From: Streptomyces sp. NBC_00271
GTDB taxonomy: Bacteria > Actinomycetota > Actinomycetes > Streptomycetales > Streptomycetaceae
Direction: 5' to 3'
Assembly: GCF_036178845.1 (NCBI RefSeq)
Contig: NZ_CP108070.1
Location: 9,610,001 to 9,674,000, forward strand
Length of the DNA stretch: 64,000 nt
Position 1 is the stretch's first letter. Each line of letters starts with the position of its first letter. Shown piece by piece: positions 1 to 64,000 of the stretch. The position numbers were made by a program, and so were the translations under genes. The notes under the pieces are model-generated. The model was not told the origin of the DNA and made no database searches. It saw nothing but the letters and a program-made list of their open reading frames with translations.

Positions 1-1701
<1,701 letters not shown>

Positions 1702-1702
<1 letters not shown>

Positions 1703-2586
1703 CAGCGGATGGCTCCCTTGCCGAGGTCCGCGATGATCTGCTTGGCGCCGATCGCGAAGACGATCAGCAGTGGGATGAGGGCGAGAAGTGCGCCGGTCAT
1801 GACCATTCCGTAGTCGGTGGTGCCGTGGACACCGTTCAGCTGGGAGAGCGCGACCTGGAGGGTCACGTTGTTCGGGTTGGTGAGGGCGATCAGCGGCCAG
1901 GCGTAGTCGTTCCACTGGCCCATGAAGGTGAAGATGCCGAGGAAGGCGAGGCCCGGCCGGACCACCGGGAGCGCCACGTGCCAGTACTGGCGCAGGAAGC
2001 CCGCCCCGTCCAGCTTGGAGGCGTCGATCAGCTCGTCGTGGATCGCGCTCTTCATGTACTGGCGCATCCAGAAGATGCCGAACGCGTTGGCCGCCGCCGG
2101 GACGATCAGCGCGGTCATCGATCCGATCCAGCCCAGCTTCGCCATGATCACGAACTGGGGGATCGCCTGGAGCTGCGCCGGGACCATGAAGATGACCATC
2201 ATCAGCGCGAACAGCACCCGGCGGCCCGGGAACTGGAACTTGGCGAACACGAACGCGGCCAGCGAGTCGAAGAACAGGACCAGGACGGTCACCGAGCACG
2301 CGACCAGCAGCGAGTTGAACATCGACCCGAAGAAGTCGACGTTGTCGAAGAGGTGGCGGACGTTCTCGAGGAAGTGCGAGCCGGGCAGCAGCTTCGGCGG
2401 GTAGGAGAAGATCTCCGTCGACGAGTGCGTCGACATGATCACGGCCCAGTAGAACGGGAAGACCGAGAGCAGCAGACCGATGATCAGGGAGAGGTGGAGG
2501 GCGATGCCCCGGCGCCGTGACCCCTTGATGGTCGACGTGCGCCCCGCCCCCTTCATGGAGGCCGATGAACCCTTGAGGATTGCCAT
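1702..2586 (-). CDS. Carbohydrate ABC transporter permease, MalG/CUT1 type
   Basis: Inner-membrane permease of 294 aa with a basic N-terminus and about six membrane segments. The EAA-type loop that docks the ATPase reads IDASKLDGAGFLRQYW followed by a proline. It pairs with the permease encoded just upstream to form the channel of a sugar importer. A GGGAGG ribosome site overlaps the stop of the upstream gene 12 bases before the ATG. No ATPase gene is present in the operon, as is usual for Streptomyces sugar importers that share the MsiK ATPase; use of MsiK here is inferred. Confidence 0.9.
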
Positions 2587-2598
2587 GGTGGGGCCTCC

Positions 2599-3561
2599 CT
2601 AGTCTTCGCCCCGGCGCTGCACCAGGCGCCAGTTGATGATCGAGAAGATGATGACGACGAGGAAGATGCCCCAGGCCACGGCGGCGCCGTAACCGAAGTC
2701 GTTGTTGTCGAAGGTCTGCTGGAAGAAGTAGAGGACCATCGTCTGGCCCGAGTGGCCGGGGCCGCCCGCGAACGACGAGTTGTTGTCCGTGGTCTGCAGC
2801 AGCACCTGCGGTTCGGAGAAGGTCTGCAGGCCCGTGACCGTCGAGATGATGAGCACGAACAGCAGCACCGGACGCATCAGCGGCAGCGTGATCCGGAAGA
2901 AGGTCTGGATGGGTCCGGCGCCGTCCACCCGCGCCGCCTCGTACAGCTCGCCCGGGATCGTCTGGAGCCCCGCGAGGAAGATGATCGCGTTGTAGCCGGT
3001 CCACTGCCAGGTCATCAGCGTGGCGATGGCGACCTTGATGCCCCACGGAGTGTTCAGCCAGGCCACCTGGTCGAGGCCGACCGCCTGGAGCAAGGCGTTC
3101 GCCAGACCGAAGTTGGTGGAGAAGACCGAGCCGAAGATGATCGCGACCGCGACGATCGAGGTGACGTTCGGCAGGAAGTAGGCGAACCGGTAGAGGTTCT
3201 TGAAGCGGACGGCCGAGTTGAGCATCACGGCCGTGACCATCGATAGGAAGATCATCGGGAAGGTGGCCAGCGCCCAGATGATGATCGTGTTCCCGATCGA
3301 GGTCCAGAACTGGGTGTCCGACAGCAGATAGCGGTACTGCGAGAGCCCCGCGAACTCCATCGAGCCGAGGCCGTCCCAGCGGTGGAACGACAGATAGAGC
3401 GAGAAGCCGACCGGGATCAGACCGAAGGCGAGGAACAGCAGATAGAAGGGGGAGATCGCGGCGTACAGCCGCCAGTAGCTGAGGATGCCCTTCTTGGGGT
3501 GGGTGACAGGGGCCTTGGAGAGGGCCGCGGGAGGCGTGTCGACCACGGGTGCGGTAGCCAT
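2599..3561 (-). CDS. Carbohydrate ABC transporter permease, MalF/CUT1 type
   Basis: Permease of 320 aa starting at MATAPVVDT. The ATG at 3561 shares its A with the TGA of the binding-protein gene (TGATG), which is why this start is preferred over one 13 codons upstream. The protein has six predicted membrane segments and an EAA loop around LYEAARVDGAGPIQTFF. It forms a heterodimer with the MalG-like permease. The substrate is unknown, but flanking GH2, GH4 and GH38 enzymes suggest galactose- or mannose-containing oligosaccharides (inference). Confidence 0.9.
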   Translation of the reverse strand: MATAPVVDTPPAALSKAPVTHPKKGILSYWRLYAAISPFYLLFLAFGLIPVGFSLYLSFHRWDGLGSMEFAGLSQYRYLLSDTQFWTSIGNTIIIWALATFPMIFLSMVTAVMLNSAVRFKNLYRFAYFLPNVTSIVAVAIIFGSVFSTNFGLANALLQAVGLDQVAWLNTPWGIKVAIATLMTWQWTGYNAIIFLAGLQTIPGELYEAARVDGAGPIQTFFRITLPLMRPVLLFVLIISTVTGLQTFSEPQVLLQTTDNNSSFAGGPGHSGQTMVLYFFQQTFDNNDFGYGAAVAWGIFLVVIIFSIINWRLVQRRGED

Positions 3562-4856
3562 CAGTAACTCACCCCCAGGTGGTCCGCGATGCGCCGGCAC
3601 TTGCTCATGGCGTCCCTCCAGGCCTTGTCCGGGTCCTTGCCGAGGACGGAGAAGTTCCGCAGCTCGTCGTTGATCGGGGTACTCAGCGCGATGTCGTACG
3701 GGCTGTTGAAGGCGACCGGGATGTTCTGCGCCGCCGGACCGAAGACGTCCATGGTGACCTGGTCGCCGAAGAAGGCGTCGGGTTCACGCAGCTTCTTCAT
3801 CGCGTAGGACGCCGGGGTCGAGGGGAAGAGCACCGAGTCGACGAAGCCCTGCGCCTGGTTGCCCGCGTCGAGCATCCAGGTGATCATCTCGAAGGCCTTC
3901 TCGGGCTCCCGGCACGCCTTGGTGATCGCGAGGAACGAGCCGCCGATGTTCGAGGGACCGCCCGGACACGCGGCCACCCGCCACTTGCCCTTGGTCCTCG
4001 GCACGTTGAGCTTGATGTCGCCGGCCGCCCAGGAGGCGTTCAGCTGGCTGGGCAGCAGACCCCGCTCGGTGGCCGAGGTGTTGTCGGCCGTACCGTTGAT
4101 GATCTTCGAGACCAGTCCGCGACGGGTGGCCTCGACGGAACGGTCCCAGGCGGTGCGTACATGCTCCTGGTCGCCGATGAAGTGCCGGTCCTTGTCGACG
4201 AACCGCTTGGTCGTCTGGTTGACCGAGATGCCGAAGACGCTGAGCGCGTCGGTCAGGATGAACGTGCCGGGGAGGCGCTTCTTCAGCTGCTCGCCGGCCG
4301 CGAAGAACTGGTCCCAGGTGGCCAGCTCCTTCGAGACGTCCTCGGGCTCGTACGCCAGTCCGGCCTTCTGGAAGACGGCGGGCTGGTAGTAGTGCGCGAC
4401 CGGACCGCAGTCGATCGGGAAGCCCACCATCGAACCGTCCGGGGCTATGCCCTGATCCCACTTCCAGGGCAGGTACTGGTCCTTGAGCTTCTCGGCACCG
4501 AGCGTGCGCAGGTCCACGAACTGGTCGGAGTTGGGCAGATACGAGGCCATGTCCTCGCCCTTGAGCCCGGCGATGTCCGGGATGTGGGCGCGTCCGGTCA
4601 TCGTGGTCATCAGCTTCGAGCGGTAGTAGCCGCCGATCTGGATGGCCTGCAGATTCACCGCGCTGTCGTAGCGGGCCTTGGCGTCCTGGACGACTTTCGG
4701 GCTCAGCCCGCCGCTCCAGTACCACAGGACCATGTTGCGTCCGGTCGAGCCGGTCGGAACGCCGCAGCCGGTCGCCAGGCCGCTCAGCGCCGTGGCGGCC
4801 GTACCGCCCAGGCCGGCGCGCAGCAGGCCCCTTCGTGAGAGCCGCACAGCTCCCAC
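3561..4856 (-). CDS. Sugar ABC transporter substrate-binding lipoprotein, Tat type
   Basis: Extracellular solute-binding protein family 1, 431 aa. The N-terminus carries a twin-arginine motif (SRRGLLRAG) and a lipobox ending in ATGC near residue 31, so the protein is probably exported folded and lipid-anchored. The GTG at 4856 is used; a second in-frame GTG at 4847 is possible because neither has an ideal ribosome site. It captures the sugar for the two coupled permeases downstream. The leader contains a degenerate 12-bp tandem repeat. Confidence 0.88.
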   Translation of the reverse strand: MGAVRLSRRGLLRAGLGGTAATALSGLATGCGVPTGSTGRNMVLWYWSGGLSPKVVQDAKARYDSAVNLQAIQIGGYYRSKLMTTMTGRAHIPDIAGLKGEDMASYLPNSDQFVDLRTLGAEKLKDQYLPWKWDQGIAPDGSMVGFPIDCGPVAHYYQPAVFQKAGLAYEPEDVSKELATWDQFFAAGEQLKKRLPGTFILTDALSVFGISVNQTTKRFVDKDRHFIGDQEHVRTAWDRSVEATRRGLVSKIINGTADNTSATERGLLPSQLNASWAAGDIKLNVPRTKGKWRVAACPGGPSNIGGSFLAITKACREPEKAFEMITWMLDAGNQAQGFVDSVLFPSTPASYAMKKLREPDAFFGDQVTMDVFGPAAQNIPVAFNSPYDIALSTPINDELRNFSVLGKDPDKAWRDAMSKCRRIADHLGVSY

Positions 4857-4885
4857 CGCCTTTCGGATCTTTTCGGTCTTCGCGT

Positions 4886-5021
4886 ACGAGGGGTCTTACG
4901 TGGGGTCTTGCAAGGGGTCGTGCGTGGGGTGTTTCGCGTTGCGATGCGTGGGGTCATGCGCGTCATACGTGCCGTGCGTGTCATGCGGGGGGGTCTTACG
5001 GGGTGTTGCGCGTGGGGTCAT
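4886..5021. repeat. Degenerate 12-bp tandem repeat array between pfkB and the ABC operon
   Basis: On the plus strand the units 4886-4897, 4898-4909, 4910-4921, 4922-4933 and 4946-4957 follow the consensus RCGWGGGGTCTT. Further diverged copies run to about 5021, and the last few bases overlap the pfkB stop. On the minus strand each unit gives ACCCCACG. The array fills almost the whole gap of about 160 bp and lies in the leader of the binding-protein gene, so it could be a simple expansion or a multi-site operator. Confidence 0.75.
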
Positions 5022-6055
5022 CGGGGTGCGCCCGCCCGACGCGTGGCGTCGGGCGGGGTCACGGGGGCGGGACGGACGGGCGGGCCCGGGTCCGCCGGGA
5101 CGCGGTCGGCCAGGAAGCCGTACGCGCGCCGCAGTTCACGGTCTTCGAGCGACTGCCACCAGTGGTGGACGCCGTACCAGCCGGGCGCCGCAAGCGCACC
5201 GCCGTGCCGCTGTACGGACAGGCCCGCGGCCAGCACCGCGAAGCGCAGCCGCTCCTCCAGCGGCCAGCCGCCGAGCGAGGCGGCGACGAAGCTCGCGCCG
5301 AAGACGTCTCCGGCGCCTGTCGCGTCCAGGACGTCGACGGGGAGGGCGGGCACCTCCGCGTACTCGCCCGTCGTCTGGTCCACCGCGACCGCGCCGTCGC
5401 CGCCCCGGGTGACCACGGCGACCGGCACCAGCTCGGTCAGCGTGCTCAGGGCCGCGACCGCGCTCTCGGTGCGCGTGTACGCCATCGCCTCCGTCTCGTT
5501 CGGGAGGAAGGCGTGGCACAGGGAAAGCTGGTCGAGGAGGTCCCGGGACCACTGTTGTGTGGGGTCCCAGCCGACGTCCGCGTAGATCTGCGTGCCGGCC
5601 GCGGCGGCCTTGGCGAGCCAGGCGCGCGGTTCGGCCTCGATGTGCACGAGGGCGGTGCGCGCCTCGGGCGGGTCGCCCATCAGCTCGTCCTGCGAGTACG
5701 GCGGTTCCTGGCCGTGGGTGACCAGGGCCCGGTCGTTGCCGTGCGCCAGCGAGACGGTGACGGGAGTGTGCCAGCCGTCCGCGGTGCGGGACAGGGAGAG
5801 GTCGATGCCCTCCTGGTCGGCGAGGACCTCACGGCAGTACGCGCCGTAGTAGTCGTCGCCGAAGACCGTGGCCAGGGAGGTGCGCAGGCCGAACCGGGAG
5901 GCCGCGACCGCCAGGTTGGCGATGCCGCCGGGGCTCACTCCCATTCCCTCGGTCCAGATCTCCTCGCCGGCCGTCGGCGGCTTCCCCAGTCCGGTGAGAA
6001 CGAGGTCGTAGAAGAGCAGCCCGGTCAGCATCACATCGGGCCGTTCGTCACCCAC
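5018..6055 (-). CDS. PfkB-family carbohydrate kinase
   Basis: ATP-dependent kinase of about 345 aa in the ribokinase/PfkB fold. The N-terminal half has the sugar-site glycine motif (SPGGIANLAVAASRFG) and the C-terminal half the signature DATGAGDVFGASF, whose aspartate is the catalytic base. The GTG at 6055 lies 8 bases after GAGAGG; a GTG at 6061 is too close to that site. The gene is divergent from the DeoR regulator and upstream of the ABC operon, separated by the 12-bp repeats. It probably phosphorylates a sugar released or imported by this locus, and could supply the phosphosugar needed if the GH4 enzyme is phospho-specific (inference). Confidence 0.88.
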   Translation of the reverse strand: MGDERPDVMLTGLLFYDLVLTGLGKPPTAGEEIWTEGMGVSPGGIANLAVAASRFGLRTSLATVFGDDYYGAYCREVLADQEGIDLSLSRTADGWHTPVTVSLAHGNDRALVTHGQEPPYSQDELMGDPPEARTALVHIEAEPRAWLAKAAAAGTQIYADVGWDPTQQWSRDLLDQLSLCHAFLPNETEAMAYTRTESAVAALSTLTELVPVAVVTRGGDGAVAVDQTTGEYAEVPALPVDVLDATGAGDVFGASFVAASLGGWPLEERLRFAVLAAGLSVQRHGGALAAPGWYGVHHWWQSLEDRELRRAYGFLADRVPADPGPPVRPAPVTPPDATRRAGAPR

Positions 6056-6160
6056 GAGCACATCCTCTCGTCAAAAGTCTGCAAGCGGTGCACAGGATCG
6101 TGCGCGCCTCTGGCCAATTTGGCAAGAGTCGAGCAGAACTGAGCATAGAAATGATTGGGA
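6056..6160. promoter_or_regulatory. Divergent control region, pfkB / deoR
   Basis: About 105 bp separate the divergent kinase and DeoR genes. A short palindrome GCCAATTTGGC (6113-6123) sits near the middle and is a possible DeoR operator. No convincing pair of -35 and -10 boxes was recognised. Confidence 0.35.
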
Positions 6161-6949
6161 ATGACGAGTACTGTTCACAGGGTGCTGGCAGAGCGACGAC
6201 ATCAACTCATCCTGCGGGCCCTGCGCTCCGGCGGGCCCGCAGCCGTGACCGATCTCTCCGAACAGCTGGGCGTGAGCCCCGCCACGGTCCGCCGTGACCT
6301 GCTGAAACTGGAGGAGGAAGGCCTGCTCACGCGGGTGCACGGCGGGGCGGTCGTGGAGGAGGGCGACCAGCCCTTCGCCGAGGTCGCCGAGGTCCGTGTG
6401 GCCGAGAAGGACGCCATCGCGGAGCGCGCCGCCTCGATGGTCCAGGACGGCCAGTCCGTCCTGCTGGACATCGGCACCACCGCCTACCGGCTGGCCCGGC
6501 AGCTGCACGGCCGCCGGATCACCGTGATCACCAGCAATCTGGTGGTCTACGAGGAGCTGGTGGACGACGAGGACATAGAGCTGGTGCTGCTCGGCGGAAT
6601 GGTCCGCCGTGAGTACCGCTCCCTGGTCGGCTTCCTCACCGAGGACAACCTGCGCCAACTGCATGCCGACTGGCTGTTCCTCGGTACCAGCGGGGTACGG
6701 CCCGGCGGGCAGGTGATGGACACCACCGTCGTCGAGGTGCCGGTCAAGCGGGCCATGATCGAGGCGGGCGACAAGGTCGTCCTGCTCGCCGACCGCGCGA
6801 AGTTCCCGGGTACGGGGATGGCGCGGGTCTGCGGCCCCGAGGAGCTGGACGTGGTGGTGACGAACGGCCCGCTGGACCCGGCGACGCGGTCGTCGTTGGA
6901 AGAGGCGGGCGTGCAAGTGGTCGTGACAGGAAAGGCGGAAACGGCGTGA
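6161..6949 (+). CDS. DeoR-family transcriptional regulator
   Basis: Sugar-metabolism regulator of about 262 aa. The N-terminal winged helix-turn-helix (VTDLSEQLGVSPATVRRDLLKLEEEGLLTRVHGGA) is followed by a DeoR effector domain of the phosphosugar-isomerase fold (SVLLDIGTTAYRLARQL; ITSNL). This family usually represses and is relieved by a phosphorylated sugar, which fits the adjacent kinase. The ATG at 6161 is chosen; a TTG two codons earlier is possible and neither has a clear ribosome site. The stop overlaps the GH4 start (GTGA), so regulator and glycosidase are co-translated. Confidence 0.9.
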   Translation: MTSTVHRVLAERRHQLILRALRSGGPAAVTDLSEQLGVSPATVRRDLLKLEEEGLLTRVHGGAVVEEGDQPFAEVAEVRVAEKDAIAERAASMVQDGQSVLLDIGTTAYRLARQLHGRRITVITSNLVVYEELVDDEDIELVLLGGMVRREYRSLVGFLTEDNLRQLHADWLFLGTSGVRPGGQVMDTTVVEVPVKRAMIEAGDKVVLLADRAKFPGTGMARVCGPEELDVVVTNGPLDPATRSSLEEAGVQVVVTGKAETA

Positions 6950-8283
6950 AGCTGACGATTCTGGGTGGCGGCGGATTCCGGGTGCCGCTCGTGTACGGGG
7001 CGCTCCTCGGGGACCGCGCCGAGGGCCGCGTCACCCATGTCGTGCTGCATGACGTGGACGCCGGACGGCTCACGGCCGTCGCCCGGGTGCTGGCCGAGCA
7101 GGCGAAGGACCTGCCGGACGCCCCCGAGGTGTCCTTCACCACCGACCTCGACGACGCCCTGCGCGGCGCCGACTTCATCTTCTCCGCGATCCGCGTCGGC
7201 GGCCTCGCGGGACGTGCCGACGACGAGCGGGTGGCCCTCGCGGAGGGCGTCCTCGGCCAGGAGACGGTCGGCGCCGGCGGCATCGCGTACGGCCTGCGCA
7301 CGGTCCCCGTGGCCGTGGACATCGCCCAGCGGGTGGCCCGGCTCGCCCCCGACGCCTGGGTCATCAACTTCACCAACCCGGCCGGACTGGTCACCGAGGC
7401 CATGTCCCGGCACCTCGGCGACCGCGTCATCGGCATCTGCGACTCGCCGGTCGGCCTCGGCCGCCGCATCGCCACCGTCCTGGGCGCCAACCCCCGCGAG
7501 GCCTGGATCGACTACGTCGGCCTCAACCACCTCGGCTGGGTGCGCGGGCTGCGCGTCGCGGGCCGCGACGAGCTGCCGCGGCTGCTCGCCGACCCCGAGC
7601 TGCTCGGCTCCTTCGAGGAGGGCAAGCTCTTCGGCGTGGAGTGGCTGCAGTCCCTGGGCGCCGTCCCGAACGAGTACCTGCACTACTACTACTTCAACCG
7701 GGAGGCCGTCCGGGCCTACCAGCAGGCGGAGAAGACCCGCGGCGCGTTCCTGCGCGACCAGCAGGAACAGTTCTACGCCGAGATGAAGCGCCCGGACACC
7801 GCCGCGCTGAGCGCCTGGGACCGTACGCGGGCCGAGCGCGAGGCCACCTACATGGCGGAGAACCGGGACGCGGCGGGCGCGGGCGAACGCGACGCCGACG
7901 ACCTCTCCGGCGGCTACGAGAAGGTGGCGCTCGCCCTGATGCGGGCCATCGCCCGCGACGAGCGCACCACGCTCATCCTCAACGTCCGCAACCGCGGCAC
8001 GCTGGGCGTGCTCGACACGGAGGCCGTCATCGAGGTGCCCTGCCTCGTCGACGCCAACGGCGCCCACCCGGTCGCCGTCGACCCGCTGCCCGACCACGCC
8101 AGCGGACTGGTCTGCGCGGTCAAGGCGGTGGAGCGCGAGGTCCTGTCCGCCGCCGAGTCCGGCTCGCGCACGACCGCCGTCAAGGCCTTCGCCCTGCACC
8201 CGCTCGTCGACTCCGTGAACGTGGCCCGCCGTCTGGTCGAGGGGTACACGTCGGTCCACCCCGGCCTGGCGTACCTTAAGTAA
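6946..8283 (+). CDS. GH4 NAD-dependent glycosidase (6-phospho-beta-glucosidase-like)
   Basis: Family 4 glycosidase of 445 aa that uses NAD+ and a divalent metal in an oxidation-elimination mechanism. Visible signatures are the dinucleotide loop LGGGGFRVP at the N-terminus, INFTNPAG, the metal-binding cysteine in GICDSPVG, and the histidine in LNHLGW. The GTG start overlaps the deoR stop by four bases. Many GH4 enzymes act on 6-phospho-glycosides delivered by a PTS. Here the importer is an ABC system, so either the sugar is phosphorylated inside the cell, perhaps by the adjacent PfkB kinase, or this enzyme takes unphosphorylated substrates. Sequence alone does not decide. Confidence 0.9.
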   Translation: MKLTILGGGGFRVPLVYGALLGDRAEGRVTHVVLHDVDAGRLTAVARVLAEQAKDLPDAPEVSFTTDLDDALRGADFIFSAIRVGGLAGRADDERVALAEGVLGQETVGAGGIAYGLRTVPVAVDIAQRVARLAPDAWVINFTNPAGLVTEAMSRHLGDRVIGICDSPVGLGRRIATVLGANPREAWIDYVGLNHLGWVRGLRVAGRDELPRLLADPELLGSFEEGKLFGVEWLQSLGAVPNEYLHYYYFNREAVRAYQQAEKTRGAFLRDQQEQFYAEMKRPDTAALSAWDRTRAEREATYMAENRDAAGAGERDADDLSGGYEKVALALMRAIARDERTTLILNVRNRGTLGVLDTEAVIEVPCLVDANGAHPVAVDPLPDHASGLVCAVKAVEREVLSAAESGSRTTAVKAFALHPLVDSVNVARRLVEGYTSVHPGLAYLK

Positions 8284-8289
8284 GCGCTT
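8282..8289. promoter_or_regulatory. AAGCGCTT palindrome, possible LacI-type operator
   Basis: An 8-bp palindrome in the context GTAAGCGCTTTCC lies in the 44-bp gap between the GH4 and GH38 genes. It resembles the core of LacI-family operators, but it is short and no LacI gene is adjacent, so chance is possible. Confidence 0.2.
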
Positions 8290-8327
8290 TCCCCCTTTCT
8301 TGGCTTCTTGGCTCCTGGAGACCTCAC

Positions 8328-11300
8328 ATGCACGACGAACGCCGCCGGATCGAGGAGCGCGTCGCACGCGTCCACGACCAGCGCATCAAGCCCGCGATCT
8401 ACGCCGCCTCGGTGCCCTTCGAGGTCGAGGCCTGGCAGGCGCCCGGCGAGCCGGTCCCCTTCGAGGAGGCCGCCGCGGCGCCGTACAAGCCCTTCGCGAT
8501 GGACACCCCCTGGGGTCCGCCGTGGGGCACCACCTGGTTCCGGATGCGCGGCTCGGTTCCCGCGGACTGGACGGGCAAGCGCGTCGAGGCCGTCTTCGAC
8601 CTCGGCTTCGTGGGCGACTGGCCCGGCAACCAGGCCGAGGCGCTCGTCCACCTCCCGGACGGGGTCCCGCTGAAGGCGGTCAACCCGCAGAACCAGTACG
8701 TGCCGATCGCCCACCCGGCCGCGGGCGGCGAGGAGATCCACTACCTGGTCGAGGCGGCCTCCAACCCCGACATCCTTGCCAACGACTTCGCGGGCCCGAC
8801 CCCGCTCGGCGACCGCCTCACCGCCGGTGACAAGCCGCTCTACACCTTCAAGCGCGCCGACATCGCCGTCCTCGACGAGAACGTCTGGCACCTCGACCTC
8901 GACGTCCAGGTGCTGCGCGAGCTGATGCTGGAGCTGGGCGAGCTCGACCCGCGCCGCCACGAGATCATGATCGCGCTGGACCAGGCGATGGACGCCCTCG
9001 ACCTGGACGACATCTCCGGGACGGCCGCCGCCGCCCGCGCGGTGCTGGCCCCCACCCTGGCCAAGCCCGCGCACGCCAGCGCCCACACCCTCTCCGCGGC
9101 CGGGCACGCGCACATCGACTCCGCCTGGCTGTGGCCGATCCGCGAGACCAAGCGCAAGACCTCCCGCACCTTCTCGAACGTCACCGCGCTCGCCGAGGAG
9201 TACGAGGAGCTGGTCTTCGCCTGCTCGCAGGCCCAGCAGTACGAGTGGGTGCGCGACAACTACCCGCACGTGTGGGAGCGCATCAAGAAGGCCGTCGCCG
9301 ACGGGAACTGGGCCCCGGTCGGCGGGATGTGGGTGGAGGCCGACGGCAACCTGCCCGGCGGCGAGGCGCTGGCCCGCCAGCTCATCCACGGCAAGCGGTT
9401 CTTCATCGAGCACTTCGGCATCGAGACCAAGGGCGTCTGGCTGCCGGACTCCTTCGGCTACAACGCGGCCTACCCGCAGCTCGCCAAGCTCGCCGGCAAC
9501 GACTGGTTCCTGACCCAGAAGCTCTCCTGGAACCAGACCAACAAGCTGCCCCACCACAGCTTCTGGTGGGAGGGCCTCGACGGCACCCGCATCTTCACGC
9601 ACTTCCCGCCCGTCGACACCTACAACGTCGAGTTCTCCGGCAAGGAGATGGCGCACGCCGTCCGCAACTACCAGGACAAGGGCCGCGGTACGACCTCGCT
9701 GGCCCCCTTCGGCCACGGTGACGGCGGTGGCGGCCCCACCCGCGAGATGATGGAACGCGCCCGCCGGCTGGCGAGCCTGGAGGGTTCGGCGAAGGTCAGG
9801 GTCGAGCACCCGGACGCCTTCTTCGCCACCGCCCGCGAGGAGATCCCCCAGGACCAGGTCTGGTCCGGTGAGCTGTACTTGGAGCTGCACCGCGCCACCT
9901 ACACCTCGCAGGCCCGCACCAAGCAGGGCAACCGGCGCAGCGAACACCGCATGCGCGAGGCCGAGTTGTGGGCGACCACCGCCGCCGTGAACGCGCCGGG
10001 CTACTCCTACCCGTACGAGAAGCTCGACCGGCTCTGGAAGACGGTCCTGCTCCACCAGTTCCACGACATCCTGCCCGGTTCGTCCATCGCCTGGGTGCAC
10101 CGGGAGGCCGAGGCGGAGTACGCGCGGGTGGCCAAGGAGGTCGAGGCGATCACGGCCGAGGCCGTGGCCGCGCTGGGCACGGGCGAGACCCGGGTGTTCA
10201 ACACCAGCCCGGTCGACCGCGCCGAGGTGGTCCGCACCTCCGTCGGCATCCCGATGTACGCCGAAGTCCCCGCGGGCGGCAGCGCGTTGCTCGACGCGGC
10301 TGAGCCCCCGCGGCCGGTGACCGTCGAAGGCCGCGTCCTCGACAACGGCCTGGTCCGCGTCGAGCTGGCCGAGGACGGCACACTGACCTCCGTACGCGAC
10401 CTGACGGCCGACCGTGAGGTCCTCGCCGACAAGGGCAACCTGCTCCGTCTGCACAGCGACCTCCCGAACTACTGGGACGCCTGGGACATCGACAAGCACT
10501 ACAAGAACCGCTACACGGACCTGCTCGACGCCGAGTCCGTCACGGTCGTCGAGGACGGCCCGCTGCTCGGCGCGCTGAAGGTGGAGCGCGCCTTCGGCAA
10601 GGGCTCCCGGATCGTCCAGACGATCACCGTGCGGGCCGGCAGCCGCCGGATCGACGTCGAGACCGAGATCGACTGGCACGAGGCGGAGAAGATCCTCAAG
10701 GCGGCCTTCCCGGTCGACATCCGGGCCCCGCACTCCTCCGCGGAGATCCAGTTCGGCCATGTCCAGCGGCCCACGCACACCAACACCAGCTGGGAGTCGG
10801 CCCGCTTCGAGGTCTACGGCCACCGCTGGGTGCACATCGCCGAGCCCGGCTACGGCGTCGCGGTCATCAACGACTCGACGTACGGCCACGACGTCTCCCG
10901 CACGGTCCGCGAGGACGGCGGTACGACCACGACCGTACGCCTGTCCCTCGTGCGCGCCCCGCGGGTGCCGGACCCCGAGGCCGACCAGGGCAAGCACCGC
11001 TTCACCTACGCGCTGCTGCCGGGTGCGAGCATCGAGGACGCGATCGCGGAGGGCTACGCGCTCAACCTGCCGCTGCGGGTGGCGGATTCGGCCGGTCCGG
11101 CCGAGCCCGTCGTCTCCGTCGACGGGGAGGGCGTGACCATCGAGGCGGTCAAGCTCGCCGACGACGCCTCGGGCGATGTCGTCGTACGCCTCTACGAGTC
11201 CCGCGGCGGTCGCGGCACCGGCACCCTGCGCACCGGCTTCCCGCTCGCGGGGGCCCAGGTGACCGACCTCCTGGAGCGCCCGCTGACCACGGCCGACACG

Positions 11301-11375
11301 GACGGGAACACGGTTGCGGTCGTGCTGCGCCCCTTCGAGGTGCGGACGCTGCGGCTGGCCGTGGCGAAGGCGTGA
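8328..11375 (+). CDS. GH38 alpha-mannosidase
   Basis: Glycoside hydrolase family 38 retaining alpha-mannosidase, 1015 aa, the usual length. The N-terminal GH38 domain contains the zinc-site motif GHAHIDSAWLWPIRETKRK near residue 260 and the nucleophile-region motif WLPDSFGYN near residue 370. The middle domain and C-terminal beta-sandwich follow. No signal peptide is seen, so it should act in the cytoplasm on imported mannosides. A CTGGAG ribosome site lies 7 bases before the ATG. With GH2 and GH4 neighbours it completes a glycan-dismantling set and is probably part of the deoR-GH4 operon. Confidence 0.93.
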   Translation: MHDERRRIEERVARVHDQRIKPAIYAASVPFEVEAWQAPGEPVPFEEAAAAPYKPFAMDTPWGPPWGTTWFRMRGSVPADWTGKRVEAVFDLGFVGDWPGNQAEALVHLPDGVPLKAVNPQNQYVPIAHPAAGGEEIHYLVEAASNPDILANDFAGPTPLGDRLTAGDKPLYTFKRADIAVLDENVWHLDLDVQVLRELMLELGELDPRRHEIMIALDQAMDALDLDDISGTAAAARAVLAPTLAKPAHASAHTLSAAGHAHIDSAWLWPIRETKRKTSRTFSNVTALAEEYEELVFACSQAQQYEWVRDNYPHVWERIKKAVADGNWAPVGGMWVEADGNLPGGEALARQLIHGKRFFIEHFGIETKGVWLPDSFGYNAAYPQLAKLAGNDWFLTQKLSWNQTNKLPHHSFWWEGLDGTRIFTHFPPVDTYNVEFSGKEMAHAVRNYQDKGRGTTSLAPFGHGDGGGGPTREMMERARRLASLEGSAKVRVEHPDAFFATAREEIPQDQVWSGELYLELHRATYTSQARTKQGNRRSEHRMREAELWATTAAVNAPGYSYPYEKLDRLWKTVLLHQFHDILPGSSIAWVHREAEAEYARVAKEVEAITAEAVAALGTGETRVFNTSPVDRAEVVRTSVGIPMYAEVPAGGSALLDAAEPPRPVTVEGRVLDNGLVRVELAEDGTLTSVRDLTADREVLADKGNLLRLHSDLPNYWDAWDIDKHYKNRYTDLLDAESVTVVEDGPLLGALKVERAFGKGSRIVQTITVRAGSRRIDVETEIDWHEAEKILKAAFPVDIRAPHSSAEIQFGHVQRPTHTNTSWESARFEVYGHRWVHIAEPGYGVAVINDSTYGHDVSRTVREDGGTTTTVRLSLVRAPRVPDPEADQGKHRFTYALLPGASIEDAIAEGYALNLPLRVADSAGPAEPVVSVDGEGVTIEAVKLADDASGDVVVRLYESRGGRGTGTLRTGFPLAGAQVTDLLERPLTTADTDGNTVAVVLRPFEVRTLRLAVAKA

Positions 11376-11416
11376 CCCCAGTTTCCATGAAGTATTAAGG
11401 AAACGGTAAAGAGCCT

Positions 11417-11447
11417 GGTCACGGCGGGTTTCTCGCCCGCCGTGACC
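11417..11447 (+). terminator. Hairpin terminator after the alpha-mannosidase gene
   Basis: Perfect 12-bp arms GGTCACGGCGGG (11417-11428) and CCCGCCGTGACC (11436-11447) with a 7-nt loop, 42 bases after the stop. There is no strong T-tract, as is common for Streptomyces terminators. Confidence 0.75.
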
Positions 11448-11526
11448 ACGGCGCTTCTTCTGCGCGACACCTGGAGTTCGCCCTTACCCCTTGTGATGCG
11501 GGGACCCGCGAGAAAGAGGTGTCACG

Positions 11527-12030
11527 GTGCGAGACCCGCGCATGTCCGCGATCGGCAAGGGACTGAAGCGCCGGGGGAGGCTGATGGCGGAGGCGGTGCG
11601 CCCGCCGCGGCGAATCCTCGACGGGGTGCCGTCGCCCCGGAGCCCCGAGGGCACCGACGGCCTGCCGTACGTCGCCCCGCCCGCCCCGCGGCTGGTGGAC
11701 TCGCCCGTCTTCGTGCTCTCGTCCGTGCGCTCCGGCTCGACCCTGCTGCGGGTCCTGCTCAACAGCCACAGCCAGATCCGCGCCCCGCACGAGATGCATC
11801 TGCGCACCGTCCACGTCCACTTGTCGCGGGACTTCACCGCGGAGGCCATGCGGGCCCTCGAACTCGACAAGGACGAGCTGGAGCACGCCCTGTGGGACCG
11901 GCTGCTGCACCTCGAACTCACCCGCAGCGGCAAGCGGATCATCGTCGACAAGACCTCGCCGAACACCCTCGTCTGGCCCCGCCTGCACCGATGTTGGCCC
12001 AGCGCCCGCTATCGAACTCTTGCCCATTGA
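11527..12030 (+). pseudogene. Sulfotransferase-family gene, 5' half only, interrupted by an insertion remnant
   Basis: The open frame gives 167 aa resembling the N-terminal half of PAPS-dependent sulfotransferases. The cofactor-binding P-loop [18 protein letters not shown] is followed by [12 protein letters not shown], and later [23 protein letters not shown]. Family members then continue with a conserved segment like IVLLRHP and about 150 more residues. Here the frame goes off after SARY and stops. The missing continuation (IVLLRLPATGA) appears at 12283, just past the mobile-element end. The C-terminal half is absent, so the gene is almost certainly non-functional. The GTG start follows AGAGGTG. 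Confidence 0.75.
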
Positions 12031-12282
12031 TGCGACCTTCAGGGTGGCGGTGTGGGGCATCCGGCCTGTAGCGGCCCGGGAGTCCGCGGCTCCAGGCTAT
12101 TGTCGTCGTGTCCGACACCGAGGTGTCGGACCTACCGCCGGACGGGCGGGAAGTCAGGCCTGCGGAGGCCTTGTAAGACCGACCCTCACCAGTCGGCAGG
12201 GCCCGTGAAACAGGAACCCAAGGTGGTACCGCGTAGCGGTACGGACCGGAATCCCCTGCCCCCGGGCAGGAGAGGGCGTCAA
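12013..12282 (+). mobile_element. Miniature IS200/IS605-type remnant (tnpB tail plus right end)
   Basis: A segment of about 270 bp splits the sulfotransferase reading frame: codons end at SARY (12012) and resume at ATCGTGCTG (12283). Its 3' part matches the right end I know from Streptomyces tnpB elements: an in-frame tail from VKQEPK to GRRGRQ (12205-12282), a final hairpin CCTGCC/GGCAGG (12255-12260 and 12265-12270), and a terminal GTCAA. A perfect 10-bp inverted repeat (12110-12119 and 12122-12131) lies inside. Neither transposase nor TnpB catalytic core is present. The left border is uncertain; a TTGAT at 12027-12031 could mark an alternative left edge. Confidence 0.6.
12130..12282 (+). 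ncRNA. Orphan omega-RNA-like (TnpB guide RNA) scaffold, boundaries approximate
   Basis: In TnpB elements the guide RNA is made from the 3' end of tnpB and the right end, and its guide is the flanking DNA. This segment has the expected features: hairpin GTACCGC-GTA-GCGGTAC (12226-12242), the terminal hairpin at 12255-12270 and a 3' TCAA at 12279-12282. If transcribed, the guide would start at 12283 (ATCGTGCTGCTGCGCC), within the sulfotransferase remnant. Function would require a TnpB encoded elsewhere. The 5' end is a guess and expression is unknown. Confidence 0.4.
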
Positions 12283-12318
12283 ATCGTGCTGCTGCGCCTC
12301 CCGGCGACTGGAGCGACA

Positions 12319-12359
12319 CGTGGGGGTACCCGACCGTCTGACGGCCGGATACCCCCACG
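12319..12359. terminator. Bidirectional hairpin terminator before the chitinase 3' end
   Basis: Perfect 10-bp arms CGTGGGGGTA (12319-12328) and TACCCCCACG (12350-12359) with a partly paired interior. It lies 10 bases past the chitinase stop and could serve transcripts from both sides. Confidence 0.75.
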
Positions 12360-12368
12360 CCGGGAGCG

Positions 12369-14066
12369 TCAGCCGGTGAACCCGGCCGTGATGGAGGTGA
12401 ACTGCCAGTTGTTCTGGCTGATGCCGGAGCAGTTGCTCACCACGCCGCCGCCGGGGCAGGGCCGGTCACGGTTGACCGCCCAGTAGGCGAGACGGGCGAT
12501 GTGGTGGGAGTTCGCCCAGTCGCGGATCGAAGTCCAGATCGCCGGGGTGGTGTTCTCCTGCTGGTCGGACAGACCGTTCATGCCGGAGATGCCGATGTGG
12601 GAGTAGGCCGTGGCGTCGTCCCAGCCGAAGGTGGACTTCAGCTTGGCCTTCAGCCCCTCGGCGGCGTTGACGGTGTTGCCGTACATGTCCGAGCCGCCGC
12701 CGAAGTCGAACGGCATGATCGTGAAGACGTCGATGCCCGCGTTCAGCGACTGCGCCTGCTCGATGAGCCGGTTGCCGTAGTAGGTCGGTCCGGTCGTCGA
12801 GGTGCCGAAGGTGACGATCGTCTTCAGGCCCGGGTTGTTGGCCTTGACGGTCTTCAGCGCGGTAAGGATCTTGGCCTGGACGGCCTCGTTCTCGAACTCG
12901 TCCGTGTTCTCGATGTCCATGTCGATCGCCTTGAGCCCGTAGGCGTCGATGACCTTCTGGAGCGCACCGGCGAGCGCGCTCGCCGAGGAGCAGTTGGCCC
13001 CGAGCTTGCTGCCCTGCCAGCCGCCGAACGATGGGACGATGTCACCGCCGGCGGAGCGGATCTGGTTGATGACGGTCTGGTCGTTGCCACCGGTGAGCGC
13101 CCTGCTGCCGTCCCAGGCGGGGTTGCAGCCGCCCGAGTCCAGCATGAACGCCATCGTGAACCACTTGACGCCGGTCGAGCTCATCACCGAGGTCGCGCTC
13201 GGCGGGTCGCCCCAGCCGAGGTAGAGGTACGGCGCCGCCTGCTTGAAGCCGGTGCCGCCGCCACCGCCCGCGTTCGTGGTCACGGACACGGAGTTGGAGG
13301 CCCCGGAGGTGTTCCCGGCCGCGTCCCGCGCCTTCACCGTGAACGTGTAGGCGGTGCTCGACGAGAGACCGCTGACCGTCGCGCTCGTCCCCGAGACGCT
13401 CAGCACCTGGTTCGAGCCGCTGTAGATGTCGTACGCGGTGACGCCCACGTTGTCGCTCGAGGCGCCCCACGACAGGGACACGCTGGAGGAGGTCTTGCCG
13501 GTGGAGGTCAGGTTCGTCGGCGCGGTCGGCGCCTGGGTGTCGGAGCCGCCTCCGCCGCCCGGACCGTCCAGGCTGATGTCGTCGGCGTAGTAGGTGCCCT
13601 GCGCGTACCAGCCGTGGACGTAGATCTTGGCGCTGGTCTGCGAGGCGCCGGTCGTGAAGGAGACGCTGAGCTGGCTGTACGCCGACGGGGACGTCGTCCA
13701 GGTCGAAGCACCGCCGTCCACGCCCAGGTACACGTAACTGCCGCGCACCCAGCCCGAGAGGCTGTACGTGGTGTTCGGCTGGACCGAGACGGTCTGGCTG
13801 CACTGGGCGTTGTCACTCGAACTCACCGCCCCGGCCAGGGCCTTGGAGCCGCTGTGCACGGGGCTGGAGACGACCGAGCCGAGGTTCCCGGTGCACGACC
13901 AGGGGGAGAGGCTGCCCGACTCGAGGCCGGGGTTGGACAGGATGTTGGCCGCCTGGGCCGTGGTGGGCAGCGCGACCGCCCCGGCCAGCGCCAGGGCGGC
14001 GGTGCCGAGCAGTGCGAGGACGCGATGTCTGGAACGCCTGAGGTCTGTTCTGAGGTTGATGCGCAC
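12369..14066 (-). CDS. Secreted GH18 chitinase with carbohydrate-binding and FnIII domains
   Basis: Extracellular chitinase of 565 aa. The GTG at 14066 has a GGGAG site eight bases upstream. Domain order: signal peptide (arginine-rich, then LLGTAALALAGAVALPTTAQA, about 1-40), a jelly-roll carbohydrate-binding module (NILSNPGLESGSLSPW, about 42-175), a fibronectin type III domain after a glycine linker (APTAPTNLTSTGKTSSS), a second glycine linker, and the GH18 barrel (from YLYLGWGDPPS). The catalytic motif reads AIDMDIEN, with the glutamate as acid. It degrades chitin outside the cell. Paired operator-like repeats overlap its promoter. Confidence 0.93.
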   Translation of the reverse strand: MRINLRTDLRRSRHRVLALLGTAALALAGAVALPTTAQAANILSNPGLESGSLSPWSCTGNLGSVVSSPVHSGSKALAGAVSSSDNAQCSQTVSVQPNTTYSLSGWVRGSYVYLGVDGGASTWTTSPSAYSQLSVSFTTGASQTSAKIYVHGWYAQGTYYADDISLDGPGGGGGSDTQAPTAPTNLTSTGKTSSSVSLSWGASSDNVGVTAYDIYSGSNQVLSVSGTSATVSGLSSSTAYTFTVKARDAAGNTSGASNSVSVTTNAGGGGGTGFKQAAPYLYLGWGDPPSATSVMSSTGVKWFTMAFMLDSGGCNPAWDGSRALTGGNDQTVINQIRSAGGDIVPSFGGWQGSKLGANCSSASALAGALQKVIDAYGLKAIDMDIENTDEFENEAVQAKILTALKTVKANNPGLKTIVTFGTSTTGPTYYGNRLIEQAQSLNAGIDVFTIMPFDFGGGSDMYGNTVNAAEGLKAKLKSTFGWDDATAYSHIGISGMNGLSDQQENTTPAIWTSIRDWANSHHIARLAYWAVNRDRPCPGGGVVSNCSGISQNNWQFTSITAGFTG

Positions 14067-14130
14067 GCGATCTCCCTTGAGGCATGGGGGTGTTCGGGAG
14101 TGCTTCGGGAGTGCTGAGAGGTGCGCAACC

Positions 14131-14187
14131 AAGTTGGTATGGACCAATCCCGCTGTCAAGGCGTTGCGCGGAATTGGTCCAGACCGG
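14131..14187 (-). promoter_or_regulatory. Chitinase promoter with two TTGGTCCA operator-like repeats
   Basis: On the minus strand a TTGACA -35 box lies at 14159-14154. Two related palindromic motifs flank it: one at 14174-14187 (plus strand TTGGTCCAGACCGG) and one at 14134-14147 (TTGGTATGGACCAA). Streptomyces chitinase promoters carry 12-bp direct repeats of the TGGTCCAGACCT type, and the GntR regulator DasR binds a closely related dre consensus. DasR or two-component control of this gene is therefore likely but inferred. Confidence 0.7.
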
Positions 14188-14252
14188 TGAGCGGGTGGTG
14201 AGGGTGGGACGTCAGGGGTGAGCGACAAGGGCGAGGGGCGGGGGCGTAAGGC

Positions 14253-15431
14253 TCAGGCGGGGGCGATGGCGGCCGTGGTCGCGTTGGAGGCCTGGGACGC
14301 ATGGGCGGGCGCGGGCTCCGATGCCGGAGCGGCCTCCGTGGCGGGGGCCGGGGCGGGCACGGCGGGCAGGGTGGACACGGGCGCGTCGGTGCGCTGCTGC
14401 GGCAGCGAGACCGGACGCACCGGACGGGGACCCGCGAGCACGGTGTAGTCCTGCCCGAGCAGCGGCGGCACCATCTCGCCCGGCTCCTCGCCGAGCGCCA
14501 ACCGCACCGCCGCCCAAGGGGCGTTGATGCCGCACTGCGAGAGCTGGTGCAGACCGCCCGCCGGGCGGGTGTTGACGTCCATGAGAACCGGGTCGTCGCC
14601 GAGCATCCGGAACTGAATGTTCGTCAGGTAGTGCAGTCCGAACGCCTCCGCGAGCAGCCGCGCGGGCTCGATGAACGAAGGGTGCAGCGTGAAGCCGCGA
14701 CGCCGTCCGTTCTTCGTGCGGCCCACCGCCATACGGACCCGGCCGTCCGGCGCCGTGAGGCAGTCGACGGACACCTCCGGCTGCCCCAGGAGCGGCATGA
14801 CCAGCCAGTCGACGGGCTCGTCCGCCGCCCGCACCGCCTCCACGACCAGGTCGAGCGGCACGTACGGGCTCGGAAATCCATTGAGGTGCGCGAGCGAGAA
14901 GGGGGCGCGCGTGATGACGCGGAAGCCCACTCCGCCGGCCCCCGCCGCCGGCTTGAAGCAGGCCTTGTGACCCGCGGCCTCCAGGGTCTCGACCGCGGTG
15001 ACGAGCTCCTCCTCGGTGCGCACTCGCCACCACGGCGGCACCGGCACGCCCACCGCCTGCACCGCCTGATACGCGGTGGCCTTGTCCAGGAAGACGGCCA
15101 CGGCCTCGGAAGGCGGCGCCAGCAGGGCCGTACCGAGCGCCGCGAACTCGGCGCGGTGCGCCACGATCGCCGCCTGGTGCAGCACCGGCACGAACACGTC
15201 GATGGAGTGGCGCGCGCACTGGTCGAGGGCGTACTCGACGTAGGCGGCGGGGGAGAGACCCTCCGGCTCCATGGCGGCGGTGTCGGCGGCGGCAAGCACG
15301 GGGGAGTCGGGATCACCGTGGGTGGCATGGATCTCGACCGGGCGGAGCTGCGGATTACTTCGCAGCTGGTCCATGAAGAACACGTTCTCCGCGTACGTGC
15401 GGTTGAGCCAGACGCGTACGCGAGAACCCAT
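14253..15431 (-). CDS. ATP-grasp domain protein with Ala/Pro-rich tail
   Basis: Protein of 392 aa with an ATP-grasp fold: N-terminal pre-ATP domain (VRVWLNRTYAENVFFMDQL), a lysine segment (HKACFKPAAGAGGVGFRVI, about 165-185) and the Mg-binding end of the active site (FRMLGDDPVLMDVNTRPAGGLHQLS, about 285-310). ATP-grasp enzymes join a carboxylate to an amine or thiol; the substrate here is not evident. The last about 60 residues are Pro/Ala-rich and probably disordered. No biosynthetic partner is adjacent, but a phosphopantetheinyl transferase lies about 1 kb away. Confidence 0.85.
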   Translation of the reverse strand: MGSRVRVWLNRTYAENVFFMDQLRSNPQLRPVEIHATHGDPDSPVLAAADTAAMEPEGLSPAAYVEYALDQCARHSIDVFVPVLHQAAIVAHRAEFAALGTALLAPPSEAVAVFLDKATAYQAVQAVGVPVPPWWRVRTEEELVTAVETLEAAGHKACFKPAAGAGGVGFRVITRAPFSLAHLNGFPSPYVPLDLVVEAVRAADEPVDWLVMPLLGQPEVSVDCLTAPDGRVRMAVGRTKNGRRRGFTLHPSFIEPARLLAEAFGLHYLTNIQFRMLGDDPVLMDVNTRPAGGLHQLSQCGINAPWAAVRLALGEEPGEMVPPLLGQDYTVLAGPRPVRPVSLPQQRTDAPVSTLPAVPAPAPATEAAPASEPAPAHASQASNATTAAIAPA

Positions 15432-15719
15432 GCAGGCCGCCTTTCAGGGTTCCGGGCACGGCGGAGCAGGCCGTGCCCGGCCAAGGGAGAGGGAGGAACA
15501 GCAAACCGCCATACGCCGAGAAGGGTTCGTGGCGGTTGTGTTGGGGCGATCATAAGGGGCGCGAGCCCGGTGTGACGCTACGGGCGTGTTACGGATTTAC
15601 CGAGACCCCGGAATCAGGCTCGACGCGCCGGGGCGCGAGGCCCGGCGCGCGGGCCGTCCTTGTCCCGCGGGGACGAATGTGTTCTTGTGTTTCCAGTCCT
15701 TTTCTCGGAGGTGGCAAGG
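15432..15719. other. Divergent intergenic region, ATP-grasp / metallophosphoesterase
   Basis: 288 bp with no supported gene. It holds an 8-bp inverted repeat AACCGCCA (15504-15511) and TGGCGGTT (15530-15537), and a GGAGG ribosome site (15707-15711) that sets the GTG start of the next gene. No clear promoter boxes were recognised. Confidence 0.4.
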
Positions 15720-16628
15720 GTGCGGTCGACGGCCGGCGGACACGGAAACCTGCTGGCCATCAGCGACCTGCACATCGGGTACGCGGAGAACCGCGCCCTG
15801 GTCGAGAAGATGCGCCCGCACACCGACGACGACTGGCTCCTCGTGGCCGGTGACGTCTCGGAGACCGTGGCCGACATCCGCTGGGCCCTCGAAACCCTCA
15901 GCGGACGCTTCCGCAAGGTCGTCTGGGCGCCCGGCAACCACGAGCTGTGGACCCACCCCAAGGACGCCGTGCAGCTGCGCGGTGTCGCCCGGTACGAGCA
16001 TCTCGTCGCCGTGTGCCGGGAGTTGGGCGTCACGACCCCCGAAGACCCCTACCCCGTCTGGGACGGGCCGGGCGGCCCCGCCGTCGTCGCACCGCTCTTC
16101 CTCCTCTACGACTACTCGTTCCTGCCGCCGGGCTGCGCGACCAAGGACGAGGGCATGGCGTACGCCGAGGGGACCGGGGTGATCTGCACCGACGAGCACG
16201 TCCTGCACCCCGACCCCTACCCGAGCCGCGAGGCCTGGTGCCGGGCCCGGGTCGCCGAGACCGAGCGCAGGCTCGCCGAGCTGCCCGAGGACCTGCCCAC
16301 CGTCCTGGTCAACCACTACCCGCTGGACCGTCACCCGACCGACATCCTGCGCTACCCCGAGTTCGCCATGTGGTGCGGCACCCGGCTGACCGCCGACTGG
16401 CACCGCCGCTTCCGCGCCCAGGTCATGGTCTACGGTCATCTGCACATCCCGCGGACCACCCACCACGAGGGCGTCCGCTTCGAAGAGGTCTCGGTGGGAT
16501 ACCCCCGGGAGTGGCGGCCCCGCCCCGGACCGCCGGACACCCTGCGCCACGTACTGCCGATGGAGGTCGGAACCGGTGATCGAGGAGCTGCTTCCGGAAT
16601 CGGTCGTGACCGTGGAGACACGCGGTGA
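15720..16628 (+). CDS. Calcineurin-like metallophosphoesterase
   Basis: Cytoplasmic metallophosphoesterase of 302 aa. Metal-binding blocks in order: ISDLHIGY, VAGDVSE, WAPGNHELW, a later VLVNHYPL, and VYGHLHIP. The GTG at 15720 is chosen because GGAGG lies 8 bases upstream; longer frames to 15660 lack a ribosome site. The last 53 bases overlap the start of the phosphopantetheinyl transferase, so the two are translated from one transcript. The substrate is not evident. The pairing suggests a link to carrier-protein or CoA metabolism (inference). Confidence 0.88.
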   Translation: MRSTAGGHGNLLAISDLHIGYAENRALVEKMRPHTDDDWLLVAGDVSETVADIRWALETLSGRFRKVVWAPGNHELWTHPKDAVQLRGVARYEHLVAVCRELGVTTPEDPYPVWDGPGGPAVVAPLFLLYDYSFLPPGCATKDEGMAYAEGTGVICTDEHVLHPDPYPSREAWCRARVAETERRLAELPEDLPTVLVNHYPLDRHPTDILRYPEFAMWCGTRLTADWHRRFRAQVMVYGHLHIPRTTHHEGVRFEEVSVGYPREWRPRPGPPDTLRHVLPMEVGTGDRGAASGIGRDRGDTR

Positions 16629-17268
16629 CGACCAGGACTGGGGCGCGCCGCTGTACCCCGGGGAGCAGGAGCTCGTGGAGCGGTCCGTGGAGAAGCGGCG
16701 CCGTGAGTTCGCCGCCGTGCGTTCCTGTGCCCGCCGGGCCATGGAGAAGCTCGGTGTGCCCGCGCAGGCGGTCCTGCGCGGCGAGCACGGGGCGCCCGTC
16801 TGGCCCGCCGGACTGATCGGCAGCATGACGCACTGCGAGGGCTACTGTGCCGCGTCCCTCGTCCGCGCCACCGATCTGGCCTCGCTGGGCATCGACGCCG
16901 AGCCCCACGAGGAACTCCCCGACGACGTCATCGTCTCCGTGGCCCTGCCCACGGAGAACGACCGGCTGCGCGAACTGGCGCGGCAGGACGCCTCCGTGCA
17001 CTGGGACCGGCTGCTGTTCAGCGCCAAGGAGTCCGTCTACAAGGCGTGGTACCCCCTCACCGGAAAGTGGCTGGACTTCTTCGAGGCGGACATCGAACTC
17101 TTCGCGGACGAGGGCCCCGCGCGCTCCGGCGGCCTGCGCGCCGAACTCCTCGTGCCGGGACCGCTGGTGAACGGGCGACGCATACAGTCCTTCGAAGGAC
17201 GCTGGACCGTGCGCCGGGGCCTGCTGGCCACGGCCGTCACCGTCCCGCGCACCGGGGCCGACGCCTAG
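16576..17268 (+). CDS. 4'-phosphopantetheinyl transferase, Sfp/EntD type
   Basis: Transferase of 230 aa that moves phosphopantetheine from CoA to a serine of carrier proteins of fatty-acid, polyketide or nonribosomal peptide synthases. Diagnostic residues are present: R-rich CoA-binding segment (CARRAMEKLG), GSMTHCEGY, the Mg-binding LGIDAEP, and the WxxKES-like block LLFSAKESVYKAWYP. The GTG start has GGAGG 9 bases upstream and lies inside the metallophosphoesterase gene (53-nt overlap). As no synthase is nearby, it probably serves carrier proteins elsewhere. Confidence 0.93.
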   Translation: MIEELLPESVVTVETRGDDQDWGAPLYPGEQELVERSVEKRRREFAAVRSCARRAMEKLGVPAQAVLRGEHGAPVWPAGLIGSMTHCEGYCAASLVRATDLASLGIDAEPHEELPDDVIVSVALPTENDRLRELARQDASVHWDRLLFSAKESVYKAWYPLTGKWLDFFEADIELFADEGPARSGGLRAELLVPGPLVNGRRIQSFEGRWTVRRGLLATAVTVPRTGADA

Positions 17269-17507
17269 GCAAGGCGGCCTCCGGGCTCCGGGCACCAGCT
17301 GTGCAGCAGCCGGAAGAACTCCTCCTCGTTGCCCGCGAGCCCGGCCGCCGCCAGCGCCTGCTCCGCCTCGGCGAGCGCGGCGGGCGGCACCACGGGTGGT
17401 CGACGCCCGTCCGGCGGACCGTCGAACGCCGCTCGTACGGTCTGGAGGAGACGCAGATAGGCCTGCACGGCGGCGCGTTCGTGGTCGGTCAGTACGGCGG
17501 TCGGCAT
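17265..17507 (-). CDS. Small hypothetical protein (80 aa)
   Basis: Helical, alanine-rich protein of about 80 aa (MPTAVLTDHERAAVQAYLRLL, ending WCPEPGGRLA). The ATG at 17507 is preceded by GGAGAG. Its TAG stop shares the palindrome CTAG (17265-17268) with the stop of the convergent transferase gene. The family is not recognised and no catalytic motif is visible. Confidence 0.55.
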   Translation of the reverse strand: MPTAVLTDHERAAVQAYLRLLQTVRAAFDGPPDGRRPPVVPPAALAEAEQALAAAGLAGNEEEFFRLLHSWCPEPGGRLA

Positions 17508-17746
17508 CGGACGGCTCTCCCCGGGTCGGCTGGTCGAAGCGGTACATGGCGGTACGTGCCTCCAGCTTGCCAACCGCCACTGACAATGCGGTTTCGATGC
17601 GTTCGGGTTCGCCCGCTTAGCGGAGGTGAAACATCACGGAAATCCCTTGTGGGACAGGGGCCCTAGGCTGGTGAGAAGAGCCGGGAAGCGCCTTCTCGGC
17701 AGCGGGGAAGCCGCCTTCACGGCGGCCCGGAACAGGAGGTGAGCCC

Positions 17747-18790
17747 GTGGTCGACGTACCGCCTCGGCGTCCGCGGCGCAACCCGCGGCTGCGCTCCGTG
17801 GGCGACGCGGAGCTGCGTCTGCAGCACCGCGTCGTGCACGGCTACCGTCGTGCCTACCGCGTGGCCGGTGAGGGCCCCGCGCTCGTCCTGATCCACGGCA
17901 TCGGCGACTCCTCGGCGACCTGGGCGGACCTGATCCCCGACCTCGCACGCTCCCACACGGTGATCGCGCCCGACCTGCTCGGCCACGGCTCCTCCGACAA
18001 GCCGCGCGCCGACTACTCGGTGGCCGCGTACGCCAACGGGGTCCGCGATCTGCTCACCACGCTCGACGTCGAGTCCGCCACCCTGGTCGGGCACTCGCTC
18101 GGCGGCGGTGTCGCCATGCAGTTCGCCTACCAGTTCCCGGAGCGCACCGAACGGCTGATCCTGGTCAGCGCGGGCGGCGTAGGCGGCGAGGTCAACCCCG
18201 TACTGCGGGCCGTCTCGCTGCCGGGCGCCCACCTCATGCTCTCCGCGCTGCGGCTGCCCGGCATGCGGCTCCAAGTCGGCCTGTTCCTGAGTCTGATGAG
18301 GCTCCTGGACACCGATCTGGGCCAGGACGCGCCGGAGTTGCTCAACCTCGTCGACGCGCTGCCCGACGCGACCTCCCGCAGCGCGTTCATCCGCACCCTG
18401 CGGGCGGTCGTCGACTGGCGCGGGCAGGCGGTGACCATGCTCGACCGCTGCTATCTGACCGAGGGCATGCCCACGATGCTGCTCTGGGGCGACCGGGACA
18501 GCGTGGTGCCGGTGCGACACGCGTACGGCGCGCACCAGGCCATGCCGGGCAGCCGGCTGGAGATCTTCGAGGGCGCGGGCCACTTCCCCTTCCACAGCGA
18601 CCCGGCCCGTTTCCTCGACCTTGTCGAGGAGTTCACCAGCACCACCAGCCCGGCCGACTGGAGCCGCGAGCACTGGCGCGAGCTGCTGCGCGCGGGCCGC
18701 CCCGGCACCACGGCCGGCCGGCCCGACACCGCCCACAACCGGGCGGTGGAGCGCGATCTGCGCGAGGCGAGCGAACGCAGCGCGACCTGA
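17747..18790 (+). CDS. Alpha/beta hydrolase
   Basis: Alpha/beta-hydrolase fold protein of 347 aa. It shows the oxyanion loop LVLIHGIGDSS, the nucleophile elbow LVGHSLGGG, the acid region LLWGDRDSVVPV and the catalytic histidine in EGAGHFPFHSDP. There is no signal peptide, and the N-terminus is arginine/proline-rich. An AGGAGGTGAG ribosome site is nearly perfect. Substrate unknown; esterase, lipase or haloalkane-type activity cannot be separated from sequence. It is transcribed alone and converges on the FAD monooxygenase operon. Confidence 0.88.
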   Translation: MVDVPPRRPRRNPRLRSVGDAELRLQHRVVHGYRRAYRVAGEGPALVLIHGIGDSSATWADLIPDLARSHTVIAPDLLGHGSSDKPRADYSVAAYANGVRDLLTTLDVESATLVGHSLGGGVAMQFAYQFPERTERLILVSAGGVGGEVNPVLRAVSLPGAHLMLSALRLPGMRLQVGLFLSLMRLLDTDLGQDAPELLNLVDALPDATSRSAFIRTLRAVVDWRGQAVTMLDRCYLTEGMPTMLLWGDRDSVVPVRHAYGAHQAMPGSRLEIFEGAGHFPFHSDPARFLDLVEEFTSTTSPADWSREHWRELLRAGRPGTTAGRPDTAHNRAVERDLREASERSAT

Positions 18791-18794
18791 CACC

Positions 18795-18825
18795 CACCGC
18801 CGACGGTGCTCCACCGCCGATGGTG
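18795..18825. terminator. Two small tandem hairpins between convergent genes
   Basis: CACCGCCGACGGTG (18795-18808) and CACCGCCGATGGTG (18812-18825) each fold into a 5-bp hairpin and are near-identical direct copies. They lie between two convergent stops and are a plausible weak bidirectional terminator. Confidence 0.4.
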
Positions 18826-18854
18826 TCCGGCGCCGCTGGTCGCCCGCCCTCCGC

Positions 18855-20303
18855 TCAGCCCCCTGCCGGCGTTCCCGACGGCTCCGGGACGCTCAGCACC
18901 GCTTCCCGCTCCTCGGCCGTGAAGGGCGGGGCGGTCAGGGGAGCGCGCCGCGGGCCCCGCAGTACGGCGACGGCGACCTTCGGTGCGACCAGCGTGGACA
19001 GGGGAGCGGAGAGGGTGATCGCGGCCAGGAACGCCCGGGCCGCCAGGGGGCGTCCCGCCGCCGTGCGCAGGAGCCGGTCGACATAGCGCCCCAGCAACTT
19101 CCGCGCGAGCCCGGGCTGCTCGCCGATCGCGCCCGGGTAGCGGATGTCCGTGCCCGTGGCCAGCTCCCAGGCGATCGTCACCGGAAGGGCCACTGCCCGT
19201 TGCACCCGCCGCGCGAGCCCCGGCGCCGCGATCCCGTGCTCGGCGAGCCGGCCGCGCAGCGCCAGCGCGCCCTGCGCGGCCACCGTCATGCCGTGCCCGT
19301 AGACCGGGTTGTACGTGGCGACGGCGTCGCCGAGCGCGACGAACCCCTCCGGCCAGCCCTTGACCTTCTCGAAGAAGCGCCGCCGGTTGATCGTGCTGCG
19401 GCTGACGGCGACCTCCGTCAGCGGCTGCGCGTGCGCGATCAGCTCGCCCACCACCGGGTGGCGCAGGCCGCGCGCGAACGGCTCGAACTCCTCGACGGAG
19501 TCCGTCGGCTGCCCCTCCCGGGTGCCCGACAGCGTCACCAGCCAGCGTCCGCCCTCGACGGGCACGATCGTCGCGGAGCGGCCCGGCACGGGCTGCGCCG
19601 GGTCGGGCTGTACACCGACCACGGGGTAGTCCTCGGTGCCCGCCGGTGCCCGGAAGATCCGGCTGGCGTAGGTGAGTCCGGAGTCGACCTCGTCCAGCGG
19701 CGCCGGTGCGACACCCAGCGCGTCGAGCCAGAGGGTGGAGCGCGAGCCGCGCCCCGAGGCGTCCACCACCAGGTCGGCCGGCAGCACCCGTTGGCCGCCG
19801 TCGCGCATCTGTACGCGCACGCCCGTCACCCGGGAGGCGTCGCCCTCCAGACCGAGCAGCTCCGTACCGTCCACGACGGTCACCCGGTCCTTCGCGGCGA
19901 CCTGGTCGCGCAGTACCGAGTCGAGCAGATCACGGCTGCACGAGATCATGAACTCCATCTCGGGCCAGCGCCGCAGCCAGCCCTGCGCCGTCAGCGAGAC
20001 GAATCCGGTGGGCATCGGGATCCGGCGGGCGCCCGCGGCGAGCCAGGCGGCGGTCACCCCCGGCAGCAGCTCCTCCATCGCGCGGGCGCCGCCGGACAAC
20101 AGCAGATGGGCGTGCCGGGCCTGCGGGAGGCCCTTGCGCGGCGCGGGCCCGTCCGGCAGGACGTCGCGCTCGACGACGGTGACCTCGGCGTACGGGTCCA
20201 GGGCGGCGGCGGCCAGCAGACCGGCCGTCCCCGCGCCGATGACGACGGCCCGACGGGGGGCCGTACCTCTGTCGCCTGCTGCCGCGCTAGCGGGATTGCT
20301 CAT
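18855..20303 (-). CDS. FAD-dependent monooxygenase-like oxidoreductase
   Basis: Flavoprotein of 482 aa. It has the N-terminal dinucleotide fold VVIGAGTAGLLAAAALDPYAEVTVVERD, a middle LVVDASGRGSRSTLWL, and the FAD-phosphate motif GFVALGDAVATYNPVYGHGMTVA. This is the group A hydroxylase/geranylgeranyl-reductase layout. The start overlaps the end of the membrane-protein gene by 17 bases. It is the last gene of the XRE-IrrE-MAB_1171c operon, and the context suggests modification of a small molecule or lipid under that regulator's control (inference). Confidence 0.85.
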   Translation of the reverse strand: MSNPASAAAGDRGTAPRRAVVIGAGTAGLLAAAALDPYAEVTVVERDVLPDGPAPRKGLPQARHAHLLLSGGARAMEELLPGVTAAWLAAGARRIPMPTGFVSLTAQGWLRRWPEMEFMISCSRDLLDSVLRDQVAAKDRVTVVDGTELLGLEGDASRVTGVRVQMRDGGQRVLPADLVVDASGRGSRSTLWLDALGVAPAPLDEVDSGLTYASRIFRAPAGTEDYPVVGVQPDPAQPVPGRSATIVPVEGGRWLVTLSGTREGQPTDSVEEFEPFARGLRHPVVGELIAHAQPLTEVAVSRSTINRRRFFEKVKGWPEGFVALGDAVATYNPVYGHGMTVAAQGALALRGRLAEHGIAAPGLARRVQRAVALPVTIAWELATGTDIRYPGAIGEQPGLARKLLGRYVDRLLRTAAGRPLAARAFLAAITLSAPLSTLVAPKVAVAVLRGPRRAPLTAPPFTAEEREAVLSVPEPSGTPAGG

Positions 20304-21495
20304 GGAAGTCGCTCTCTGACCTGGTCGCGGCCCGTCCTCGGACGGCCGCGACGACGGGTGACTGACGCAGGGCCATCGACATCCGTACGAGGTCGCGTGG
20401 ACCCTCGGCGGAAGCGGCGGGGGTGGTGGCGGCCTCCGCCGCGCTGATGACCCTGCCCTCCGGGTCGGCCGCCCTGGCCCGCACCGCCGCCGTCACCATC
20501 GCCGCGTCGGCCTCGGCCTGAGCCTGGGCGGGCTCGGAGCCCGCCGTCACGGCCGCGTCGTAGGCGAGGGAGCGTACCGCGGAGTCGAAGTAGGGGTACA
20601 GGCTGAGCATGCCGTCGTGGATGTCGGACTCCCGCTGGGTGACCTGGAGTTCGGCGGAGGACCACCAGGAGATCCGCACCGCGTGGTCCGCGTGCGCCGA
20701 GACCGTCCTCAGCTCGCGCCACAGCGGCCCGAGCCGGCGGTACGTCGACCACGTGGTCCAGCTGTCCCCGATGCGCTGACAGGCCAGCGGGAGCAGGAAG
20801 CCGACCGCGCTGACCTGGGCTCCGACGGAGGCCAGTACGGGGGCCACGTCGGTGCTCAGACCGTCCAGGTTCGCGCCGTTCCAGCGGGCCACAACGGCGA
20901 TGAACTTGGTCGCCGAGTAGGGGACGTTGAAGAGGAAGCCGACCGCGATCGTCAGCAGCCCGGCACGCAGCCAGCCGTCCACCTGAAGGGCCCAGCGCCA
21001 GCACATGACGTTCATCGCGACGCCCGCGACGGTCAGCGCCACGAGGTAGAGGACGATCATCTCGCGGATGAACGGGGTGTTCGCGTAGTAGGTGTCGAGG
21101 TCCCGCAGGCGCTCCTCGGGGCAGTCTCCGAGCAGGTAGAGCACGACCAGCGCCACGCTGACGACGCCGTACCCGGTGATCCAGCGGCGGGAGAGCCGGC
21201 GGGTGACCTCGGGCGGGCCGCCGCGCCAGTGGATGATCAGCACCAGACAGGACGCGCTGAAGACGCTCAGCAGGCAGTAGACCAGGGGCGCCGAGACGTT
21301 GGGGATGCCGGTGAGGTCGTTGACCTCGGCGATGGTCGGCGGGGCCGCGAAGAGGAACACCAGACAGGCCAGCGCCAGCAGGACGCCCACCGACCGCAGC
21401 AGCGGGTCGCGCCAGCCGCGGATCAGGGTGGGCGCCTTGACGGCGAGGGCGGCGCCCATGGCGACGGCCGGCACGTAGTAGCTGGATCCGTCCAT
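20287..21495 (-). CDS. MAB_1171c-like integral membrane protein
   Basis: 402-aa protein with about seven hydrophobic segments in the first 250 residues and a cytoplasmic C-terminal region of about 150 residues (TWSTYRRLGPLWRELRT, IHDGMLSLYPYF). The pattern matches the actinobacterial MAB_1171c-type putative transporter family, which is typically encoded beside an XRE regulator and an IrrE-like 'toxin component' protein, as here. No biochemical function is established to my knowledge. It is preceded by 15 bases after the IrrE-like gene stop. Confidence 0.75.
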   Translation of the reverse strand: MDGSSYYVPAVAMGAALAVKAPTLIRGWRDPLLRSVGVLLALACLVFLFAAPPTIAEVNDLTGIPNVSAPLVYCLLSVFSASCLVLIIHWRGGPPEVTRRLSRRWITGYGVVSVALVVLYLLGDCPEERLRDLDTYYANTPFIREMIVLYLVALTVAGVAMNVMCWRWALQVDGWLRAGLLTIAVGFLFNVPYSATKFIAVVARWNGANLDGLSTDVAPVLASVGAQVSAVGFLLPLACQRIGDSWTTWSTYRRLGPLWRELRTVSAHADHAVRISWWSSAELQVTQRESDIHDGMLSLYPYFDSAVRSLAYDAAVTAGSEPAQAQAEADAAMVTAAVRARAADPEGRVISAAEAATTPAASAEGPRDLVRMSMALRQSPVVAAVRGRAATRSESDFHEQSR

Positions 21496-21510
21496 GTCCG
21501 GGAAGGCGCC

Positions 21511-22059
21511 TCAGCCCTGCGGTCCGCGGTATCCCAGGGACGCCTCGATGCGACCGGCCAGACCGTCCCGGCTCACCGGCCCGCGCAGTGGCGAACCGGC
21601 GAGCCAGGTACGGCACTTGCTGGCGAGCAGCAGACCGAAGCTCTCGGCCTCCTTCTCGTCCGCGAGGTCGAAGCGGGTGCGCGCGGCGACCCTCAGGACG
21701 GTCGCCTGCAGATCGGCGGTGTCGCTGAGTAAGCGGGCCGCGACGGCGGCGCCCTCGACGTGGTGACTGCAGTGCCCGGCCTTCATGTGCCACAGTTCGT
21801 GGCCGAGGATCACCAACTGGTGGTCGGGGGCGGTGCGTTCCTCGATGACGACGAGGTCCTGGTCGGCCATGTCGAGCCACAGCCCGCTGGCGGTGCCGGG
21901 CGGGAACGCGGCCGTACGGAACTGGACGGGACGGCCGCGGCGTCTGCTCATGGCGTCGCACAGGGCGGCGTACAGGTCGCCGGGTTCCGCCGGTGCCGGG
22001 AGCGAGAGCTCCGCGACCAACTCGCCGCACAGGCGGCGCATGTCCCTTCCGATGCCCAC
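21511..22059 (-). CDS. ImmA/IrrE-like zinc metalloprotein
   Basis: 182-aa protein with the zinc metallopeptidase motif LGHELWHMKAGH (HExxH) near residue 105. Its short IrrE/ImmA-type fold is often annotated as a toxin-antitoxin 'toxin component'. The GTG at 22059 is used because GGGGGAG lies just upstream. ImmA/IrrE proteins typically cleave or inactivate a cognate XRE repressor, and the XRE gene ends 15 bases upstream. Proteolytic control of that regulator is a reasonable but untested inference. Confidence 0.75.
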   Translation of the reverse strand: MGIGRDMRRLCGELVAELSLPAPAEPGDLYAALCDAMSRRRGRPVQFRTAAFPPGTASGLWLDMADQDLVVIEERTAPDHQLVILGHELWHMKAGHCSHHVEGAAVAARLLSDTADLQATVLRVAARTRFDLADEKEAESFGLLLASKCRTWLAGSPLRGPVSRDGLAGRIEASLGYRGPQG

Positions 22060-22073
22060 AGTTCTCCCCCGGA

Positions 22074-22730
22074 TCACGACTCGGGCCGCTTGACGCTCTC
22101 CAAGAGCATGTCCAGCCATTCGGCGACCTTGTCGCGGTGCTGGTCGGTGGGCAACTGCGCGGCCCGCCAGGCGATTCCGCGGACCCCGTGGTCCTGGAGC
22201 AGCCGCTCCAGCGGGTCGTCGGCGGCCGCGGCCGCCTCGCGCTCGCGGTCGGCGAGCTGTTGCAGCAGCTCCTGCTCCGAGCGCTGCAGGGCGCCCACGA
22301 GTGCCTCGGAGTCCTCGGCCGTCAGGAACCCCGCGTGTACCCGGAAGAAGCGCTGGATGGCGTCGCAGTGCTCCATGGTGGGGCGCCGGTCGCCGTTGAT
22401 GAGGGCGCCCGCCTGTTGACGCGACATTCCGGCGCCGTCGGCGATCTCCTGTTGGGTGTACTTGCGCCCATTGGGCTTGAGCCGGGTGCGGCGCAACAGG
22501 TCCAGGCGCTGGAGGAAGCGGGCCTGGAGATCGGGTTCCCCGGCGGGGCGACCGCCCAGCAGGGCCCGCACCACGGGTTGAGGGACGCCGGACTCGGCCG
22601 ACAGGCGCTGGACGTCGAAAACCTCGGAGTGCTGCACATCGAGCCGGTCGGCGAGTGCGGTGACCCGGGCCACGACGGCCGGCAGCAGAACCGTCGCCAT
22701 GGCGCCCGGAACTTCGAAGCCATCCGTCAC
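22074..22730 (-). CDS. XRE-family transcriptional regulator
   Basis: 218-aa regulator with a central helix-turn-helix (YTQQEIADGAGMSRQQAGALINGDRRPTMEHCDAI, about residues 90-125) and a glutamine/glutamate-rich helical C-terminus (QRSEQELLQQLADREREAAA) that may dimerise. The GTG start has an AGGAGAT site. Directly repeated boxes at 22749-22784 lie in its leader and may be its own operator. It heads the IrrE-like/membrane/FAD operon. Confidence 0.8.
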   Translation of the reverse strand: MTDGFEVPGAMATVLLPAVVARVTALADRLDVQHSEVFDVQRLSAESGVPQPVVRALLGGRPAGEPDLQARFLQRLDLLRRTRLKPNGRKYTQQEIADGAGMSRQQAGALINGDRRPTMEHCDAIQRFFRVHAGFLTAEDSEALVGALQRSEQELLQQLADREREAAAAADDPLERLLQDHGVRGIAWRAAQLPTDQHRDKVAEWLDMLLESVKRPES

Positions 22731-22748
22731 CGACTGATCTCCTACGTC

Positions 22749-22784
22749 TCTCTCAGTCTCGCTGCAGGTCTCTCAGGTCTCGCT
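22749..22784 (-). promoter_or_regulatory. Direct repeat upstream of the XRE gene
   Basis: Two copies, TCTCTCAGTCTCGCT (22749-22763) and TCTCTCAGGTCTCGCT (22769-22784), start 20 bp apart on the same face of the helix (about two turns). Their position just before the XRE start suggests an autoregulatory operator. Confidence 0.5.
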
Positions 22785-22842
22785 CACATGGGTCAGGGAC
22801 CAACGGGAGACTAGCCGTTCGCTCGAACTCACATCCAGCTGT

Positions 22843-22858
22843 CGCCACAACTGTGGCG
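22843..22858. promoter_or_regulatory. Palindrome CGCCACA-AC-TGTGGCG between divergent regulators
   Basis: Perfect 7-bp arms with a 2-bp centre, located between the XRE operon and the MmyB-domain gene. It could be an operator for either direction. No regulator can be assigned. Confidence 0.4.
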
Positions 22859-22971
22859 CGAATCAGCCGTCAACAAGCGCCAAATGCCACGATAGTTGAC
22901 ATGGCTGAGCTCCGGGCAGCAGGATCGGGGCGCCGCGTGAAGGCCGCAGAGGCAAGAGGGGTGACCTCCCG

Positions 22972-23619
22972 ATGGCGTACCAGGCAGGATGGCAGCGGTC
23001 CCAGCCGCGACCTGTTCCCGAGAGTCTCGAGGCTCAGGCGTATCTCCAGGACTACGCCGCTCTCCTGGAGGCCGTCGCGTTCCCGTCCGTCGTCTTCGAC
23101 CACTGCTGGGACGTCGTGTTGTCCAACGCCGCGTTCGAGACACTTTTCGGCGGCGTCGGCCCCCATCCGACCGCCATGCCGGGTGACAACTTCCTCCGGT
23201 TCGTCCTGTTTCACCCGGACGCGGCCACGGTCCTCGGCGAGCACGAGTCGAGCTGGTGCCTGCCGATGCTGGCCCACTTCGCCGCGGCGGTGGAGCGCCA
23301 CGGTCAGGACCGCGGACTCCAGTCGATCCGCCGGGACATCGCCCAGGACCCGATCATGGAGGCCGCCTACCGGCAGGGTCTGCCGCACTGGATCCGCGCC
23401 GTCGGCCCGGACGCCGTCGAGCACGACGGCGCCGTACGGCCGCTGGTGCACCCCGATCCCCGCTGGGGTCGTACGGACTGCCGGATCGTCGGCGAGACCC
23501 CCAAGACCCTTCAGGACATGGGATATACGCGGATGACCCTGATCCTGCGCGAGGCGCGGCCCATGGCGGCCGGACCGCGCAGGACACGCAACGGCGCGGC
23601 GGAGCTGCGCGTGGTGTGA
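22972..23619 (+). CDS. MmyB-like ligand-binding domain protein lacking a helix-turn-helix
   Basis: 215-aa protein matching the C-terminal PAS-like domain of MmyB regulators (LLEAVAFPSVVFDHCWDVVLSNAAFETLFGG, then DNFLRFVLFHPDA, and RTDCRIVGETPKTLQDMGYTRMTLI). Normal MmyB regulators of about 280 aa carry an N-terminal helix-turn-helix. Here the domain begins around residue 28 and no upstream in-frame ATG or GTG exists, so the protein is a sensor domain on its own. It is divergent from the XRE operon and may work as a ligand-binding partner of that regulator (inference). Confidence 0.82.
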   Translation: MAYQAGWQRSQPRPVPESLEAQAYLQDYAALLEAVAFPSVVFDHCWDVVLSNAAFETLFGGVGPHPTAMPGDNFLRFVLFHPDAATVLGEHESSWCLPMLAHFAAAVERHGQDRGLQSIRRDIAQDPIMEAAYRQGLPHWIRAVGPDAVEHDGAVRPLVHPDPRWGRTDCRIVGETPKTLQDMGYTRMTLILREARPMAAGPRRTRNGAAELRVV

Positions 23620-23650
23620 GGGCGCCCGGCGGTCCAGGGCGTGGGCCCGC

Positions 23651-23923
23651 TCAGGGGTCCAGCACGACGAGCACGAGGGGTACTCCGTCGCACGGGATCA
23701 GCCGCATCCCGTCGTGGCGCGCGGTCCGCGCCTGCGCCAGTACGGCCCCGAAGTCCGGGCCCTTGGTGAGCGATCCGGCCAGATGCGCGGGATCGGCGGC
23801 GAGCGGGGCAGGAGAAGCCGGATCGTCGCCGGGCGGTCCGGCGTCGTTCGTGTAGGTCTTCCGGGAGCCGGAGTGAGAAACGACCGTGCGGCGCCTGTTA
23901 CCGATGAGAGAGGCATGTGACAT
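23651..23923 (-). CDS. Small hypothetical protein (90 aa)
   Basis: Open frame from ATG 23923 to TGA 23651. The C-terminal part (HDGMRLIPCDGVPLVLVVLDP) looks protein-like, while the first 40 residues are basic and Pro-rich. It starts 9 bases from the divergent hydroxyproline operon, so its promoter would overlap that operon's control region. A shorter form starting downstream is possible. Family not recognised. Confidence 0.4.
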   Translation of the reverse strand: MSHASLIGNRRRTVVSHSGSRKTYTNDAGPPGDDPASPAPLAADPAHLAGSLTKGPDFGAVLAQARTARHDGMRLIPCDGVPLVLVVLDP

Positions 23924-23932
23924 AGTACTGGC
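23898..23932 (+). promoter_or_regulatory. Promoter/operator of the hydroxyproline operon
   Basis: A CATAGT -10-like box (23921-23926) places transcription start close to the GTG at 23933, so the mRNA may be leaderless. The overlapping sequence, read on the minus strand, is ATGTCACATGCC. Similar motifs occur before the deaminase gene (26819, ATGTCACACACC) and before the GntR gene (minus strand from 28828, AATGTCATGC), suggesting GntR operators. Confidence 0.4.
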
Positions 23933-25084
23933 GTGAGTGAGCGGCTGACCTGTGATCTCGTGGTCGTCGGAGCCGGAATGGTCGGCGCGGCCTGCGCGCT
24001 GTACGCGGCCCGGGCGGGCCTCGACGTCGCTCTGGTGGACCGCGGCCCGGTGGCCGGCGGGACCACCGGCGCGGGTGAGGGCAATCTGCTCGTCTCCGAC
24101 AAGGAACCCGGGCCCGAACTCGACCTCGCCCTGCTGTCGGGGCGTCTGTGGGCCGACCTCGGGGAGGAGTTGGGCGAGGCCTTCGAGTACGAGGCCAAAG
24201 GGGGCGTCGTCGTGGCCGCCACGCCCGAGGGGCTCACCGCGCTGGAGACCTTCGCGGCGGGACAACGAGCCGCCGGGGTCGAGGCGGTACCGGTCGCCGC
24301 CGACCAACTCCACACCCTGGAACCCCACTTGGCACCCGGCCTCCCGGGCGCCGTGCACTACCCCCAGGACACCCAGGTGATGCCGGCACTCGCCGCGGCG
24401 CACCTGGTGCGCGCCTCGGGGGCACGGCTGCTGACGGGGCGGACCGTGACCGAGGTGCTGCGCACGGCGGACGGGGCGGTACGCGGCGTGCGGACCGACC
24501 GTGGTGACCTCCACGCCCCGGTGGTCGTCAACGCGGCCGGCACCTGGGGCGCCGAAGTGGCCGCCCTCGCGGGCGTCTTCCTGCCCGTTCTGCCCCGACG
24601 CGGCTTCGTGCTGGTGACCGAACCACTGCCGCGCCGAGTGCGGCACAAGGTGTACGCCGCGGACTACGTCGCCGACGTGGCCAGCGACTCGGCCGCGCTG
24701 GGGACCTCACCCGTCGTGGAGGGCACCGCGGCGGGGCCGATCCTGATCGGCGCGAGTCGTGAACGGGTCGGCTTCGACCGGTCGTTCTCGCTGCCGGCCG
24801 TACGGGCGCTGGCGACCGGGGCGACCCGGCTGTTCCCGTTCCTCGCCGACGTACGGGCCCTGCGGACGTATCTGGGCTTCCGGCCGTACATGCCCGACCA
24901 CCTGCCCGCGATCGGCCCCGATCCACGGGTGCCTGGACTCTTCCACGCCTGCGGGCACGAGGGCGCGGGCATCGGCCTCGCCACCGGCACCGGGCGGCTG
25001 ATCGCGCAGGTCGTCGCGGGCGGGACGCCCGACCTGGACCTCACGCCGTTCCGGCCCGACCGCTTCCCGAAGGAGGCCGGGTGA
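23933..25084 (+). CDS. FAD-dependent D-amino-acid oxidoreductase (D-hydroxyproline dehydrogenase catalytic subunit)
   Basis: 383-aa DAO-superfamily flavoprotein: N-terminal FAD motif LVVVGAGMVGAACALYAARAGLDVALVDRG, middle VVVNAAGTWGAEVAAL, and C-terminal GHEGAGIGLATGTG. With the following two genes it forms the three-subunit dehydrogenase layout known from hydroxyproline catabolism and HcnABC-type oxidases, oxidising cis-4-hydroxy-D-proline to a pyrroline carboxylate. Assignment to hydroxyproline rests on the epimerase and deaminase in the same operon. The stop overlaps the next GTG by 4 nt. Confidence 0.82.
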   Translation: MSERLTCDLVVVGAGMVGAACALYAARAGLDVALVDRGPVAGGTTGAGEGNLLVSDKEPGPELDLALLSGRLWADLGEELGEAFEYEAKGGVVVAATPEGLTALETFAAGQRAAGVEAVPVAADQLHTLEPHLAPGLPGAVHYPQDTQVMPALAAAHLVRASGARLLTGRTVTEVLRTADGAVRGVRTDRGDLHAPVVVNAAGTWGAEVAALAGVFLPVLPRRGFVLVTEPLPRRVRHKVYAADYVADVASDSAALGTSPVVEGTAAGPILIGASRERVGFDRSFSLPAVRALATGATRLFPFLADVRALRTYLGFRPYMPDHLPAIGPDPRVPGLFHACGHEGAGIGLATGTGRLIAQVVAGGTPDLDLTPFRPDRFPKEAG

Positions 25085-25380
25085 ATCCCCTGGAGCTGGT
25101 CGGGGCCGAGCCGGGCCCCGCGTTCACCGTCACCCTGGACGGCCGCGAGATCACGGCCCTGCCCGGGCAGACCGTCGCCGCCGCACTGTGGGCCGCGGGC
25201 GTCACCTCCTGGCGCGCCACCCGCGGCACGGGCCGCCCGCGCGGCGTCTTCTGCGGCATCGGCGTCTGCTTCGACTGCCTGGTGACCGTCAACGACCGCC
25301 CCAACCAGCGGGCCTGCCTGGTGCCGGTCCGAGCGGGCGACACGATCCGTACGCAGGAGGGGACGGGCCATGGCAACTGA
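25081..25380 (+). CDS. Small [2Fe-2S] ferredoxin-like subunit of the dehydrogenase
   Basis: 99-aa protein with a plant-type 2Fe-2S cysteine set in FCGIGVCFDCLVTVN plus a later RACLVPV cysteine. It should pass electrons between the two flavin subunits. The GTG start overlaps the previous stop (GTGA), and its end overlaps the next gene by 11 bases, indicating fixed stoichiometry through coupled translation. Confidence 0.88.
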   Translation: MNPLELVGAEPGPAFTVTLDGREITALPGQTVAAALWAAGVTSWRATRGTGRPRGVFCGIGVCFDCLVTVNDRPNQRACLVPVRAGDTIRTQEGTGHGN

Positions 25381-26782
25381 GCGACCGCACCTCGCGGTGA
25401 TCGGCGCGGGACCGGCCGGGCTTGCCGCGTCCCTGGCCGCCGCGGCCCACGGGGTCCGGGTCACGCTGATCGACTCGGCGGCCGGAGCGGGCGGCCAGTT
25501 CTACCGCAGGCCCCCGGCGGGACTCGGGGCCCGGCACCCGGAGGCGCTGCACCACGGGTGGCGGACCTGGCGGCGCCTCGGGGACGCACTGGCCGCGCGG
25601 GTCGAGGCGGGCACGATCAGACATCTGGCGGACCATCACGTGTGGTGCGTCGAACCCGTGGAACGTGTCGAACCCGTGGAACTTGTCGTGCACGCGCTGC
25701 TCGGCCCCCTCCAGGAGGAGCCCGTCACCGTCCGCGCCGACGCCGTGCTTCTCGCCACCGGTGGGTACGAGAAGGTGTTGCCGTTCCCGGGCTGGACCCT
25801 CCCCGGGGTCGTCACCGCCGGTGGTGCGCAGGCCATGCTGAAGGGCGGGCTCGTCGTCCCCGGGCAGCGGGCGGTCGTGGCGGGGACCGGGCCCCTGCTG
25901 CTGCCCGTGGCGACCGGGCTCGCCGCGGCGGGGGTCGAGGTCGCCGCCCTCGTCGAGTCCGCCGACCCGAAGGCGTTCCTGCGGCGGCCCCTGGCACTGG
26001 CCGCACAGCCAGGGAAGGTCGCCGAGGGAGTGCGCTACGGCGCCCAACTCCTGCGACACCACGTCAAGTTGCTCCCACGGCACACCGTCGTCGCGGCACA
26101 CGGCGAGCAGCGGCTCGACGCCGTGACCGTCGCCGCGCTCGACACCCACGGACGGGTCGGGCCCGGCACCGAACGGCGCATCGCGTGCGACACGCTCGCC
26201 GTCGGTCACGGCATGCTGGCGCACATCGACCTCGCCGAGTCGCTCGGCTGCCGTATCGACGGCCTGAACGTCGCCGTGGACGAGGAACAGCGCACCGACG
26301 TGCCCGGCGTATGGGCCGCGGGCGAGACCACCGGCATCGGTGGCGCGGCACTGTCGCTCGCCGAGGGGCACATCGCGGGACGCTCGGCCGCGGCCCGGCT
26401 GACGGGGACGCGGCCCGACCCGCACACGTGGGCGCGCGCCGCCAGGTCCCGCAGGAGAGCGAGGGAGTTCTTCGCCGCGCTCGACACCGTCTACGCGCCG
26501 CCCGCGCACTGGACGGAGCAGGTCACCGACGACACCGTCGTGTGCCGCTGCGAGGAGGTCACCGCCGGTGCGGTCAGGAACGCCGTCGACGAGCTCGGCG
26601 CGGGCGACGTCAGGACCGTGAAGCTGCTCACCCGCGCGGGGATGGGCTGGTGCCAGGGCCGGATGTGCGAGCCCGCCGTCGCCGGACTCACCGGATGTGA
26701 ACAGACGCCCGCGCGGCGGTTGTTGGCACGCCCGGTACCGCTCGGGGTGCTGGCGAGGGCCGGGGATCCCGAGAACGACTGA
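25370..26782 (+). CDS. NAD(P)/FAD-dependent oxidoreductase subunit with C-terminal Fe-S domain
   Basis: 470-aa pyridine-nucleotide-disulfide-type flavoprotein: FAD motif LAVIGAGPAGLAASLAAAAHG at the N-terminus, a second nucleotide motif AVVAGTGPLLLPVATGLAAAG, VWAAGETTGIGG, and a C-terminal BFD-like cluster domain with cysteines in VVCRCEEVTAG and GWCQGRMCEP. It corresponds to the HcnB-like subunit of the three-part dehydrogenase and probably hands electrons onward to the respiratory chain (family knowledge). Confidence 0.85.
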   Translation: MATERPHLAVIGAGPAGLAASLAAAAHGVRVTLIDSAAGAGGQFYRRPPAGLGARHPEALHHGWRTWRRLGDALAARVEAGTIRHLADHHVWCVEPVERVEPVELVVHALLGPLQEEPVTVRADAVLLATGGYEKVLPFPGWTLPGVVTAGGAQAMLKGGLVVPGQRAVVAGTGPLLLPVATGLAAAGVEVAALVESADPKAFLRRPLALAAQPGKVAEGVRYGAQLLRHHVKLLPRHTVVAAHGEQRLDAVTVAALDTHGRVGPGTERRIACDTLAVGHGMLAHIDLAESLGCRIDGLNVAVDEEQRTDVPGVWAAGETTGIGGAALSLAEGHIAGRSAAARLTGTRPDPHTWARAARSRRRAREFFAALDTVYAPPAHWTEQVTDDTVVCRCEEVTAGAVRNAVDELGAGDVRTVKLLTRAGMGWCQGRMCEPAVAGLTGCEQTPARRLLARPVPLGVLARAGDPEND

Positions 26783-26848
26783 CCACCTTCGTCCCCCACC
26801 GTCACCGACCTCAGTAAAATGTCACACACCATGGAGAGGGAACCGCTC

Positions 26849-27745
26849 ATGACCGCCACCGAGAACCGTCCCTGGCGCGGCGTCCTCGTCGCCACCGCGC
26901 TCCCGCTGAACGAGGACCTCTCCGTCGACTACGACCGCTACGCGCAGCACTGCGCCTGGCTCGTCGAGAACGGCTGCGACGGGGTCGTACCGAACGGCTC
27001 GCTCGGCGAGTACCAGGTGCTCACGCCCGAGGAGCGCGAGAAGGTCGTCGAGACGGCGGTGTCGGCGATCGGCGGCGCCCGTGTAATGCCCGGCGTCGCC
27101 GCCTACGGCTCAGCCGAGGCCCGCCGCTGGGCCGAGCAGGCCCGCGACGCCGGCTGCCGGTCCGTGATGCTGCTGCCGCCGAACGCCTACCGCGCCGACG
27201 AACGTTCCGTCCTCGCCCACTACGAGGAGGTCGCCGAGGCGGGCGTCCCGATCGTCGCGTACAACAACCCCATCGACACCAAGGTCGACCTGGTGCCCGA
27301 ACTGCTCGCGAAGCTGCACGCGGAGGGGTACATCCACGGCGTCAAGGAGTTCTCCGGCGATGTCCGCCGCGCCTACCGGATCTCCGAACTCGCCCCTGAA
27401 CTCGACCTGTTGATCGGCGCCGACGACGTCCTGCTGGAGCTGGCCGTCGCGGGCGCCAAGGGCTGGGTGGCCGGCTACCCGAACGCGCTGCCCGCCGCGA
27501 GCGTCGAGCTGTACCACGCCGCCGTCGAGGGCGACCTCGATACGGCACGGAAGCTCTACCGCCAGTTGCACCCGCTGCTGCGCTGGGACTCCCAGGTCGA
27601 GTTCGTCCAGGCCATCAAGCTGTCCATGGACATCGTGGGCCGGCACGGCGGACGGGTGCGTCCACCGCGCGTCCCGCTGCTGCCCGAGCAGGAGGCCACG
27701 GTCCGCGCCGCCACCGAGAAGGCCCTCGCCGCCGGTCTCGCCTGA
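26849..27745 (+). CDS. DapA-family lyase, probable 1-pyrroline-4-hydroxy-2-carboxylate deaminase
   Basis: 298-aa TIM-barrel protein of the dihydrodipicolinate synthase family. NGSLGEYQVL corresponds to the GxxGE carboxylate loop, IVAYNNP holds the catalytic tyrosine and YIHGVKEFSG the Schiff-base lysine. In hydroxyproline operons this family converts pyrroline-hydroxycarboxylate to 2-oxoglutarate semialdehyde and ammonia. The ATG at 26849 follows GAGAGGGA; an ATG 10 codons earlier is less likely. A TAAAAT box (26815-26820) may give a second promoter. Confidence 0.85.
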   Translation: MTATENRPWRGVLVATALPLNEDLSVDYDRYAQHCAWLVENGCDGVVPNGSLGEYQVLTPEEREKVVETAVSAIGGARVMPGVAAYGSAEARRWAEQARDAGCRSVMLLPPNAYRADERSVLAHYEEVAEAGVPIVAYNNPIDTKVDLVPELLAKLHAEGYIHGVKEFSGDVRRAYRISELAPELDLLIGADDVLLELAVAGAKGWVAGYPNALPAASVELYHAAVEGDLDTARKLYRQLHPLLRWDSQVEFVQAIKLSMDIVGRHGGRVRPPRVPLLPEQEATVRAATEKALAAGLA

Positions 27746-27803
27746 GCGCCGCTCCTTGATCGGGCCCAAGTTCCCCGCGAACAGCAGGAGTTACGGAGAT
27801 CCC

Positions 27804-28805
27804 ATGCGCAGCAAACTCGTCCTGCACGCCGTCGACTCGCACACCGAGGGCATGCCCACCCGGGTGATCACCGGCGGCATCGGGACCATCCCCGGCGCGA
27901 CCATGAACGAACGGCGGCTGTACTTCCGCGAGCACCGCGACGACATCAAGCAGCTTCTGATGAACGAGCCGCGCGGCCACTCCGCGATGAGCGGCGCCAT
28001 CCTCCAGCCGCCCACCCGCCCGGACTGCGACTACGGCGTCCTCTACATCGAGGTGTCGGGCTACCTCCCGATGTGCGGGCACGGCACCATCGGCGTGGCG
28101 ACCGTCCTGGTGGAGACGGGCATGGTGGAGGTCGTCGAGCCGGTCACCACGATCCGGCTCGACACCCCGGCGGGCCTCGTCGTCGCCGAGGTCGCGGTCG
28201 AGGACGGCGCCGCCCGCGCGGTCACGCTCAAGAACGTGCCGTCCTTCTCGGCGGGCCTCGACCGCAAGGCCACCCTGCCCGACGGCCGGACGGTGACGTA
28301 CGACCTCGCGTACGGCGGCAACTTCTACGCCATTCTGCCGCTGGAGCAGTTCGGCCTGCCCTTCGACCGGTCGCGAAAGGAGGAGATCCTCGCCGCCGGA
28401 CTGTCGCTGATGGCGGCCGTCAACGCCGAGGACGAGCCGGTCCACCCCGAGGACCCGTCCATCCGCGGCTGCCACCACGTCCACCTGTACGCGCCCGGCG
28501 CCACCGCCCGTCACTCGCGCCACGCCATGGCGATCCACCCCGGCTGGTTCGACCGCTCGCCCTGCGGTACGGGCACCAGCGCGCGCATGGCGCAACTGCA
28601 CGCCCGCGGTGAACTCCCCCTGCACACGGAGTTCGTGAACGAGTCCTTCATCGGGACGCGGTTCACGGGACGACTGCTCGGCACGACCGAGGTCGCCGGA
28701 ATCCCGGCGGTGCTGCCCAGCTTCACCGGCCGCGCCTGGATCACCGGCACCGCCCAGTACCTCCTGGACCCGACCGACCCCTTCCCGGCGGGTTTCGTGC
28801 TTTAG
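27804..28805 (+). CDS. 4-hydroxyproline 2-epimerase (proline racemase family)
   Basis: 333-aa enzyme that converts trans-4-hydroxy-L-proline to cis-4-hydroxy-D-proline, the entry step of the pathway. Both catalytic cysteines are present: MCGHGTIG near residue 90 and DRSPCGTGTSARMA near residue 255. The second cysteine separates epimerases and racemases from the related dehydratases, which have threonine. The ATG at 27804 follows GGAG. It is the fifth gene of the operon and 58 bases before the GntR gene. Confidence 0.88.
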   Translation: MRSKLVLHAVDSHTEGMPTRVITGGIGTIPGATMNERRLYFREHRDDIKQLLMNEPRGHSAMSGAILQPPTRPDCDYGVLYIEVSGYLPMCGHGTIGVATVLVETGMVEVVEPVTTIRLDTPAGLVVAEVAVEDGAARAVTLKNVPSFSAGLDRKATLPDGRTVTYDLAYGGNFYAILPLEQFGLPFDRSRKEEILAAGLSLMAAVNAEDEPVHPEDPSIRGCHHVHLYAPGATARHSRHAMAIHPGWFDRSPCGTGTSARMAQLHARGELPLHTEFVNESFIGTRFTGRLLGTTEVAGIPAVLPSFTGRAWITGTAQYLLDPTDPFPAGFVL

Positions 28806-28862
28806 CGATACTGGTACCGCATGACATTGCACCGGTGCCCATGCCGTACGAGGAGTCGACCC

Positions 28863-29555
28863 ATGCCCGCCACGCGCAGCAGCGTACCCTCCGCCGCTCC
28901 CGCCGCCCTGCCCGTCCTCGGCGGCAAGAAGAGCAGCTACCGCGAGCGCGTCGCCGACGCCCTGCGGGCCGCGCTGATCGCGGGCGAACTGCGGGCCGGC
29001 GAGGTGTACTCCGCGCCGACGCTCGCCGCCCGCTTCGGCGTCTCGGCGACGCCGGTGCGCGAGGCCATGCTCGACCTCGCCAAGGAGGGCCTCGTCGACA
29101 CGGTGCCCAACAAGGGCTTCCGGGTCACCGCGGTCTCCGAGAAGCAGCTCGACGAGTACACCCACATCCGCTCGCTGATCGAGATCCCCACCACCGTGCA
29201 GCTGGCCACCACCGCGGACCGGGTCTCCCTGGAGGCGCTGCGCCCGGCCGCCCGGGAGATCGTGACCGCGGCGGCGGCCGGTGACCTCATCGCCTACGTC
29301 GAGGCGGACATCCGCTTCCACCTCGGTCTGCTCGCCCTCGCGGGCAACGCCCACCTGGTCGAGGTCGTCGGCGACCTCCGCAAGCGTTCGCGCCTGTACG
29401 GCCTCAACGCCCTGGTCGAGGCGGGCCGCCTCCAGGACTCCGCCGAGGAGCACCTCGAACTCCTCGACGCCCTCGTGGACCGCGACCCCGAGGCCGTACG
29501 GAGGGTCATGACCCGGCACCTGGGCCATGTCCGTGGACTGTGGGCGGCCCACTAG
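28863..29555 (+). CDS. GntR-family (FadR/FCD) transcriptional regulator
   Basis: 230-aa regulator with an N-terminal winged helix-turn-helix (YRERVADALRAALIAGELRAGEVYSAPTLAARFGVSATPVREAMLDLAKEGLV) and a helical FCD effector domain (IEIPTTVQLA, DIRFHLGLLALAGN). It sits at the end of the hydroxyproline operon and probably represses it, with a pathway intermediate as inducer (inference). GAGGAG precedes the ATG. Confidence 0.87.
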   Translation: MPATRSSVPSAAPAALPVLGGKKSSYRERVADALRAALIAGELRAGEVYSAPTLAARFGVSATPVREAMLDLAKEGLVDTVPNKGFRVTAVSEKQLDEYTHIRSLIEIPTTVQLATTADRVSLEALRPAAREIVTAAAAGDLIAYVEADIRFHLGLLALAGNAHLVEVVGDLRKRSRLYGLNALVEAGRLQDSAEEHLELLDALVDRDPEAVRRVMTRHLGHVRGLWAAH

Positions 29556-29580
29556 GTCCAACCGGACCCCGTGGGTGTTA

Positions 29581-29616
29581 TGCAAGCGACTTGCATTTCT
29601 TGCGCTATTCTTGCGC
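29581..29616 (+). promoter_or_regulatory. LacI autoregulatory operator and leaderless promoter
   Basis: The palindrome TGCAAGCGACTTGCA (29581-29595) is followed by two CTTGCG half-sites (around 29599-29604 and 29610-29615). A TATTCT -10 box (29606-29611) puts the transcription start at or next to the ATG at 29619, and no ribosome site is present, so the transcript is probably leaderless. Confidence 0.6.
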
Positions 29617-29618
29617 GC

Positions 29619-30617
29619 ATGACGCGACGACTTGCTCAGGTGGCGAAGAAGGTCGGGGTCAGCGAGGCCACGGTCAGCCGGGTGCTCAACGGGAAGCCCG
29701 GCGTCTCCGACTCCACCCGGCAGGCGGTGCTCTCGGCGCTGGACGTGCTCGGCTACGAGCGGCCCACCCAACTGCGCGGTGAACGCGCGCGGCTCGTGGG
29801 CCTCGTCCTGCCCGAGCTGCAGAACCCGATCTTCCCGGCGTTCGCCGAAGTGATCGGCGGGGCGCTCGCACAGCTCGGGCTGACGCCGGTGCTCTGCACC
29901 CAGACCAAGGGCGGCGTCTCCGAGGCGGACTACGTGGAGCTGCTGCTCCAACAGCAGGTCTCCGGCGTGGTGTTCGCGGGCGGACTGTACGCGCAGGCCG
30001 ACGCCCCGCACGAGCACTACCGGGAGCTGGCGGACCGCAACATCCCGGTGGTGCTGGTCAACGCGGCCATCGAGCACCTCGGCTTCCCGTGCGTCTCCTG
30101 CGACGACGCGGTGGCGGTCGAGCAGGCCTGGCGCCACCTCGTCTCGCTCGGTCACGAGCGCATCGGTCTGGTGCTCGGGCCCGCCGACCACATGCCCTCG
30201 GCGCGGAAGCTGGCGGCGGCCCGTGCGCTCGCCCCCGAGCTGCCCGACGCGCACATCGCGCGAGCCATGTTCTCGATCGAGGGCGGCCACGCGGCGGCCG
30301 CCCGGCTCATCGACCGCGGGGTCACCGGTTTCATCTGCGCCAGCGACCCGCTCGCCCTCGGTGTCGTACGCGCCGCCCGTCGCAAGGGACTCGGCGTGCC
30401 CTCGCAGGTGTCCGTCGTCGGCTACGACGACTCCGCGCTGATGAACTGCACCGAGCCGCCCCTGACCACCGTCCGCCAGCCCATCGAGTCGATGGGCCGG
30501 GCGGCCGTCGAGCTGCTCAACGCCCAGATCGGCGGGAGCAGCGTCACCGCCGAAGAGCTCTTGTTCGAACCGGAGTTGGTGGTCCGGGGGTCCACCGCGC
30601 AAGCGCCCCGCCTCTGA
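29619..30617 (+). CDS. LacI-family transcriptional regulator
   Basis: 332-aa regulator: helix-turn-helix and hinge at the N-terminus (RRLAQVAKKVGVSEATVSRVLNGKPGVS), then a periplasmic-binding-protein-like sugar domain (LVGLVLPELQNPIFPAFAEVIG; ICASDPLALGVVRAARRKG; TVRQPIESMGRAAVELL). It should repress its own gene and the downstream transporter, and be released by an alpha-glucoside. The start is set by the HTH and the leaderless promoter. Confidence 0.9.
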   Translation: MTRRLAQVAKKVGVSEATVSRVLNGKPGVSDSTRQAVLSALDVLGYERPTQLRGERARLVGLVLPELQNPIFPAFAEVIGGALAQLGLTPVLCTQTKGGVSEADYVELLLQQQVSGVVFAGGLYAQADAPHEHYRELADRNIPVVLVNAAIEHLGFPCVSCDDAVAVEQAWRHLVSLGHERIGLVLGPADHMPSARKLAAARALAPELPDAHIARAMFSIEGGHAAAARLIDRGVTGFICASDPLALGVVRAARRKGLGVPSQVSVVGYDDSALMNCTEPPLTTVRQPIESMGRAAVELLNAQIGGSSVTAEELLFEPELVVRGSTAQAPRL

Positions 30618-30646
30618 GATCCATTCTGCTGTCAAATAATTCCAGA

Positions 30647-30666
30647 TTCTGCGCGACATCTTGCGG
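30647..30666 (+). promoter_or_regulatory. Candidate LacI operator before the transporter operon
   Basis: The sequence TTCTGCGCGACATCTTGCGG shares the TTCT-GCGC and TCTTGCG blocks of the site before the lacI gene. It lies 110 bases upstream of the binding-protein start, in the 158-bp gap. Confidence 0.4.
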
Positions 30667-30775
30667 ACCCTTGTCGGCGGTGCTTGAGTGTGCGGCGCCA
30701 GCACACGGCGGTGCGCCAGATCAAGGTGGTGCGCCCCCGTGGGCCTTCCTCGCTCCTGCCCAAAGGGGTCCACCG

Positions 30776-32125
30776 ATGAGAAGTACCGGGTTCCGCCGTA
30801 CCTTCGTCGTACTCACGGCGTCCGCCCTCGCGCTCACCGCCACCGCCTGCGGCGGCAGCGACGACGGCTCCGCGGGTGGCAAGACCCGCATCACGGTCAA
30901 CTGCATGCCCCCGAAGAGCGCCAAGGTCGACCGCTCGTTCTTCGAGGCCGACATCAAGGCGTTCGAGAAGCAGAACCCGGACATCGACGTCGTCGCGCAC
31001 GACGCGTTCCCCTGCCAGGACCCCAAGACGTTCGACGCCAAGCTCGCCGGCGGCCAGATGGAGGACGTCTTCTACACGTACTTCACCGACTCCAAGCACG
31101 TAGTCGACATCAACCAGGCCGCCGACATCACGTCGTACGTCAAGGACCTCAAGAGCTACGGCACCATCCAGCAGCAACTGCGCGACATCTACACCGTCGA
31201 CGGCAAGGTCTACGGAGTGCCGCGCACCGGCTACTCGATGGGACTCATCTACAACCGCAAGCTCTTCCAGAAGGCCGGTCTCGACCCCGACAAGCCCCCG
31301 GCGACCTGGGAAGAAGTGCGCGCGGACGCCAAGAAGATAGCCGCGCTCGGCGGCGGCACCGTCGGCTACGCCGACTACAGCGCCCAGAACCAGGGCGGCT
31401 GGCACTTCACCGCCGAGATGTACTCGCAGGGCGGCGACGTCGTCACGCCGGACGGCAAGAAGGCCAGCGTCGACACCCCGGAGGGCAAGGCCGTCCTGCA
31501 GAACCTGCACGACATGCGCTGGACCGACAACTCCATGGGCAGCAAGCAGCTCCTCGTCATCAACGACGTCCAGCAGCTGATGGGCTCCGGCAAGCTCGGC
31601 ATGTACCTCTCCGCGCCCGACAACATCCCGATCCTCGTCAAGGAGAAGGGCGGCAACTACGACGACCTCGCCCTCGCGCCCATGCCCGGCGGCAAGGGCA
31701 CGCTCATCGGCGGCGACGGCTACATGTTCAACAAGAAGGACAGCCCCGAGCAGATCAAGGCCGGCCTGAAGTGGCTCGACCACATGTTCCTCACCCCCGG
31801 AACGGGCTTCCTCGGCGACTACGCCCGCGCCAAGCAGAACAACGCCCCCGTCGGCCTCCCCGAGCCCAGGCTCTTCACCGGCGCCGCCGACGCGAAGGAC
31901 CAGCAGGTCAAGAAGGCCAACGCCAATGTGCCGGTGGAGAACTACCAGGCCTTCCTGGACGGCAACCAGAGCCTGCAGATGAAGATCGAGCCGCCCCAGG
32001 CCCAGCAGATCTACTCGGTCCTCGACGGAGCCGTCTCCGCGGTCCTCACCAAGAAGGACGCGAACGTCGACCAGCTCCTGAAGGACGCCTCCGGGAAGAT
32101 CGACTCCATCCTGGCCCGGGGCTGA
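30776..32125 (+). CDS. Sugar ABC transporter substrate-binding lipoprotein
   Basis: 449-aa extracellular solute-binding protein family 1 lipoprotein. The signal peptide (RRTFVVLTASALALTATAC) ends in a lipobox cysteine at about residue 24, followed by a GGSDDGSAGG linker. The C-terminal lobes include VYGVPRTGYSMGLIYNRKLF and LGMYLSAPDNIP. It delivers an oligosaccharide, by context an alpha-glucoside, to the two permeases. The ATG at 30776 is the first codon of the signal peptide; the frame runs open upstream within lacI but that part is not translated. Confidence 0.9.
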   Translation: MRSTGFRRTFVVLTASALALTATACGGSDDGSAGGKTRITVNCMPPKSAKVDRSFFEADIKAFEKQNPDIDVVAHDAFPCQDPKTFDAKLAGGQMEDVFYTYFTDSKHVVDINQAADITSYVKDLKSYGTIQQQLRDIYTVDGKVYGVPRTGYSMGLIYNRKLFQKAGLDPDKPPATWEEVRADAKKIAALGGGTVGYADYSAQNQGGWHFTAEMYSQGGDVVTPDGKKASVDTPEGKAVLQNLHDMRWTDNSMGSKQLLVINDVQQLMGSGKLGMYLSAPDNIPILVKEKGGNYDDLALAPMPGGKGTLIGGDGYMFNKKDSPEQIKAGLKWLDHMFLTPGTGFLGDYARAKQNNAPVGLPEPRLFTGAADAKDQQVKKANANVPVENYQAFLDGNQSLQMKIEPPQAQQIYSVLDGAVSAVLTKKDANVDQLLKDASGKIDSILARG

Positions 32126-32133
32126 CCAGGCGT

Positions 32134-33105
32134 ATGAAGACCGCATCGAAGCCCGTGGTGCTTCCTCCGGCCGCCGTCGGCGCGCCGGAGGTACCGCGGT
32201 CGGCCGGGCGCCGGGCGAGGGGCCCGTGGCGCCGGCGCCTGGCCGACCAGTCCCGCGCGTACGCCTTCCTCGTCGGCGGCCTGCTCTGCTTCGCGCTGTT
32301 CTCCTGGTACCCCGCGATCCGCGCGGTCGTGATCGCCTTCCAGAAGTACACGCCGGGCTCCTCGCCCCAGTGGGTCGGCACCGCCAACTTCACCCGTGTC
32401 TTCCACGACCCGGAGTTCACGGCGGCCTGGCGCAACACGTTCACCTTCACGCTCCTCGCCCTGCTCATCGGCTTCGCCGTCCCGTTCGTGATGGCCCTGG
32501 TCCTCAACGAACTCCGGCACGCGAAGGCCTTCTTCAGGGTCGTGGTGTACCTGCCGGTGATGATCCCGCCGGTGGTCAGCGCCCTGCTGTGGAAGTGGTT
32601 CTACGATCCCGGAGCGGGCCTCGCCAACGAGGCGCTGCGCTTTCTGCACCTGCCCACCTCGAACTGGTCCAACGGCGCCGACACCGCGCTCATCTCCCTG
32701 GTCATCGTGGCGACCTGGGCCAACATGGGCGGCACGGTCCTGATCTACCTGGCCGCGCTCCAGGGCATCCCGGGGGAGCTGTACGAGGCGGCGGAGCTGG
32801 ACGGCGCGAACATCCTCCAGCGCATCCGGCACGTGACGATTCCGCAGACCCGCTTCATCGTCCTCATGCTGATGCTGCTTCAGATCATCGCCACGATGCA
32901 GGTCTTCACCGAGCCGTTCGTCATCACCGGCGGCGGTCCCGAGAACGCCACGGTCACCGTCCTCTACCTCATCTACAAGTACGCGTTCCTCTACAACGAC
33001 TTCGGCGGCGCGTGCGCGCTGAGCGTCATGCTCCTCGTGCTGCTCGGCCTCTTCTCCGCGGTCTATCTGCGGCTGACCCGCTCGTCGGGGGAGGAGTACG
33101 CATGA
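32134..33105 (+). CDS. Sugar ABC transporter permease, MalF type
   Basis: 323-aa permease with six predicted membrane segments and the EAA loop LYEAAELDGANILQRIRHVTIP. It starts 8 bases after the binding-protein stop. Its TGA overlaps the ATG of the second permease (ATGA). The cytoplasmic N-terminus is rich in arginine and proline. Confidence 0.92.
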   Translation: MKTASKPVVLPPAAVGAPEVPRSAGRRARGPWRRRLADQSRAYAFLVGGLLCFALFSWYPAIRAVVIAFQKYTPGSSPQWVGTANFTRVFHDPEFTAAWRNTFTFTLLALLIGFAVPFVMALVLNELRHAKAFFRVVVYLPVMIPPVVSALLWKWFYDPGAGLANEALRFLHLPTSNWSNGADTALISLVIVATWANMGGTVLIYLAALQGIPGELYEAAELDGANILQRIRHVTIPQTRFIVLMLMLLQIIATMQVFTEPFVITGGGPENATVTVLYLIYKYAFLYNDFGGACALSVMLLVLLGLFSAVYLRLTRSSGEEYA

Positions 33106-33983
33106 GCAGCGGCACCCGCACCCTGGTCTCCCCACTCACTCTCGCCCGCCCCCGCGGCAAGGCCCTCTACTGGACCGTCTTCACGGCCGTCGTCCTGCTC
33201 TTCGCGCTCGCCTTCCTCTTCCCGGTCTACTGGATGGTGACCGGCGCGATGAAGTCCCCGGACGAGGTGACGCGGACCCCGCCGACCCTCGTGCCCAAGG
33301 CATGGCATCTCAGCGGCTACACCGACGCCTGGGACCTGATGGACCTGCCCACCCACCTGTGGAACACGGTGGTGCAGGCCGCCGGCGCCTGGCTGCTCCA
33401 GCTCGTGTTCTGCACGGCCGCCGCGTACGCCCTCTCCAAGCTGAAGCCGGCGTTCGGCAAGGTGATCCTCGGCGGCATCCTCGCCACCCTGATGGTCCCG
33501 GCGCAGGCGCTGGTCGTACCGAAGTACCTGACCGTCGCGGACCTCCCGCTGATCCACACCAGCCTGCTCAACGACCCGCTCGGCATCTGGCTGCCCGCCG
33601 TGGCCAACGCCTTCAACCTCTATCTCCTCAAGCGCTTCTTCGACCAGATCCCGCGCGATGTCCTGGAGGCCGCCGAGATCGACGGCGCCGGACGGCTGCG
33701 CACCCTCTGGTCCATCGTGCTGCCCATGTCCCGCCCCGTCCTGGGCGTCGTGTCGATCTTCGCCCTGGTCGCCGTCTGGCAGGACTTCCTCTGGCCGTTG
33801 ATGGTCTTCTCCGACACCGACAAGCAGCCGATCAGCGTGGCCCTCGTCCAGCTGTCGCAGAACATCCAGCTGACCGTGCTCATCGCCGCGATGGTGATCG
33901 CCAGCATCCCCATGGTCCTGATGTTCCTGGTGTTCCAGCGGCACATCATCGCCGGGATCAGCGCGGGCAGCACGAAGGGCTGA
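33102..33983 (+). CDS. Sugar ABC transporter permease, MalG type
   Basis: 293-aa permease with six membrane segments and the EAA loop VLEAAEIDGAGRLRTLWSIV. The ATG overlaps the preceding stop by 4 nt. No ATPase follows, so it probably shares the general sugar ATPase MsiK encoded elsewhere (family knowledge, not shown here). Confidence 0.92.
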   Translation: MSSGTRTLVSPLTLARPRGKALYWTVFTAVVLLFALAFLFPVYWMVTGAMKSPDEVTRTPPTLVPKAWHLSGYTDAWDLMDLPTHLWNTVVQAAGAWLLQLVFCTAAAYALSKLKPAFGKVILGGILATLMVPAQALVVPKYLTVADLPLIHTSLLNDPLGIWLPAVANAFNLYLLKRFFDQIPRDVLEAAEIDGAGRLRTLWSIVLPMSRPVLGVVSIFALVAVWQDFLWPLMVFSDTDKQPISVALVQLSQNIQLTVLIAAMVIASIPMVLMFLVFQRHIIAGISAGSTKG

Positions 33984-34013
33984 CACCGACCCCGCAACCG
34001 AAAGGCAGGCACC

Positions 34014-35606
34014 GTGGGACAGCCCACCCATGCCCAGAACTGGTGGCGCTCCGCCGTCATCTACCAGGTGTACGTCCGCAGCTTCGCGGACGGCGACGGC
34101 GACGGCACCGGCGACCTCGCGGGCGTCCGCGCCAAACTCCCGTATCTCGCCGAACTCGGCGTGGACGCCCTGTGGTTCAACCCCTGGTACCTGTCCCCGA
34201 TGAAGGACGGCGGCTACGACGTCGCCGACTACCGTGTCATCGACCCGGCCTTCGGGACGCTCGCCGAGGCGGAGAAACTCATCGCCGAGGCGAAGGAACT
34301 GGGCATCCGCACGCTCGTCGACATCGTGCCCAACCACGTCTCCGACCAACACCCCTGGTTCCGGGCCGCCTTGGCCGGGGGACCCGAACGCGAGCTCTTC
34401 CACTTCCGTCCCGGACGCGGCGAACACGGTGAACTCCCGCCCAACGACTGGCCGTCCCAGTTCGCGGGCTCCGCCGAGCCCGTCTGGACCCGGCTGCCCG
34501 ACGGCACCTGGTACCTCCACCTGTTCACCCCCGAGCAGCCCGACCTCAACTGGGCGCACCCCGCCGTCCGCCAGGAACACGAGGAGATCCTGCGGTTCTG
34601 GTTCGAGCGCGGCGTGGCGGGCGTCCGCATCGACTCGGCCGCCCTGCTCGCCAAGGACCCGGACCTCCCCGACTTCGTCGAGGGCCGCGACCCGCATCCG
34701 TACGTCGACCGCGACGAACTCCACGACATCTACCGCTCCTGGCGCACGGTCGCCGACGCCTACGACGGCATCTTCGTCGGCGAGGTCTGGCTCCCCGACA
34801 CCGAGCGCTTCGCCCGCTATCTGCGCCCCGACGAGCTGCACACCGCCTTCAACTTCTCCTTCCTGTCCTGCCCCTGGGACGCGGGACGCCTGCGGACGTC
34901 CATCGACGAGACCCTCGCCGAACACGCCCCCATCGGCGCGCCCGCCACCTGGGTGCTGTGCAACCACGACGTGACCCGCACGGTCACCCGCTACGGCCGC
35001 GTCGACACCGGCTTCGACTTCGCCACCAAGGCCTTCGGCACCCCGACCGACCTCGCCCTCGGCACCCGCCGCGCCCGCGCCGGGGCCCTGCTCTCGCTCG
35101 CGCTGCCCGGCGCCGTCTACCTCTACCAGGGCGAGGAACTGGGCTTGCCCGAGGCCGAGATACCCCGCGACCGCATCCACGACCCGATGCACTTCCGCTC
35201 CGGCGGCACCGACCCGGGCCGGGACGGCTGCCGGGTCCCGCTCCCGTGGACGGCCGACGCGCCGTACGCGGGCTTCGGCGGCGAGCCCTGGCTGCCGCAG
35301 CCGAGCGGCTGGTCCGCGTACGCCGCCGACCTCCAGGCCGCCGACCCCGGCTCGATGCTCTCCCTCTACCGCGCGGCCCTGACGATCAGACCGGAGTTCG
35401 GCGACGGCCCGCTCACCTGGCTGCCCGCGCCCGAGGGGGTGCTCGCCTTCGCCCGGCCCGGGCAGGAGGTGCGGCTGCTGTGCGTCGTGAACCTCGCCGA
35501 CGCCCCCGCCGACCTTCCCGCCCACTCCCGACTCCTCCTCGGCAGCGGCCCCCTGGACCCACAGGGGCGACTGCCGAAGGACACGGCGGTCTGGCTGCGC
35601 GGCTGA
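34014..35606 (+). CDS. GH13 alpha-glucosidase
   Basis: 530-aa alpha-amylase-family enzyme, cytoplasmic (no signal peptide). The conserved regions are present: WWRSAVIYQVYVRSFADG, DIVPNHVS, the nucleophile region VAGVRIDSAAL (Asp), the acid IFVGEVW (Glu) and the third carboxylate LCNHDVTR. The pattern fits exo-acting alpha-glucosidases. It probably cleaves the disaccharide brought in by the preceding transporter. The GTG start lies 30 bases after the permease stop. Confidence 0.92.
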   Translation: MGQPTHAQNWWRSAVIYQVYVRSFADGDGDGTGDLAGVRAKLPYLAELGVDALWFNPWYLSPMKDGGYDVADYRVIDPAFGTLAEAEKLIAEAKELGIRTLVDIVPNHVSDQHPWFRAALAGGPERELFHFRPGRGEHGELPPNDWPSQFAGSAEPVWTRLPDGTWYLHLFTPEQPDLNWAHPAVRQEHEEILRFWFERGVAGVRIDSAALLAKDPDLPDFVEGRDPHPYVDRDELHDIYRSWRTVADAYDGIFVGEVWLPDTERFARYLRPDELHTAFNFSFLSCPWDAGRLRTSIDETLAEHAPIGAPATWVLCNHDVTRTVTRYGRVDTGFDFATKAFGTPTDLALGTRRARAGALLSLALPGAVYLYQGEELGLPEAEIPRDRIHDPMHFRSGGTDPGRDGCRVPLPWTADAPYAGFGGEPWLPQPSGWSAYAADLQAADPGSMLSLYRAALTIRPEFGDGPLTWLPAPEGVLAFARPGQEVRLLCVVNLADAPADLPAHSRLLLGSGPLDPQGRLPKDTAVWLRG

Positions 35607-35613
35607 GCGTCAC

Positions 35614-36426
35614 TCAGGTGAGCGTCTTTTCGGGGGGACCGATATCGGTCCCCCCGCGCTTCGCCGCCTGGATCTGCTTGTACACATGGGTCCGCAGCTC
35701 GGCGAAGCGCGGGGCGACCCGGGTGTGCAACTGGTCCCGCTCGTCCGGGAGATCGACCTTCAGCTGCTCCTGTACGACGGTGGGGGAGGCGGAGAGGATC
35801 AGGACCCGCTCGCCGAGGTACACGGCCTCGTCGATGTCGTGGGTGACGAACAGGATCGTGATGCCGCGTTCCCGCCACAGGCCCCGCACCAGGTCCTCCA
35901 GATCGGCCCGGGTCTGCGCGTCGACCGCCGCGAACGGCTCGTCCATCAGCAGGACATCGGGCTCGTACGCGAGCGCGCGGGCGATCGCGACACGCTGCTG
36001 CATCCCGCCGGACAGCTGCCACGGGTAGGCCCCGGCGGCATCCGTGAGCCCGACCGACTCCAGCGCGTCGGCCACCAGCTCCCGGCGCCGCTGCTTGCTC
36101 AACGGCTTCTGCTTCAAGGGCAGTTCGACGTTCTCCCGCACCCGCATCCAGGGGAACAGGCTGCGTCCGTACTCCTGGAACACGAACGCCATCCCCGGCG
36201 GCGGCCCGCTCACCGGGCGGTCGTTCAGCCGTACCTCGCCCGCCGTCGGCGTCAACAGCCCGCCCATGCACTTCAGGAGCGTGGTCTTGCCGCATCCCGA
36301 CGGGCCGACCAGACAGACGAGTTCGCCCGCCTCGACGGTGAAGGTGAGGTCCCGTACCGCCTCCACCCGGCGGCCGGAACCCTCGTAGACCTTGTTCAGG
36401 CCGGATACGACAAGAGACGCGTGCAT
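35614..36426 (-). CDS. ABC transporter ATPase, nitrate/sulfonate type
   Basis: 270-aa ATPase of the SsuB/TauB/NrtD group: Walker A VGPSGCGKTTLLK, Q-loop FVFQEYGRSLFPW, signature QLSGGMQQRVAIARAL, Walker B VLLMDEPFAAVD, and H-loop FVTHDIDE. The ATG at 36426 follows a purine-rich AAAGGGCGG. It powers the importer formed with the two permeases and NMT1-like binding protein encoded upstream in the same operon. The 3' end of the gene contains a perfect 24-bp palindrome. Confidence 0.93.
   Translation of the reverse strand: MHASLVVSGLNKVYEGSGRRVEAVRDLTFTVEAGELVCLVGPSGCGKTTLLKCMGGLLTPTAGEVRLNDRPVSGPPPGMAFVFQEYGRSLFPWMRVRENVELPLKQKPLSKQRRRELVADALESVGLTDAAGAYPWQLSGGMQQRVAIARALAYEPDVLLMDEPFAAVDAQTRADLEDLVRGLWRERGITILFVTHDIDEAVYLGERVLILSASPTVVQEQLKVDLPDERDQLHTRVAPRFAELRTHVYKQIQAAKRGGTDIGPPEKTLT
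35632..35655. terminator. Perfect 24-bp palindrome at the convergent gene ends, likely bidirectional terminator
   Basis: The arms GGGGGGACCGAT and ATCGGTCCCCCC meet without a loop. It lies 26 bases after the GH13 stop and inside the last codons of the convergent ATPase gene (GGTDIGPP). A terminator that also encodes protein fits the 7-bp spacing between the two stops; a protein-binding site is the alternative. Confidence 0.6.
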
Positions 36427-36446
36427 GGACCGCCCTTTCGCGAGCT

Positions 36447-37226
36447 TCACGGAGACCGCCGGGACACCGCGCGCAGACCGTGGTACCAGCCGAGCACCCG
36501 GCGCTCGACCAGTCGGAAGACGACCGAGAGAAGGAAACCGAGCAGGCCCAGAACGAGGATTCCGGTCCACATGTCGGGGATCGCGAAGCTCCGCTGGAAC
36601 TGGACGATGGTGAAGCCGAGGCCGTTGCTGGCCGCGAACATCTCGCTGATGACCATCAGGATGATCCCGATGGACAGGGCCTGGCGCAGGCCCGCGAAGA
36701 TCTGCGGGCTCGCCGCGCGCAGGACCACGCTGCGCAGCCGGGCCATGCCCGTGATGCCGTACGAACGCGCCGTCTCCGCCATCACGGAGTCGACCGCCCG
36801 CACGCCCTCGACCGTGTTGAGCAGGATCGGCCAGACACAGCCGCTCGCGATCACGGCGATCTTCATCGTGTCGCCGATGCCGGCGAACAGCATGATGACG
36901 GGGACCAGGACGGGAGGCGGCAGCGCGCGCAGAAACTCCAGGACCGGCTCGCACACGGCCCGCACCCGCCGGTACGAGCCGATGACCGTGCCCAGCGCCA
37001 CGCCCACGACGGCCGCCGCCGCGTACCCGGCGAGCAGCCGCAGCACGCTGGGCACGAGGTCGGAGCGCAGCCGCTCGCTCGTCCAGACGTCCGGGAACGT
37101 CCTGAGGATCGTGCGCAGTGGCGGCCAGTACACGTTCGTACTGCCGTCGGACGCCAGCCACCAGAGCGCGACGAGCAGCGCGGGCAACGCGACGACGAAG
37201 AACAGCCGCAGCAGGAAGGGCCTCAC
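36447..37226 (-). CDS. ABC transporter permease (SsuC/TauC type)
   Basis: 259-aa permease of the nitrate/sulfonate/taurine group with about six membrane segments. The ATPase-contact loop is AETARSYGITGMARLRSVVLRAASPQIFAGLRQA. The GTG start overlaps the previous permease stop by 4 nt. It is the second of two different permeases, so the transporter is probably a heterodimer, unlike the usual SsuC homodimer. Confidence 0.88.
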   Translation of the reverse strand: MRPFLLRLFFVVALPALLVALWWLASDGSTNVYWPPLRTILRTFPDVWTSERLRSDLVPSVLRLLAGYAAAAVVGVALGTVIGSYRRVRAVCEPVLEFLRALPPPVLVPVIMLFAGIGDTMKIAVIASGCVWPILLNTVEGVRAVDSVMAETARSYGITGMARLRSVVLRAASPQIFAGLRQALSIGIILMVISEMFAASNGLGFTIVQFQRSFAIPDMWTGILVLGLLGFLLSVVFRLVERRVLGWYHGLRAVSRRSP

Positions 37227-37996
37227 ACCGCCACCTCCCCGCGCACCGACTGGTGCCAGGCCAGCGCCCTGCGCTCCACGGTACGGGCGCCCACGTTGAT
37301 GAGCAGCCCGAGCAGACCGGTGACCACCACCAGCGCGTACATGTCGGGGACCGCCTGCGAGGACTCGGCGACCGCGATACGCGCGCCCAACCCCGGCGCA
37401 CCGATGACGAGTTCGGCGGTCACGGCGAGGATGAGGGCCACCGCGGCGGCGAGCCGGACGCCCGTCATGACGTACGGGAGGGCCGTGGGCCACAGGACGT
37501 GCCGGACGCGTGCCCACGGGCCGAGGCCGTACGAGCGGGCCGTCTCCTCGGCCACCGGGTCGACGTCCTGGACGCCGTACAGGACCTGGACGAGGACCTG
37601 CCAGAACGAGGCGTAAACGACGAGGAGGAGGACGGAGCGCAGTTCGGTGCCGTAGAGCAGGACGGCGAGGGGGATCAGGGCGACGGAGGGGATCGGGCGC
37701 AGGAACTCGATCGTCGAGGCGGTGACCTCGCGCAGATACGGCACGACCGAGACGAGCAGCCCCACGACGACACCCGCGCCGATCGCGATCGCCAGGCCCA
37801 GCGCCCAGCCGGTCAGGGTGTCGCCGAGCGCCGTCCAGAAGGCGTGCTCGGTGACCTCCTGGCCGAGCGCGTCGGCGATGCGGCTGGTCGGCGGGAAGTA
37901 CGCCTCCTTGACGAGACCGAGCCGCGGCACCGCCTCGCCCAGCGCGAGGAAGGCCGCGAGCCCGGCGGCGCCCAGGGCGGCGTTCGCACCCCTCAC
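37223..37996 (-). CDS. ABC transporter permease (SsuC/TauC type)
   Basis: 257-aa permease with the loop AEETARSYGLGPWARVRHVLWPTALPYVMTGVRLA, clearly related to the next permease. The GTG start overlaps the binding-protein stop by 4 nt; a start further upstream would lie inside that gene. Together the pair forms the membrane channel. Confidence 0.88.
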   Translation of the reverse strand: MRGANAALGAAGLAAFLALGEAVPRLGLVKEAYFPPTSRIADALGQEVTEHAFWTALGDTLTGWALGLAIAIGAGVVVGLLVSVVPYLREVTASTIEFLRPIPSVALIPLAVLLYGTELRSVLLLVVYASFWQVLVQVLYGVQDVDPVAEETARSYGLGPWARVRHVLWPTALPYVMTGVRLAAAVALILAVTAELVIGAPGLGARIAVAESSQAVPDMYALVVVTGLLGLLINVGARTVERRALAWHQSVRGEVAV

Positions 37997-38964
37997 GGCA
38001 GCAGCTTGTCGAGGTCGGGCGTCGACTTGAACAGCCCGTCCTGCTCGCCCAGTTTCTCCAGCGCCTCGATCGACGCACGGTTGGGCTCGGCCGGCCACTT
38101 CGGAAGGGTGACCTGGGCCAGTGTCGCCGCCGGGATCTTCGTGTACGTGGTGACGGCCTGGCGTACCTCGTCCGGGTGGGCGTCGGCGTAGGCGAGGGAC
38201 TCCGCGGTCGCCTCCTGGAACTTCTTCACCACGTCGGGGTTCTTCTGCTCGTACTGCGTCGAGGTGAAGTACATCGCCACGGTGAGGTCCTTGGCGACGT
38301 CGACCAGGGACGAGGCGATCTCCGTGGCGCCCTGGCTCTTGACGGTGGCGAGCGCCGGCTCGACCACCATCGCGGCGTCGATCCGACCGCCGTCGAGGGC
38401 GGCGGGCATCTGGTCGAAGGCCAGCTCGACGAACTTCACCTTGGACGGGTCACCGCCCGCCTTGCGCACCGACTCGCGCACCGCCGTCTCGTTGATGTTC
38501 TTCAGCGTGTTGACCGCGACCTTCTTCCCCTCCAGTTCCTTCGCGGACTTGATCGGGCTGCCCTTCTTCACGGTGATGGCGCCGAAGTCCTTGCCCGCCA
38601 CGCCCGTCGAGGCGACCCCGTTGACGACGGCCTTCACGGGCACGTTCTGGCTCTGGGCGATCATCAGCGAGGTCATGTTGCTGAACCCGAACTGGAACTG
38701 GCCGCTGACCACTCCCGGCACGATCGCCGCGCCGCCCTGCGCGGTCGTCATGGACAGCTTCAGACCGCGCTTGCTGAAGAAGCCCTTCTGCTGACCCAGG
38801 TAGAGAGGCGCGACATCGACGATGGGGATGACCCCGACCTTGACCGTGGTGGTACCGCCGGACGACGCGTTCTTGTCCGAGGCGCCACCGCCGCCGGACG
38901 AACCGCAGGCCGACGCGGCGACCAGAAAGGATCCGACCGCGAGACCGGCGAGCAGACGACGCAT
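37993..38964 (-). CDS. NMT1/SsuA-like substrate-binding lipoprotein
   Basis: 323-aa lipoprotein: signal peptide LLAGLAVGSFLVAASAC with lipobox, then a Gly/Ser linker and a two-lobe NMT1/SsuA-type domain (VKVGVIPIVDVAPLYLGQQKGFFSKRGL; VVSGQFQFGFSNMTSLMIAQS). This family binds sulfonates, nitrate, thiamine precursors or aromatic acids. The Rieske oxygenase next door suggests an aromatic or sulfonated substrate (inference). The ATG at 38964 has GGAGGA just upstream. Confidence 0.9.
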   Translation of the reverse strand: MRRLLAGLAVGSFLVAASACGSSGGGGASDKNASSGGTTTVKVGVIPIVDVAPLYLGQQKGFFSKRGLKLSMTTAQGGAAIVPGVVSGQFQFGFSNMTSLMIAQSQNVPVKAVVNGVASTGVAGKDFGAITVKKGSPIKSAKELEGKKVAVNTLKNINETAVRESVRKAGGDPSKVKFVELAFDQMPAALDGGRIDAAMVVEPALATVKSQGATEIASSLVDVAKDLTVAMYFTSTQYEQKNPDVVKKFQEATAESLAYADAHPDEVRQAVTTYTKIPAATLAQVTLPKWPAEPNRASIEALEKLGEQDGLFKSTPDLDKLLP

Positions 38965-39031
38965 GGCTCCTCCTGTGCAGACGACATTGTTCCGACAGGC
39001 TGTGCGCGCACCGCAATGGGTGCTCAGCGGG

Positions 39032-39060
39032 AAGGTAGAGCCCTCGTACGGCGGGGTCAA
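39032..39060 (-). promoter_or_regulatory. Promoter of the ABC operon
   Basis: On the minus strand TTGACC (39060-39055) and TACCTT (39037-39032) are separated by exactly 17 bp, a good housekeeping-sigma promoter 70-100 bases before the binding-protein start. Confidence 0.65.
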
Positions 39061-39068
39061 TGGCTTTG

Positions 39069-39086
39069 GCCAACAATATTGTTGAC
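39069..39086. promoter_or_regulatory. AT-rich palindromic operator CAACAATATTGTTG
   Basis: Perfect 14-bp palindrome at 39071-39084, extending imperfectly to 18 bp. It is strongly AT-rich in a GC-rich setting and ends about 10 bp upstream of the -35 box, a position more typical of an activator than a repressor. No regulator gene is adjacent to this operon. Confidence 0.6.
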
Positions 39087-39150
39087 AGTTGGTGGGGCGA
39101 GCCCGCGCCGAGACGGGCCCGCGCCGAGGCGGCCTGCAGAGCCCCGCGGC

Positions 39151-40086
39151 TCACAGGTCCAGCACGAGCCGCTTCCCGAGGCACCGGGAGACGCAGATCA
39201 GCATGGTCTCGCCCGCCTCCCGCTCCTCGTCCGTGAGCACCGAGTCCCGGTGGTCCGGGGTCCCTTCGAGGACATCCGTCTCGCAGGTCCCGCAGGTGCC
39301 CTCGGTGCAGGAGAAGAGCACCTCGACGCCCGCTCCGCGCACGGTGTCGAGCACGGAGGCATCCGCGGGGACGGTCAGCGTGCGCCCGCTGCGCGCGAGC
39401 TCCACCTCGAACTCGCCGTCCCCGCCCGTCTCCTGAACCTTCGGCCGGAATCGCTCGACGCGCAGCAGCCCGGCGGGGCAACGCGCCTCCACCGCGTCCA
39501 GCAGCGGGCCGGGACCGCAGCAGTAGACGAGCGTACCCTCGGGGACCCCGGTCAGGACGGAGTCGAGGTCCAGCAGTCCGCACTCGTCCTGCGGAGCGAT
39601 CGTCACCCGGTCCCCGTACCGCTCCAACTCCCCGGTGAACGCCATGGAGTCGCGTGTCCGTCCGCCGTACAGCAGCGTCCACTCGGCGCCCGCCGCCTGC
39701 GCCGCGGCGAGCATCGGCAGGATCGGGGTGATGCCGATGCCGCCCGCGACGAAGCGGTAGCGGGCGGCGGGCGCGAGCGCGAAGTGGTTGCGCGGGCCGC
39801 GGACCCGGACCTTGTCGCCCGCGCCCAACTGCTCGTGCACGTACGAGGATCCGCCGCGCCCGTCCGGTTCCCGCAGCACCGCGATCCGCCACGCCCGACG
39901 GTCGGCGGGATCCCCGCACAGCGAGTACTGCCGCTCGAGGCCGGCCCCGAGCACGACGTCGACGTGGGCGCCCGGCTCCCAGACGGGGAGTTCCTCGCCG
40001 AGCGGGTGGCGCAGGGTGAGGGAGAGCACGCCATCGGCGACGAACTCCCGCTCCGCCACGGCGAGTTCGGTCTCGTAGGAGCTCAT
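39151..40086 (-). CDS. Oxygenase reductase, VanB/PDR type (FMN, NAD, 2Fe-2S)
   Basis: 311-aa electron-transfer partner of the Rieske oxygenase. Flavin and NAD domains (EPGAHVDVVLGAGLERQYSL; FALAPAARYRFVAGGIGITPILPMLAAAQ; LVYCCGPGPLLDAV) precede a C-terminal plant-type ferredoxin domain (LFSCTEGTCGTCETDVLEG, later CVSRCLG). The ATG at 40086 overlaps the preceding small gene's stop (ATGA). It transfers electrons from NADH to the oxygenase. Confidence 0.92.
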   Translation of the reverse strand: MSSYETELAVAEREFVADGVLSLTLRHPLGEELPVWEPGAHVDVVLGAGLERQYSLCGDPADRRAWRIAVLREPDGRGGSSYVHEQLGAGDKVRVRGPRNHFALAPAARYRFVAGGIGITPILPMLAAAQAAGAEWTLLYGGRTRDSMAFTGELERYGDRVTIAPQDECGLLDLDSVLTGVPEGTLVYCCGPGPLLDAVEARCPAGLLRVERFRPKVQETGGDGEFEVELARSGRTLTVPADASVLDTVRGAGVEVLFSCTEGTCGTCETDVLEGTPDHRDSVLTDEEREAGETMLICVSRCLGKRLVLDL

Positions 40087-40274
40087 GAACCCAGCCCCCG
40101 TGACTCCTGCGGCCCATGTCCCTCGGGGTGGCCGAGCATCCACTCCCACATCTCGATCGGGTCCTGGGCGCTCTGCTCGGCGCCGCAGTGGCAGGTGCCG
40201 TGCAGCACATCGGTGCCCGGGATCCAGTCGATGCGGTAGATCTCGCGGGTCGCGAAGCGGGGAGGCGTGGTCAC
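40083..40274 (-). CDS. 63-aa cysteine-containing protein between oxygenase and reductase genes
   Basis: Short protein with a central GTCHCGAEQ motif and the helical stretch DPIEMWEWMLGHPEGH. It is linked by 4-nt overlaps to both neighbours: GTG start in the Rieske stop, TGA in the reductase ATG. Such tight coupling argues that it is a real gene. I do not recognise the family. The CHC motif could bind metal, and a role as a small accessory of the oxygenase is a guess. Confidence 0.7.
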   Translation of the reverse strand: MTTPPRFATREIYRIDWIPGTDVLHGTCHCGAEQSAQDPIEMWEWMLGHPEGHGPQESRGLGS

Positions 40275-41335
40275 AGCACCTTCTCCATCGGCTTGTCGCC
40301 CTCCTCGACCAGGCGGGCGAGGATGCGGCGGGCCGCGAGACCGCCGGTGTCGATGTTGATGCTCAGCTCCTGGTAGCCCGTCCGCTCGGTGCCGAGGGTC
40401 TTCTGCAGCAGGTTGAGCGCGTCGACGTCCTGCATCACCACGGTGTGGTTGAAGTCCCGCAGGAACGTGGTGACTTCCTCGTCGTCCTTCGCGAAGTCCC
40501 GGGAGACCGCCCAGAAGTCGTACACATGGCCGTCGCTCGACGGGGTGATCGCGTAGGTGATCTCGGTGTGGAAGCCGTTCGGGTCGCTGCCGTCCGCCTC
40601 GGGCAGCACCCCGACCGGGGCGATCCGGCTGTGCAGCAGATACAGGCACGGCGCGTGGTACTCGATGTCCTGCCAGCGGGTGATCCGGCCCTCGATGCCG
40701 GTCGAACGGGCGTAGAACGGCGGACACTCGGCGTCGTCCATGTGCCGGCTGACCCGCACGATGCCCGCGCCCTCGTCGACCTCGGTGGTGATCGGCGTCT
40801 CGGCGACCTCGGGGGTGCCGATGTAACCGCCGTGCAGATACGTCTCGTGCGAGAGGTCGAGCAGATTGTCGACCAGAAGCCCGTAGTCGGCGTCGATCGG
40901 CTCCATACCGCACACGGTGGTCCAGTCCGGCGAGTCCATGTGCCGGGCGCGGGGGACGTTGTCCGGGTCGGCGAGCGCCGGGTCGCCGACCCAGACCCAG
41001 ACGAACGAGTCCTGCTCGACGACGGGGTACGAGGCGACCCGGGCCGTGCGCGGTATGCGTTTCTGCCCCGGCACGTACACACAGCTGCCGGTCGTGTCGT
41101 ACGTGAACCCGTGGTAACCGCACACGATCCGGTCGCCGTCGAGCCGGCTCTCCGAGAGCGGGAAGCGGCGGTGCACACACCGGTCCGCCAGCGCGACGGC
41201 CGTCCCGTCGTCCTCCGTCCGGTAGAAGACGAGCGGTTCACCGAGAATCGTCCGCCCGAGCAACTCCCGCCCGACCTCGTGCGAGTAGGCGGCTACGTAC
41301 CACTGGTTCCTGGCGAAGGCGGTCATGTGAGGCAT
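40271..41335 (-). CDS. Rieske non-heme iron oxygenase, VanA-like
   Basis: 354-aa oxygenase component. The Rieske cluster ligands are C53, H55, C72 and H75 (DRCVHRRFPLSE, VCGYHGFTY). The mononuclear iron site shows LLDLSHETYLHGG and a later aspartate in VVMQDVDALN. The layout is that of vanillate O-demethylase and related phthalate-family enzymes, which demethylate or hydroxylate aromatic acids. Substrate unproven. Its first codons contain one copy of a 25-bp direct repeat found again at 43651. Confidence 0.9.
   Translation of the reverse strand: MPHMTAFARNQWYVAAYSHEVGRELLGRTILGEPLVFYRTEDDGTAVALADRCVHRRFPLSESRLDGDRIVCGYHGFTYDTTGSCVYVPGQKRIPRTARVASYPVVEQDSFVWVWVGDPALADPDNVPRARHMDSPDWTTVCGMEPIDADYGLLVDNLLDLSHETYLHGGYIGTPEVAETPITTEVDEGAGIVRVSRHMDDAECPPFYARSTGIEGRITRWQDIEYHAPCLYLLHSRIAPVGVLPEADGSDPNGFHTEITYAITPSSDGHVYDFWAVSRDFAKDDEEVTTFLRDFNHTVVMQDVDALNLLQKTLGTERTGYQELSINIDTGGLAARRILARLVEEGDKPMEKVL
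41300..41324. repeat. 25-bp direct repeat, copy 1 (inside the Rieske gene start)
   Basis: Identical in all 25 bases to 43651-43675 and in the same orientation. The shared sequence begins CCACTGGTTCCTGGCGAAGG and, on the minus strand, encodes TAFARNQW of the Rieske protein. Confidence 0.9.
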
Positions 41336-41478
41336 GGCGTTCCCGTCCGTGTCGGCGGGGCGCCGTCGCCCCGCGTGCCGTGGTGGGAACAGAGTCGTGA
41401 TGCGCGCGGTGGCTCGGCAAGGCGGCTTCTGTCAGGCGGAAGGGCTTCCGTGAAGAGGCGGTTCAGGGCGAGCTCCCG

Positions 41479-42375
41479 CTACGCGCGCTGTTCGCCGCCG
41501 GCGGCCGCGGTGTCCGGTTGGCCGTCCTGGTCGAGGGTGGCGGCCCAGCTGGCGAGGAGTTTGAGGCTGTCGTGGGACGGGGTGCCGGGCTCGGCGCTGA
41601 GGGCGGTGAGGGTGAGGCCGGGGTCGGTGGGGATGGGCATGGCCTCGAAGGGGAGGGAGAGTTCGCCGACCGCGGGGTGGTGGAAGTGCTTGACGCCGGT
41701 CTGGTGCAGTCGCACGTCGTGGGCGGCCCACAGCGTGCGGAACTTCTCGCTGCGGGTGGAGAGTTCACCGACGAGGTCGGTCAAGTCCCGGTTGTACGGG
41801 TCGCGTCCCGCTTCGGTGCGCAGCAGTGCCACCGCTCCGGCCGCCTGGAACTCCAGATGGGGCAGGAAGTCGGCCGCACCGGGGTTGAGGAACTCGTACC
41901 GGGCGAGGTTCACGGGCCGGGCCGGGTCGGCGAACACCGGGTCGTAAAGGGCGCGGCCGAGCCGGTTGGTGGCGAGGATGTCGAGGCGGCCGTTGCGGAT
42001 GAAGGCCGGTGCCTCGGTCATCGCGTCGAGCAGGTGCTGAAGACTGCGGCGGATGGGCTGCGAGGGCCGGCGGCGGGGTGCGCGGCGGGTGCTGTTGGCG
42101 GTGCGGGCCAGGTCGTCGAGGTGGGCGCGCTCGGCCTCGTCGAGTTGGAGGGCGCGGGCGAGCGAGTCGAGGACGGTTTCCGAGACGCCGGAGAGGTTGC
42201 CGCGCTCCAGGCGGGCGTAGTACTCGGCGCTGACGCCGGCGAGCAGCGCGACTTCTTCCCTGCGCAGCCCCTTGACGCGCCGGTTGCCGGTGTAGGCGGG
42301 CAGCCCCGCCTGCTGTGGCGTGATCTTGGCGCGGCGGCTGGTCAGGAACTCGCGTACCTCGCTTCGGTTGTCCAT
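41479..42375 (-). CDS. Helix-turn-helix regulator with MmyB ligand-binding domain
   Basis: 298-aa regulator. The N-terminal helix-turn-helix (RREEVALLAGVSAEYYARLERGNLSGVSETVLDSLARAL) is followed by the MmyB domain (APAFIRNGRLDILATNRLGRALYDPVF; RSEKFRTLWAAHDVRLHQTGVKHFHHPAVG). Members of this group usually control the divergent neighbour, here the CMD and cupin genes. The ATG at 42375 is chosen by domain alignment; the frame runs upstream through basic, low-complexity residues. Confidence 0.88.
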   Translation of the reverse strand: MDNRSEVREFLTSRRAKITPQQAGLPAYTGNRRVKGLRREEVALLAGVSAEYYARLERGNLSGVSETVLDSLARALQLDEAERAHLDDLARTANSTRRAPRRRPSQPIRRSLQHLLDAMTEAPAFIRNGRLDILATNRLGRALYDPVFADPARPVNLARYEFLNPGAADFLPHLEFQAAGAVALLRTEAGRDPYNRDLTDLVGELSTRSEKFRTLWAAHDVRLHQTGVKHFHHPAVGELSLPFEAMPIPTDPGLTLTALSAEPGTPSHDSLKLLASWAATLDQDGQPDTAAAGGEQRA

Positions 42376-42595
42376 GGCTTCGAGGCTACGTCGGCTTCCT
42401 CGGTGGTGTCTCCGGCGGTGTCTCCGGCGGTGGGGTGTACTGCCAGTACATGTATCAACGAGTTCTTCCACGCGCGTGTGACCTGCGGTTCCATCGGTTG
42501 TGGCGCAGGCTGCGCCGGCGCAGCCCCGCTTGCCGCGGGCCGATGAACGCCACCGAGACGCGTGGACATGTGGACACGTGGAAAGGACGCGAACG

Positions 42596-42922
42596 ATGAC
42601 GGAGAAGACCACCCAGCCGGGTCCGCGGGAGCTGTTCGGGGACGTCGCTCCCGCGCTGGCCGCCTACAGCGAGGACGTGCTGTTCGGGCAGGCGTGGAAG
42701 AGCCCGGAGCTGTCGCCGAGGGATCGCAGTCTGGTGACCGTGGCCAGCCTCATCACCAGCGGCAGCAGCGAGCAGCTCACCTTCCACCTCCCCTTGGCCC
42801 AGCAGAACGGCGTGACGGAGGCGGAACTCATCGAGACGATCACCCACATGGCGTTCTACGCCGGCTGGCCCAAGGCGATGTCCGCCCTGACCGTGGCCCG
42901 GGCAGTGTTCCGCGCGGCCTGA
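42596..42922 (+). CDS. Carboxymuconolactone decarboxylase (CMD) family protein
   Basis: 108-aa CMD-fold protein: LSPRDRSLVTVASLITSGSSEQL and LIETITHMAFYAGWPKAMSAL. No AhpD-type CxxC is present, so a redox role is unlikely. It is probably a small decarboxylase or isomerase-like protein. The ATG at 42596 follows GAAAGGA. With the cupin it forms a pair often found beside MmyB-type regulators. Confidence 0.87.
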   Translation: MTEKTTQPGPRELFGDVAPALAAYSEDVLFGQAWKSPELSPRDRSLVTVASLITSGSSEQLTFHLPLAQQNGVTEAELIETITHMAFYAGWPKAMSALTVARAVFRAA

Positions 42923-43004
42923 CCCCGTCCCACCTGCGGGACCTCGTTCTCATCACCCACTCACGGCCGCCCTGCGACGGCCGACGCAAGGAGTACGTAC
43001 CACC

Positions 43005-43412
43005 ATGGAGATCCTCAAGAAGCCCGCGACCATGAAGCTGCCCGCCCAGTGGTTCACCGGCGACGCCTGGGCGGACGTGATCCACCGGGGCGAGGAGCCC
43101 TCCCGGGCGCGGGCCAACATGGTCCGCTTCGCTCCCGGTGCCCGCACCGCCTGGCACAGCCACGGCCTGGGCCAGACCCTGCACGTCGTGTCCGGAGTCG
43201 CCCTGATCGGCACCCGCGACGGCGTGATCATCGAGGCCCACCCGGGCGACACCATCGGTTGCCCTCCGGGTGAGGAGCACTGGCACGGCGCGCCCCCGGA
43301 CCAGTTCATGGAGCACATCGCGCTGTGGGAGGGCGACGAGGTCAACTGGCTGGAGCATGTCACCGACGCCGAGTACGGCGGCCCGCGCACCGGCACCCGT
43401 ACCTCGCACTGA
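43005..43412 (+). CDS. Cupin-domain protein
   Basis: 135-aa single-cupin protein. Metal ligands are seen in TAWHSHGLGQTLHV (HxH and a later H) and in GEEHWHGAPP. It is 82 bases after the CMD gene in the same direction. Small cupins of this type (with RANMVRFAPGARTAWH) are thought to be dioxygenase- or isomerase-like; the substrate is unknown. Confidence 0.88.
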   Translation: MEILKKPATMKLPAQWFTGDAWADVIHRGEEPSRARANMVRFAPGARTAWHSHGLGQTLHVVSGVALIGTRDGVIIEAHPGDTIGCPPGEEHWHGAPPDQFMEHIALWEGDEVNWLEHVTDAEYGGPRTGTRTSH

Positions 43413-43628
43413 TCACCGCCGCCAGGACGAGCCGGAGCTCATGGCCATGTGCGGCGACATGGGTGTGGGACTGGTGCCCTACTCCCCGAACGGCAAGGGC
43501 CGCCTCGCCCGCCCCGTCGGCGAGCAGAGCACCAGCAGGCCGTGGACGCGCTCGACCTTCAGCTCTCGGACGAGGAAGTGGCAGCGCTGCAGGCGCCGTA
43601 CACCAACGCCGGGCCTTCCTGGTTCTGA
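43411..43628 (+). pseudogene. Aldo/keto reductase fragment, deleted and frameshifted
   Basis: One frame gives DEPELMAMCGDMGVGLVPYSP followed by NGKGRLARP, the typical late part of aldo/keto reductases. After GEQ the match jumps to another frame, where QQAVDALDLQLSDEEVAAL...GPSWF and a stop (43533-43628) give the family's C-terminus. The catalytic N-terminal two-thirds and about 100 internal residues are missing. It is a dead remnant, adjacent to a short GATCACGGG repeat and the second 25-bp repeat. Confidence 0.75.
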
Positions 43629-43650
43629 TCACGGGATCACGGGATCACGG
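43627..43650. repeat. Short GATCACGGG tandem repeat
   Basis: Nearly three copies of a 9-bp unit directly after the aldo/keto reductase remnant and abutting the 25-bp repeat, suggesting a rearrangement scar. Confidence 0.6.
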
Positions 43651-43675
43651 CCACTGGTTCCTGGCGAAGGCGGTC
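43651..43675. repeat. 25-bp direct repeat, copy 2
   Basis: Exact copy of 41300-41324, lying between the aldo/keto reductase remnant and the next gene. It is not part of a recognisable gene here. The match stops abruptly on both sides. Confidence 0.9.
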
Positions 43676-43682
43676 CCGGTGT

Positions 43683-43994
43683 TCAGAGCGTTGGTCCGAG
43701 GAAGCCGTTCGGTTGTTCCGGTCGGTTCGGTCGGTGGGGGAGCAGGGTGGCCCTCAGGTCGTTCTCGGTGATCTGGTCGGCGGGGCGGAGGAGTGTCCAG
43801 CGGTGGGCCTCGCCTTCCATCGGCACCACGGCGACGACGGTTTCCAGCGGTGGGCAGCCGGGTTCGCTGCAGGCGAGTTGGCGGACTATGACGGCGGTGT
43901 CGTTGTCCAGGCCGAGCAGCGCGCGCACGGCATCCTTCAGTTCGCGGAGGTGCGGGCTCGGCCCGGCGGTTCCTGGGCGCGGTTCCAGGTGCAT
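43683..43994 (-). CDS. Conserved-looking hypothetical protein (103 aa)
   Basis: Small soluble protein: LRELKDAVRALLGLDNDTAVIVRQLACSEPGCPPLETVVAVVP, then HRWTLLRPADQITENDLRATLLP. The CSEPGCPP segment and RWT core look conserved, but the function is not known to me. AAGGAG precedes the ATG at 43994. It follows the membrane-protein gene by 50 bases and is probably the last gene of the cupredoxin operon. Confidence 0.65.
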   Translation of the reverse strand: MHLEPRPGTAGPSPHLRELKDAVRALLGLDNDTAVIVRQLACSEPGCPPLETVVAVVPMEGEAHRWTLLRPADQITENDLRATLLPHRPNRPEQPNGFLGPTL

Positions 43995-44044
43995 GGGGGT
44001 ACTCCTTGGTTCTGGGCCGTCCTGAGCGGCCTGGGCGTGGTGGT

Positions 44045-44485
44045 TCAGTGGGTGGCCCGCTCCCGGAGAGGTGTCCTGACGGGTGTCCGGGCGGCGCGCT
44101 GTTGTCTTGTCACGGTCATCTGCCAGATCGAGAGGAGCAGCAGCGTGCCGGTTTCGGTGAGGAGGCTGAGGAGGGCTTGTGGGGCAGGCTGCAGGCCGTG
44201 TTCGGTGAATCCGAAGACGCCCACGGTGCGTGAGGCGATGAAGCCGGCGAGGGCGCCGAGCGTGACGCCGGCTGCGGCGGCCCTCAGAAGCAGGGGTGGT
44301 GTTCCCACCAGCAGCAGGGCGGCGAGGGCGAAGGAGGCACTGGCCTGGAGCAGGAACAGGGGGCCGATGACGTGGATGAAGCGGTACTCGTCGACGTAGA
44401 GATGGGCGTGTATGTATCCGCCGGCGGCGAGGGTGGCGGCGCTCGCCGATCGCAGGGTGGGGACGAGGAGTCTTTGGATGTTCAT
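44045..44485 (-). CDS. Four-helix integral membrane protein
   Basis: 146-aa protein with about four hydrophobic segments (LRSASAATLAAGGYIHAHLY, FALAALLLVGTPPLLLRAAAAG and two more) and an arginine-rich tail. A histidine pair occurs in YIHAHLY. The ATG overlaps the metallophosphoesterase stop by 4 nt. The family is not recognised; it may anchor or assist the exported partners. Confidence 0.75.
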   Translation of the reverse strand: MNIQRLLVPTLRSASAATLAAGGYIHAHLYVDEYRFIHVIGPLFLLQASASFALAALLLVGTPPLLLRAAAAGVTLGALAGFIASRTVGVFGFTEHGLQPAPQALLSLLTETGTLLLLSIWQMTVTRQQRAARTPVRTPLRERATH

Positions 44486-45483
44486 GCCAGCCTCTGGTCC
44501 TTGACGGCCAGCTCGCGGTCGCCCTGGCGGTAGCCGACGGTGCGGATGCCGAGTGCGTCCTTGAGCTGCCGGGCGGGGACGACCTGCGGAGTGGGGGCGG
44601 GGCCATGGCCCGGTTTGGGCAGGGGGTAGGCGGTGGTGGTGGCGGAGTGGAAGGTGATGTTGCCGTCCGTCTTGGTGAAGAGCTGGTGGACGTGCCCGTT
44701 GAGACAGGTGACGGAGGAGAAGCGGCGCAGGAGGGCGATGACCTTGAGGGCGTCGTCGGTGCTCCAGCCCCACTTCGGGTACATGGCGAACAGCGGGATG
44801 TGGCTGAAGACCACGATGGGGGTGTCCGACGACAGTCCGGCGATGTCCTTGCGGACGAAGTCGATCTGGTCGTTGCCGAGATGGCCGAGCTTCTCCAGGC
44901 TCAGGGTGTTGACCAGGGCGATGAAGTGCACGCCGTGGGTGTCGAAGCTGTACCAGCCATCGCCGAGCGTGCCCATGCCGAAGGTCTTCCGGTAGGCGCG
45001 GCCCGCATCGCCGATGGAGTCGTGCTCGCCCGGTACGGTGAAGACACGGTCTGTCTGCATACCGGTCAGCATCTGCTTGACCTGGTCGAACTGGCCGGCC
45101 GTGGACAGGTGGGTCAGGTCGCCGCTGTGCATGACGAAGTCGGGCCTGAATCCGAGCGAGTTGACCTGGTTGATCGCTTCGGTGAACGAGCCGACCACGT
45201 CCGTGTTCGCCGGGCCCTGGAACCCGATATGGCTGTCGGAGACCTGCACGAACCGCAGCGAGCTGTTCGCCGGTGCGGTGGCGCCTGCGGCGGCCATGGA
45301 GTTGGTCTCCCGGGAGTCGGCGATGCGGCTGATCACCTCTCCACTGGCCACGGTCAGTACTACGGCGCCGCCGAACCACCCCGCGTGGCGCATGAGTTGG
45401 CGCCGGGACATGCCGTGCTCCGTGGCGGGCTGCTCGGTATCGCCGGCCGGTGCACTGTCGTGACTGTCGTTGTAGCCGGTCAT
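44482..45483 (-). CDS. Tat-exported metallophosphoesterase
   Basis: 333-aa calcineurin-like phosphoesterase with a twin-arginine signal (SRRQLMRHAGWFGGAVVLTVASG) after about 25 residues. Metal motifs: VQVSDSHIGF, MHSGDLTH, TVPGEHDS (glutamate in place of the usual asparagine of GNHE), VVFSHIPLF and LNGHVHQ. The GEHD change is unusual and may alter the metal site. It acts outside the membrane. ATG overlaps the cupredoxin stop. Confidence 0.85.
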   Translation of the reverse strand: MTGYNDSHDSAPAGDTEQPATEHGMSRRQLMRHAGWFGGAVVLTVASGEVISRIADSRETNSMAAAGATAPANSSLRFVQVSDSHIGFQGPANTDVVGSFTEAINQVNSLGFRPDFVMHSGDLTHLSTAGQFDQVKQMLTGMQTDRVFTVPGEHDSIGDAGRAYRKTFGMGTLGDGWYSFDTHGVHFIALVNTLSLEKLGHLGNDQIDFVRKDIAGLSSDTPIVVFSHIPLFAMYPKWGWSTDDALKVIALLRRFSSVTCLNGHVHQLFTKTDGNITFHSATTTAYPLPKPGHGPAPTPQVVPARQLKDALGIRTVGYRQGDRELAVKDQRLA

Positions 45484-46031
45484 CGGGTCACCTCCACGGT
45501 GGCGGTCATGAACGGATGGATGGTGCAGAGATAGGAGTAGGTGCCGGGCTTGGTGAATGTGTAGCTGTAGGTTGCATGGGTGTTCAGGGCTGCCGAACGC
45601 AACGGGCCGCCCGATCCCGTGCTGGTGACGGTGTGGGCATCGGTGTCCTGATTGGTCCAGGTCACCGTCGTGCCCACTTTGACCTTGAGCGTGGCCGGGG
45701 CGAATGCGAAGTTCTTGATCGCCACGGCGTCCCCGCTCACTGGCGCGGCCGCCGCGCCCGTGCTCGGGGGGCTCATGGCCATGCTCATGCTGGGCATGGG
45801 CGTGGGCGAGGTGCCGGGAGCGGAGCCCGCAGTCTTCCCCGGTCCGGCGGCGCCGGGCATCCCAGCCGTCTGGTGCTGACCTGCTCCGGGTGTGATGGCG
45901 CTGGTTCCGGTGGACGGGGGCTGCGACGACTGGCCGCATGCGCTGAGGAGCCCCAACGCGACGGCGGTGGTGACGGCAGAACCGGCCGCGAAGCGTGATC
46001 GCCGGCCCGGTGTACGAAAGTTCAGGTACAT
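45480..46031 (-). CDS. Cupredoxin-domain lipoprotein
   Basis: 183-aa exported lipoprotein: signal peptide with lipobox LGLLSAC near residue 32, a low-complexity Gly/Pro/Met spacer (PTPMPSMSMAMSPPST), then a plastocyanin/amicyanin-like domain. Copper ligands are visible as the histidine in DAHTVTS and the C, H and M in YLCTIHPFMTATVEV. It is the first gene of the operon. The Met-rich spacer could also bind copper (inference). Confidence 0.87.
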   Translation of the reverse strand: MYLNFRTPGRRSRFAAGSAVTTAVALGLLSACGQSSQPPSTGTSAITPGAGQHQTAGMPGAAGPGKTAGSAPGTSPTPMPSMSMAMSPPSTGAAAAPVSGDAVAIKNFAFAPATLKVKVGTTVTWTNQDTDAHTVTSTGSGGPLRSAALNTHATYSYTFTKPGTYSYLCTIHPFMTATVEVTR

Positions 46032-46386
46032 GGTGCTTGTTCCTCACTGATCAAGGCAGCTGCACATCCGCCCTTGCGTGCCGCGAAGTCGCCGGTGACA
46101 TGCGGCAGATCCTCATCCGGGGCCGCAAGTGGCGCGTCGTGCGCGTCGAGCGCTCCCCAGGACCGTTGTCGTGGTGTGCGCGGGGCGAGTGTGGCCGGCG
46201 CCCTGGGCGGGTGTGCCGCGTAAATCGGCTCTTGTATGGCTCCACGGACGGCGGGCGCGCTCGGTTCGGTAGATATGCACTTTTATGACACTTCTTGGTG
46301 ATCGCCGCAGATCGGTCGGCCCCGGGTGCTTCGCTCGCGGAGTGTCACCTGTGCCGCGCCGTGCGTTACAGGACAAAGCAATACAT
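46032..46386. other. 355-bp divergent intergenic region, cupredoxin operon / ECF sigma
   Basis: No confident gene. A 62-codon open frame (46100-46288, plus) begins MRQILIRGRKWRVVRVERS but has no good ribosome site and is not supported. The short inverted pair TGACACT (from 46285) and AGTGTCA (from 46341) frames the sigma-side half and could hold regulatory sites. No -35/-10 pair is convincing. Confidence 0.3.
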
Positions 46387-47007
46387 ATGCGCGATGATCG
46401 GCTTATGCCCTGGAGTTCCCGAAAACGTGATCAAAAGACCGATCCGGATGACTCCGCGCACCGTGTCTCTGGTAAAGGGACTCTTTCGACCGCGGACGAG
46501 GAACTGCTGCGCACTCTGTACGCGGAGCACGCAGGGCCCCTGTTCCACTACGTGCTGCGACTGACCTCAGGAGACTGGCAATGGGCGGAGGACGTCGTGC
46601 AGGAGACGCTGCTGCGAGCGTGGCAGCATCCCGCCGCGTTCGACCCGGCACGCGGCCCGGCCCGGGCATGGCTGTGCACGGTGGCCCGGCACCTGGTCAT
46701 CGACGCCCACCGGGCCCGGCAGGCCAGACCGGCCGAGGTCGGCGGCGAGGCGCTGGAGCGAGCCGCCGAGCAGACACCGGGCGAGGACGAGATCGAGCAG
46801 GTACTGCAGAGCTGGGCGGTGGCCGATGCCATCCGGACGTTGTCCCCGGACCATCGCGCGATCCTGCTGGAGACCTACTACCGGGGCCGGACCATGGCGG
46901 AGGCCGCCCAGGTGCTGGGCATCCCACTGGGCACCGTGAAGTCGCGGACGTACTACGCCCTGCACGCCCTGCGGCTGGCGCTGCTGGAACGGGGCATCGA
47001 GCCATGA
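46387..47007 (+). CDS. ECF-subfamily RNA polymerase sigma factor (SigK/SigL-like)
   Basis: About 206 aa. Region 2: LLRTLYAEHAGPLFHYVLRLTSGDWQWAEDVVQETLLRAWQH, and ARAWLCTVARHLVIDAHRA. Region 4: LSPDHRAILLETYYRGRTMAEAAQVLGIPLGTVKSRTYYALHALR. The start is uncertain: ATG 46387 or 46405, neither with a clear ribosome site. The anti-sigma gene begins 25 bases after the stop. It probably directs its own operon and perhaps the divergent cupredoxin operon (inference). Confidence 0.88.
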   Translation: MRDDRLMPWSSRKRDQKTDPDDSAHRVSGKGTLSTADEELLRTLYAEHAGPLFHYVLRLTSGDWQWAEDVVQETLLRAWQHPAAFDPARGPARAWLCTVARHLVIDAHRARQARPAEVGGEALERAAEQTPGEDEIEQVLQSWAVADAIRTLSPDHRAILLETYYRGRTMAEAAQVLGIPLGTVKSRTYYALHALRLALLERGIEP

Positions 47008-47032
47008 CCGTGACATGCAGAAGGTGGCGACC

Positions 47033-47818
47033 ATGAGCATGAGTGCGGAGCACGACGCCCTCCGGCTGGCGCTGGGCGGATACGTCCTGGGCACGCTGCC
47101 TCCGGCGGAAATGGAACAAGCGCGCGCCCACCTCGCGGGATGCGCCGAGTGCCAGGCGGAACACGCCCAGCTGGCGGGACTGCCCGCGCTGATGGCGACG
47201 GTGACCGAAGCCGAAGCCGCGGGCCGGACGGCGCCGGTGGCCGGCGAAGACCTGGCCGACCGGCTGGTGGCGCGGGCGGCGGAGAGCGCTCAGGGCTCCT
47301 CGCCCGTACGGCCCACCGCGCCCGCGGCGCCGCAGGCGGGTGTGCTGGAGAGGCTGCTCCAGCAGGCCGCGGCCCGGCGCCGCAGGACCTGGCGTCTGCA
47401 ACTGGCCGGCGCCGCCGCCTCACTGACGTTCATCGCGGCAGCGGTCGGCGGCACATGGCTGGCGGCTACCGGAACGGTGGGCAGTCAGGCGACGCAGCCC
47501 GGGCCGACCGCGCCGACTGCCTGGCGCACCTTCTCCGGAAGCGATCCCGTCACCGGCGTCACCGCCTCGGTCAAGGTCTCGCCCTCTGCCTGGGGCAGTG
47601 TCCTGCAGGTCTCCGCCAAGGGGGCGCCCGCCGGAATCACCTGCCGGTTGCAGGCGGTCGGGCCGGGCGGGGCCAGGGCGGACGGCGCTACCTGGCGGGC
47701 AGGTGAGTACCCTCCCGGCACCACGATCCCCGGGGCGGTTGCCATGTCTCCGGGAGCCATCGAGCACTTTGAGATCGTCGCAGGCAACGGTCAGAAGCTG
47801 GTCACGATGCAGGCGTGA
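47033..47818 (+). CDS. Membrane-anchored zinc anti-sigma factor (RskA/RslA-like)
   Basis: 261-aa protein. The N-terminal anti-sigma domain has the zinc set H-x3-C-x2-C within EQARAHLAGCAECQAEHAQL. One membrane helix follows (LQLAGAAASLTFIAAAVGGTWLAA, about 125-150), then an extracytoplasmic domain (WRTFSGSDPVTGVTASVKV ... EHFEIVAGNGQKLVTMQA). It should hold the sigma factor until an envelope or redox signal releases it. The ATG at 47033 has GAAGGTGG upstream. Confidence 0.87.
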   Translation: MSMSAEHDALRLALGGYVLGTLPPAEMEQARAHLAGCAECQAEHAQLAGLPALMATVTEAEAAGRTAPVAGEDLADRLVARAAESAQGSSPVRPTAPAAPQAGVLERLLQQAAARRRRTWRLQLAGAAASLTFIAAAVGGTWLAATGTVGSQATQPGPTAPTAWRTFSGSDPVTGVTASVKVSPSAWGSVLQVSAKGAPAGITCRLQAVGPGGARADGATWRAGEYPPGTTIPGAVAMSPGAIEHFEIVAGNGQKLVTMQA

Positions 47819-47821
47819 GGG

Positions 47822-47862
47822 GCCGGGAGCCCGCCCGACGATGTGTCGGGCGGGCTCCCGGC
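47822..47862 (+). terminator. Strong hairpin terminator after the anti-sigma gene
   Basis: Perfect 18-bp stem, arms 47822-47839 and 47845-47862 with loop GATGT, beginning 4 bases after the stop. The left arm begins GCCGGGAGCCCGCC. Confidence 0.9.
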
Positions 47863-48247
47863 GTATCCGGCCGACTCCTCACGGTGTGCCCGGAGGGAAG
47901 GCGCGTCGGCTTCGCGCGTGGGTGGGCTCGGCTGCGCGGGGGCCTGCGGCGTTCACCTCAACCTCCGCCGGGAGGAGCTCAAAGGCGGCGCCCCGGTCCT
48001 ACTCGGTGCCCTGCTCGCCGGATTCGGCATCGAGCTCCTGCGGAGGCGAGTGAGCTCGGCCCGGCCACCGGCATTGACCTGACGCGCAAGAAGTTGAGCA
48101 AAAGGCGCGAATTACCCGAACCGTTCGGCATGCGCTGCCCGTGGAACTGAATGAGCGCTCCCCTGCAGGATCCGGTCCACCGACCGCCCCTCGAAGCCGT
48201 TGGCGGTCCTCCATTTTCCGGTCTCCGCATATCCACGGAAGAGCCAG
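47863..48247. other. Intergenic region without a supported gene (385 bp)
   Basis: A plus-strand frame ending about 48082 contains a hydrophobic stretch (APVLLGALLAGFGIELLRRR), but its start would fall inside the terminator and codon use is unremarkable. A TTGACC (48075-48080) could be a -35 box for the next gene. Nothing else was recognised. Confidence 0.35.
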
Positions 48248-48682
48248 ATGACCATGTTTGTCACCGATTCCCCCCGCCCGAGCTCGCTGCCCACCCGGCA
48301 CTGCAGTCACCAGGCGCTGCTCACCCTGCCCGCGCAGGAGGCACACGTCTCCGCCGTTCGTCACTTCGCGGCCGATCTGCTGGAGACCTGGAGCGTACCC
48401 GCGAGCGAACGGGACTCCGCCGTCCTCATCGTCGACGAACTCGCCGCCAACGCCGCCCAGTACGGACGCGAGCGCATGACCCTGCTGCTCGTCCTCGATC
48501 ACGGCACTCTGCACATCGTGGTCAGTGACTCCGGAACGGCCGTGGAGCACCTTCGCCCCGACATCGCCCCGGACGAACACGGCCGCGGCACCGGCATCGT
48601 CCAATACCTCGCCCAGTCCACCGAGGTCCACCAGACGGGCAGCGGCCGCGAAGTCCGCGCCTGCCTGAGGTGCTCGCCATGA
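48248..48682 (+). CDS. ATP-binding protein, RsbW/SpoIIAB-like (HATPase_c_2)
   Basis: 144-aa GHKL ATPase of the anti-sigma serine-kinase group that is abundant in Streptomyces. The N box is VDELAANAAQYGRE, the G1 box VVSDSGTAVE and the G2 box GRGTGIVQYL. No partner sigma or anti-anti-sigma gene is adjacent. The ATG at 48248 has GGAAGAG upstream. The stop overlaps an ATG (48679) of the next frame. Confidence 0.88.
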   Translation: MTMFVTDSPRPSSLPTRHCSHQALLTLPAQEAHVSAVRHFAADLLETWSVPASERDSAVLIVDELAANAAQYGRERMTLLLVLDHGTLHIVVSDSGTAVEHLRPDIAPDEHGRGTGIVQYLAQSTEVHQTGSGREVRACLRCSP

Positions 48683-48756
48683 CCGGCCCCGGATCACCCG
48701 ACCATGACGGTGCTCTGCAAACGCTGCGGCCTCGGTGTACCGGTGGAGGCGTGAGC

Positions 48757-49167
48757 ATGAGGGTCACCCCGAAGACGGCCGAGGCCATCGACGCGCCGCC
48801 TCCTCACGAGGCGTACGCGAACGCCCCCGACCTGCGCCGCGAGATGCATCAGGTGCTCGCCCTCGGAGCCGAACGCGACGGACGCCGAGTCCGGACCGTC
48901 ACCGGCCCGCCGGTCGACGCGACGGCCGCCGAACGCGCCTGGCTGCTGCGTAGGGCTGCTCTCATGGACCGGATGGCCCTGGACGGCCCCGGCCCCGGCC
49001 CGGTCGCCGCCGCCGCACAAACCGCCGAACAACTCGTGCTGTACGACCGCCGCCATCCCGGCCTGGTGGCCGGCCCGCACCACCCCGATGCGATCACGCT
49101 CGACCCCAGCCACCGCCCCTACGTCCGCCAGGAGTACGCCGCATGGACGGCAGCCGGGCGGCGGTGA
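48757..49167 (+). CDS. Hypothetical protein (136 aa)
   Basis: Soluble helical protein (PDLRREMHQVLALGAERDGRRVRTVTG; AERAWLLRRAALMDRMAL; AQTAEQLVLYDRRHPG). The ATG at 48757 is preferred because GGAGG lies 8 bases upstream. An in-frame ATG at 48679 would overlap the ATPase stop (ATGA) and add 26 residues, so coupling to that gene is possible. No known family recognised. Confidence 0.6.
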   Translation: MRVTPKTAEAIDAPPPHEAYANAPDLRREMHQVLALGAERDGRRVRTVTGPPVDATAAERAWLLRRAALMDRMALDGPGPGPVAAAAQTAEQLVLYDRRHPGLVAGPHHPDAITLDPSHRPYVRQEYAAWTAAGRR

Positions 49168-49197
49168 GTGACATACGCGCGCTTCAGGCCGACACGC

Positions 49198-52056
49198 CTA
49201 CGGCCCCACATGGATGTACGGCGCCCACAGGCTCGGGTTCAGACGGTAGCCCTCGTCGGCGTCGCGGAGGGCGCGGACCGCGGTGTGCAGGGCGTATGCC
49301 GTCTGGTCGGGGAAGGGGCGTCGGGGGGCGAAGGCCGAGTAGAAGTGGTCGGCCAGTTCTTTGGAGGTCTCGTCGTCGACGGCCCAGAGGGTGCCGACGA
49401 CATGGATGAAGCCGGCCATGTGGAAGGCGCCGGTGATGTGCAGCGCCTCGTCGGCGTACTCGCCGCGGCCGCGGGTGGTCTCGCACGCCGAGAGGTACGC
49501 CAGCTCCGCGGCCGGGAGTTGCAGCCGGGCGATGTCGGTGAGGGTGAGCGGGGCCGTGTCGTGGTCGTGCAGCAGGACCTGACCGGTCGCGGCCCCGTCG
49601 TCGGCGGCGACGGCGTGGCAGGCGAAGTGCACCCAGGGGTGGTGGGGGAGCGCGTCGAGCACGGTCCGGCGTACCGCCTGCTCGTCCAGGAGCAGACGGG
49701 CGCCCGGTCGCGCGGCCAGCAGGGCGGCCTCCGCCCGCGCGCCCTCCAGCGGCGCGAGCCCCGCGCCCGGCGGCGCCGGCACGGCGACCACCAGCGGGGC
49801 CGTGGGGGCGGTCGGCCGCCGGTCCGCTCGCGCGGTCTGGCGGCGCCGGGCGTGGACGAGGCTGTTGACGGTCGGGGCGTACGAACTGACGGCACGGTCG
49901 AGCAGGTTGTCCCGGTCGTTCTCGTGGCGCCCGGCCGCGTGCAGGGGCAGGGCGGTCAGGGGGCCGGTGGGGATCCACCACATCCGTCCCGGGGACTCCC
50001 CGCCGGGCCCGTCGTCGGCGCGGAGCCCGAGCGCGTCCAGGACCGGTTCGGCCACCGCCGTCCACAGCCAGGCGAGCGTCTCCCGGATCTCGGACTGGGC
50101 GTCGCGCTGGTGGGACAACGATCGGCCGGCGTCGCCCGCCGTACGGACGGCGACGAGGAAGGCGTCGGCCCGGCGGACCACCTCCGCATGGCTGAGCCCC
50201 GTCAGCGGTACGCACCGCACCCGTCCCTCGCGCAGGACGAGCGCGTCGCAGCGCAGCGGGCTGATGTTGACCATCACCACCGGGCCCTCGTCACCGAGTC
50301 CGGCGAGCATCTCGGCGGTGCGGGGGAGCCGCAGGAAGTCCCCGAAGCCCGGCTCGCGTCGGATCGCCGCCACGAGCCGGTCCCACCGTTCGGCCAGGGC
50401 GTGCCGGTCCTCGCCCGCCAGCGGGGTGCCAGGGGCCGGGTGGCCGGCGCCGGTCCCGGCCGGCCCGGACGAGGTGAAGGCGGCGGCTTCGGGGCGGTCC
50501 AGCTGGGGGATCAACCGGGCGTACTCGGCGGCGAGTTCGTCCGGCAGACGGCTCAGCAGGTCAGTGGTGTCCGTGCGGGCGTCGAGGGCTTGGGCGAGCA
50601 GCACGCCACGGCCCTGCTCCAGGAGCCGCAGCGCGAGTTCGGGGTCGGCCAGCTCCAGCGCGCAGGCCGCCGCGTCCTGCGCGAGACCCGCGAACCTGCC
50701 CAACTGGCGTGCGCGGTCCATGCGTCCGATGCGGTACGACGCCGTGCGCGGCAGCAGTTCGACCGCGAGCCGGAACGGCTCCATGGCCGCGGCGTGGTCG
50801 TCGGGCGAGCGGCTCTCGCCGCCGCCGATGACGCCCAGCGCCCACAGGTGCGCGCAGCCCACCCGGACGCTGACGTCCAGGGTCAGGTCGGACGCGGCCT
50901 TCCGGTACAGGTCGATCGCCGCCGCAAGGGCGTGCGGATCGCCCTCGGTCACTGCCTGCGTGCCCAGGGCGGCACCGTGGTTCAGCAGGGCGATCCCGCG
51001 CAGCGCGTGCCCTTCGGGAGTGGTGGCGTACGCCTCGGCGGTGGCCCGGACCCATGCGCGCACGGCCCGCCGTTCGCGTCGCGTCGAACGGCGTCCGCCG
51101 CCACCGTCGAGAACCCCGGGTGCGGGCGCGGCGACATCTGCCGCGCCGATCAGTTGCAGACGCCGTACGGTCGCCAGCACCGCGTTGCGCTGCACCAGGT
51201 TGGGATGCCCCGCCGGGGTCGCGGCGACCGCCCGGCGGGCGGCCCGGGCGGCCTCGCGCAGGTCGGCGGGGTCCGCCCGGGCCTGATGGCGCTCGGCCAG
51301 GATCGAGGCGAGGTTCGACAGGAACCGCGGATACAGCCGATGGCGCCGCGGGACCGCGGCGAGGACCGCCCGCGCCAGCAGAGCCGCTTCGTCGAGCGCC
51401 TCCGGGGCGCCGGCGGGGGACTGGTGGTGATGCAGACGCAGCGCCTCGGCGAGGTTGGAGCGGGCCCAGGTCTGCTCCTGCGTGCCCGGCTCGGCGCAGG
51501 CCACCGCCGCCCGGAAGGTTGCGACGGCCTCCGCGAGCGCGGCGGAGTCGCGGTGCAGGTGATAGAGGCTCAGCAGCGCGTCGCCCAGGCTGTCCAGACG
51601 GTTGGAGCGTCGCGCGCCCCCGGGCGGCGTCGAGTCGAGGGCCGTCCGGATCGCGTCGACGGAGGCGGTCAGGTCCCGGGCGTCGTGCGTACGCAGCCAC
51701 CGCAGCCGCAGCGCGCCGGAGAGGTTCGTCCAATAGGAGGGCGTGGTGACGGTGACCTCCGTCCCGTACGGGGCCAGGGCCTCGCGGAACAGGGTGATGG
51801 CCCCGTCCAGGTCGGCCGGTTCGCCGAACCGTTCGTAGCGGGACCACAGGACCGTGCCGACCCCGTTCATGGCGGCGCCGCGGAGGTCGATGTTCTGCGT
51901 CCTGTCGAGCACGGCGTCGAAGAGGACCAGGGCCCGTTCCAGGTCCGGGAGCCGGCCGGTGCGCTCGTACCGGGTGTGCGACTCCTCGGCGGCGCCGAGC
52001 ACCGCGAGCAACTGCTCGTACCCGGGTGTGCCGAACAGGTCGTACGGGGCGGGCAT
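49198..52056 (-). CDS. TPR-CHAT caspase-like protease
   Basis: 952-aa protein. The first about 600 residues are alpha-helical TPR-like repeats (ADLDGAITLFREALAPYG; DSAALAEAVATFRAAVACAEPGTQEQTWARSNLAEALRL). The C-terminal about 300 residues form a CHAT domain. The catalytic dyad is visible: His814 in WVHFACHAV and Cys858 in YLSACETTRG, followed by MAGFIHVVGTLWAVDD. CHAT proteases relay a signal by cleaving a partner, in bacterial immunity (craspase, CHAT-gasdermin) and regulated death. Its ATG shares a base with the stop of the small helical-repeat gene (TGATG). Confidence 0.88.
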   Translation of the reverse strand: MPAPYDLFGTPGYEQLLAVLGAAEESHTRYERTGRLPDLERALVLFDAVLDRTQNIDLRGAAMNGVGTVLWSRYERFGEPADLDGAITLFREALAPYGTEVTVTTPSYWTNLSGALRLRWLRTHDARDLTASVDAIRTALDSTPPGGARRSNRLDSLGDALLSLYHLHRDSAALAEAVATFRAAVACAEPGTQEQTWARSNLAEALRLHHHQSPAGAPEALDEAALLARAVLAAVPRRHRLYPRFLSNLASILAERHQARADPADLREAARAARRAVAATPAGHPNLVQRNAVLATVRRLQLIGAADVAAPAPGVLDGGGGRRSTRRERRAVRAWVRATAEAYATTPEGHALRGIALLNHGAALGTQAVTEGDPHALAAAIDLYRKAASDLTLDVSVRVGCAHLWALGVIGGGESRSPDDHAAAMEPFRLAVELLPRTASYRIGRMDRARQLGRFAGLAQDAAACALELADPELALRLLEQGRGVLLAQALDARTDTTDLLSRLPDELAAEYARLIPQLDRPEAAAFTSSGPAGTGAGHPAPGTPLAGEDRHALAERWDRLVAAIRREPGFGDFLRLPRTAEMLAGLGDEGPVVMVNISPLRCDALVLREGRVRCVPLTGLSHAEVVRRADAFLVAVRTAGDAGRSLSHQRDAQSEIRETLAWLWTAVAEPVLDALGLRADDGPGGESPGRMWWIPTGPLTALPLHAAGRHENDRDNLLDRAVSSYAPTVNSLVHARRRQTARADRRPTAPTAPLVVAVPAPPGAGLAPLEGARAEAALLAARPGARLLLDEQAVRRTVLDALPHHPWVHFACHAVAADDGAATGQVLLHDHDTAPLTLTDIARLQLPAAELAYLSACETTRGRGEYADEALHITGAFHMAGFIHVVGTLWAVDDETSKELADHFYSAFAPRRPFPDQTAYALHTAVRALRDADEGYRLNPSLWAPYIHVGP

Positions 52057-52451
52057 CAGGAACCGTGCTGCCCAGGAGATCCCGGAGCGTCACGCTCGTC
52101 GTGCTTCTCGCGGATGCGTCGGGCCATCAGCGCGCCCATCGGCCCGTTCCGGTCGAACCATGCGGCGGCCTCGTCGTCGCGGCCCAACGAGAGCAGGGTC
52201 AGGGCGAGATTGGCGGTGGCGTCCTGGCTGCCCTGTTCCGCCGCCTCGGTGAGTACTTCGACGGCCTCCTCGAGGCGCCCGTCGAGCCGCAGCTTGACGC
52301 CGTACTGGTTCAGCGCCTGCGGGGAGCCCGTCTCGGCCGCCCGGCGCAGCTCGGCCTCCGACGGCATCGCCCGGAACGTGAACCGCGGTCCGTCCGATCC
52401 GTTCTGCTCCGCTCTTCGTGCCCGCGTGCGTCGACGCCAGAACATCGGCAT
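52056..52451 (-). CDS. Small Sel1/TPR-like repeat protein, CHAT partner
   Basis: 131-aa protein with a basic N-terminus (FWRRRTRARRAEQ) and helical repeats ELRRAAETGSPQALNQYGVKL and AVEVLTEAAEQGSQDATANLALTLL, typical of Sel1-like repeats. It precedes and is translationally coupled to the CHAT gene. It could be an adaptor, inhibitor or substrate of the protease (inference). The start is ATG 52451; a second ATG two codons in is possible. Confidence 0.75.
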   Translation of the reverse strand: MPMFWRRRTRARRAEQNGSDGPRFTFRAMPSEAELRRAAETGSPQALNQYGVKLRLDGRLEEAVEVLTEAAEQGSQDATANLALTLLSLGRDDEAAAWFDRNGPMGALMARRIREKHDERDAPGSPGQHGS

Positions 52452-52521
52452 CACCCCCCGTGACCGTCGGTGATCGCCCAGTATCCTCTCAACTCGGTTG
52501 CTATGTAAGGAGGTTGCAAGG
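52452..52521. promoter_or_regulatory. Short divergent promoter region of the CHAT module
   Basis: 70 bp separate the two halves of the module, so their promoters must overlap. A TAAGGAGG ribosome site precedes the plus-strand gene. No palindromic operator was seen. Confidence 0.35.
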
Positions 52522-52932
52522 ATGGCGGAAATCCGCACCGGCGACAGCGACAGCGACGGGGACGGCGGGTCGAGGGCGGTGCGGTCGGACATCTGCGCCC
52601 GGCTGGACGAGATCAGGGGCGTTGTACCGGCCGAGCGCCGGCCGGAGTTGGAGGAGATCCTCGGGGCGCTGCGGGGGAGCGGCGACCCGGCGGTTCCACA
52701 GGCCGCGCTCCACCGACTTCTGCGCCGCTGCGGGGTGGCGACCGGATTGCGCGCGTTCACCCGGGGCGCGGAGATCGGTGGGCTCCCGGCGGCTGTGGAA
52801 GGGCACCCGGTGGTGGAGGCGTACGTCTGCCCGGGGGACCGCTGCGACCGCCGGGCCTCGGCCCGGAACCGACCGGTGCCGGAGACCTGCCGTCTGTACG
52901 GCGAGCCGATGCGCCGCCGCAGGCTGTCATGA
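52522..52932 (+). CDS. Hypothetical small protein with possible zinc ribbon (136 aa)
   Basis: The N-terminus is acidic (GDSDSDGDGG), followed by a helical segment (DEIRGVVPAERRPELEEILGALRGSG; ALHRLLRRCGVATG). The C-terminus holds cysteines in YVCPGDRCDRRA and ETCRLYGE, which could bind zinc. The ATG at 52522 follows AAGGAGG. Its stop overlaps the membrane-protein ATG (ATGA). Divergent from the CHAT gene; possibly an effector-associated or recognition component (inference). Confidence 0.7.
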   Translation: MAEIRTGDSDSDGDGGSRAVRSDICARLDEIRGVVPAERRPELEEILGALRGSGDPAVPQAALHRLLRRCGVATGLRAFTRGAEIGGLPAAVEGHPVVEAYVCPGDRCDRRASARNRPVPETCRLYGEPMRRRRLS

Positions 52933-53837
52933 ACGCCGTGCTCGCCGAGTTGGGCAAGAACCTGGCCGCGCGCTGGCTCACCCACCTCGTCCCCTCGGGG
53001 CTGCTGTTCCTCGCGGTCGCCGGGGCGGGGCGGCTGCTGGGCCAGGCGCACTGGTACGACATCGGCCGGGTCACGCGCGCGCTCGACGAGCTTGCCGGGC
53101 ATCCGGCGAGCCGGTCGACCGGCGGTGTGGTGCTGGTGGCCTCCGCGACGGTGCTCGCCTCGGCCGGGCTCGGCCTCCTCGCCCAGGCGCTCGGCGGGGC
53201 GGTGGAGCGGCTCTGGACGGGGGACTGGCCCCCACCGGTACGGCCGCTCGGCGGGCGGCTGGCCGAGCGTCGGCGAGGGAGGTGGCGGGCGGCCGAGGAC
53301 GCCTACGCGCGGGTGGACGCGCGAGCCGTCGAGCAGGGGTCGCCCCTCGACCCCGGCACGGTTCGGGAGCTCGCGCGACTCGCCGCGGTACGCAATCGGA
53401 TCTCCCTGGTGGAGCCCGCTCACCCCTGCTGGACCGGCGATCGCGTCCGCGCCCTCGACCTGCGCGTCCACCAGGCCTACCGGCTCGACCTCGACTCGGC
53501 CTGGTCCCGGCTCTGGCTCGTCCTGTCCGCCGACACCCGCACCGAACTGCGCACCGCGCGGGAGGTCTACGACGACGCCGTCCGCCTCACCGCCTGGAGT
53601 CTGCCGTACCTGCTGGTCGCCGTCTGGTGGTGGCCGTCCGCCCTGATCGCGCTGGGCCTGGCGATGCTCGGATCGCGCCGGGGCCGGTCGGCGATGGACG
53701 CCTTCGCCGAGCTGGTCGAGTCCGCGGTGGACCTCCACGGCCGCGACCTGGCCCTCGCGCTCGGCGTGGACTGCCCGGGCAGGCTGGACCGGGAGACCGG
53801 CCTGGAGATCACCGCCCTGCTCCGCAAGGGCGCCTGA
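52929..53837 (+). CDS. Hypothetical membrane protein of the CHAT module (302 aa)
   Basis: Two hydrophobic regions near the N-terminus (LVPSGLLFLAVAGAGRLLG; GGVVLVASATVLASAGLGLLAQAL) and one near the end (LPYLLVAVWWWPSALIALGLAML) flank a soluble central part of about 120 residues. No known catalytic motif. Coupled to the zinc-ribbon-like gene by a 4-nt overlap. A membrane protein opposite a CHAT protease recalls systems in which cleavage releases a membrane effector, but it is not gasdermin-like in any motif I can see. Confidence 0.75.
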   Translation: MNAVLAELGKNLAARWLTHLVPSGLLFLAVAGAGRLLGQAHWYDIGRVTRALDELAGHPASRSTGGVVLVASATVLASAGLGLLAQALGGAVERLWTGDWPPPVRPLGGRLAERRRGRWRAAEDAYARVDARAVEQGSPLDPGTVRELARLAAVRNRISLVEPAHPCWTGDRVRALDLRVHQAYRLDLDSAWSRLWLVLSADTRTELRTAREVYDDAVRLTAWSLPYLLVAVWWWPSALIALGLAMLGSRRGRSAMDAFAELVESAVDLHGRDLALALGVDCPGRLDRETGLEITALLRKGA

Positions 53838-54002
53838 GACCGCGCATCGGTGCGGACAGCACGCGCGCTGGTGTTCGCATCGCAGACTCCTGTGCGTCAC
53901 ACCAGCGCCACGGGGTCTTCCCCGACATTCGTTCCTCTTGGAACACTCCCCCCGCGCAGGTCCCATCCAGAGCACCACGTCAGGACAAGAGGTCACCCAG
54001 TC

Positions 54003-56054
54003 ATGCCTCAAGTGAACCGACGCCGCTTCCTCCAACTCGCCGGTGGCACCGCGGCGTTCACCGCGCTGTCGAACAGCATCGAGCGCGCCGCCGCCCTGCC
54101 CGCGCACCACGGGTCCGGCACGATCGACGACGTCGAGCACATCGTCGTGCTGATGCAGGAGAACCGGTCCTTCGACCACTACTTCGGCTCGCTCAGAGGC
54201 GTCCGCGGTTTCGGTGACCCCCGCCCGTCCACGCTGCCCAGCGGCAAGTCGGTCTGGCACCAGTCGGACGGCACCAAGGAGGTGCTGCCCTTCCGGCCCG
54301 CGGCCGACAACCTGGGCCTGCAGTTCATCCAGGACCTCCCGCACGGCTGGAGCGACGGGCACACCGCGTTCAACGCGGGCAAGTACGACAAGTGGGTGCC
54401 CGCCAAGTCGTCGACGACGATGGCGTACCTGACGCGCGAGGACATACCGTTCCACTACGCGCTCGCCGACGCGTTCACCATCTGCGACGCGTACCACTGC
54501 TCGTTCATCGGCTCCACCGACCCGAACCGCTACTACATGTGGACGGGTTACACGGGCAACGACGGCAAGGGCGGCGGCCCGGTCCTCGGCAACGACGAGG
54601 TGGGCTACGACTGGACGACGTACCCGGAGCGGCTGGAGGCGGCCGGGGTCTCCTGGAAGATCTACCAGGACGTCGGTGACGGCCTCGACGCGAACGGCTC
54701 CTGGGGCTGGATCCCGGACGCCTACCGCGGCAACTACGGTGACAACTCGCTGCTGTACTTCAACCAGTACCGGGGCGCCAAGCCCGGCGACCCGCTCTAC
54801 GACAAGGCCCGCACCGGCACCGACGCCCGCAAGGGCGAGGGCTTCTTCGACCAGCTGAAGGCCGACGTCAAGGGCAAGAAGCTGCCCAAGGTCTCGTGGA
54901 TCGTCGCGCCCGAGGCGTTCACCGAGCACCCCAACTGGCCCGCGAACTACGGTGCTTGGTACATCGCCCAGGTCCTGGACGCGTTGACCTCCAACCCCGA
55001 GGTGTGGGCGAAGACGGCCCTGTTCATCACCTACGACGAGAACGACGGCTTCTTCGACCACCTCGTGCCGCCGTTCCCGCCGCAGTCGGACGCGCAGGGC
55101 AAGTCCACGGTCGACGTCGGCCCGGACCTCTACAAGGGCGACGCCGGCCGTGCCGCCGGACCGTACGGACTCGGCCAGCGGGTGCCGATGCTCGTCGTCT
55201 CGCCCTGGAGCAAGGGCGGTTTCGTCTGCTCCGAGACCCTCGACCACACCTCGATCATCCGGTTCATGGAGCGCCGCTTCGGCGTGCACGAGCCCAACAT
55301 CTCGCCCTGGCGGCGCGCGATCAGCGGTGACCTCACCGCCGCCTTCGACTTCTCGTGCAAGGACACCAAGCCGGTCGCGCTGCCGGACACCGACGGCTAT
55401 CAGCCGCCGGACCACGACCGGCACCCCGACTACGTGCCGACCCCGCCCGCGAACCCCGTGCTGCCCCGGCAGGAGCGCGGCTCGCGCCCGGCCCGCCCAC
55501 TCAGGTACGCGCCCTTCGTGGACGGTTCGGCGGACGCGGCGGCCGGGAAGTTCACGCTCGCCTTCGGTTCGGGCGCCAAGGCCGGCGCCGCCTTCTTCGT
55601 CACCTCCGGCAACCGCACCGACGGCCCCTGGACGTACACCACCGAGGCCGGCAAGACCGTCTCCGACACCTGGAACTCGGCGTACTCCGGCGGCTCGCAC
55701 GACCTGACGGTGCACGGTCCCAACGGTTTCCTGCGCGTCTTCAAGGGCCCCGGCAAGACCGCGGGACCCGAGGTCACCGCGCGCCACGTCGGCGAGAACG
55801 TGGAGCTGACCTTCACCAACAAGGGCTCCGGCACCGTCGAGCTCAAGCTCACAAGCGGCTACGGAGGGCGGCCGAGTTCGTTCAAGGTGCGGGCGGGCGC
55901 GACCGTGCGGCACACGGTGGACCTGCGGGCGAGCCGGCGCTGGTACGACCTGACCGTCGTGTCCACGGCGGACGCGGGGTTCCTGAGGCGGTTCGCCGGA
56001 CATGTCGAGAACGGTCACGCGGGCGTGAGCGACCCGGCGATCGTCACCTTCTGA
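54003..56054 (+). CDS. Tat-exported phospholipase C
   Basis: 683-aa secreted phosphoesterase of the non-haemolytic bacterial PLC family. Twin-arginine signal NRRRFLQLAGGTAAF at residues 5-20. The catalytic domain opens with IVVLMQENRSFDHYFGSLRGVRGF and contains STDPNRYYMWTG and FITYDENDGFFDHL. Two C-terminal beta-sandwich domains follow (about 490-683). It hydrolyses phosphatidylcholine-type lipids outside the cell. The ATG at 54003 begins the signal; the frame extends upstream without a ribosome site. Confidence 0.92.
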   Translation: MPQVNRRRFLQLAGGTAAFTALSNSIERAAALPAHHGSGTIDDVEHIVVLMQENRSFDHYFGSLRGVRGFGDPRPSTLPSGKSVWHQSDGTKEVLPFRPAADNLGLQFIQDLPHGWSDGHTAFNAGKYDKWVPAKSSTTMAYLTREDIPFHYALADAFTICDAYHCSFIGSTDPNRYYMWTGYTGNDGKGGGPVLGNDEVGYDWTTYPERLEAAGVSWKIYQDVGDGLDANGSWGWIPDAYRGNYGDNSLLYFNQYRGAKPGDPLYDKARTGTDARKGEGFFDQLKADVKGKKLPKVSWIVAPEAFTEHPNWPANYGAWYIAQVLDALTSNPEVWAKTALFITYDENDGFFDHLVPPFPPQSDAQGKSTVDVGPDLYKGDAGRAAGPYGLGQRVPMLVVSPWSKGGFVCSETLDHTSIIRFMERRFGVHEPNISPWRRAISGDLTAAFDFSCKDTKPVALPDTDGYQPPDHDRHPDYVPTPPANPVLPRQERGSRPARPLRYAPFVDGSADAAAGKFTLAFGSGAKAGAAFFVTSGNRTDGPWTYTTEAGKTVSDTWNSAYSGGSHDLTVHGPNGFLRVFKGPGKTAGPEVTARHVGENVELTFTNKGSGTVELKLTSGYGGRPSSFKVRAGATVRHTVDLRASRRWYDLTVVSTADAGFLRRFAGHVENGHAGVSDPAIVTF

Positions 56055-56106
56055 TGGATATCTCGGCTCTGGTCAATTTCCGGCCAACTCACGGTAGTGT
56101 GCCCCG

Positions 56107-56952
56107 GTGACCACGCATTCGAACACTCCTGCAGGTTGGTACCCGGATCCGCACGGGGCGCCCCAGACGTTGCGTTACTGGGACGGCTCGCAGTGGACCG
56201 AGCACACCAATGCGGACCAGGCGGCCCCGGCGGGGCAGACGGTTCCGCAGCAGGCCCAGCAGCCGTACGGACAGCCGGCGGCCGGTCCCGACCCTCGCGT
56301 GCAGCAGCAGGTGCAGCAGCAGGCGGGTGTCGCGGGTGGCGGTGCCGGCGGTGGCACCCTGTTCACCGAGCCGGTCCTGGTGGTGAACCAGAAGGCCAAG
56401 CTGATCGAGCTGACCAACGAGTACAAGGTCATGGACCAGCAGGGCAACCAGCTCGGCGCGGTCGCCGAGGTCGGTCAGAGTGGCCTGAAGAAGGTGCTCC
56501 GCTTCGTCTCCAGCCTCGACCAGTACATGACGCACAAGCTGGAGATCCGTGACGCCCACGGGCAGCCGGTGCTGCGGCTCACGCGTCCCGCGAAGTTCAT
56601 CAAGTCGCGGGTGGTCGTGGAGCGTCCGGACGGACAGCCCGTCGGCGAGATCGTGCAGCAGAACATGATCGGGAAGATCAACTTCGCGATCAACGTCAAC
56701 GGCCAGCAGGTCGGCGCGATCAAGGCGGAGAACTGGCGCGCCTGGAACTTCGCCATTGTCGACCACACGGACAAGGAGGTCGCCCGGATCACCAAGACCT
56801 GGGAAGGCCTCGCCAAGACGATGTTCACCACGGCGGACAACTACGTCCTCCAGATCCACTACCAGCTTCCCGAGCCCCTGCTGAGCCTCGTCGTCGCGAC
56901 GGCGCTCACCGTCGACACGGCGCTCAAGCAGGACGCCCGCGGGCTGGGCTGA
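56107..56952 (+). CDS. Scramblase/LURP-like protein with DUF2510 head
   Basis: 281-aa protein. The N-terminal DUF2510 motif is PAGWYPDPHGAPQTLRYWDGSQWTEH, then a Gln/Gly-rich linker, then a Tubby-like scramblase domain (VLVVNQKAKLIELTNEYKVMDQQGNQLGAV; VLRLTRPAKFIKSRVVVE; LPEPLLSLVVATALTVDTAL). Eukaryotic relatives are called phospholipid scramblases; bacterial function is unproven. GTG start 53 bases after the phospholipase stop. Confidence 0.8.
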   Translation: MTTHSNTPAGWYPDPHGAPQTLRYWDGSQWTEHTNADQAAPAGQTVPQQAQQPYGQPAAGPDPRVQQQVQQQAGVAGGGAGGGTLFTEPVLVVNQKAKLIELTNEYKVMDQQGNQLGAVAEVGQSGLKKVLRFVSSLDQYMTHKLEIRDAHGQPVLRLTRPAKFIKSRVVVERPDGQPVGEIVQQNMIGKINFAINVNGQQVGAIKAENWRAWNFAIVDHTDKEVARITKTWEGLAKTMFTTADNYVLQIHYQLPEPLLSLVVATALTVDTALKQDARGLG

Positions 56953-56966
56953 ACCGGCGCACAGCA

Positions 56967-57004
56967 AGAAGGGTGGCCGCGGAGAGTTCCGCGGCCACCC
57001 TTCT
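56967..57004 (+). terminator. Rho-independent terminator after the scramblase-like gene
   Basis: Perfect 16-bp stem, arms AGAAGGGTGGCCGCGG (56967-56982) and CCGCGGCCACCCTTCT (56989-57004), loop AGAGTT, followed by TTGTTGTG. The strongest intrinsic terminator in the window. Confidence 0.93.
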
Positions 57005-57054
57005 TTGTTGTGCTGTGCGCGCTCCTGGAGCCTTCCAAGAACCCTGCGGGAGCC

Positions 57055-58014
57055 CTACAGGGACGTCAGTTGACCCGAGCCGGGCTGCTTCGGCAGCAAC
57101 GAGGGTTCGTACGCCGCCGATCCGGGCTCCAGCGCCAGCACCGCGGCGACGGGGTGCTCGTCCCCGGCGTCCACCAGAGGTTCGGGCAGCGCAGGCTCCG
57201 GCACCGAGCGGGACAGCGTCACCACACCCCACGCCGCCACGCCCGCGCCCATGGCCGCCAGCAGCAGGCCGGCCGGGCCGCCCTGCAACTGCTCCCCGAG
57301 CAGGAAGAGGCCTATCGCCGCGGCGGCGACCGGGTTGGCGAGCGTCACGACGGCGAGCGGGGCGCCGAGACCACCCCGGTAGGCGGTCTGCGACAGGAGC
57401 AGTCCGCCCGCCGCGAAGGCGGCGACGAGCAGGGCCACCACGATCACCTGGGCGCTGAGCAGCGGGCCGGAGCGGTCCGTCACGGCCACGGTCACCGTCT
57501 GCGTGAGAGCGGAGGCGACACCCGAGGCGAATCCGGAGGCGGTCGCGTGCCGCAGCCCCGGCCGGGTGCCGGGCCGCGACAGCATGCCGATCAGGGTGGC
57601 CGTCGCGGCGGCCACGCCCAGCGCCTGCGGCACGCTCAGAACGTCGTCGGGCGCCGGCCCGGACGCCGTGACCAGCAGCGCGGACAGTCCGATCAGGGTG
57701 AGCGCGGTACCGCGCCACTCGACCGCGCTGACCCGCCGTCCGGCGACCCGTGCGCCGAGCGGCACCGCGGCCACCAGCGTGAGCGCGCCGAGCGGCTGTA
57801 CGAGCGTGAGCGTGCCGTACTTCAGCGCGGCGACGTGCAACAGCGCGGCGGAGGCGTTCAGTACGACGGTCCACCACCAGGCCCCGCTGCCCAGCAGCCG
57901 CAGCATGCCCGCGTCGGTCGTCCGGGAGGCCAGCCGCTCCTGGGCCACGGCCGCGGCGGCGTAGGCCACGGCCGAGAAGAGCGAGAGGACCACGGCGGCG
58001 AGTGTGGCGTTCAT
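57055..58014 (-). CDS. EamA/DMT-type membrane transporter
   Basis: 319-aa protein with about nine or ten hydrophobic segments and two-fold repeat character (LVQPLGALTLVAAVPLGAR; LVVALLVAAFAAGG; APLAVVTLANPVAAAAIGLFLLGEQLQGG), typical of drug/metabolite exporters. The ATG overlaps the PAP2 stop by 4 nt, so it is the second gene of a two-gene operon. Substrate unknown. Confidence 0.82.
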   Translation of the reverse strand: MNATLAAVVLSLFSAVAYAAAAVAQERLASRTTDAGMLRLLGSGAWWWTVVLNASAALLHVAALKYGTLTLVQPLGALTLVAAVPLGARVAGRRVSAVEWRGTALTLIGLSALLVTASGPAPDDVLSVPQALGVAAATATLIGMLSRPGTRPGLRHATASGFASGVASALTQTVTVAVTDRSGPLLSAQVIVVALLVAAFAAGGLLLSQTAYRGGLGAPLAVVTLANPVAAAAIGLFLLGEQLQGGPAGLLLAAMGAGVAAWGVVTLSRSVPEPALPEPLVDAGDEHPVAAVLALEPGSAAYEPSLLPKQPGSGQLTSL

Positions 58015-58910
58015 CGTCTTGCCCCCACGAGCTCCGGTACTGATTCCTTTTCGCCAGCGCCGCCGGCTCCGCCGGCATTCCCGGCTGCTCCGTCGGCTTC
58101 GTCATACGCCTCGTCGACGGCTGCAAGGCCGCGCGCCTCGGCCGCCCCGGCCCCGCGCGGCAGACGGATCACGGCCAGCGCGATGCCGAGCAGCGCGGTC
58201 GCCACGATCGCGTCGAGCCAGTAGTGGTTCGCCGTACCGACGATCACCAGCAGGGTGAGCAGCGGATGCAGCAGCCACAGCCAGCGCAGGCGCGAGCGGG
58301 TCGCGGCGATCAGGCCGATCGCCACCATCAGCGCCCAGCCGAAGTGCAGCGAGGGCATCGCCGCGAACTGGTTCGCCATCTCGTCGGTCGCCGGGTGCGC
58401 CCCGTAGACGGTGGGCCCGTACACCTGTCCGGTGTCCACCAGGCCCGCGGCGGCCAGCAGCCGGGGCGGGGCGAGCGGGAAGGTGAGGTGCAGCGCCAGG
58501 GCGGCGGCGGTGACCGCGGCCAGGACACGGCGGGCCCAGACGTAGTGGACCAGGCGCCGCAGGTACATCCAGACCAGGAAGGCCACGGTGGCCGGGAAGT
58601 GCACGGTCGCGTAGTAGGTGTTCGCGAGGTGCACCAGGGTGTCGCTGTGCAGCAGCGCGCCCTGTACGGAGCCTTCGCCCGGCAGGTGGAGCGTCCGCTC
58701 CCAGTCCCACACGCGATTCGCGTTGCGGAAGGCCTCGGCGGTGTGGCCGTCGGCCAGCTGCCTGCCGACCTTGTAGACGACGAAGAGCCCTACGACGAGC
58801 AGGAGCTCGCGCACGAGCGGCGGGCGTGGCGCGGTGCTCTGCCGCGACGGCCGCCGTATCGCCGCGGCCGGCTCTGGTTCTGCTTCCGCAGGCTCGGTTC
58901 GGGAATCCAT
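58011..58910 (-). CDS. PAP2-superfamily membrane phosphatase
   Basis: 299-aa integral membrane protein with about six helices. The phosphatase-type motifs are AAMPSLHFGWALMV and VGTANHYWLDAIVATALLG, which place the catalytic histidines near the membrane surface, as in inositolphosphotransferase-like PAP2 proteins. The N- and C-termini are Glu/Ala/Gly-rich. It may dephosphorylate lipid phosphates or undecaprenyl-type carriers (inference). Its promoter region holds the 16-bp operator array. Confidence 0.87.
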   Translation of the reverse strand: MDSRTEPAEAEPEPAAAIRRPSRQSTAPRPPLVRELLLVVGLFVVYKVGRQLADGHTAEAFRNANRVWDWERTLHLPGEGSVQGALLHSDTLVHLANTYYATVHFPATVAFLVWMYLRRLVHYVWARRVLAAVTAAALALHLTFPLAPPRLLAAAGLVDTGQVYGPTVYGAHPATDEMANQFAAMPSLHFGWALMVAIGLIAATRSRLRWLWLLHPLLTLLVIVGTANHYWLDAIVATALLGIALAVIRLPRGAGAAEARGLAAVDEAYDEADGAAGNAGGAGGAGEKESVPELVGARR

Positions 58911-58972
58911 CCCCCGGCCCCTTTGCTGACGGTGTTGCTTGGGGTGGTGCGCGGTGAGCCCAGGACAGAATC

Positions 58973-58998
58973 CACTCGATCACTCGAGACTCACTCGA
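58973..58998. repeat. Three CACTCGA heptamers upstream of the PAP2 gene
   Basis: Copies at 58973-58979, 58981-58987 and 58992-58998 with spacings of 8 and 11 bp. They lie between the PAP2 start and the 16-bp array and may be further protein-binding sites. Confidence 0.4.
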
Positions 58999-59023
58999 CA
59001 GCGGAGTGGGTCCTGTCCAAGGC

Positions 59024-59124
59024 TCATCGATACGGAAGTGTACCGATACGAAGGTGTACCGATACGCCACTGTACCGATACGGACCCGTACCGGTACAGT
59101 GGCGTATCGATATACACTGTGAGA
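59024..59124. promoter_or_regulatory. Array of 16-bp operator-like units before the tetR gene
   Basis: Four direct 16-bp units (59029-59044, 59045-59060, 59061-59076, 59077-59092) of the type GATACGNNNNTGTACC are followed by a unit (59093-59108) that is the exact reverse complement of the third, and by a diverged sixth. A near-palindromic core GTAYCGRTAY recurs every 16 bp at 59040, 59056, 59072, 59088 and 59104, with a weaker one at 59024. The array fills the region between the PAP2 operon and tetR and is probably the TetR operator. Confidence 0.8.
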
Positions 59125-59169
59125 AGCGGAACACCGGGCGAGCCACCCACCCGAGCGAGGAGATGAGCC

Positions 59170-59784
59170 ATGACGTCGCAGGCCGCGGACGGACCGGAGA
59201 CGGTCGTCGCCTCGCGCCGCTCCAAGATCACGCCCGAGCGTGAGCAGGAGTTCTACGACGCCGTGCTCGAGCAGATCCGCGAGTGTGGCTATGACTCGCT
59301 CACCATGGAGGGCGTGGCCGCGAGCACCCGGTGCAGCAAGTCCACGCTCTATCGCCAGTGGAAGACGAAGCCGCAGTTCGTGGCCGCCGCCCTGCGCGCC
59401 AACAGCTGTCCGCGCTTCTCGGGCATCGACACCGGCACGCTCGCCGGGGACCTGCGCGCGATGGCGCGGGCCGCGGGGAACTGGTCGGGCCGCGACAGTC
59501 AGCTGCACCAGGCGCTGGGCCACGCCGTGTTCCAGGACAAGGAACTGCAGGAGGCGCTGCGCGACGCGCTCGTCGAGCCCGAGATCAGCGCGGTCAAGGA
59601 GATCCTCGCCCGTGGGGTCGCCCGCGGCGAGGTCGCCGCGGACCACCCGGCGCTGGAGTTCATCCCGGCGCAGCTCTTCGGTGTGGTGCGGGTTCGTCCC
59701 GTGCTGGAAGGGCGGAACGCCGATGCGGCGTATCTCACACAATTCGTCGAGGCCGTCGTGATTCCGGCTCTCGGCCTGACCTGA
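59170..59784 (+). CDS. TetR-family transcriptional regulator
   Basis: 204-aa regulator: N-terminal helix-turn-helix (FYDAVLEQIRECGYDSLTMEGVAASTRCSKSTLYRQWKTKPQFV) and a C-terminal helical ligand domain of the type found in AcrR-like repressors (LEFIPAQLFGVVRVRPVLEGR). GAGGAG precedes the ATG at 59170. It probably represses itself and the divergent PAP2-transporter operon through the upstream array. Confidence 0.9.
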   Translation: MTSQAADGPETVVASRRSKITPEREQEFYDAVLEQIRECGYDSLTMEGVAASTRCSKSTLYRQWKTKPQFVAAALRANSCPRFSGIDTGTLAGDLRAMARAAGNWSGRDSQLHQALGHAVFQDKELQEALRDALVEPEISAVKEILARGVARGEVAADHPALEFIPAQLFGVVRVRPVLEGRNADAAYLTQFVEAVVIPALGLT

Positions 59785-59865
59785 GACTCAGGTCGCCGTC
59801 CGCGGGATGACCGGACGTCGGCCTGCACGCGCCGCACCGTGGGGACGGGGGCGGCGCGCACCCCC

Positions 59866-59910
59866 GGCCGGGTGGGGTTCCTCTTGAGCGGAGGGGCACC
59901 CCACCCGGCC
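59866..59910. terminator. Hairpin between convergent tetR and DUF2510 genes
   Basis: Perfect 12-bp arms GGCCGGGTGGGG (59866-59877) and CCCCACCCGGCC (59899-59910) with a 21-nt loop. Confidence 0.65.
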
Positions 59911-59939
59911 GATCCATGTCCGGGGGGCGGATTTACGGG

Positions 59940-60944
59940 CTAGACGTTCTGCCCGTTGCCGCTCACTCCCGACGCCACCTTGATGCCCTTGGTGATGTCG
60001 TCGATCACGGACTCCTTGGGCGCCTTGGAACTGACGTCGATGCCGAAGCGGACGACGATCAGTGACTTGGAGTCGACGGGGGACGGGAAGACGAGCGACT
60101 CGACGTAACCGTCGTCACCCTTGCTGGTGACGACCTTCCAGCGGACGAGGTAGCCCTTCTCGCCGGCCACGGTGACCGCCTTGGAGGCGAGCTCCGTGTG
60201 CGAGGTGATCGTGCCGTAGCCCTTGCCGTACGACTCGGTGGCGTTCTTGGAGATGTCCTCCTTGGCCGCCGCCTCCGCCGTGGTGGACTTCAGTTTCTGT
60301 TCCGCGGCGGTTGCCGAGTACGCCCCGCCCCGCTGGCAGTCCTGCGAGGTGTCGCCGGGGCACTTGTAGGTGTCCTTGGTCGACAGCACGGCACCCGTCG
60401 TGGTGCTCCCGCCGGTCCAGTTGTCGGGCACCGGCACGCTGATGCCGCTGATCAGGTCGGTGGCGTAGCCGTCCTCGAGTTGCGGCTGCCCGGACTGGCC
60501 CGGTGCCGGGGTCTGGCCCCCGGAACCGCCCGAGCCCCCGGACCCGCCGCCCGGTCCGCCCTCGAGGCCCCCGTTGCCGCCGCCCTGGCCGCCGAATCCG
60601 CCCTGGCCGCCGTTCTGTCCGCCGGGGGCCTGGGAAGTGGCGCTGTTCCCGCCGTTGCCGTCGCTCTTGGTCAGGGCGTACACCCCGCCCCCGATGCCCG
60701 CGAGGACCGCGATCGCGGCGGCGACGGCTATGCCGGTACGCAGTCCGCGCCGCGGGGTGCCCGGAGCGAGCGCCGGATACGGTCCGGCGGCCGGCGGGTG
60801 CGTCGGGGGACCCCATGCGGCGGCGGACCCGACGGGGCGGGTCTGGTCCGTCCATGTCTTGCCGTCCCACCAGCGTTCGGTGGCGGGACTGTCATTTGTC
60901 TGCCCCGGGTCGGGATACCAACCGGGAGGAGTCACCTGCGTCAT
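59940..60944 (-). CDS. DUF2510 single-pass membrane protein with Gly-rich linker
   Basis: 334-aa protein. The DUF2510 motif is at the N-terminus (PPGWYPDPGQTNDSPATERWWDGKTWTDQTR), then one membrane helix (GIAVAAAIAVLAGIGGGVYAL, about 70-90), a long Gly/Asn/Gln linker (about 95-150) and an extracytoplasmic domain (ISGISVPVPDNWTGG ... VFPSPVDSKSLIVVRFGID). A cysteine pair (YKCPGDTSQDCQRG) may form a disulfide. Function unknown; it is a typical actinobacterial envelope protein. Confidence 0.82.
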   Translation of the reverse strand: MTQVTPPGWYPDPGQTNDSPATERWWDGKTWTDQTRPVGSAAAWGPPTHPPAAGPYPALAPGTPRRGLRTGIAVAAAIAVLAGIGGGVYALTKSDGNGGNSATSQAPGGQNGGQGGFGGQGGGNGGLEGGPGGGSGGSGGSGGQTPAPGQSGQPQLEDGYATDLISGISVPVPDNWTGGSTTTGAVLSTKDTYKCPGDTSQDCQRGGAYSATAAEQKLKSTTAEAAAKEDISKNATESYGKGYGTITSHTELASKAVTVAGEKGYLVRWKVVTSKGDDGYVESLVFPSPVDSKSLIVVRFGIDVSSKAPKESVIDDITKGIKVASGVSGNGQNV

Positions 60945-61095
60945 GGACCCACCGTATGAGCCGTGGGTGAAAGGCGGATGAGAGGGATCCGGAAGATTCG
61001 TTTCAAGAACGCCTCGAAGGCGCCGCCGGGTGCCTTGTCACGACCATCGGGTGTCAGGCCGCGAGCTGCGGGCGTCACGTCAAGACCGGCGGGTG

Positions 61096-62250
61096 TCATG
61101 CCAGGACCAGTCGCACCGGCGCCGCCCCCGCCCTCGGCGGCAGCTGCAGCCCGCCGCGCCCCGGCGTGATCGAGCCGAGCACACTCGGATGCCGGGCCCC
61201 GGTGCTCACCGGATCGGTGCCCGTGAGGCCGTGCAGCGTCAGGAAACCCAGCACGGCGAAGGCGTACGCCTCCTTGGCTGCCGCGGGCAGACCCAGAGCG
61301 TCGGACGTGCGTACGGGCACTCCCGACAACTCCGCGCCCAGCATCGCCATCAACGCCGGATTGCGGGTGCCGCCGCCGGACGCGATCACCTCCGTGGCAC
61401 CCACCGAGCGCACCGCGTCGGCGACCGTACGGGCGGTGAGCCGGGTGAGGGTCGCGATGACGTCCTCGGCGGTGAGCGTGCCGAACCCGGTCAGCGCGTC
61501 GCGCAGATGGCCGAGGTGGAAGAGCTCCTTGCCGGTGGTCTTGGGCGCGGGCAGCGCGTAGTACGGCTCCGCGAGCAGCCGGTCAAGCAACGGTTCGTGC
61601 ACGGTGCCGCGGGCGGCGAGGGCGCCGTCCACGTCGTAGTGCAGACGTCCCCCGGTCAATCCCCGCACGGCCGCGTCGACGAGGGCGCACCCGGGCCCGG
61701 AGTCGAAGGCGGTGCCGTCCGGCGCGGTGAGGTTGGCGATGCCGCCGAGGTTCAGCGCCACCGGACTCCCCGCCCTGCCGCGCAGCCACAGCAGGTCGAC
61801 CAGGCTCACCAGGGGCGCGCCCTGACCGCCGGCGGCGATGTCCCTGGGGCGGAAGTCGGCGACCACCGGCAGCCCGGTCGCCTCGGCGATCCAGGCCGGC
61901 TGACCGAGCTGGAGCGTCCCGTGCGCCCGCCCGTCCTCGACCCAGTGGTAGACGGTCTGCCCGTGCGAGGCGACCAACTCGGCTCTCCCTCCGCACAGTT
62001 CACGGTCGGCCCGGACCGCCGCCGCGGCGAACGCCTGCCCGATCAGGGTGTCCAGACGGCACACCTCGGCCAGCGTGGTGGCCGCCGGGGGCAGCGCCGC
62101 CGCGAGCGCCTCGCGCAGCGCGCCGTCGTACGCCTCACCGACCATCCCGAGCGGCCGCAGAGTGAGGTCCTCACCTTCGAGGGTCAGTTCGGCCGCCGCC
62201 GCGTCGATCGCGTCGTACGACGTCCCGGACATCAGGCCGATCACCCGCAC
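61096..62250 (-). CDS. anmK: Anhydro-N-acetylmuramic acid kinase
   Basis: 384-aa ASKHA-fold kinase that phosphorylates and opens 1,6-anhydro-MurNAc to MurNAc-6-phosphate in peptidoglycan recycling. Motifs: RVIGLMSGTSYDAIDA at the N-terminus, HGQTVYHW, LNLGGIANLTA, FDSGPGCALVDA, and VIASGGGTRNPALM. The first motif has YDAID where AnmK usually has LDGxD. The GTG at 62250 follows GAGGGAG, five bases after the MFS stop. No murQ etherase is adjacent. Confidence 0.9.
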   Translation of the reverse strand: MRVIGLMSGTSYDAIDAAAAELTLEGEDLTLRPLGMVGEAYDGALREALAAALPPAATTLAEVCRLDTLIGQAFAAAAVRADRELCGGRAELVASHGQTVYHWVEDGRAHGTLQLGQPAWIAEATGLPVVADFRPRDIAAGGQGAPLVSLVDLLWLRGRAGSPVALNLGGIANLTAPDGTAFDSGPGCALVDAAVRGLTGGRLHYDVDGALAARGTVHEPLLDRLLAEPYYALPAPKTTGKELFHLGHLRDALTGFGTLTAEDVIATLTRLTARTVADAVRSVGATEVIASGGGTRNPALMAMLGAELSGVPVRTSDALGLPAAAKEAYAFAVLGFLTLHGLTGTDPVSTGARHPSVLGSITPGRGGLQLPPRAGAAPVRLVLA

Positions 62251-62254
62251 GTGC

Positions 62255-63547
62255 TCAACTCCCTCGGTTGTCGGGGAGCGTGGCCAGGGCGAGCGCACTG
62301 ACGGCGCACGTCGCCGCCGCGTAGTACGCGGGGATGTCCACGCTTCCGGTCCGCTTCATCGTCTCGGTGATGATGAGGCCCGCACAGCCCGAGAACACGG
62401 CATTGGACAGGGCGTAGGCGAGTCCCAGGCCGGTGTGGCGGACGCTCGTGGGGAACATCTCGGAGAGCATGGCGGGCCCCGGGCCGGCCATCAACCCGAC
62501 GACGGCACCCGCCCCGCACACGGCGAGACCCTTCACGGCGTCCGAAGTCCCGGTGTCCTGAAGGAGGTTGAGCAGCGGGACGGACAGGACCACGACCAGG
62601 CCGGCACCGGTGAGCAGCACGGGACGCCGCCCGATCCGGTCGCTGAGCAGACCCGCCGGGACGATCGTGGCCGCGAAGCCCAGGTTGGCGAGGACCGTGG
62701 CGAGCAGCGCCTGCCGGAAGCCGGTGTGGAGGGTGTTCTGGAGGTACGAGGGGAGCACGACCAGGAAGGTGTATCCGGCCGCCGACCAGCCCATCACGCG
62801 TCCCGCTCCGAGGACGACGGCCCGCGCGACCTCGCGCCCGGGCGGGCGCTCCTGTCTCCCCTCGTGCCGGAAGGCGGGCGTCTCCTCCAGCCGCAGCCGC
62901 AGCCACAGTGCGACCAGCCCCAGCGGCAGCGTCAGCAGGAACGGCAGCCGCCAGCCCCAGTCGCTCAACTGCCCCTCGGTCAGCACCGTCGCCAGCAGCG
63001 CCGCCACACCCGCACCACCGAGCAGCCCCAGAGCCACCGTGAACGACTGCCACGACCCGTACAGCCCTCGTCTGCCCGGCGGCGCGAACTCCGTCATGAC
63101 CGAGACCGCGCCCCCGAACTCCCCGCCCGCGGACAGCCCTTGGACCACCCGCAGGAAGGTCAGCAGCCACGGCGCGAGGGCACCGATCGCGGCGTAGGTC
63201 GGCAGCACGCCGATGAGCGTCGTGGCGCCCGTCATCAGCGCGATCACCAGGATCAGTACCGGGCGGCGCCCGATCCGGTCGCCGAGCCGTCCGAACAGCG
63301 CCGCGCCCACCGGCCGGAAGAAGAACGCCAGCGCGAAGGACGCGTACGTCCTCACCAGCCCCTCGGTCTCGCTGCCGCCCTCCGGGGTGAAGAACCGGGC
63401 CGCGATGACGGTCGCGAAGTAGCCGTAGACCCCGAACTCGTACCACTCGACGAAGTTGCCGACCGAGCCCGCCAGCAGGGCCCTGCGCCGCGGGCGCGGG
63501 CGTCCGGCGGTGTGCGGGACGAAGTCGTGCACGCGGGCATCGCTCAT
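62255..63547 (-). CDS. MFS transporter, metabolite:H+ symporter type
   Basis: 430-aa twelve-helix transporter. MHS-type signature GSVGNFVEWYEFGVYGYFATVIAARFF, loop motif FGRLGDRIGRRPVLI and its repeat LLSDRIGRRPVLL. The ATG at 63547 has GAGGAGGGA upstream; longer frames lack a site. It is co-transcribed with anmK, so it may import anhydro-muropeptide sugars or a related metabolite (inference; MHS members more often carry organic acids or osmolytes). Confidence 0.87.
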   Translation of the reverse strand: MSDARVHDFVPHTAGRPRPRRRALLAGSVGNFVEWYEFGVYGYFATVIAARFFTPEGGSETEGLVRTYASFALAFFFRPVGAALFGRLGDRIGRRPVLILVIALMTGATTLIGVLPTYAAIGALAPWLLTFLRVVQGLSAGGEFGGAVSVMTEFAPPGRRGLYGSWQSFTVALGLLGGAGVAALLATVLTEGQLSDWGWRLPFLLTLPLGLVALWLRLRLEETPAFRHEGRQERPPGREVARAVVLGAGRVMGWSAAGYTFLVVLPSYLQNTLHTGFRQALLATVLANLGFAATIVPAGLLSDRIGRRPVLLTGAGLVVVLSVPLLNLLQDTGTSDAVKGLAVCGAGAVVGLMAGPGPAMLSEMFPTSVRHTGLGLAYALSNAVFSGCAGLIITETMKRTGSVDIPAYYAAATCAVSALALATLPDNRGS

Positions 63548-63586
63548 GGGTCCCTCCTCCTCGCTGTTCCTTCTCGCTGTTCCTTG

Positions 63587-63605
63587 GAAAATTAGCGCCA
63601 TTTTC
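63587..63605. promoter_or_regulatory. Inverted repeat GAAAAT-N7-ATTTTC before the MFS-anmK operon
   Basis: Perfect 6-bp arms (63587-63592 and 63600-63605), AT-rich in GC-rich DNA, 40 bases before the ATG. A possible repressor site of RpiR or similar type; the regulator is not identified. Confidence 0.45.
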
Positions 63606-63782
63606 AGGTCTTTTGACTGTCGATAACTTTCGCCACGGCTGGTCGGCGCCCCCTCGCGTCGCCTGCGGACACCTTCCGTCACCCGTCTCGGCAATAGGTG
63701 CCCCGACCCGCATCCACATCGGCTTCCGGACGGCTAGGCTCGATGTCTGTACGTCGTACGGGCGACCTGGGGAGGTAGCGGC

Positions 63783-64000
63783 ATGACGGAGGCACGGCCG
63801 GGACCGGCCGCCTCGTCCTCCCTGTGGGAGCGCGAGGCGGAGATCGCCGACGTGGTGGACGCCGTCAAGGCCCTGCGCGCGGACGCCTCGTCCTCCGGCA
63901 GCCTGCTGGTGTTCAGTGGCGAGGCGGGCATCGGCAAGACCGCGCTGCTCGCCGAGGCGCGCCGGATCGCGGAGGCCCACGGCTGCACGGTGTGGTCGGC
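63783..64000 (+). CDS. ATP-binding regulator, probably LuxR-family LAL type (5' end only)
   Basis: The first about 72 residues are visible: SSLWEREAEIADVVDAVKAL, then a Walker A motif VFSGEAGIGKTALLAEARRIAEAHG. This head is typical of large (about 900 aa) LuxR-family AAA regulators in Streptomyces. The helix-turn-helix that would prove it lies outside the window. GGGAGG precedes the ATG. Confidence 0.7.
   Translation, partial: MTEARPGPAASSSLWEREAEIADVVDAVKALRADASSSGSLLVFSGEAGIGKTALLAEARRIAEAHGCTVWS

Follow-up and report, generated by a model that had tools for sequence, protein, structure and literature searches.

The 64,000-nucleotide stretch of Streptomyces sp. NBC_00271 DNA analysed here (the window) contains a sulfotransferase gene (PF13469) whose 5' part, at 11527..12012, is interrupted after the Tyr codon TAT; like every window feature given below it lies on the forward (+) strand, and it matches the Pfam family Sulfotransfer_3 with E 6.8e-12. 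A 270-bp insert (12013-12282) separates this Tyr codon (12010-12012) from the ATCGTG that begins at 12283. Sulfotransferase homologues share at most 91% identity with the window gene, and their open frame is longer. At the insertion point the intact homologues L034-L037 read ..CGCTAC|ATCGT.. (NARY|IVLLRHP): L036 and L037 run ..GCCCGCTAC|ATCGTGCTGCTGCGCC.. across it, and L034 and L035 do the same with a few changes. Of the 17 homologues compared here, 14 have GCTAC or GCTAT at this point, the exceptions being L039, L041, and L045. Because intact homologues read straight across the junction, the insert is exact and without target duplication at this locus. An initial annotation, made from the letters alone, had drawn the same bounds and had expected intact sulfotransferases to continue after -ARY as the window does after the insert; both were confirmed. 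The GCTAT at 12008..12012 is the insertion target and the TAM expected of a cognate TnpB, GCTA(C/T) preceding 44 of the 54 copies described below.

Removing the insert reproduces the junction of the intact homologues, as the annotation had proposed, but does not restore the gene, from which approximately 256 and 84 bp are missing. In L034, L035, L036, L037, and L046, GGCGACTGGAG lies 276 nt past the junction and the motif TGGGG(G/C)TA 378 nt past it, whereas in the window these distances are shortened to 20 and 38 nt, which places deletions of ~256 bp and ~84 bp in the host gene (L042 and L044 were without the search word). The first deletion begins 20-24 nt after the element, with its junction at 12302-12306, and, judged by the distances in homologues, the remnant of the sulfotransferase 3' end that survives both deletions occupies 12302..12341.

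A frame-phase test of post-element deletions found 5 of 14 loci in phase, with a junction that is one base off in some rows. L025, read by hand, is a clean insertion, also without duplication. In L109 and L189 (homologues L208-L215 and L216-L223, respectively), the host has lost DNA on the left side of the element, between two copies of GCTAC: one is the present left flank, and the other stands before the right-hand sequence in intact homologues (one of eight for L109, the closest, L208; five of eight for L189). In these alignments the arrangement looks like a left-side deletion via a second target motif. A deletion of the same kind is predicted for L115, one fragment of which gave no match in a Pfam scan. 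With L025 clean and L109 and L189 deleted on the left side, the 256-bp deletion of the window is a single case.

Ends and reading frame of the insert

End-to-end alignment with relatives, together with the intact homologues, defines the whole insert (12013..12282) as a 270-bp mini-element. Its left end (12013..12061) carries a subterminal hairpin at 12030-12049, which is preserved in relatives and decayed in its left arm here (ATGCGACC versus CTCCACCC); 8 of 46 columns are off consensus, and L016 (11/48) and L022 (10/48) are no better. The right end (12252..12282) consists of an intact subterminal hairpin, with 2 of 32 columns off consensus, and a terminal GTCAA that is also found at the end of tnpB elements. 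Since these ends are of the IS200/IS605 type, we classify the element as a palindrome-associated transposable element (PATE): it has a fixed short target without duplication, palindromes at both ends, and no transposase gene. With a decayed left end, and as the search found no TnpA next to tnpB genes of the GCTAC type, the window copy is, on sequence grounds, probably immobile now.

An omega-RNA scaffold extends over 12133..12282 (helices 12135-12149, 12159-12214, 12177-12197, 12226-12242, 12244-12280, and 12252-12273) and is preceded by a 5' hairpin at 12110..12131. Only 5 of 119 columns of the window's omega core are off consensus. In 16 of 19 copies, the linker that joins the two ends is further from consensus than the omega core. 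Many copies have a left end as well conserved as their omega core; the contrast between left end and core, true of the window copy and untrue of many others, therefore provides no general argument. The initial annotation had pointed to the GTCAA terminus and to hairpins at 12226-12242 and 12255-12270; all are present, and in relatives both hairpins keep their pairing through compensatory changes. The left end (12013-12061) and the 5' hairpin (12110-12131) are additions to that description.

That annotation had also read the tail of tnpB as in frame within the insert, which proved incorrect. The TnpB-like frame ends ..GPTAGRAGSQACGGLVRPTLTSRQGP* inside the element (ORF 12020-12208), and the peptide PVKQEPKVVP is encoded in a different frame. 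Of the 54 copies, 20 have a stop in this frame ahead of the right end, 26 stay open, and 8 lack an anchor. We considered that the conserved block might encode the TnpB C terminus; although 26 of the 46 anchored copies stay open, this coding explanation is disfavoured because the other 20 have a stop and because lengths vary. Loss of coding constraint is accordingly shown for the 20 copies with a stop and through length variation, and not for all copies.

A gene-free family in Streptomyces

Searched with a 306-bp query, 64 of 392 Streptomyces genomes gave matches (E<=0.001), many of which span query positions 9-14 to 288, which is the exact element; 21 oriented copies could be aligned over their full length. 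A scan of a species-genome collection for the left-end pattern returned 21 stretches, all from Streptomyces and all with GCTAC as the 5' flank (21/21, one shifted by a base). We extracted 54 distinct full-length copies, which have 54 different 20-nt 3' flanks. Their 5' flank is GCTAC in 39 and GCTAT in 5 (44/54); two further flanks (CTACC), outside the 44, correspond to GCTAC with a one-base offset, and 8 of the 54 lack GCTA(C/T) even when a one-base shift is allowed. Copies are 264-280 bp long, apart from two of 307 and 311 bp, and no transposase gene occurs in any of the 54 (264-311 bp). TnpB matches inside the element were absent from the 21 pattern-scan loci, and among 32 loci from the DNA searches for the family the only one was a 62-aa stretch in L002/L003.

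Four copies in S. humidus are 99.3-100% identical with different flanks, and those of S. colonosanans are 97.1-98.6% identical to one another; copies this similar indicate recent movement in both species. The window copy shares no more than 86% identity with any other copy. The family to which it belongs is dispersed and free of protein genes, its members have ends, target, and scaffold in common, and recurrence of the whole unit is far from chance.

Several further features of these loci were recorded. L012 and L024 carry an extra palindromic segment of ~35-40 bp (GGGGGTCCCCC..AGCGAAGC..GGGGGAG) at the same position in the omega core. In 23 of the 54 copies an opposite-strand gene, seen as an open frame with high GC3, apparently runs into the right end; 18 of these 23 share one common frame, in which the gene's own stop would be the TAG within GTAGC (the target reversed), and the TTGA tail of the element gives such genes an in-frame TGA, so that insertion seems to replace one stop codon with another. 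L002/L003 represent a second, different gene-free element, present once per chromosome arm of the own genome (C1:11677069-11677229 and 254886-255046), with a scaffold that matches the covariance model R1 (below) at 58.9 bits, a different left end, and a flank like that of group A tnpB elements.

Scaffold structure and TnpB relatives

RNAalifold applied to 26 right-end regions gave 45 pairs, with 96.7% of cells paired. Double changes were found in 16 pairs and 61 cells, compared to 8.4 and 18.6 in shuffles, and none of 500 shuffles reached either value. The 5' hairpin, examined in 19 copies, has 94.6% of its cells paired and four pairs with double changes; it covaries by four of five measures, its further pair types not being above shuffles (238/500), and its stem reaches at least 9 bp in 36 of the 53 copies with a recognisable core. 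Folded as a single sequence, 12100-12302 did only mildly better than shuffles (z -1.70, with 9 of 200 at least as good), and Rfam returned no match at E<=1 for 11000-13500.

To count changes along a phylogeny, we built a tree from the columns that are unpaired in the 54 copies, applied Fitch counting, and used controls in which pairing partners were slid. Under a structure derived from 26 sequences, most of them among the 54, paired columns contained 51 double changes, any of which may hide two steps on its branch, versus 0-5 in the slid controls. The right-end (RE) hairpin holds 28 of the 51, and 23 lie outside both RE helices (0-4 when slid). The true pairing also shows 52 pair-breaking and 6 pair-restoring changes. 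Recombination with tnpB elements could be a source of paired changes. Omega cores of 52 mini-elements (the two nested-repeat copies were left out) form one clade, with support 0.83, against 24 other sequences that include the tnpB-less L002 and L173; the sister of the clade is L173, itself without a tnpB match. Compensatory change on the tree, together with this clade, suggests that the shape of the RNA seems to have been kept by selection without tnpB, after tnpB was lost.

A search for tnpB near family members by DNA alone found none, whereas a covariance model succeeded. This model, R1, was built from tnpB-less copies only and includes the window sequence. In a two-step, non-exhaustive search of the window's own 12.28-Mb genome, which missed a 39.9-bit match at L077, R1 identified 14 places (E<=0.01). 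Ten of these abut tnpB 3' ends on the same strand, 3-24 positions past the TnpB zinc-ribbon match (the genome has 42 such PF07282 matches); the remainder are the window element, the two terminal-repeat copies of the other gene-free element, and one degenerate locus. The initial annotation had suggested looking for full tnpB elements that share the right end; tnpB genes with a right end of this kind are present in this genome. At L131 (C1:9476484-9476631, own genome), R1 scores 45.9 bits after a degenerate tnpB 3' fragment with a short tandem repeat.

We challenged R1 in a blind test with L002 plus 22 tnpB loci, the latter selected from the 30 fetched by excluding terminal-repeat copies and one near-copy. 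A full-length match of E<1e-8 was located at the tnpB 3' end in 8 of the 22 (L071, L065, L070, L064, L066, L063, L068, and L067; best 1.8e-15), and the gene-free L002 also fell below 1e-8. A tenth match (4.7e-8, 39.9 bits) lay in the flank of L077 (L077:3010-3151, - strand), and nothing stronger than weak matches was obtained at the 3' ends of the other 14 tnpB loci themselves. Sixteen R1 places were chosen, one from the own genome and 15 from others; at 15 of the 16, tnpB runs into the scaffold. The window element scores 168 bits and the resident tnpB scaffolds 30-71 bits, a difference that points to no close cognate tnpB in this genome, with the proviso that a model built on mini-elements, the window copy included, favours them. 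The scaffold is thus homologous to tnpB 3' ends, retains a conserved structure with compensatory changes, and is followed by a predicted guide that adjoins the expected TAM in the intact homologues L036 and L037, as for an omega-RNA.

Three resident elements, the ISDra2-like group B (L064, L065, and L070), have left ends like those of the mini-elements, flanks of GCAAC, GCTAC, and GCTAC, respectively, and scaffolds that score 57-69 bits with R1. L065 and L070 each carry three Pfam domains of the TnpB family; L065 matches the ISDra2 TnpB chains 8h1j/8bf8 at E 2-3e-71, its first match being a designed relative (9yyg, 2.5e-82). The motifs GIDLG, VEDL, and HDRDHNAA, which we take to be catalytic, are present in the group B TnpBs, so that the RuvC motifs are kept. 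Group C comprises tnpA+tnpB elements of other genomes (L177, L179, L180, L181, and L187), flanked by GCTAC in four of five cases and by GCTAT in one. Two other tnpA+tnpB elements, L172 and L175, have a TTAC left flank and AAAG ahead of the left hairpin, a pattern like that of IS608, where the GCTAC group has AGTG; target and guide motif seem, from this comparison, to change together.

TnpA matches occur in 15 of the 17 carrier genomes. Among these 17, G215 gave no TnpA match and no R1 match beyond its mini-element, and G306 gave no TnpA match. In the own genome no TnpA was found beside the group B tnpBs, and the TnpA beside L071 matched in two separate pieces. The 15 genomes and the near-identical copies are consistent with mobilisation by a Y1 TnpA in trans.

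A proposed role in trans and relation to known systems

The predicted guide, the first 16-20 nt after the right end (12283..12302), falls in the sulfotransferase remnant; its first 16 nt are identical to L036 and L037, where GCTAC is followed by a 16/16 match. In the own genome no place combines the target motif with the 16-nt guide at <=2 mismatches, and six do so at three mismatches, the element's own flank among them. Element and broken gene are oriented alike, so that read-through could supply the transcript. The predicted guide of the window copy could still be able to act.

We think it probable, if well short of certain, that the element is a non-autonomous IS200/IS605 PATE that combines both ends with a complete TnpB guide-RNA scaffold and depends on borrowed TnpA to move and on borrowed TnpB to be retained. 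The initial annotation's view of a miniature IS200/IS605 derivative and orphan omega-RNA, whose would-be guide is the gene it disrupted, is supported in this respect. A Y1 TnpA supplied in trans would have moved the element by single-strand excision and insertion. Transcription, here in the sense direction relative to the broken gene, would cover the scaffold together with the adjoining 16-20 nt of the flanking gene, and a resident TnpB with specificity for GCTAC/GCTAT, belonging to another transposon and used in trans, would take up the resulting RNA. By analogy with ISDra2, the window RNA, carrying ATCGTGCTGCTGCGCC.., would direct cutting of alleles preceded by GCTAC/GCTAT, as in L036 and L037; after a cut in the empty allele, repair from the filled copy would keep the element.

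In ISDra2 the guide is the flank past the right end, the TAM is the insertion target, and cleavage occurs 15-21 bp from the TAM (PMC8612924). The 256-bp deletion of the window starts 20-24 nt past the element. A stronger form of the proposal, which we put forward tentatively and rate on the doubtful side, is that the family consists of 'guide-RNA parasites', in which a selected stand-alone omega-RNA with its own 5' hairpin would steer the TnpB of others to cut empty sites as a homing drive in trans; the window deletion would then be a scar left by repair of such a cut.

Several explanations compete with this proposal. The mini-elements could be plain PATEs, in which only the ends matter, TnpA acts in trans, and the scaffold is ballast whose structure reflects the needs of single-stranded DNA transposition. 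Gene-free PATEs have indeed been described as IS605-related (PMC3119063). Such an account fits the TnpA matches in 15 of 17 carrier genomes, the many left ends that are as conserved as the omega core, and the 28 of 51 double changes in the RE hairpin alone, which would be needed for transposition anyway. It fits poorly with the 23 double changes in helices outside the RE helices, for which we know of no role in single-strand transposition, and with the 16 of 19 copies in which the linker strays further from consensus than the core; we judge it unlikely.

A dead relic, that is, a decayed and inactive IS605 fragment in a pseudogene, agrees with the eroded left hairpin arm, the two further deletions in the host gene, and the lack of TnpA beside the GCTAC-type tnpBs of this genome. 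We nonetheless regard this as very improbable, given that the element is dispersed with sharp ends, that near-identical multi-copy sets exist in other species, and that the omega core (5/119) and right-end hairpin (2/32) of the window copy itself are near consensus. Lastly, TldR-like repressors are of TnpB origin, and the RNA might have been co-opted as the guide of such a nuclease-dead, TnpB-like repressor, or as an attenuator; guides that differ in 54 of 54 copies and resident group B TnpBs that keep their RuvC motifs make this the reading to which we give the least credence.

The preferred reading, of a PATE that borrows both TnpA and TnpB, bears on whether a guide RNA benefits an element that has no nuclease and acts with TnpB in trans. 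In ordinary elements, selection on the RNA overlaps with that on tnpB coding; a gene-free family in which compensatory change preserves the guide-RNA structure allows the two to be told apart. As each copy brings its own guide and most (44/54) also have a GCTAC/GCTAT target, two plasmids would suffice to test the prediction. The literature searched contained no description of a stand-alone TnpB guide in PATEs; an earlier report of trans use is possible in Meers et al. 2023, which is said to mention non-autonomous elements.

Among the closest known systems are the group B (L064, L065, and L070) and group C tnpB elements, which share with the mini-elements a similar left end, the GTCAA right end, and an R1-matching scaffold, as well as the GCTAC-type target (two of three in group B, five of five in group C counting one GCTAT); unlike the mini-elements, they carry protein genes. 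The right-end scaffold, flank-derived guide, and identity of TAM and transposition target are common to the window element and ISDra2 TnpB (PMC8612924), whereas the window element has no tnpB, uses GCTAC/GCTAT rather than TTGAT, and would need its enzyme in trans. For IS200/IS605 elements in plasmids, a TnpB gene drive has been described in which cutting of the empty site favours the filled copy (PMC11870625); the proposed benefit is the same, with the difference that there TnpB belongs to the element, and that text is without the terms 'in trans', 'PATE', and 'orphan'. The PATEs of Haloquadratum form homogeneous, IS605-related families and, like the window element, have no gene, near-terminal palindromes, and no target duplication; guide RNA is not mentioned for them in the available part of the source (PMC3119063). 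The window element differs in holding a full omega-RNA scaffold with compensatory change between its ends, and what it appears to add to the description of PATEs is a guide-RNA scaffold under selection.
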